Virus record (IMG/VR): IMGVR_UViG_3300010885_035892
Location: 1 to 20,785 of that record
DNA: 20,785 nucleotides
Strand: one strand, 5' to 3'
From: a virus
Shown here: positions 1 to 20,785 of the stretch, in pieces
How the letters are laid out: each line of letters starts with the position of its first letter
Numbering within the stretch: position 1 is the first letter of the stretch
Program-made: the position numbers and the translations under genes
Notes under the pieces: generated by a model
What the model saw: the letters and a program-made list of their open reading frames with translations, nothing else
What the model was told of the DNA's origin: nothing
Databases searched by the model: none

Positions 1-174
1 CGGCAACGGCAACGGCTACGGCTACGGCAACGGCAACGGCTACGGCTACGGCAACGGCTACGGCTACGGCAACGGCGACGGCAACGGCAACGGCGACGGC
101 TACGGCAACGGCTACGGCTACGGCGACGGCTACGGCTACGGCAACGGCGACGGCAACGGCAACGGCTACGGCAA
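1..174 (+). repeat. 29-unit tandem hexamer repeat CGGCNA (N = A, T or G)
   Basis: The sequence is 29 perfect hexamers CGGCNA that differ only at the fifth base: A 13 times, T 12 times, G 4 times, C never. There is higher-order structure. Units 1-4 equal units 5-8, and the 36 bases at 55-90 recur exactly at 127-162, a 72-base offset. The array runs off the left edge of the window, so its full length is unknown. In the frame that ends at TAA 176-178 the variable base is the first base of the second codon, so every change alters an amino acid. The invariance of the other five bases suggests recent expansion by slippage or unequal recombination. Confidence 0.97.
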
Positions 175-178
175 TTAA
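2..178 (+). CDS. C-terminal tail of an unidentified protein made of Gly-Asn/Gly-Tyr/Gly-Asp repeats (5' end outside window)
   Basis: The frame starting at base 2 is open from the window edge and reads 58 residues of strict Gly-X dipeptides, where X is Asn (13), Tyr (12) or Asp (4), then TAA at 176-178. The final A of that stop is the first base of the ATG of the next gene (TAATG), the same junction used repeatedly elsewhere in this window. There is no Shine-Dalgarno sequence before that ATG, so the exonuclease probably depends on ribosomes that translated this tail. The alternating Gly/aromatic/polar composition is typical of disordered tails. The N-terminal domain lies outside the window, so no function can be given. 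The other two plus-strand frames (Arg-Gln/Leu/Arg and Ala-Thr) do not end at a meaningful position. Confidence 0.65.
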   Translation, partial: GNGNGYGYGNGNGYGYGNGYGYGNGDGNGNGDGYGNGYGYGDGYGYGNGDGNGNGYGN

Positions 179-900
179 TGAATATTGCCGTAGTAGACTG
201 CGAAACAACTCATTACAAGATCGCGTGCGCGGAAATGCTTACTGCGCACGTTATTATTCTCAGTGAGGGTCTGGACCCGATCCGAGAGAAATCATTCTCA
301 TTCAGACCATTCGCATGGCGTGAAGAGCACGAGGATGCAGTCGCCATTCACGGCATCACCAAAGAGGTGGCGCTCACGTTCCCAGAGAAGAAAAAAGAAA
401 TTGTTTCACTTTTGGATTTTGTAGGCGAGCCAACCATTTTTTGCTGTCACGCCAATCGTCGTTCCGGTAAGGCCGGTGGAGCACTCGTAACTTTTGACTA
501 CGCTATGATGAAACAGGAATGCCTTGATGCCGGAATCCTTTACAGCTTCTACTCGATATTCCCGACTGACAAAATCATCTCCACTCACTCCCTTTGTGTG
601 TCACTTGGGGTTAGCGGAAGCAAGGAAGGTCGGGCAAGTCACTCGCTGGATTCGATTAGCAAATTATTAGGGATTGAGCTAAAACACCACGACGCCAAGA
701 GCGATGCGTGGGCGTGTGCAAACATACTTCTTCACTGTTCCAAGCATGGGGACATTTTTGAGTTAGCAGAAAAGGATTGGGAAAATGTATCTGAGCGGTC
801 GTTTGTTGCTAGAGAAAAGAAAAGAGCTAAATCTGAGCCAGATGCACGTGGCGAGAGCACTTGGATTCAGTCGCGCAGCGGGTCCCCAGCTACTGTCTAA
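178..900 (+). CDS. DnaQ-like DEDDh 3'-5' exonuclease
   Basis: 240 residues. The Exo I motif VVDCET holds Asp7 and Glu9. IHGIT at residues 57-61 is a common signature between Exo I and Exo II in DnaQ-type nucleases. Exo II is the FDYAMM segment with Asp107, and Exo III is HHDAKSDAWA with His171 and Asp176 in the H-x4-D spacing of the DEDDh class. In this family the four acidic residues bind two metal ions and the His activates water to remove 3' nucleotides; a role in phage DNA repair or degradation is inferred. The segment before Exo II is longer than usual, with about 14 Arg/Gly/Lys-rich residues between CHAN and FD. The start overlaps the upstream stop (TAATG) and has no Shine-Dalgarno sequence. 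The last 39 residues overlap the next gene in another frame and lie beyond the nuclease domain. Confidence 0.88.
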   Translation: MNIAVVDCETTHYKIACAEMLTAHVIILSEGLDPIREKSFSFRPFAWREEHEDAVAIHGITKEVALTFPEKKKEIVSLLDFVGEPTIFCCHANRRSGKAGGALVTFDYAMMKQECLDAGILYSFYSIFPTDKIISTHSLCVSLGVSGSKEGRASHSLDSISKLLGIELKHHDAKSDAWACANILLHCSKHGDIFELAEKDWENVSERSFVAREKKRAKSEPDARGESTWIQSRSGSPATV

Positions 901-1210
901 CATGGAACGGGGTAAGGCCAAGATCCCCGGTAAGCACGTTGCAAAAATATCCCTTGTGCTCAAGATACCCATAGAGGATATGATTCAAGCAATCCTTACT
1001 GATGAGGAGATTCGACTTCGTAACTGTGTTGAGTTGGGATTTGAAGGACTACAGAAGCAGCGAGCCGTGCCTAGTGTGCGGTCAGAACCAAGAGGGGATG
1101 GTGTGCTACCATCACCTAGTAACTCGCGGAGCGAGGGGGAGCAACCACCCCGACAACCTAATGTCTCTATGCCAAAAACACCATACTACTGTTCATCAGA
1201 TTGGGCTTAA
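785..1210 (+). CDS. XRE/Cro-CI family helix-turn-helix DNA-binding protein
   Basis: 141 residues as an open frame. Residues 5-66 form a clear Cro/CI-type helix-turn-helix domain: LLLEKRKELNLSQMHVARAL, then FSRAAGPQLLSNMERGKAKI and the closing IPIEDM helix. It probably acts as a phage transcription regulator; the operator is not visible. The start lies 116 bases inside the exonuclease gene, in another frame. The domain is complete from its first helix, so the start is believable; AAGGA lies upstream. Beyond about residue 75 the frame overlaps the HNH gene for 209 bases. There it turns into low-complexity, Ser/Pro/Arg-rich sequence that looks like a shadow of the HNH gene, so the functional protein may in effect be only the N-terminal 75-80 residues. 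The last part should be treated as unverified. Confidence 0.82.
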   Translation: MYLSGRLLLEKRKELNLSQMHVARALGFSRAAGPQLLSNMERGKAKIPGKHVAKISLVLKIPIEDMIQAILTDEEIRLRNCVELGFEGLQKQRAVPSVRSEPRGDGVLPSPSNSRSEGEQPPRQPNVSMPKTPYYCSSDWA

Positions 1211-1340
1211 CAAGTTCAGCAAGTCGTATCCCGTAGCGGAAAAGTGGCTGCTAGATCACGGATGGCATCGGGATGCGTTTGGAAGATGGAGGGGCAGCAT
1301 GCACTGTTACTCAGCTAACGCTAACCCTGAAACAAACTGA
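1002..1340 (+). CDS. HNH endonuclease family protein
   Basis: 112 residues. It has a zinc-knuckle HNH layout: Cys23-x2-Cys26, His37-His38 followed by an Arg/Gly-rich turn, Asn52 in the DNLMSLC segment, Cys57, His60-His61 and His65. This is the usual Cys pair, HH, N, C-x2-HH order of small phage HNH nucleases, which nick or cut DNA with a beta-beta-alpha-metal fold. Phage HNH proteins can act in packaging, homing or host DNA degradation; which applies here cannot be told. The start is uncertain: ATG 1002 lies inside the helix-turn-helix gene and lacks a good ribosome binding site, and a GTG at 1026 is possible. The stop overlaps the convergent RusA gene by 30 bases. Confidence 0.75.
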   Translation: MRRFDFVTVLSWDLKDYRSSEPCLVCGQNQEGMVCYHHLVTRGARGSNHPDNLMSLCQKHHTTVHQIGLNKFSKSYPVAEKWLLDHGWHRDAFGRWRGSMHCYSANANPETN

Positions 1341-1688
1341 CCAATTCACCGCAATGATTTTCTCGGCAATGATTTTGCTGACCAGAGAATCGTCTGCACC
1401 TTGAGGCTCAAGTGCAGCGTCTATCAGAAGCTTGGCGCATCCATCTAGGTCGATATATCTTTTCCGCCATTTCCCCGCCAGCGTAAGGAATGGGCCATGG
1501 ATCTGGTATTCAAAAGTCAGGGGTACGTTGTGGGGGATTTGCCCGGCAAATTCGACCCGTGATGCTTCTGAGATAGCCTCTTTGTAGCGCTTACCCTCTC
1601 TAACTAAAAAACGTCTTCCTTGGCGGTTAGTGTTGTAAGCATGATTCATCGTGAGTGGTTTCAATTCTAAAACTACCCATTGACTCAT
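1311..1688 (-). CDS. rusA: RusA-like Holliday junction resolvase
   Basis: 125 residues from the chosen ATG at 1688, close to the usual 120 of E. coli RusA. The N-terminal KPLTMNHAYNTNRQGRRFLV segment matches the family's opening beta strand and Asn/Tyr turn. The acidic centre is YIDLDGCAKLLID (Asp80, Asp82, Lys86, Asp90), followed by ADDS (Asp99, Asp100). In E. coli RusA two Asp in DLDN, a Lys and a later Asp form the active site; here the Asn of DLDN is Gly. RusA dimers cut four-way DNA junctions, useful before packaging of recombined phage DNA. The ATG at 1688 is preceded by GGGAG at suitable spacing. A longer TTG start at 1769 would add 27 residues without family similarity. It is the last gene of the minus-strand block. 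Confidence 0.85.
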   Translation of the reverse strand: MSQWVVLELKPLTMNHAYNTNRQGRRFLVREGKRYKEAISEASRVEFAGQIPHNVPLTFEYQIHGPFLTLAGKWRKRYIDLDGCAKLLIDAALEPQGADDSLVSKIIAEKIIAVNWSVCFRVSVS

Positions 1689-1772
1689 GTGCTCATCTCC
1701 CGGACCATTTAGGTGTGGTTCCGTGTGGTGGGTGGGGAAGGAATGGATTCTAATCCCCGCCCATTTCAAAAG

Positions 1773-2708
1773 TCAAAGATAGATAACTCGGGGGCCATAC
1801 TCGTCGATATACCCAAAACCAATTTGATAGTTTGCTGACTTGCTAGACGTATAGGAGAGGGCCTTAGATTCTACATCTCCAAGAAACCCGCAGCTCATTT
1901 CAAAAACATTCTGACCATGAATCCTGCGCGTATCAACATAGAGCTTGTGATCATGGCCATGGACCACGTTCTTTATGTAGTAGTCCTTGTGAGCACCCTT
2001 ACCTAAGAATCCATGAGTGAAAAGAATCCCGGCTATTTCTAGCTCCTCGCGGGTGTCCATAATTGTCTTAACGCCGTCAAACGAGAATAGCTCTAGCATG
2101 TATTTCTCAATCCAGTGCTCGGCTTGCGGAAGAGCCTCTAGCGTTCTCTTGACCATCCGCACATCATGGTTCCCGAGTAGCTGGTAACAGGTTGCCTTTG
2201 GAGACCCCGCTATGAGCTTGGCCCACATATCGTCGGCACCATCACGCGCCAGTCTCTCTTCTTCTTTAGGGGTATAGACGTTAAGAGAGCGTGGAAACTT
2301 AGATGCGGCATAACAGTCGAATAGATCGCCGACCTGAATAATGTAGTCAGGCTGCATCTTTTCAGAAAATGAAATCAATCTTTCTAGGGCTTGTGTATTG
2401 ACGAAAGGGAAGTGCGTATCCGGTATGCAAAGAATTTTGGGTAGCGGCACCTGGGGAGGCAACTCTCTCGGTGAATAAGTCTCAAGATGATTTTGAATAT
2501 CTCTTTGAAAGATAGACGGCGCAGGCTGTTTTTTTCTTCCCTGCTTTTCCATTTCGATGCCAGCGGCACTTAGCACACCACTCATGCCGCCATGTTTATT
2601 AATGCTGTACCAAGTCGCACCGGCATTAATCATTTCCATTTTACCGGGAGGTCGTCCTAGATCGTTGTTAAGCTGCGTAGCTAGTTGAGCCAGTTGGTGA
2701 AGATCCAT
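1773..2708 (-). CDS. Calcineurin-like metallophosphoesterase with an N-terminal HNH-repeat-like domain
   Basis: 311 residues. The metal-binding motifs of the calcineurin-like superfamily are all present in order: D97-x-H99, GDLFD with Asp128 and Asp131, GNHD at 179-182, His232 in THGF, and HGHDH at 250-254. Such enzymes hydrolyse phosphomonoesters or phosphodiesters at a two-metal centre; phage members include nucleases and protein phosphatases. Substrate cannot be read from the sequence. Residues 5-51 form a separate short domain with the pattern leucine repeat, LGRPP, then HGGMSGVLSAAG. I recognise this as similar to the small repeat domain found next to homing endonucleases (HNH_repeat type), a likely DNA-binding add-on. 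The start ATG has AAGG about 9 bases upstream. It sits between RusA and the lysis genes. Confidence 0.87.
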   Translation of the reverse strand: MDLHQLAQLATQLNNDLGRPPGKMEMINAGATWYSINKHGGMSGVLSAAGIEMEKQGRKKQPAPSIFQRDIQNHLETYSPRELPPQVPLPKILCIPDTHFPFVNTQALERLISFSEKMQPDYIIQVGDLFDCYAASKFPRSLNVYTPKEEERLARDGADDMWAKLIAGSPKATCYQLLGNHDVRMVKRTLEALPQAEHWIEKYMLELFSFDGVKTIMDTREELEIAGILFTHGFLGKGAHKDYYIKNVVHGHDHKLYVDTRRIHGQNVFEMSCGFLGDVESKALSYTSSKSANYQIGFGYIDEYGPRVIYL

Positions 2709-2754
2709 CTAAACCGCCTTGTTGTTTTATGGTCACAACTAAACGGCTCAGTGT

Positions 2755-2889
2755 CTATTTCTTATTTAATCGGTCTATGACAGCTTGAATAAGCTTAACC
2801 GTTTTTTGATCGTTATTTTCTTTTGCCTGTATTAGCTGCGCTTGTAGTCTTGAGAGTGATGCAGTCCGGTCGTACTTGACCTTGGCCAT
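2755..2889 (-). CDS. Small basic helical protein, function unknown (44 aa)
   Basis: The frame from ATG 2889 to TAG 2755 encodes 44 residues beginning MAKVKYDRTASLSRLQ and ending in DRLNKK. It is charged, rich in Lys, Gln and Leu, and looks helical, with no membrane segment. The start overlaps the stop of the upstream lipoprotein gene as TAATG, the commonest junction type here, and this is the main reason to believe the gene is real. There is no clear Shine-Dalgarno sequence, so translation would depend on coupling. I do not recognise the family. Confidence 0.5.
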   Translation of the reverse strand: MAKVKYDRTASLSRLQAQLIQAKENNDQKTVKLIQAVIDRLNKK

Positions 2890-3170
2890 TATTTACAGAG
2901 CTTGTGTGAGCGCAGACATTTAGCAAGTCTCGCCTCTATTTTATCAATGTAGTCTTGATAGGCAGCTTCACCGTCGGGCGTGGTGCATTTATCACTTGGC
3001 TCAAGTGGGCGCAAGACTTCGGTAGCGTCTTTGATGCAAAACAATTCACCGCTAGACATCGCCGTGCAGTCTTCGATTGATGGGCGCTTGAATCCGCTAG
3101 GGGAGACGCAGCTAAATAGAAGAATTAAGACGGTGCAAGAGGCGAGCGATCGACTTACGTTCTTCATCAT
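2889..3170 (-). CDS. Small lipoprotein, candidate outer-membrane spanin subunit (Rz1-like)
   Basis: 93 residues. It starts with a basic N-terminus and a hydrophobic core (VLILLFS) that ends in the lipobox-like LFSC, with Cys21 as the acylation site. The mature part is about 73 residues with Cys35, 45, 62, 85 and 92 and a helical C-terminal half. The start (ATG 3170 or the adjacent ATG 3167, with AAAGG upstream) lies inside the end of the upstream membrane-protein gene in a different frame, a 59-base overlap. A lipoprotein gene nested out of frame in an inner-membrane protein gene beside a lysin is the classic Rz/Rz1 arrangement, in which the two proteins join inner and outer membranes to complete lysis. 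It is longer and more Cys-rich than lambda Rz1, so the role is inferred from position and lipobox. Confidence 0.68.
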   Translation of the reverse strand: MMKNVSRSLASCTVLILLFSCVSPSGFKRPSIEDCTAMSSGELFCIKDATEVLRPLEPSDKCTTPDGEAAYQDYIDKIEARLAKCLRSHKLCK

Positions 3171-3336
3171 TTTTTGCGACCTTTAAAGCTGTGGTAAGGG
3201 CTGCGCGCTGAGAGATTCTGTCGTCGTATTTTTCATCAATGGCAGCACCCTGATAAGTTAACCACATTTCGACAAACTGATTTATTAGTCCGACAACAAC
3301 GGGGATAGACTTAAAGAGTGCTACCAGTGAACTCAT
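3112..3336 (-). CDS. Small membrane protein, candidate inner-membrane spanin subunit (Rz-like)
   Basis: 74 residues. A hydrophobic or amphipathic segment at about residues 5-28 (LFKSIPVVVGLINQFVEMWL) is followed by a charged helical region ending in KNDEERKSIARLLHRLNSSI. One N-terminal membrane helix plus a periplasmic coiled coil fits an i-spanin, but the soluble part is only about 45 residues, much shorter than lambda Rz. It could instead be a holin-type or other small membrane protein. Its ATG overlaps the upstream stop as ATGA, and its 3' end overlaps the nested lipoprotein gene. The stop is TAG, one of only three amber stops I find in the window. Confidence 0.55.
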   Translation of the reverse strand: MSSLVALFKSIPVVVGLINQFVEMWLTYQGAAIDEKYDDRISQRAALTTALKVAKNDEERKSIARLLHRLNSSI

Positions 3337-3602
3337 GCTTTCTTAGCGTCGAGGATTGCTTTAACAACACCGTAAGCAGCAGTACCGAGTGCGAGCAACT
3401 CAACCTGATCGATATCCTTCAGCTCTTTGAGAGATTCTTCTGCGCCCTTAACAGCTTCAATCAGCTTGTCAGCCTCTTTTACGAGCTCGACAACAGCGGC
3501 AGCGTCTGAGAGGTCAAGTTTGCCGTCTTTGGCAATCTTAGCAACTGCAACGCCTACAAGTTTTACGCCTTCCAAAAGTTCAAGTGATTCTTTGATATCC
3601 AT
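3333..3602 (-). CDS. Small helical phage protein, function unknown
   Basis: 89 residues, almost entirely predicted helical and rich in Lys, Glu, Ala, Leu and Val. The DGKLDLSDAAAVVELV segment reads as a helix pair with a charged turn, and the C-terminal ALGTAAYGVVKAILDAKK is amphipathic. There is no signal peptide and no convincing membrane helix. A strong ribosome binding site (AGGAGA, six bases before ATG 3602) predicts good expression. The stop overlaps the next start as ATGA. Its place between the NlpC/P60 lysin and the spanin-like pair suggests a lysis-linked or accessory role, but no family function is known to me. Confidence 0.75.
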   Translation of the reverse strand: MDIKESLELLEGVKLVGVAVAKIAKDGKLDLSDAAAVVELVKEADKLIEAVKGAEESLKELKDIDQVELLALGTAAYGVVKAILDAKKA

Positions 3603-3641
3603 ATTGTTCTCCTGTTTGTTTTATTCTTCCAGACCATTTAA

Positions 3642-4043
3642 TTATAAATGAAGAGTTGCCACAAGGTCTTTGCGCCAGCCGATTGGTCGGATCCTTACCA
3701 TTCCCTTGGTATTGCTTTGATCGCCACCACCGGCCTCAATCATTTGCCAATCATTGAGAGCAAGCGCCACGTGAGTGATCTTAGTGCGGCTTTCGCCGAA
3801 AAAAAGCAAACAGCCCTTGCTGGGATTGTCCACGATGGAGCCATTACTAGCATAATGAGTAAAAACGCCGCCAGCGGATGAATCAGCACTACCCCACATT
3901 CCGACAGAACGAAGGCACTCAAGCACAAGGCCAGAGCAATCGAAGCCGCCAGAATAAGCTCCCTCCCCACCCCAGACGTACTTCCACCCAATGAAGGATT
4001 TAGCGTAATCAACTGCAGCTTGAAGTTTATCATTGCTGGTCAT
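3642..4043 (-). CDS. NlpC/P60-type peptidoglycan hydrolase (probable endolysin)
   Basis: 133 residues forming one NlpC/P60 cysteine-peptidase domain. The opening GWKYVWGGEG and the catalytic GGFDCSGLVLECL with Cys36 are textbook family motifs. His91 in THVALAL and probably Glu103 in MIEAGGG complete the active site. Members cut peptide bonds in the stem peptide of peptidoglycan. The compact single domain without signal peptide or cell-wall-binding repeats fits a Gram-negative phage endolysin that needs a holin to leave the cytoplasm. A virion-borne peptidase is an alternative, since similar domains occur in tail proteins, but the neighbouring small membrane proteins favour lysis. The start overlaps the upstream stop as TAATG. 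Confidence 0.87.
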   Translation of the reverse strand: MTSNDKLQAAVDYAKSFIGWKYVWGGEGAYSGGFDCSGLVLECLRSVGMWGSADSSAGGVFTHYASNGSIVDNPSKGCLLFFGESRTKITHVALALNDWQMIEAGGGDQSNTKGMVRIRPIGWRKDLVATLHL

Positions 4044-4372
4044 TACCCGCCCTTAGTAACAAGATACGCATTGACACTAACTCCGGTGCCAGATGTACCA
4101 GCGTACTTTGCACGAATTTCTGCGTAATAAACGGCATCTTTATTGTCAAAATATGAATTCACTCCACTGATGGCAATTGTGCTGATATTGGTCCAGTTGA
4201 CACCATCGTTTGAGCCTTGAACTGTCCCCGTTCCTACGGGAGAAGTTCCAGTGATGTTGAACTGGATAGAGTATCCATAAGACAGGCGAAAATTAATTGA
4301 ATCCCCTAGCAGAACGTTAGTGCCTGACCCGTTTCCGTTAACAATCTGTGGCTCTTCCATGTAGCGTGGCAT
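4043..4372 (-). CDS. Small beta-sandwich protein, probable virion or tail accessory protein
   Basis: 109 residues, beta-rich and low in charge. The central GTVQGSNDGVNWTNIS motif followed by VYYAEIRAKYAG and NAYLVTKGG is the pattern of small beta-sandwich modules found in phage tail-fibre proteins. The same order of motifs is visible in the product of 8521-8877 and in part of the tail fibre at 6482-8524, so this looks like a stand-alone copy of a tail module. It is joined by TAATG overlaps to genes on both sides, placing it inside the lysis group between a membrane protein and the lysin, an odd position for a structural protein. Confidence 0.65.
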   Translation of the reverse strand: MPRYMEEPQIVNGNGSGTNVLLGDSINFRLSYGYSIQFNITGTSPVGTGTVQGSNDGVNWTNISTIAISGVNSYFDNKDAVYYAEIRAKYAGTSGTGVSVNAYLVTKGG

Positions 4373-4611
4373 TATTTTTTCCCTTGGATAAAAGCAGTCT
4401 TAATGATTGTTGTATCAGCTTTAATCGCGCTCAGCTCTTCACGCAAGTATTCCATATCGTCCTTTCGCACTTGCATGACCCTATTCTCCATGGCGTACAC
4501 TTTTCCGTCCATGCGGTCGTCCAAGGTAAATCCGGCCAAAACCAAGAATGCCACAATTGTCAGAAGCCACCGTAATGGCCATGGCACAAGGTCAAATAAA
4601 GTTTTCATCAT
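4372..4611 (-). CDS. Single-pass membrane protein with coiled coil (holin or i-spanin candidate)
   Basis: 79 residues from ATG 4611. One strong membrane segment (about residues 12-28, WPLRWLLTIVAFLVLAGF) is followed by a charged heptad-type helix (MENRVMQVRKDDMEYLREEL). The junction reads ATGATGA: ATG 4611 overlaps the upstream TGA, and ATG 4608 is an equally possible start. GGGGGA lies seven bases before ATG 4611. A longer start at 4629 would add six unlikely residues. One N-terminal helix with a long soluble coil resembles an i-spanin or a class III/pinholin-type protein more than a multi-pass holin. Its position just before the lysin group supports a role in lysis, but this is inference. 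Confidence 0.6.
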   Translation of the reverse strand: MMKTLFDLVPWPLRWLLTIVAFLVLAGFTLDDRMDGKVYAMENRVMQVRKDDMEYLREELSAIKADTTIIKTAFIQGKK

Positions 4612-6485
4612 GGCGCAATCCCCCTGCAAGCAAGAGCAATGTACCCATCAGTACTCACTCCTAAAGCAGTTGCTGAGTTTATTCCAACAGTAACCCCGCC
4701 AGATGCCGAAGCAAGGAGAGTTTGGTTTCCGTTGTTGTAGACAATGCAGTTGAGTGCAGTTCCGCTTCCTGCGAATGCGGTGCAATCACACTTAAAGCGC
4801 GAAGAGTTGGCAAAAGTAGCAGCGGGGATTACTACTTGGTAAACCCCAGCAGAAGCGCGAGTTGGGGCTGAGATTGTTCCCAATGGATCGCCGTACTCAA
4901 TGCATGGAGTAGCTGCGCAAGTGGTAGGGGCTGATTCTGATCCAGTTCCGCCAAAGGTGTAGTCGAAAGCTTGCGGCTTAGTTACGCCAACAACTCTGAG
5001 CAAGTTAGAAAAAGACCCAATGATGTAGTTAATTTTTGAGTTAACAAAATCAACGCCTGCTTTTTGGCACATAATTTGGAAGTTTGAATCTGCCGCAACG
5101 GCATCTAAAATTACAGTCACGGCAGTGCTTGTGGCGTCTACCCTGGGGGCCCTGGCCGAACCACTTGCTGCCACAGTGCAGTTTGGAGCTACTGTAAAAA
5201 TGCCGGTGTTGTATGTGCAAACGTACGTTCCAGCGCTGGCGTTTGTGCAGTTACCGTTGACCCAATCTAAGTTTTCGTTGGAGACAGTAGTTGTGGAAGC
5301 TCCGTCTGTAACAAACGCACTAAACATGTCAGTGCAGTTTCTTTGATCGTCACAACGACCTTGGATGATATTGCTCTTTTGCGGGTAGTACTCAAGAATA
5401 AATTTACTGTTGTAGGCGAACCCTGTGCCAGTAACGTTATCAATATCTAGGCTGGTACTTGCAGATCGACCATATAACTCAAACGACCTGTTGGCAGTAG
5501 AGGTATAGTTAAAAACGCATGAAACTGTAGTCCCAAATTCTGAACCGCTGTTTGGACCGCCAGATTCTTCACAGTTGGTAGTGCCGTCAAAGATAGAAAG
5601 AGCGGTTTGGATGTTTCCGGTTGTAGCCGCCTTAATCCAGAATGTGGCCTTGTACGTACCAGGGGGAAGCGAGTTGACTGTTACGCGAAGAGCATCGGCA
5701 TCGGTGGTCTGCCAAGAGCCAACTGAAGAATAGGGAATAGTGGGGGCAGGGAGAGCTGCGTTACAAGTGAATGCGCCAGACGTTGTAGAGGTACGTGTGC
5801 AAGTAGCAGAGGCGGTGGCAGCAAAATAAGCATAACCAGCAAGCTGGGCCTGTGAAACACTTGCAAGAAAACTAAATGGGACAGGGCCAGCTCCCGCATC
5901 GTCCACATAAATTGTCCCCGTGCTGGATCCTGTCGTAGTGACTTGAACTCCGTAGTTAGTTGACCCAAAGATAAATGGGATAACATATTGGTTCCACGTT
6001 GTTCCGGCGTTAGACCCAACCACGATGCAGTTCGTAGATGTAGCAGCGTTGTCAACGTAGGCACAAACCTGTGCAAGAGGATCCGTAGTTTTAACCCAAG
6101 CGTACGCCACACCTGGAGAGCCAGTTAGCTGAGATACGTTCGTTGTCACAGATTGCGTGAAAGTGGGGATTGCTGCGGTATACGGTAGGGCGGTCCCGCG
6201 AATACCACTATGTTTGTTCGTAGCATCGGCCGCTGGAGTTGTGTTTACAGCGGTCCATCCAGTGCTGAATGTGGAGTGCTCAAAACCAGGATTTGCTAGT
6301 GTATTAAAGCTACCAGTTTCAATCAATGCGTTGATACCGCCAAGGTTTGTAACTTGGTTTAATGGTGCCTGATGTACGTTAGAGTAAAGAGTGGCAGTTT
6401 GTGCCTGTCCTTTGATCCCGTAAGGGGCCACACCATACGCGTGTGAAGAAATAGCCAAAACAAGTAGCAGAAGAATATTCTTCAT
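4608..6485 (-). CDS. Secreted, cysteine-rich beta-sandwich protein in the tail operon
   Basis: 625 residues. It begins with a clear Sec signal peptide: Lys2, the hydrophobic run ILLLLVLAI, and SHA just before a likely cleavage site after residue 16. Residues 64-200 (LANPGFEHSTFSTGWTA near the start, TIYVDDAGAG near the end) look like a jelly-roll carbohydrate-binding module. A second such module spans about 255-350 (ADALRVTVNSLPPGTYKATF to LDIDNV). Further Ser/Thr/Gly-rich beta sequence follows, with about 18 Cys in total, consistent with disulfide bonds outside the cytoplasm. It starts at ATGA on the tail-fibre stop with GGAG five bases upstream, so it is part of the tail operon. Virion proteins normally lack signal peptides, so a secreted or surface role during infection is possible. 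Confidence 0.72.
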   Translation of the reverse strand: MKNILLLLVLAISSHAYGVAPYGIKGQAQTATLYSNVHQAPLNQVTNLGGINALIETGSFNTLANPGFEHSTFSTGWTAVNTTPAADATNKHSGIRGTALPYTAAIPTFTQSVTTNVSQLTGSPGVAYAWVKTTDPLAQVCAYVDNAATSTNCIVVGSNAGTTWNQYVIPFIFGSTNYGVQVTTTGSSTGTIYVDDAGAGPVPFSFLASVSQAQLAGYAYFAATASATCTRTSTTSGAFTCNAALPAPTIPYSSVGSWQTTDADALRVTVNSLPPGTYKATFWIKAATTGNIQTALSIFDGTTNCEESGGPNSGSEFGTTVSCVFNYTSTANRSFELYGRSASTSLDIDNVTGTGFAYNSKFILEYYPQKSNIIQGRCDDQRNCTDMFSAFVTDGASTTTVSNENLDWVNGNCTNASAGTYVCTYNTGIFTVAPNCTVAASGSARAPRVDATSTAVTVILDAVAADSNFQIMCQKAGVDFVNSKINYIIGSFSNLLRVVGVTKPQAFDYTFGGTGSESAPTTCAATPCIEYGDPLGTISAPTRASAGVYQVVIPAATFANSSRFKCDCTAFAGSGTALNCIVYNNGNQTLLASASGGVTVGINSATALGVSTDGYIALACRGIAP

Positions 6486-8524
6486 ACTTTCTCCACTACG
6501 CCGACAGATTGTGCCGCTGTGTCTGAAATAAGGTAATAATCGCCAGCATCAAAATCAAAAACAAGTCGGTCTGGACCAATGATTTCCATTCCGGTTGTTG
6601 TTGTGACAGTGGAGGCCCCAATCCAAATTCTTCCTGTGTTTGCAGGAGATGGGTTAATCATGAGCTTAACTCGAGCTGCGTTGGGGGCTGTCCCAGCAAC
6701 AGTAGCGCGAACCGCAGCAACCCCAACCGTAATTTGGGCCTGAGTGATTGTCCCTGCAACCGATGCGGGAGTCGTTCTTTGAGAACCTGTACCAGTCGCG
6801 CCTGTTCCCATGAGAACGGCCACTGCGTTCATTTGGGAGACGTTGACGGATTGGTTAGCGGTCAATGCCCCAATGATTGCCGATCCGGCGGGCAGTGGAG
6901 CGTCTAGCCCCATAAGACCAGTTGTGTTTGTTCCTCGAAGAGAAACAACAGCAGTTCCAGTTACTGCCGCAAGTGCCGTGATCCGAACTTGTGCCAATCC
7001 GCTAACTTCAAGCTGAAAAATGCCCTGAAGTGCGGATGTAATCGTTGCTAGGTTCAATCCCGTATTTACGTTCATGATGGAAGAAAGCGCCACCCAGGTG
7101 GACCCATCTACAGTTCCCTGGGCAGTCAGGGCCCCGGTGTATGTTCCAGTAACCTGAACCGTTACTGTTCCGTTTCCGCTTAGAGCTAATGCAACAGTAG
7201 ACCCTGCAGTAGCGGCGCCCGTTGTTGGGTTTAAGTTTTGGGTAGTGATGTTACCGGAGGCGGTAGCGTCAGTAACCGAGGCAGTAACCGGAATAGCGGA
7301 TTGATTGGACGCAAGAACTACAGCAAGACTGTTTGCCATAGTGCTTTGGCCAAGAGCCGATGGCAGCAGTGCAATCAAAGAAGTAATTCTTTGAGCAATG
7401 CGCTGAAGTCTTCCGTTCAATCCGCTAGATGCCGTATCAGAAGCGGGGGCTGTCTCTGTGACTGCACCGATAAGAGTTAGTTCTGAAGATTGGTTTGCGG
7501 ATGTCGCCGCACCCGATGGGAGAGGAAGAGATTGGACAGTGTTTATTTCCATTCTACCCGATGAGTCGGTCAGAAGATGGCGCTTAAGGCCTCCCCCATC
7601 TACGCCAGAGACTGAAACGGGATTGAAAGTTGGAGCCGCCCCAACGGCAGATGATCCGGTTACAATAATTGATGAGTCAGTATTTGATACAACAACAGGC
7701 TGCTTGCCTGAAACCAAGGCAGGTATTTTTGAATCAATACTAGATAGGGAAGAGTTTGTTGTTGTCTGCGCCGCTGATGTTGCTGCGCCTGCAGGAAGGG
7801 GTAATGCCGCCGCGCTAATTGGGACAGCGCTAGCCCGAAGCTGAGTGTCCGTAAGGGGACCAGATACTGGTATTGATGACTGGTCAGATGCCAAGGCGAC
7901 TGCAAGGCTGTTCGACATGGTTTTCTGGCCAAGTGAAGCCGGAAACAATGCGATGAGTGAAGTAAGGCGTTGAGCAATACGCTGGAGGCGTCCGTTTTGT
8001 CCGCTCGCCGCCGTGTCTGTAGCTGGAGCGGTTTCGGTGGTGTCACCCTGGCGGTCTGCTGTAGAAAATCCCCCTGTGGGAGGATCAAGCGTTACAACTT
8101 GCTTGCCTGTGGTATCTAGCTGCTCAGTTATGGGCCGAAGAATTGCAAAGTTTTCACCCCCAACCGGGGCAACAGGGAGACCTTGGGCCAGAGTAAAACT
8201 AGTTCCTGAAATAACTGACTCGACGTGCTCTTCGATCAAACGGTTAGCTGTGAAATCTAACCATCTAATAATGTCGCCAGGGATGATTTGAGTATTCAGG
8301 CAATTAATAACCCGAGTGGTTGACCCAGATTGAGCTGTTGACGTATTGATAACTGCGCCGCCGCGAACGTGAGCATCAATTGCGCGACGTGACCCAGCAG
8401 ATGGCTGGACGGTAACATTCGCTAGCGAGTTTTGCTCACTATCGCCCCCGTATCCTTGAATCTGTACAGAGCTTGCGGATCCGCCTCCGCCCGTTGCCTG
8501 TGGTGGCCAAAAATACTGAATCAT
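6482..8524 (-). CDS. Tail fibre or tail-associated protein with duplicated module
   Basis: 680 residues, rich in Ala, Ser, Thr and Gly. It carries modules common in phage tail proteins: LPLPAGAATSA at 241-251, repeated as LPLPSGAATSA at 333-343. A 59-residue block at 163-221 is repeated at 356-414 with over 75 percent identity (GRLQRIAQR, ALFPASLGQ and MSNSLAVALASDQSS in the first copy). Residues 440-535 contain a beta-sandwich with the QGTVDGSTWVALS motif. The C-terminus ends in FDFDAGDYYLISDTAAQSVG. The likely role is host recognition or tail-tip structure. Start ATGA overlaps the upstream stop. No chaperone or peptidase domain is visible. Confidence 0.78.
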   Translation of the reverse strand: MIQYFWPPQATGGGGSASSVQIQGYGGDSEQNSLANVTVQPSAGSRRAIDAHVRGGAVINTSTAQSGSTTRVINCLNTQIIPGDIIRWLDFTANRLIEEHVESVISGTSFTLAQGLPVAPVGGENFAILRPITEQLDTTGKQVVTLDPPTGGFSTADRQGDTTETAPATDTAASGQNGRLQRIAQRLTSLIALFPASLGQKTMSNSLAVALASDQSSIPVSGPLTDTQLRASAVPISAAALPLPAGAATSAAQTTTNSSLSSIDSKIPALVSGKQPVVVSNTDSSIIVTGSSAVGAAPTFNPVSVSGVDGGGLKRHLLTDSSGRMEINTVQSLPLPSGAATSANQSSELTLIGAVTETAPASDTASSGLNGRLQRIAQRITSLIALLPSALGQSTMANSLAVVLASNQSAIPVTASVTDATASGNITTQNLNPTTGAATAGSTVALALSGNGTVTVQVTGTYTGALTAQGTVDGSTWVALSSIMNVNTGLNLATITSALQGIFQLEVSGLAQVRITALAAVTGTAVVSLRGTNTTGLMGLDAPLPAGSAIIGALTANQSVNVSQMNAVAVLMGTGATGTGSQRTTPASVAGTITQAQITVGVAAVRATVAGTAPNAARVKLMINPSPANTGRIWIGASTVTTTTGMEIIGPDRLVFDFDAGDYYLISDTAAQSVGVVEKV
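7283..7459 (-). repeat. Second copy of 59-codon tail-fibre repeat
   Basis: Encodes residues 356-414 of the tail fibre. It matches the first copy (7862-8038) without gaps over 59 codons, with about a dozen substitutions such as Gln to Leu, Phe to Leu and Asp to Asn. A shorter flanking LPLPxGAATSA motif is also duplicated, but its offset differs, so the two elements were not copied as one fixed block. Confidence 0.85.
7862..8038 (-). repeat. First copy of 59-codon tail-fibre repeat
   Basis: Encodes residues 163-221 of the tail fibre, paired with 7283-7459. It carries the predicted helix GRLQRIAQRLTSLIALFP, a likely trimer-forming or shaft element between beta modules. Confidence 0.85.
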
Positions 8525-8877
8525 GCTCCCACCCCTTGGGCAGAAACCCAGGCATTAATTAGCCCTGAACCGCCATTGTCTAAAAAAGACAGGCGCAGGA
8601 ATTTGAATTTATTTTCGATGACAATTGTGTATTCGGTATCAGACGCACCGTTGGCCGTGAGGTCTGTGGAGAACACAAGCTCTCTCCATGCTGACGGAAC
8701 ATCTCCGCGCTCATTTGAATACTCAACTAGAAATTTTCCGATCACAGTCGAAGCTATGGTTGTCTCAAAGACAACTTTATCGGAAGCCCCGACTTCGGTG
8801 AATTGACCATTGGGTGAAAGTGATGAATTAGCCGCTGTTAAGACCTGAAAGCGCGGCGCTTGATAACGACGTCCCAT
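8521..8877 (-). CDS. Small beta-sandwich structural protein
   Basis: 118 residues. Strand-rich, with FLVEYSNERG then AWRELV, and KFLRLSFLDNGGSG then NAWVSAQG near the end. The order and spacing parallel the 109-residue protein at 4043-4372 (VQGSNDG then NWTNIS; YYAEIRAKYAGTSG then NAYLVTKG), so the two are probably paralogues. It lies between the internal-protein genes and the tail fibre and is likely a tail or fibre-attachment component. GAGGGG four bases before ATG 8877 is a good ribosome binding site. The ATG also overlaps a TAA that closes an in-frame extension of the gene upstream. The stop overlaps the fibre start as ATGA. Confidence 0.68.
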   Translation of the reverse strand: MGRRYQAPRFQVLTAANSSLSPNGQFTEVGASDKVVFETTIASTVIGKFLVEYSNERGDVPSAWRELVFSTDLTANGASDTEYTIVIENKFKFLRLSFLDNGGSGLINAWVSAQGVGA

Positions 8878-8963
8878 TATGCCCCTCGTGGGTTAAGCGG
8901 TTGTGGCCGCATAGCTAGTAATTGTTTCCACAATGACTTAATGGGAATCTGTTTTCTTAAAGC
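8877..8963 (-). other. Open in-frame extension after the amber stop of the internal-protein gene
   Basis: The 87 bases between the TAG and the next gene read as 28 sense codons plus TAA in the same frame as the 912-codon gene. The extension is basic (starts ALRKQIPIKS, ends NPRGA). The TAA at 8877-8879 overlaps ATG 8877 as TAATG, the favoured junction in this operon. No terminator is seen: only weak 4-5 bp hairpins without a T run. Confidence 0.6.
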
Positions 8964-11702
8964 CTAAGAGCGGTAAAGCGTTCGGTCAAGTCCAGTTTGG
9001 TTCCTCTCGGATACTTTCATCTTAGAAACCTGTCCGGCATTAATCTTCTTTGGAGCATTCTGACCACCCCGCTCAGGAGCTTCTTGTGTAGTCTGAGACT
9101 GTAAAAGAGCCATTCCTGCGGGAGTCATTGCTGGAAGTGCTTTGGCACCAAGAACTTGTTGAACAACCATGCGCTGCTTATTTGTGAGAACTTTTGGCAT
9201 TCTTGCCAGCATTTCGGCTTGAACAGCGGCAATAGTGCGCGGATAGACCACTTTCATCGCTTCCAGCCCACGGGGCGAGACATAGCCCGTCTTAAGACCA
9301 TCAAGAATAGCGTTTGGATTGTCCACGCCTTCCAGATAATCAGAAAATGCCATGACCTCTGACTTGGATGGCTTGTAGTCGTTCTCTAAATAGCCCTCAC
9401 CACGTCGAGGAATTTTAGATTGGAGGAATTGGACAGAGGCGACCAATCGCGACTGAAGAGCGTTTGCCGTGTTGGGAGCCGCTGAAAACAAGTCCCTGTT
9501 GTTATCAATAAACATTTGGAGAACTTTGTCGGGGTCTTCTTGAATCTTGTCGTAAACATCAATGGCGCGCTCAATCTTCTTTTCTGGAATAGGTCGAACG
9601 GCTTCCCGAGAAATTGTCTTGCGAGACTGAGAGAAGAATCCTTTGACTGCGCTAGAGATTGAGCCCTTTTGCTTATTTGCTGCGTGCTCGATAACCCCAA
9701 GGGTTGGGATGGTGTTGGTGAAATGCTTCTTGAGTGCGGAGTTTCCTCCACTGTAAAGAGCATATCTTCCCATTTCCACCGCTTGAAACGCAGGGCTGAG
9801 AACCTTTTGAAACATCAACTCAATGGCCGATCTTGAGCTATTGTTAGTCTTTGTGGGCAATGCTCGAATGTACGTCGCCAAGTCTTTAACCTTAGCTGCG
9901 GCATCTTTATTAAACCCTAAAAGAATGTCCATCTCCTTGGGGTCCATCTTGTGGAACTTTTTTACGAACTTATTTGGATCTACAATCCCCTCTGGTGTGG
10001 AAATTTCCTTCTTAATCTCTCCAAGCTTAAAGCGACGCGCAGCCTCAAATGCATCTGGCAGCTCTTTTTTAAGAGCTAAAGCGTGGTCGTAGTTGTCAAT
10101 CTTAAGGAACTTATCAGCAAAAGCCTCAGCCTTTGCTCCCTTAATTGACTCAATAATAGCGGTTGGCGATTTCCCTCTGACTCCAAATGCTTTGGCGTAT
10201 TCTTGAAACCTTTTAGCTTGGGTAGCGTACAGCTTGTTGGCAGCCGCATACTTTTCGGACACTTCTTTTTTTAGCTTCTCACCACCGGCCAAAAATGCCG
10301 CGTCTTCAATTGTCTTTTGCTCGGCTTGCTTAAGCCTATCCACAACCTCGGAAAGAATCTCTATTTGGGTATGATCAGGAGATGGAGACATCATCGCTGT
10401 TCGAATGTCCTGCTGGCGATATCTTCTGATTTGTTGGAGATCTTCCAGTGTCTTGGCGTTTTTAATGTTTTCACCAAGTCGCTTGGCAAATGATTCGCCA
10501 CCGCCAGAGAACTTAACATACTTAGAGTTTGCAATGTCCTCGGTCAGCTCAAATATGTGGTCGCTAGTAATTGGAGCTTTTGCGTAACCGTCTTTTAGTT
10601 CTGTGTATATTCTTTTTGCAGGCTCAATGCTTTCGTTAAAGTTCTTAACAACGCTGTCTTGAAGCTCTTTGCCGGCAGTATGGGCTGGTATTTCGGCCCC
10701 ATCACCAACAATCGATCCAATCTCCTTGGATATTGTGTTTTCTACTTCCTCTCTCCCTGATCTCTTGATGGCCATCATGCCACCGGCGGAAGGTGAATCT
10801 GATAATGACGACTCTAGCGCCCTGAATGGCTTAAGCGTGCTTTCTTGGCCTGGTGTTGTTGCCCAGCCACGCTCTTTTGCAACTCTGATAAGTTCGCTGT
10901 TTTGAAGAGAGTTAGCAGCGTCCTCAGCTTTGTCTAAAATATTAGCAGCGGCATGTGCCTCCGCTTTTTCTGCTGCCGTATTTAAGCTTTCATCAATTAC
11001 GGAACTTCTAAACCTTTTGAAGGCACCATTTCCGACTTTCTGGGCAGCTCCGGCAAGGGCACCGCCAGCGGAGCCAATTGCCCCACCAGTTACCGCGCCA
11101 AGACCAATGTTGGATAAGATTGATTCTGCATTTAGCTCAGCATCGCCCATGGCGTCTTCGGTAAATGCACGCGCACCGCCCTGAAACATACCCTCAACGG
11201 TACCGACGGTTCCGTACTTAATTGCCTTCTTTATAATTCCAGACTTGATAGTCTCTGCGGCACCAGTGGCAAGAATTTTGGCACCAGCTTTGGCCGCGAT
11301 ATTTTCTGCAATTGCCGCCGGTGCGTATGTAGCAGCCTTACCAAGTGCGCCTGTACCTCCAGACAACAGAATTGGGGCAACGTTGCCACCAATCTCAAAA
11401 GTGGTGGATAATGCCGGGTTATACTTTTCTAGCCCAGACAGTTCTTCTGGCGTAGTGAATCCAGAAGCGTTAGACAGGTAATCTGTCGCCCCAAGAGATA
11501 AGCCTCGACCAAATGCCAATGCGCTGGCCTTAATTGGCTGATCTCCGTAAAGCTTCTCATCAGCTTCTGCCTTGAGTGCTTCAGGCGTTAGTTCTTTTGC
11601 ACCATACCCAATGGCAGCAGCAAGGCGACTTCTGTCTATCTTCTCACGCTGACCAAGTGGGTTTACAATCTCTACCTGAGCGTCTGGTTTTTGTTCAGCC
11701 AC
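8964..11702 (-). CDS. Large internal virion/DNA-ejection protein (T7 gp16-like position)
   Basis: 912 residues. The N-terminal 100 residues are polar. Residues about 105-225 hold long Gly/Ala-rich hydrophobic stretches (GGNVAPILLSGGTGALG; NIGLGAVTGGAIGSAGG), typical of ejection proteins that enter membranes. The rest is helical and charged, with no transglycosylase motif that I can find. By order it takes the place of T7 gene 16. The start is GTG 11702, directly after the upstream TAA (TAAGTG). The stop is TAG at 8964-8966, and the frame then stays open for 28 more codons to TAA 8877-8879, which overlaps the ATG of the next gene. The true product may be 941 residues if the amber codon is suppressed, or the TAG may be a recent mutation. 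Confidence 0.72.
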   Translation of the reverse strand: MAEQKPDAQVEIVNPLGQREKIDRSRLAAAIGYGAKELTPEALKAEADEKLYGDQPIKASALAFGRGLSLGATDYLSNASGFTTPEELSGLEKYNPALSTTFEIGGNVAPILLSGGTGALGKAATYAPAAIAENIAAKAGAKILATGAAETIKSGIIKKAIKYGTVGTVEGMFQGGARAFTEDAMGDAELNAESILSNIGLGAVTGGAIGSAGGALAGAAQKVGNGAFKRFRSSVIDESLNTAAEKAEAHAAANILDKAEDAANSLQNSELIRVAKERGWATTPGQESTLKPFRALESSLSDSPSAGGMMAIKRSGREEVENTISKEIGSIVGDGAEIPAHTAGKELQDSVVKNFNESIEPAKRIYTELKDGYAKAPITSDHIFELTEDIANSKYVKFSGGGESFAKRLGENIKNAKTLEDLQQIRRYRQQDIRTAMMSPSPDHTQIEILSEVVDRLKQAEQKTIEDAAFLAGGEKLKKEVSEKYAAANKLYATQAKRFQEYAKAFGVRGKSPTAIIESIKGAKAEAFADKFLKIDNYDHALALKKELPDAFEAARRFKLGEIKKEISTPEGIVDPNKFVKKFHKMDPKEMDILLGFNKDAAAKVKDLATYIRALPTKTNNSSRSAIELMFQKVLSPAFQAVEMGRYALYSGGNSALKKHFTNTIPTLGVIEHAANKQKGSISSAVKGFFSQSRKTISREAVRPIPEKKIERAIDVYDKIQEDPDKVLQMFIDNNRDLFSAAPNTANALQSRLVASVQFLQSKIPRRGEGYLENDYKPSKSEVMAFSDYLEGVDNPNAILDGLKTGYVSPRGLEAMKVVYPRTIAAVQAEMLARMPKVLTNKQRMVVQQVLGAKALPAMTPAGMALLQSQTTQEAPERGGQNAPKKINAGQVSKMKVSERNQTGLDRTLYRS

Positions 11703-13094
11703 TTACTGCCCCATGAATTTAAGACCGAGGGAGTTGCCCTTTGAGCGCAATGATTTTGCACTAATATCATTAAGGCGTTCCATCCCGCTCTTTCTGAATA
11801 ATAAGCTTGTAGGGTCAGATATAACAGAATCCATTAAGCCTTGGTCTCCAGATGAGATTTGGCCCAACTTGGCTGCATCTTTGAGCTGTAAAATCATTGA
11901 TGACCTAAGCCTATTTAGGTCCTGGTATGCTTGAGTCCCTGGTGTTTTTGATTGAATTGGATTTGCTGAAACTATTTTTACCATTTCTGATGCCATTGAC
12001 TTCATTGAATTATGTGCTGCTACTGCGCTTCTGAATTCTCTTGCAGACACATCGTCAGGGGCAACGCCCTCAAACCCATCAATGTTAATCATTTTCCCCT
12101 GGTTGGCTGCCATGGCCTTCTGCCTTGCCTGCACAGACAGGACGACGGCTTGCTGGTTAAGCCTAGCAGCTTCTTGCTCTGCAGCCCCTGCGACTTGCAT
12201 CACTCGTGCCTTGGCACTTTCAGAACTCACTTTTGCAGCTCTGTTTCTTCCTGTTTGCGCAGCAAGATTGAAAGCCTCTGCTTTTTTAGAAAGCTTGGCC
12301 GCCTCAAGACTACCAAGCCTCTTCTCTGCCTCTGCTAAAAGTGCGCCTTTATTATTAATGCTCTTGTCTTTAGACAGCATTGCATTTTCTTGAATCTTAA
12401 GGTCTAGGTCAGTAGCGTTGTTGATTATGTTGATTGCGTTCTTTGTCGTCTCTGGCGTTGCAGCTGACAATACCAAGCTAATCCCTCCCAGAATTTTATT
12501 CCAGGTGCTTGTCCCTTCAAATATCCCGCGCGGCTCAAGCTTCATCTTGGACCGCTCTTCGATCTCTTTTTCTTTTTGCAATCGATGTCTTTCAATGTCT
12601 TGAGACAGGAGCTGTTCTTCCTCTGATTTGGCGGAGATTTTTGCTAGATCGCTATTAAGGTTTAGCTGATCGCTCTCAAGCGCTTTTTGATATTGGTCTT
12701 GCGCATTGATCTCAGTGTTCATGCCTTTATAAGTCAGCGGAGAAACACCCATTTGCGGAACACCGGAATACTGGTTAGGTTCCTGTTGCGGTTGTGGTGC
12801 CACTGATGCAGGAGCAGGCCCAGCAATGGCAGCAGGAGCTTGCGGCAAAATTGGGGCCGATAAACCTTCTGCGAAAGGAATTCCAGCCTGGCCCCCACCG
12901 GAAGTGTTCATCTCACTAACTCCGGCAATTCGATTAAGCTCCGCTTGCTTTTTATCAGCCTCAAGTTGTTTCTGCTCCATCTCTTCGCGGAGCTTTTTTT
13001 CTTTTGCTCCCATGGCAAGCGCTGATGATTCTGGAGCTGCTGAAACAATTGCATCCGCAACCGCTTCTCTGTTCGCTTTAGTTGGGTCTGCCAT
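11703..13094 (-). CDS. Internal virion protein with long coiled-coil segments (T7 gp15-like position)
   Basis: 463 residues. A charged helical N-terminus (KEKKLREEMEQKQLEADKKQ) is followed by a Pro/Ala/Gln-rich linker at about 75-115, another charged coil, and a short hydrophobic stretch GGISLVLSAATP near 204-215. Then comes a long Ala/Lys/Glu-rich helical region. There is no enzyme motif. Size, helicity and place between a small Ala/Gln-rich protein and the 912-residue protein match the internal core proteins of T7-like phages, which are ejected with the genome. One base separates its ATG from the upstream TAA. The next gene starts immediately after its stop. Confidence 0.65.
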   Translation of the reverse strand: MADPTKANREAVADAIVSAAPESSALAMGAKEKKLREEMEQKQLEADKKQAELNRIAGVSEMNTSGGGQAGIPFAEGLSAPILPQAPAAIAGPAPASVAPQPQQEPNQYSGVPQMGVSPLTYKGMNTEINAQDQYQKALESDQLNLNSDLAKISAKSEEEQLLSQDIERHRLQKEKEIEERSKMKLEPRGIFEGTSTWNKILGGISLVLSAATPETTKNAINIINNATDLDLKIQENAMLSKDKSINNKGALLAEAEKRLGSLEAAKLSKKAEAFNLAAQTGRNRAAKVSSESAKARVMQVAGAAEQEAARLNQQAVVLSVQARQKAMAANQGKMINIDGFEGVAPDDVSAREFRSAVAAHNSMKSMASEMVKIVSANPIQSKTPGTQAYQDLNRLRSSMILQLKDAAKLGQISSGDQGLMDSVISDPTSLLFRKSGMERLNDISAKSLRSKGNSLGLKFMGQ

Positions 13095-13095
13095 A

Positions 13096-13605
13096 TTATT
13101 CCTTCTTCTTCATGCCAGCGTATGTTGCACCCATGTTTCCAAGTGATCCCAGCATTCCGAGGTTGCCCTGTCGGTAGCCCTGCTCAGATTGAAGATTTGC
13201 CCCGGCCATGTTAGCAGCAACACCACGTTGAGCAGCTACCATGCTCGCAATCTGTTGATCAGCAGCACGACGTTCTTGCTCTTGCATCATTGCTCCTTGC
13301 ATTGCTGCTTGGGCATTGTTTTGCTGTCCTGCCATTTGAGCTGATCTAAACGCAAGTGCAGGATTTACACCTTGGGCAGTAGCAGCTTGAGACAGTGCCA
13401 TTTGGTTGGCGTCTTGTAGGTTTTGCTGGAATGCCATTTGGCCAATGCTGGGCATTTGCCCTGAAGCAATAGCCTGTTGGCGTGCAAGCGTTTGTGCCTC
13501 TGCTGCCTTAGCCGGGTTAGATAACTCATAAGAGTTGTCTCTTTTTGCGCCTGTAAATGCACCACCGGTTACTTGGTTGAAGAAACCCTTGTTTTTACCG
13601 CCCAT
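13096..13605 (-). CDS. Small Ala/Gln/Met-rich internal virion protein (T7 gp14-like position)
   Basis: 169 residues. After a short Gly/Lys-rich start (MGGKNKGFFNQVTGGAF) the protein is dominated by Ala, Gln and Met in helical stretches such as NQMALSQAATAQG and NAQAAMQGAMMQEQERR, and ends in a Gly/Met-rich segment and KKKE. It has no enzymatic motif. T7 gp14 is of similar size and sits at the same place in gene order; it forms a channel in the outer membrane during ejection. Assignment is by position and composition only. Start overlaps the upstream stop as TAATG. Confidence 0.6.
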   Translation of the reverse strand: MGGKNKGFFNQVTGGAFTGAKRDNSYELSNPAKAAEAQTLARQQAIASGQMPSIGQMAFQQNLQDANQMALSQAATAQGVNPALAFRSAQMAGQQNNAQAAMQGAMMQEQERRAADQQIASMVAAQRGVAANMAGANLQSEQGYRQGNLGMLGSLGNMGATYAGMKKKE

Positions 13606-13931
13606 TACAGCACCTTCCTTAAAATAATAAAATCATTATGAGACGACTCGACCTTAAAGCCAAAGGCAATTTGTCCCGCTAGTGACTCAGTGGCCCCTGG
13701 TAAACTTGGCACAACTGATCCAGTAATGGTTTTGCACCCCATCCCTTTGGCCAGATTTGAGACTGATTCGCCAAAGAAGAATGCATGTTTTGCACGCCTA
13801 CTCTCCGGCTTAATGTAAATTTCAGAAATATAGCAGTTGTCTCCCTCAATCTTGTAAACAGCAAATCCATGCTCGTTCCAGATACAAGATTTTCCTTCGC
13901 GCTCTATCAGGTATTCTGCCCACATGTCCAT
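13605..13931 (-). CDS. GNAT-like acetyltransferase-fold protein (T7 gp13-like position)
   Basis: 108 residues from ATG 13931. It shows the GNAT core order: strand with GFAVYKIEGDNCYISEIYIK, then the region normally binding acetyl-CoA (RRAKHAFFFGESVSNLAKGM), then ITGSVVPSLPGATESLAGQI and a final GFKV strand. The usual Q/RxxGxG/A loop is not conserved (RRAKHA), so catalytic activity is doubtful. In T7-like phages the small protein encoded just after the tail tubular genes is also related to GNAT proteins. I chose ATG 13931 because it forms TAATG with the upstream stop; a GTG at 13982 would add 17 residues inside the upstream gene. The stop again forms TAATG with the next gene. Confidence 0.68.
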   Translation of the reverse strand: MDMWAEYLIEREGKSCIWNEHGFAVYKIEGDNCYISEIYIKPESRRAKHAFFFGESVSNLAKGMGCKTITGSVVPSLPGATESLAGQIAFGFKVESSHNDFIILRKVL

Positions 13932-16918
13932 TAGTATTGCTTTGCTGTATTGATGTTTGCGATACCCTTCTTCGTTCCGCACTCAAAGGTCAGACCCGTC
14001 CATAGGGCACTTGCGCCTACTCCGTCTTCGGTAATCACTATCTTGATGGCTTGACACTTTTGCTTGATAAGGTGGCAAGAGAATTGATAAGCGCCAAGAG
14101 CCGGATCAGGAACAATGTCAAAGTTGTCAAAATAACTGTCGTCATAGTCATAATACACCTTGATGTTTAGGTTGTGCTCTGACAAGTATTCCCCAAGAAG
14201 CATAATGCGCCAGATCCGATGATAGTCCTGGAGGCCAGACAGCTTGATCCATCCAGTAACAACCTTCATTGGAATTTGTTCTGCATCGTAAAGATAGCCC
14301 GTGTTACCTTTTAGGATTGTCCCGTCTTGCTGCAAAACAACAAGCTCACCCTCAAATGTGCAGGCAGAGATTACGTTTGCAATTGTATCCACCGACCATT
14401 TTTGAACAAAATAGTCGTAAATCAGCAAGTGGTCAGACGTTGCCATAATTACTAGATTTTTATTGGGAACAAGAGTTGATTCTACGATTGTCTCATCGTT
14501 GTACGCTTCAACGGGTGATCCGATGTAGCTCAGCTCAAGCCCACCATTGATGCAATAGATCCCCTTGGCAGACTTAAAAAACAATCCGGCCGGGGTAAGG
14601 ATAACGGACTTGGCGCTTACACATCCAATGTCTTGAGAGAGAACTTCCGGGATGGTTAGCGTTGAGTTTGTGCCAGCAGCATTTGCACCATCACCGCTCA
14701 TCCAATAGATTGAGCGCTCTCTGAAAATAATGATTTTATCCCCAACTGATCCACCGGCAACGATGTTGTCTCTTAGGTTAGGGGTAGAGCACGCTGACTG
14801 AGCAAATAAAAACTGAGAAAACTCTGGAAGGCTTCCTTGCGAGAATTGTTTTGAGTAGTAAAGCTTGTCACGCTCATCGGCTGCCACAACCCAGGCCCTG
14901 TTGTTATGAATAAAGGCGTGAGTTGAAGGGGGGCATGCGGTGTCCTCTAGCAATCCTCCAGAGGTGTAAATCTGTGGGCCAGCAGCAATACCAGTCACTG
15001 ATGTAATTGACCCTGCTACAGTTTTGGCACCCACTGGAACGCTTATTTTCCCGTACAGGTAAAAGGTTGACCCATTTCTCTCTGTTACATATACGCAAAG
15101 AGTGGCATCGCCAACCCAGTACCCAACTGGGACGTCAAAAGAAATCCTTCCTGTTGCGCCAGTTGTATTCTCTAGGCTCTGGTTTGATACGGATGATCGA
15201 ATGATGTTTCCCTGCGAATCAGATCGCTCAAAGCAGCATTGCACTATGTATGCTCCGGCCGCAAGTGATCCACCAGTAGTGAACCCATTGGTGCGCACGT
15301 ATGGCCTATAGCTAAAGCTAACCGCTTCTTGGGTTTTACCATCCAGGTAGCTTGGAAGACCGTCATACGTAACAAGCGAGTCGCCCAGGTTGCACGCCTT
15401 GCCATATTGAGAATTTGAGTTGAGTAGGTCAATCTCTAGCAGCGTAACCCTTGAGTCAAATTGTGCTTGGGAGCTAAATAAGAGTCCATTTGTTCTAAGT
15501 GGCTCCGTTGCACAAAAAACAAACTTGCCAGTCTCGGTTTCAGTAAGATTTGAAATAATCGTCTGGGATTCAATATGCCTGTCGAATAACGCGGTTGAAA
15601 TGTACCTAGTGACCAAGTCAGCTTGGACCATTTGAGCAATGCCGATGGTCTGAAATAGCTGAGTAGACACTCCCCCCAAATCAAAAGTACCAAGACCCCC
15701 AGAGTAAGTTGGCTGCCATGATGCCATAGGAATAAAAAGATTTGTCCCATCATCATATCCGCGCCCGCGGTTAACGGCATTGTAGTCTACACCAATCCAA
15801 GTGATAGACGCTTGCTTCACCCTGTAGCAGGCACATGTGATGTATGTGGCAGCAGTATCAAATCCGGACATGATAACGTTTACGCCGCCGGAAGCTGATT
15901 CAAAAAGTGCCAGGTTTCGTGCGCTGGCAATTGTCCCAAAGTTCATGTTTACGCTAGTTCCAATTTGCGTCCATGCAGTGGTCAGTGCCGAGTTGTTAAC
16001 AGCAATGACAATTGGGTAGCGGTCTGATGTTTTGTATCCAGCAACGTAGTGAAGTGTCCCTGTCGTGTGAATGTCTCCAATAGCAGAGATGCTTGAAGAT
16101 GGAGTGACAAGCGCGCTGACCAAAACGCCTGTATGATTTATTTCCGCAATTCTTATTAATGTTGCAGAGATCCTGACGGCGACCACAACCTTAGTTCTGT
16201 CTGGATAAACATCCAGTGCCACGTCTGATGACGTTGCTCCAAGCGCAATTGATGTTTCTAGGACAGTCGTGGTTAATGTTTCGTCCATCACTAGAATAAG
16301 AAGTTTGTTGGCCCCGCCAATGTATCCATATGCCGTAAATATTGCGTACTTGGTACCGCTAGATTTAATCCAAGCGCCCTTGGCATATTGGACAACATCC
16401 GAAGTTGTGGACGTGGTGAAGTTTGTGACAGATGACCTATAGTTGCTTCCGTCGTATGAGTACAGACTTGGATAAGATGTGATTCTTCCAGAAGGAAACT
16501 CTTGGTTGCATGTCACAAGGTATTTACCCTCGTAGTAATCAACCCAACCGCCACCAGAGTAGGAGTTTCCTCCAAAATACTCCAGCGCATTAATCTGGCA
16601 ACCATTCACAGGGGCCAGAGCGCTGGATGAATTGGCCTCCATCCCCGCCCAGCTATCAAGGTACGCCTTGGATTTATTAATCCCTGGAGCAGAGAGGGAG
16701 AATAGCTGCTGGTTGTCGCTGATCAGCCTCTTTGAGAAACCAAGCGCCATTCCGTCCATAATCTGGTTATAGCCGTTAGCCTTCTTGACTGCGCCAACGG
16801 TATCAAATCGGACGTTCTGCTGCTCTAAGAACGCATTAGCGTCTGTCAGGCGCTTATCCGTCTTTGTGTCGATGCCAGCGTTCAGAAGTAAGCTGAGACT
16901 TTGCTTTTGTAATGGCAT
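13931..16918 (-). CDS. Very large tail protein (P22 gp10/T7 gp12-type stabilisation or nozzle protein)
   Basis: 995 residues. The N-terminus, with NAGIDTKTDKRLTDANAFLE and then NVRFDTVGAVKKANGYN, is the typical opening of podovirus tail stabilisation proteins, where parameters of a beta-propeller follow. The body is almost entirely beta, with repeating strands and turns such as YLDGKTQEAVSFSYRPYV and NNRAWVVAADERDKLYYSKQ, consistent with propeller blades. These proteins plug or extend the tail below the adaptor ring and hold the DNA in. It follows the adaptor and a short protein, the expected order. Start and stop both use TAATG. It is longer than T7 gp12 (794) and P22 gp10 (472). Confidence 0.8.
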   Translation of the reverse strand: MPLQKQSLSLLLNAGIDTKTDKRLTDANAFLEQQNVRFDTVGAVKKANGYNQIMDGMALGFSKRLISDNQQLFSLSAPGINKSKAYLDSWAGMEANSSSALAPVNGCQINALEYFGGNSYSGGGWVDYYEGKYLVTCNQEFPSGRITSYPSLYSYDGSNYRSSVTNFTTSTTSDVVQYAKGAWIKSSGTKYAIFTAYGYIGGANKLLILVMDETLTTTVLETSIALGATSSDVALDVYPDRTKVVVAVRISATLIRIAEINHTGVLVSALVTPSSSISAIGDIHTTGTLHYVAGYKTSDRYPIVIAVNNSALTTAWTQIGTSVNMNFGTIASARNLALFESASGGVNVIMSGFDTAATYITCACYRVKQASITWIGVDYNAVNRGRGYDDGTNLFIPMASWQPTYSGGLGTFDLGGVSTQLFQTIGIAQMVQADLVTRYISTALFDRHIESQTIISNLTETETGKFVFCATEPLRTNGLLFSSQAQFDSRVTLLEIDLLNSNSQYGKACNLGDSLVTYDGLPSYLDGKTQEAVSFSYRPYVRTNGFTTGGSLAAGAYIVQCCFERSDSQGNIIRSSVSNQSLENTTGATGRISFDVPVGYWVGDATLCVYVTERNGSTFYLYGKISVPVGAKTVAGSITSVTGIAAGPQIYTSGGLLEDTACPPSTHAFIHNNRAWVVAADERDKLYYSKQFSQGSLPEFSQFLFAQSACSTPNLRDNIVAGGSVGDKIIIFRERSIYWMSGDGANAAGTNSTLTIPEVLSQDIGCVSAKSVILTPAGLFFKSAKGIYCINGGLELSYIGSPVEAYNDETIVESTLVPNKNLVIMATSDHLLIYDYFVQKWSVDTIANVISACTFEGELVVLQQDGTILKGNTGYLYDAEQIPMKVVTGWIKLSGLQDYHRIWRIMLLGEYLSEHNLNIKVYYDYDDSYFDNFDIVPDPALGAYQFSCHLIKQKCQAIKIVITEDGVGASALWTGLTFECGTKKGIANINTAKQY

Positions 16919-17220
16919 TAAAACACCCAGATATCGACGGTTACTGAGCCGGTCGATGTGAGAGGAATGATCTTGTCGGTGTATTCTCCACCATCAAAAA
17001 CAACTTCACCACTACTGCGCTTAAGAATCAGATAACCCGTGGGAGTGCGCCCAAGCTTGTGCGATATCTCTTTGACTGCTGTTGTCAGATCAACGTCTTT
17101 AACAAGAATTCCATTCATGAACGGAGCATTAAGCTCATTCAATAGATTTCTGACGTTGTTTTGAAACTTGTCAGTGCCTACGTTCCCAGTCGTGATTCTT
17201 TTTAGTGCGCTTAACGCCAT
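16918..17220 (-). CDS. Short beta-type tail protein, function unknown
   Basis: 100 residues from ATG 17220, which overlaps the adaptor stop by 10 bases. The C-terminal half has SHKLGRTPTGYLILKRSSGE and then ITLTS-like STGSVTVDIWVF. That combination of an H-x-LGR turn and a terminal aromatic strand recurs in tail-fibre and tail-associated proteins of many phages. The N-terminal third is helical (FQNNVRNLLNELN). A longer start at 17235 would add five residues and has no better support. Its position between adaptor and nozzle genes suggests a tail or fibre-attachment part. Confidence 0.65.
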   Translation of the reverse strand: MALSALKRITTGNVGTDKFQNNVRNLLNELNAPFMNGILVKDVDLTTAVKEISHKLGRTPTGYLILKRSSGEVVFDGGEYTDKIIPLTSTGSVTVDIWVF

Positions 17221-17891
17221 GATCCAAACCACCATGAGTCATTGATAGTGTTATCGTAAACTCGTTGTGGCTCGGCCTGGTCTCTGTTGTCTGCCATTTG
17301 CTCGATGCGCTGGTTCAGGTACATAAGCTCCGCGTCAACGTCGGACACGTCTGACTCTTCTTTAACGAGTGCCTTCCTGGCAGCTCCAAGGGCAACAAAC
17401 TCATCCCAACCATTGTAGGCACAATCAAGCTCGTCACTGTCTGCCACTAGTTTTGTAGGAATTTTGACGTACCACATACGAACGTTGCGCGCAGAAAGTT
17501 GATTAATGGGAGAGAACAAAAGATTCCCTGCCCTAAGACGATAGCGGATATCGGGCAAATAAGAAGAAATAGGGATTGCTCCATAATTCTTCTCCATCAC
17601 CTCGAAGCGACGGATCTTGTAGTAAAGAGTGTTGTTCGCTTGGACCTCAACCCACAAAAGTTTGTAGAAGTCCGACGGTAAAGCGTACTCATCCGTTCCG
17701 CTCGACAGGGTGTAGCTCTGGGATACGGCAAAATAGTCGTTTCCTACCTTAGAGATTAGCTTGTCTCTTAGGTCGCTGATCGCAAAGTTGATGTAGGTAT
17801 TAAACTCGGCATCAGAGACGAACTGGGAGTTTTCCATATTCGCTCTGTGCCGGGCTTGTTCTCTAATTTGTGCGAGCGTAGGGTTTGCCAC
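17211..17891 (-). CDS. Tail adaptor/head-tail connector protein (T7 gp11/P22 gp4-like)
   Basis: 226 residues. The helical N-terminus (IREQARHRANMENSQFVSD, then FNTYINFAISDLRDKLISKV) and the following SGTDEYALPSDFYKLLWVEV are typical of podovirus adaptor proteins that bind the portal and build the first ring of the tail. A beta middle region and a helical C-terminus (DVDAELMYLNQRIEQMA) follow. The start is GTG 17891, immediately after the upstream TAA. Its ribosome binding site, AGGAGG, lies within the last codons (Glu-Glu-Ala) of the upstream gene, so the upstream protein's acidic end and this gene's translation signal share sequence. Confidence 0.78.
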   Translation of the reverse strand: MANPTLAQIREQARHRANMENSQFVSDAEFNTYINFAISDLRDKLISKVGNDYFAVSQSYTLSSGTDEYALPSDFYKLLWVEVQANNTLYYKIRRFEVMEKNYGAIPISSYLPDIRYRLRAGNLLFSPINQLSARNVRMWYVKIPTKLVADSDELDCAYNGWDEFVALGAARKALVKEESDVSDVDAELMYLNQRIEQMADNRDQAEPQRVYDNTINDSWWFGSWR

Positions 17892-18140
17892 TTAGGCCTC
17901 CTCGTGTTCGCCCTCAACGTGTGGTTCCTCCTCACATACAGCGATGAATTCCTTCATTGCCATAGCGAGTTTAGCTGCATCCTTTGACTCATGAGCGGCA
18001 ATCATGTCCGCTGCAATTGCCTTCAGGGCAGGCAGGTAGTCCTCTTCCACGCCTTCAACTTCTTTCGACTCGCCCTTATGAGCAGAACCCATAAGGATGG
18101 TTGAAATCATTTTCTTCTTGTCACCCATTAAACCAAGCAT
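17892..18140 (-). CDS. Small acidic helical protein, function unknown
   Basis: 82 residues. A basic start (MLGLMGDKKKMISTILMG) is followed by an acidic helical region (LPALKAIAADMIAAHESKDA, KLAMAMKEFIAVCEEE) and ends EGEHEEA. A single Cys and no known motif. AGGAG seven bases before ATG 18140 is a good ribosome binding site. It lies between head and tail genes; a role in head completion or assembly is possible but unsupported by similarity I can see. Confidence 0.7.
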   Translation of the reverse strand: MLGLMGDKKKMISTILMGSAHKGESKEVEGVEEDYLPALKAIAADMIAAHESKDAAKLAMAMKEFIAVCEEEPHVEGEHEEA

Positions 18141-18151
18141 GAAAGCTCCTA

Positions 18152-18559
18152 TTAAGTGTCGAATGGACCAACTGAAGACTTGCGCAAGACAATTTTAAAG
18201 GACAATTGAGCGCCAGAGATAGGGTTAGCTGCAACGCCGGCATAATCAAGACACTGAATCTTGATTGTTTTAGCGGCGACAGTAGCCTGAATGGTAGCCG
18301 GATCCTGAAGGACTTGGACGCGAGCGATTGCACTGACAGCGTCGTCAACGATCTGAGCTTCAAGGGCAAAGAAGTGTGACCAACTGTCTTCAAGGGTAAT
18401 GACGTACTGGCCAGCTGTAGCTTGCTTAGTAATTGAAGCAATGCCGCCGCCAAGAAGACCGCTTACTGCGCCAGATGCGCCGATATTGGCCGTGCCAAAC
18501 AAAGTAACGGTGTCTTTTTCAAGAGTGTACTGGAATTGATTGAGGTAACGAGAAGCCAT
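18152..18559 (-). CDS. Small head-associated structural protein (decoration-like)
   Basis: 135 residues, beta-rich. MASRYLNQFQYTLEKDTVTL at the start, then Gly-rich GGGIASI and YVITLEDSWSHFFALEAQIV, and a C-terminal AQLSFKIVLRKSS. This pattern is familiar from small structural proteins encoded just after the capsid gene in many phages, probably binding the capsid surface or forming head fibres. AAAGGA lies about nine bases before ATG 18559. The gene would directly follow the capsid gene if the homing endonuclease were absent, which supports a head role. Confidence 0.65.
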   Translation of the reverse strand: MASRYLNQFQYTLEKDTVTLFGTANIGASGAVSGLLGGGIASITKQATAGQYVITLEDSWSHFFALEAQIVDDAVSAIARVQVLQDPATIQATVAAKTIKIQCLDYAGVAANPISGAQLSFKIVLRKSSVGPFDT

Positions 18560-18609
18560 GAGAAAGTCCTTTGTTTTAGGGTTGTACCCCTATCTCAGAT
18601 TCTGCTGAG

Positions 18610-19221
18610 TCAGTTTTTGTATCGTATGCTAATTGTTCCGTTCTTTATCTTGCCTGACAATATTCTTTTCGCTGTAGAGTGGGCTACTCCGAGCTGTCTT
18701 GCTGCTTCACCTACAGAGGGAAATTCTTTACCAGTGTGGTTGCAGATAACTGCGCGGCCTACTGATTTCTGAAGTGCCTCTCTCTTGTTTTTCTTCCACT
18801 CTTCGTCTTGGACAACCTTAGAGCCCAGTTTGGCGTAAGCCATTTTTCTTCTTGTTTCTTCCGAGTAGCAGTTAGTTAGTCCTGCATTCCATGGTCTTTT
18901 TTCTTTCTTCATGGCGGCCATCTTGTGTCTTGATTCTCTATTGTACGTTACAACTCCATTTGGTGAATTGTAGCCGTCAGTCATCGCACGATAGTCCGAA
19001 ACGTACTTTCCTTCTTTCTCTTGAGCTTCTTCGATCGTTTCGGCCGTATCAATAGCCGACCATTCCCAATCAACCACTTCGCTTTCTCTTAGCGCATTTG
19101 CAAACTTAGTGAGTGCGCTGTTCGAATAATGACTATCGATTCGATCTAACAGGTGGCGCTTGGTCTGCCCGATGTAGCTCTTTCCGGTTTTCTTATTAAG
19201 GGCCCGATAAATAGTGAACAT
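18610..19221 (-). mobile_element. Free-standing GIY-YIG homing endonuclease gene
   Basis: 203 residues. The N-terminal GIY-YIG domain is recognisable from IYRALNKKTGKSYIGQT (Ile4-Tyr5, Tyr16-Ile17-Gly18), Arg27 in LLDRIDSH, a Glu at 68 or 70 before GKYVSDY, and GYNSPNG. The middle (SEETRRKMAYAKLG, about 120-133) resembles the NUMOD3 DNA-binding motif. The C-terminus (GKEFPSVGEAARQLGVAHST, then AKRILSGKIKNG) resembles the NUMOD1 helix-turn-helix of I-TevI-type and Seg-type enzymes. Such enzymes cut a phage lacking the gene so that repair copies it in. It sits between the capsid and head-protein genes with its own strong AAGGAG six bases before ATG 19221 and a possible promoter, unlike the tightly coupled neighbours. 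Confidence 0.88.
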
Positions 19222-19242
19222 AGATTTCTCCTTGTTCTGTCT

Positions 19243-19271
19243 ATTATACCGAGCCCCCAGTTTTAATGCAA
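19243..19271 (-). promoter_or_regulatory. Candidate sigma70-type promoter for the homing endonuclease gene
   Basis: On the minus strand, TTGCAT (19271-19266) and a perfect TATAAT (19248-19243) are 17 bases apart, the ideal spacing. The -35 box matches the consensus at only three positions. Transcription would start near 19236 and give a short leader of about 15 bases with AAGGAG. It lies in the 68-base gap after the capsid stop, where no terminator is visible. Confidence 0.45.
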
Positions 19272-19289
19272 CACTAGCTAAGTACTTGA

Positions 19290-20501
19290 TTAGATAGAAA
19301 AATTACCGTTATATCCTGGCGCTGTGCATCCAATTTGCTTGTAACCACCAATACGGATTTCGTTAACGTCTGCGTTAGAAACGCGGAGCATGCGGTTGCC
19401 GTCTTGGTCGAGGATGCGGATAGACTTCTTCAAAGAAGCGAGCTTCCAAGTGTCCATTTGAACAACCCAGAGACGATCAGAAGGAAGAGTCATATCAGCG
19501 AGAACAGTAACGGGCAGTTTGCCGCTGTTCACTTTGATACCGCGGAAACCGACGCCTACGTCTTTCGCCATAACGTCAACGTATTGAACCTTTGAGCCCA
19601 AGCTATTTTCAAGCTCAGCGAACTTTTCAAAGTTCAAGAAAGCGTAATCAGCGCGAGAGCCTTCACGGTGAACGCGTTTCATGGCCTTGACCAAAGCTTC
19701 TTCGATGGGCAGGTTGCTGAAGTCATCGCTAACACCGGCCAGACGAACAGGGTCAACAGTGCGGTCAACACCGAAGAAAGGAGAGCTGGTCAAAGATGAG
19801 CTAGGATCAACAATCCAAGCTGGGAAGCCTGACATCTTCAGGTTAACGTCGCCCTGGATGGCAATAAAGTCGCTTACAGTGGCAGCAGCAACGCCAGTGC
19901 TGATGTTTACGTTAGTGGTCAAAACACCAGTGTTACGGTTAACCGCTACGATGGTCAAAGAGCCTGAACGAGCAGCAGAGCCGCGAGCCGATACCAATTG
20001 AATTACCTGGCCAACTTCGAAGCGAACAATTTCTTCAACGTCGCGCAAGGGAAGGCTTGTAGAAGCAAGTGTGGTAGAGGAAGCGAGCTGAGCGATACAT
20101 CCTGTACCGTCTTCTGCAAGTGCGATTGCTTCGGAAGTGATGGCGGCTTTGTGAGCGCCTTCGATTTCGTGCTGAAGAGTGCGGACGAATGCGCCGGCAT
20201 CTTTCTCAGCAGCTTCCATGGCTTCGTTGCTAATTTGGGCAATCGCGTAATCGCTTACACGAGAGAGCAAGAAGGCAACGTTCTTAGTGTAATCGGAGTT
20301 AGCTTGTGCAGTGCTGAAGGTAGCAGAACGACCAGAGTTGTTGCCGTACTTCAGAGGGCACTTCATGTAATCGCCGTAGAAACCTTCGTCGCGAGGCATG
20401 AGTGCAAGCAACGGGTAGTCATGGTAGGTGACGTCGTTAGGCAAACCAGAAGGGTAAAGGGTCTTTAAGAGTGCGCCAAGATTGGCAACTGTAGCTGTCA
20501 T
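19290..20501 (-). CDS. Major capsid protein (HK97-fold type)
   Basis: 403 residues. The helical N-terminal segment (VANLGALLKTLYPSGLPNDV, then NPLL-like DYPLLALMPRDEGF) is the usual opening of this capsid group. A spine-helix region (ISNEAMEAAEKDAGAFVRTL) follows. Residues about 152-217 form an inserted beta domain (FEVGQVIQLV, SLTIVAVNRNTGVL). The C-terminal half returns to the capsid fold (FLNFEKFAELENSLGSKVQY; RLWVVQMDTWKLASL) and ends in GYKQIGCTAPG. It assembles the icosahedral shell. A GGAGG ribosome binding site six bases before ATG 20501 is very strong but lies inside a long hairpin. The scaffold-like gene is upstream, as in T7 gene 9-10 order. Confidence 0.87.
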   Translation of the reverse strand: MTATVANLGALLKTLYPSGLPNDVTYHDYPLLALMPRDEGFYGDYMKCPLKYGNNSGRSATFSTAQANSDYTKNVAFLLSRVSDYAIAQISNEAMEAAEKDAGAFVRTLQHEIEGAHKAAITSEAIALAEDGTGCIAQLASSTTLASTSLPLRDVEEIVRFEVGQVIQLVSARGSAARSGSLTIVAVNRNTGVLTTNVNISTGVAAATVSDFIAIQGDVNLKMSGFPAWIVDPSSSLTSSPFFGVDRTVDPVRLAGVSDDFSNLPIEEALVKAMKRVHREGSRADYAFLNFEKFAELENSLGSKVQYVDVMAKDVGVGFRGIKVNSGKLPVTVLADMTLPSDRLWVVQMDTWKLASLKKSIRILDQDGNRMLRVSNADVNEIRIGGYKQIGCTAPGYNGNFSI

Positions 20502-20504
20502 GTA

Positions 20505-20580
20505 AGTCCTCCAAGGACAATTAGTTGATGGTTAACGGTTTCCCGCTGTTTTGCCCCATCAACTAACTGCCTTGGGGACT
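20505..20580 (-). promoter_or_regulatory. Long RNA hairpin enclosing the capsid gene's ribosome binding site
   Basis: The arms 20556-20580 and 20505-20531 pair over 25 positions in the minus-strand RNA, with two single-base bulges (opposite T20510 and A20517) and one G-U wobble at 20567/20520. The innermost 11 bp (CCATCAACTAA with TTAGTTGATGG) are perfect. The 24-base loop contains CGG-GAAA-CCG, a small stem with a GNRA tetraloop. The Shine-Dalgarno GGAGG (20512-20508) is paired in the stem except its bulged A. No T run follows, so it is not an intrinsic terminator. It may control or process the capsid message. Confidence 0.8.
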
Positions 20581-20586
20581 AATGAT

Positions 20587-20785
20587 TTAACTTTCTGAGA
20601 ACATGCCTTTGCGCATCATTTCTTCTGCGAGTGCAACACGCTCATCCATTGTCATGTTTTCAGGTGCCTTGGGTGACTTCGAGGTAAAGCTGTTGGATAA
20701 CGTCTTGGGAGCTTCGTCCTTTACGAACTTGCTCCAATCAACAGCGCCCTTTTCTTCTGGCTTCTGAATACGTGACTTAATCTTA
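20587..20785 (-). CDS. C-terminal part of a probable scaffolding protein (5' end outside window)
   Basis: The frame is open from the right edge to TAA 20587-20589, 65 complete codons. It is charged and polar: SRIQKPEEKGAVDWSKFVKD, then a Ser/Pro/Lys linker and a Met-rich C-terminal helix (MTMDERVALAEEMMRKGMF). The position immediately upstream of the major capsid gene, the disordered linker and the terminal helix fit a scaffolding protein, whose C-terminus contacts the capsid protein during assembly. The sequence is too short to exclude another head-assembly protein. Confidence 0.6.
   Translation of the reverse strand, partial: KIKSRIQKPEEKGAVDWSKFVKDEAPKTLSNSFTSKSPKAPENMTMDERVALAEEMMRKGMFSES

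Follow-up and report, generated by a model that had tools for sequence, protein, structure and literature searches.

A hairpin predicted to mask the ribosome binding site of a phage major capsid gene, possibly opened by translation of the upstream gene

Introduction

Capsid and scaffold-type proteins need to be produced in balance, and a major capsid gene whose ribosome binding site is buried in RNA structure raises the question of how its translation would be started. Such a case was found in a 20,785-base virus record (IMGVR_UViG_3300010885_035892; the whole record is called the window here), in which almost every gene lies on the minus strand. A first-pass annotation had described a long stem between a scaffold-like gene and the capsid gene, with the capsid Shine-Dalgarno (SD) sequence inside it, and had offered RNase III cleavage, timing by a protein or by upstream translation, and an attenuating switch as explanations. 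The hairpin is known from this one genome and was read from its sequence alone. Here we describe its predicted structure, compare it with the same position in related phages, and weigh the ways in which the capsid start might be released.

Results

The gene downstream of the hairpin encodes a SU10-type major capsid protein. Its product matches the major head protein family PHROG 14242 (E 5e-19) and, below threshold, SU10_MCP; the position of its AUG is borne out by alignment with relatives, and a SU10-type adaptor gene follows at 17891-17211. The co-oriented upstream gene, which stops at UAA 20589-20587, is represented by its last 65 residues (Table 1). These align to the last residue with the product of the capsid-upstream gene of the related locus L008 (34% identity) and weakly with that of L001, where the homologue sits between the portal and capsid genes, the usual location of a scaffold gene. 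Such a position and the charged sequence of the product make the earlier name "scaffold-like" a putative one; it has no family match behind it, and none was found for the L001 and L008 homologues.

Elsewhere in the window, a GIY-YIG homing endonuclease gene (18610-19221, minus strand) is inserted directly 3' of the capsid gene, a place where L001, L005 and L008 have none. A promoter-like TTGCAT-17-TATAAT sequence, seen by eye and below the scan threshold, lies right before it (19222-19289, minus strand). At the contig edge, 29 copies of a CGGCAA/CGGCTA hexamer fill positions 1-174 and adjoin a plus-strand, exonuclease-like gene.

Table 1. Coordinates of the features discussed, in window positions
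Feature	Position	Strand	Remark
Second SD-masking hairpin	about 2709-2753	-	before metallophosphoesterase gene; -20.2 kcal/mol, z -5.1
Major capsid protein gene (SU10-type)	19290-20501	-	AUG 20501-20499
Hairpin-forming intergenic region, 85 nt	20502-20586	-	between upstream gene and capsid gene
Main stem, 3' arm with bulged U20517 and A20510	20505-20531	-	pair table
Capsid Shine-Dalgarno GGAGG	20508-20512	-	in stem, 6 nt before AUG
Apical part (asymmetric 8-nt loop, GAAA-capped inner stem of 5 pairs, and AA)	20532-20555	-	
Main stem, 5' arm	20556-20580	-	pair table
Upstream (scaffold-position) gene, C-terminal 65 codons	20587-20785	-	ORF; truncated by window end

Folding confirmed the 25-pair stem, its two bulges and the mini-stem capped by a GNRA loop (GAAA). 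The length of 85 nt given previously was also right, although the intergenic region lies at 20586-20502 rather than 20499-20583. The main stem (20580-20556 paired with 20531-20505) has zero mismatches, a single G-U pair (20567-20520) and bulges of one base each; a second G-U pair lies in the inner stem (20547-20543 with 20538-20534). Within the SD, A20510 is bulged out, and all four G residues (G20512, G20511, G20509, G20508) form pairs. The partner of the SD region is the first 11 nt of the 5' arm (AGUCCCCAAGG), which start 6 nt past the upstream stop. Four outer pairs (20585-20582 with 20501-20498) take in the whole capsid AUG, and the stem reaches exactly from just past the upstream stop to the capsid start codon.

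As a sequence feature the hairpin is real and far beyond chance. The minus strand folds at -45.8 kcal/mol over 98 nt (z -9.1), and the energy-model check proposed earlier for 20600-20480 (121 nt) gave -47.7 kcal/mol (z -7.0). No shuffled sequence folds as stably, and when the whole minus strand was scanned in 10-nt steps, no other 100-nt stretch matched the stability of the hairpin. The plus strand is nearly as stable (-43.5 kcal/mol, z -5.2), which weakens the earlier argument that a G-U wobble on one strand and an A-C mismatch on the other favour minus-strand RNA; the wobble exists, at two positions rather than one, and the direction of transcription rests on the co-oriented genes. An assembly artefact is unlikely because the stem carries bulges and a 24-nt apical part and the reading frame resumes at a conserved start. 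An intrinsic terminator was rejected: the stem is followed by UACAUG and not by a U-run, and the region is absent from the list of the terminator scan.

How strongly the capsid start is masked was expressed as an opening cost, the predicted energy needed to free the region -15 to -5 of a start; the values were predicted thermodynamically for 37 C, and the temperature of the phage's host may differ. For the capsid SD the cost was 19.3 kcal/mol (about 18-19 across calculations), against 0.6-13.3 kcal/mol for the other 20 called starts of the window (median of all 21, capsid included, about 5.7 kcal/mol) and at most 13.1 kcal/mol for 407 starts in related loci. As a prediction, masking of the capsid SD, claimed in the first-pass annotation, is thus strongly supported. 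In the related loci, 80 capsid starts and 327 other starts had medians of 3.94 and 3.99 kcal/mol (p 0.52), which rules out a general masking of capsid starts in the group. Since no start there reaches 14 kcal/mol and masking is no stronger at capsid starts than elsewhere, the mask belongs to this phage and not to its family.

The comparison with some 80 loci of capsid relatives led to the same view. The hairpin is absent from the nearest relative, L001 (74% identical capsid, 10-nt gap before the capsid gene), as well as from L008 (65%, 20-nt gap) and L002 (54%, 21-nt gap); the gap is 9-12 nt in L003, L004 and L009-L016, and most of the 80 relatives have no hairpin at the capsid start. This rules out a conserved capsid operator and indicates that masking is unnecessary for this capsid gene in general. 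It also means that the relatives provide no compensatory base changes. A lack of pairing in related phages, combined with the lack of a processed 5' end here, had been named in advance as refuting the claim; for the nearest relatives the first part is what was found, yet two loci have unrelated-looking SD hairpins at the same place. In L005 (50% capsid identity) the gap is 101 nt and CTCCATTAGTT...AACTAATGGAG flank the SD (z -3.9); its close kin do not have this hairpin. In L063 an 11-pair outer stem covers the capsid SD (z -3.6). Inside the SD-masking hairpin of L005, the capsid leader (960-1050) also holds an inner hairpin followed by TTAATTTTTT, a terminator-like arrangement. Weaker hairpins at the capsid start of L061 and L084 may be due to chance, as they were selected from some 80 loci.

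When 70 other loci, among them L005, were searched with a covariance model built from the window hairpin, none had a match at the capsid start; the weak matches in L016 and L013 lie within the capsid gene. Because the sequences differ and the model misses them, the relatives' hairpins may be independent, or they may have diverged too far for a common origin to be recognised. The window and L005 hairpins have TTAGTT/AACTAA in common, but as L005 escaped the model, homology is not claimed. No additional hairpin-bearing relative emerged when close relatives of L005, L063, L061 and the metallophosphoesterase were sought. The virus record contains no second copy of the hairpin, its sequence matched no phage and gave only 23-nt chance matches to plasmids, and the 20-base apical pattern did not occur in viral contigs; together with the covariance result, this rules out a mobile or repeated element. 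A known RNA family was likewise ruled out, as no Rfam family reached its gathering score and a relaxed threshold returned only sub-threshold chance matches to microRNA-like hairpins.

The intergenic region measures 85 nt here and 10-21 nt in near relatives, and so lineage-specific an element could also be non-adaptive: a recent inverted duplication or template switch between the genes would cover the SD by accident and be tolerated because upstream translation or RNase III opens it. A young palindrome would likewise be a near-perfect stem that lacks homologues, and the capsid SDs of the 80 relatives, no more masked than other SDs, also speak for this reading. We nevertheless consider this origin rather unlikely, given that the stem extends exactly from the upstream stop to the start codon and that unrelated-looking hairpins cover the capsid SD in L005 and L063 too.

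Our preferred, though tentative, explanation is that the hairpin is a cis-acting mask of the capsid start, opened mainly by ribosomes finishing the upstream gene, that is, translational coupling by RNA unfolding. On free polycistronic mRNA the predicted burial of SD and AUG would largely block capsid initiation. A ribosome translating the upstream gene and terminating there would cover or melt the SD-pairing arm, and the SD and AUG, about 75-85 nt downstream, would become exposed without being occluded by that ribosome. Capsid synthesis would then depend on synthesis of the upstream partner.

The geometry of the locus is what such coupling would call for: the downstream ribosome binding site is predicted to be sequestered in RNA structure, and the upstream reading frame, which ends in register with its L008 homologue, does so where a ribosome reaches that structure (the outer pairs begin at 20585 and the SD-pairing arm at 20580, the latter close enough to the stop for a terminating ribosome to cover or melt it). 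A spacing of 85 nt is too long for simple termination-reinitiation and suits RNA unfolding. When the first 10, 12 or 14 nt past the stop were held single-stranded, the predicted SD cost fell from 18.3 to 10.2, 7.2 and 4.5 kcal/mol, so that an ordinary cost is reached only with at least 12 nt cleared. Clearing 12 nt or more would take the full reach of a typical ribosome footprint or slightly more. Among the explanations offered in the first-pass annotation, timing by upstream translation is the best geometric fit, on these predictions. From the geometry and the outlier strength of the mask we infer both repression and ribosome-driven opening.

The two similar cases are not explained in this way. 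In L005 and L063 the masking arm is distant from the stop and the SD cost stays at 13-15 kcal/mol with 12 nt cleared; a single release mechanism does not cover them, and our confidence in a shared one is lowered. Processing by host RNase III could in principle serve these hairpins as well. In the window, a cut in the stem by this enzyme would give the capsid mRNA a new 5' end and release its SD, and any 5' end from 20570 onward would bring the opening cost down to about 4-6 kcal/mol, so the anatomy alone does not separate the routes of release. Twenty-five almost unbroken pairs with two one-base bulges are sufficient in length for RNase III, which calls for a stem of about two helical turns or more. 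The stem has no conserved motif, however, and no Rfam family matches it at gathering score; we regard this route as unlikely, if a serious contender.

Truncated transcripts would also have an accessible SD if they arose from a promoter. In phage T4 (e, soc, 49, I-TevI, segB) and in Aeh1 (mobE), SD sequences are masked by hairpins and internal late promoters are present (PMC3014915, PMC2988022), and with similar timing here read-through transcripts would be masked, while a promoter in or near the hairpin would give short, translated transcripts lacking the 5' arm. The capsid SD does lie in a stem, as in those genes. A scan for sigma70-type promoters found no match in or near the hairpin, and no motif of at least 11 bases is common to the hairpin and the rest of the window. 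A search of seven relatives for the phage RNA polymerase family PF00940 had no match, but its control was silent too. T4-type timing seems very unlikely to us.

The apical inner stem-loop is dispensable for masking, and it might instead be recognised by a protein: the capsid or scaffold protein or a host factor would bind the GAAA-capped stem and stabilise or melt the hairpin for feedback. A capsid-binding operator might be kept in relatives with 50-75% identical capsids, but this element is not, and the covariance model found no counterpart at the capsid start of the other loci. We give such an operator the least credence of the explanations considered.

A second hairpin in the window has a similar placement (Table 1). 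It covers the AAGGCGG SD of the metallophosphoesterase gene, and a 44-codon reading frame (2889-2755, stop UAG 2757-2755) ends directly before it. Its SD costs 5.4-7.4 kcal/mol to open in longer context, far below the capsid SD, so that it supports coupling modestly.

Discussion

In summary, the capsid hairpin appears to be a translation switch specific to its lineage. It belongs to a known class, that of hairpins which mask a ribosome binding site, here probably for translational coupling, and the principle has long been known; what is noteworthy is that the hairpin sits on the capsid gene of a tailed phage and is so patchily distributed. By tying capsid initiation to ribosomes of the upstream gene, the hairpin would enforce a balance between the two proteins without a regulator, which could benefit the phage, and its patchiness would show how quickly close relatives can gain or lose this control. 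More broadly, individual phages of this SU10-type capsid group could repeatedly and independently gain unrelated hairpins that lock the capsid start and are tied to upstream translation or processing. We find this generalisation distinctly doubtful; if true, an unregulated start would be turned into a switch, and RNA control of the capsid gene would turn over rapidly.

Several known systems resemble the locus in part. T7 early mRNA and the lambda N leader are RNase III-processed phage leaders in which, as here, a phage gene is preceded by a long stem with bulges; cleavage in the window is hypothetical. The T4 late-gene and Aeh1 mobE hairpins similarly bury the SD, with or without the start codon, within a stable stem that forms on a co-transcribed mRNA, whereas the window hairpin has no recognisable internal promoter or T4 late promoter and the gene is that of the major capsid protein.

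Parallels for coupling are rpmI-rplT, f1 VII/IX and MS2 coat-lysis. There, too, a hairpin holds the downstream ribosome binding site and has its 5' side at the upstream stop codon or close to it. Unlike in these RNA-unfolding systems, the long stem of the window is wholly intergenic and precedes a tailed-phage capsid gene, and coupling is a prediction. In f1 VII/IX, coupling persists while the stop is within the hairpin, and in rpmI-rplT a translating ribosome can prevent the inhibitory structure without occluding the downstream ribosome binding site (PMC12548453). The spacing in this E. coli pair is +52 nt, and the capsid locus shares with it a wide positive spacing, of +85 nt.
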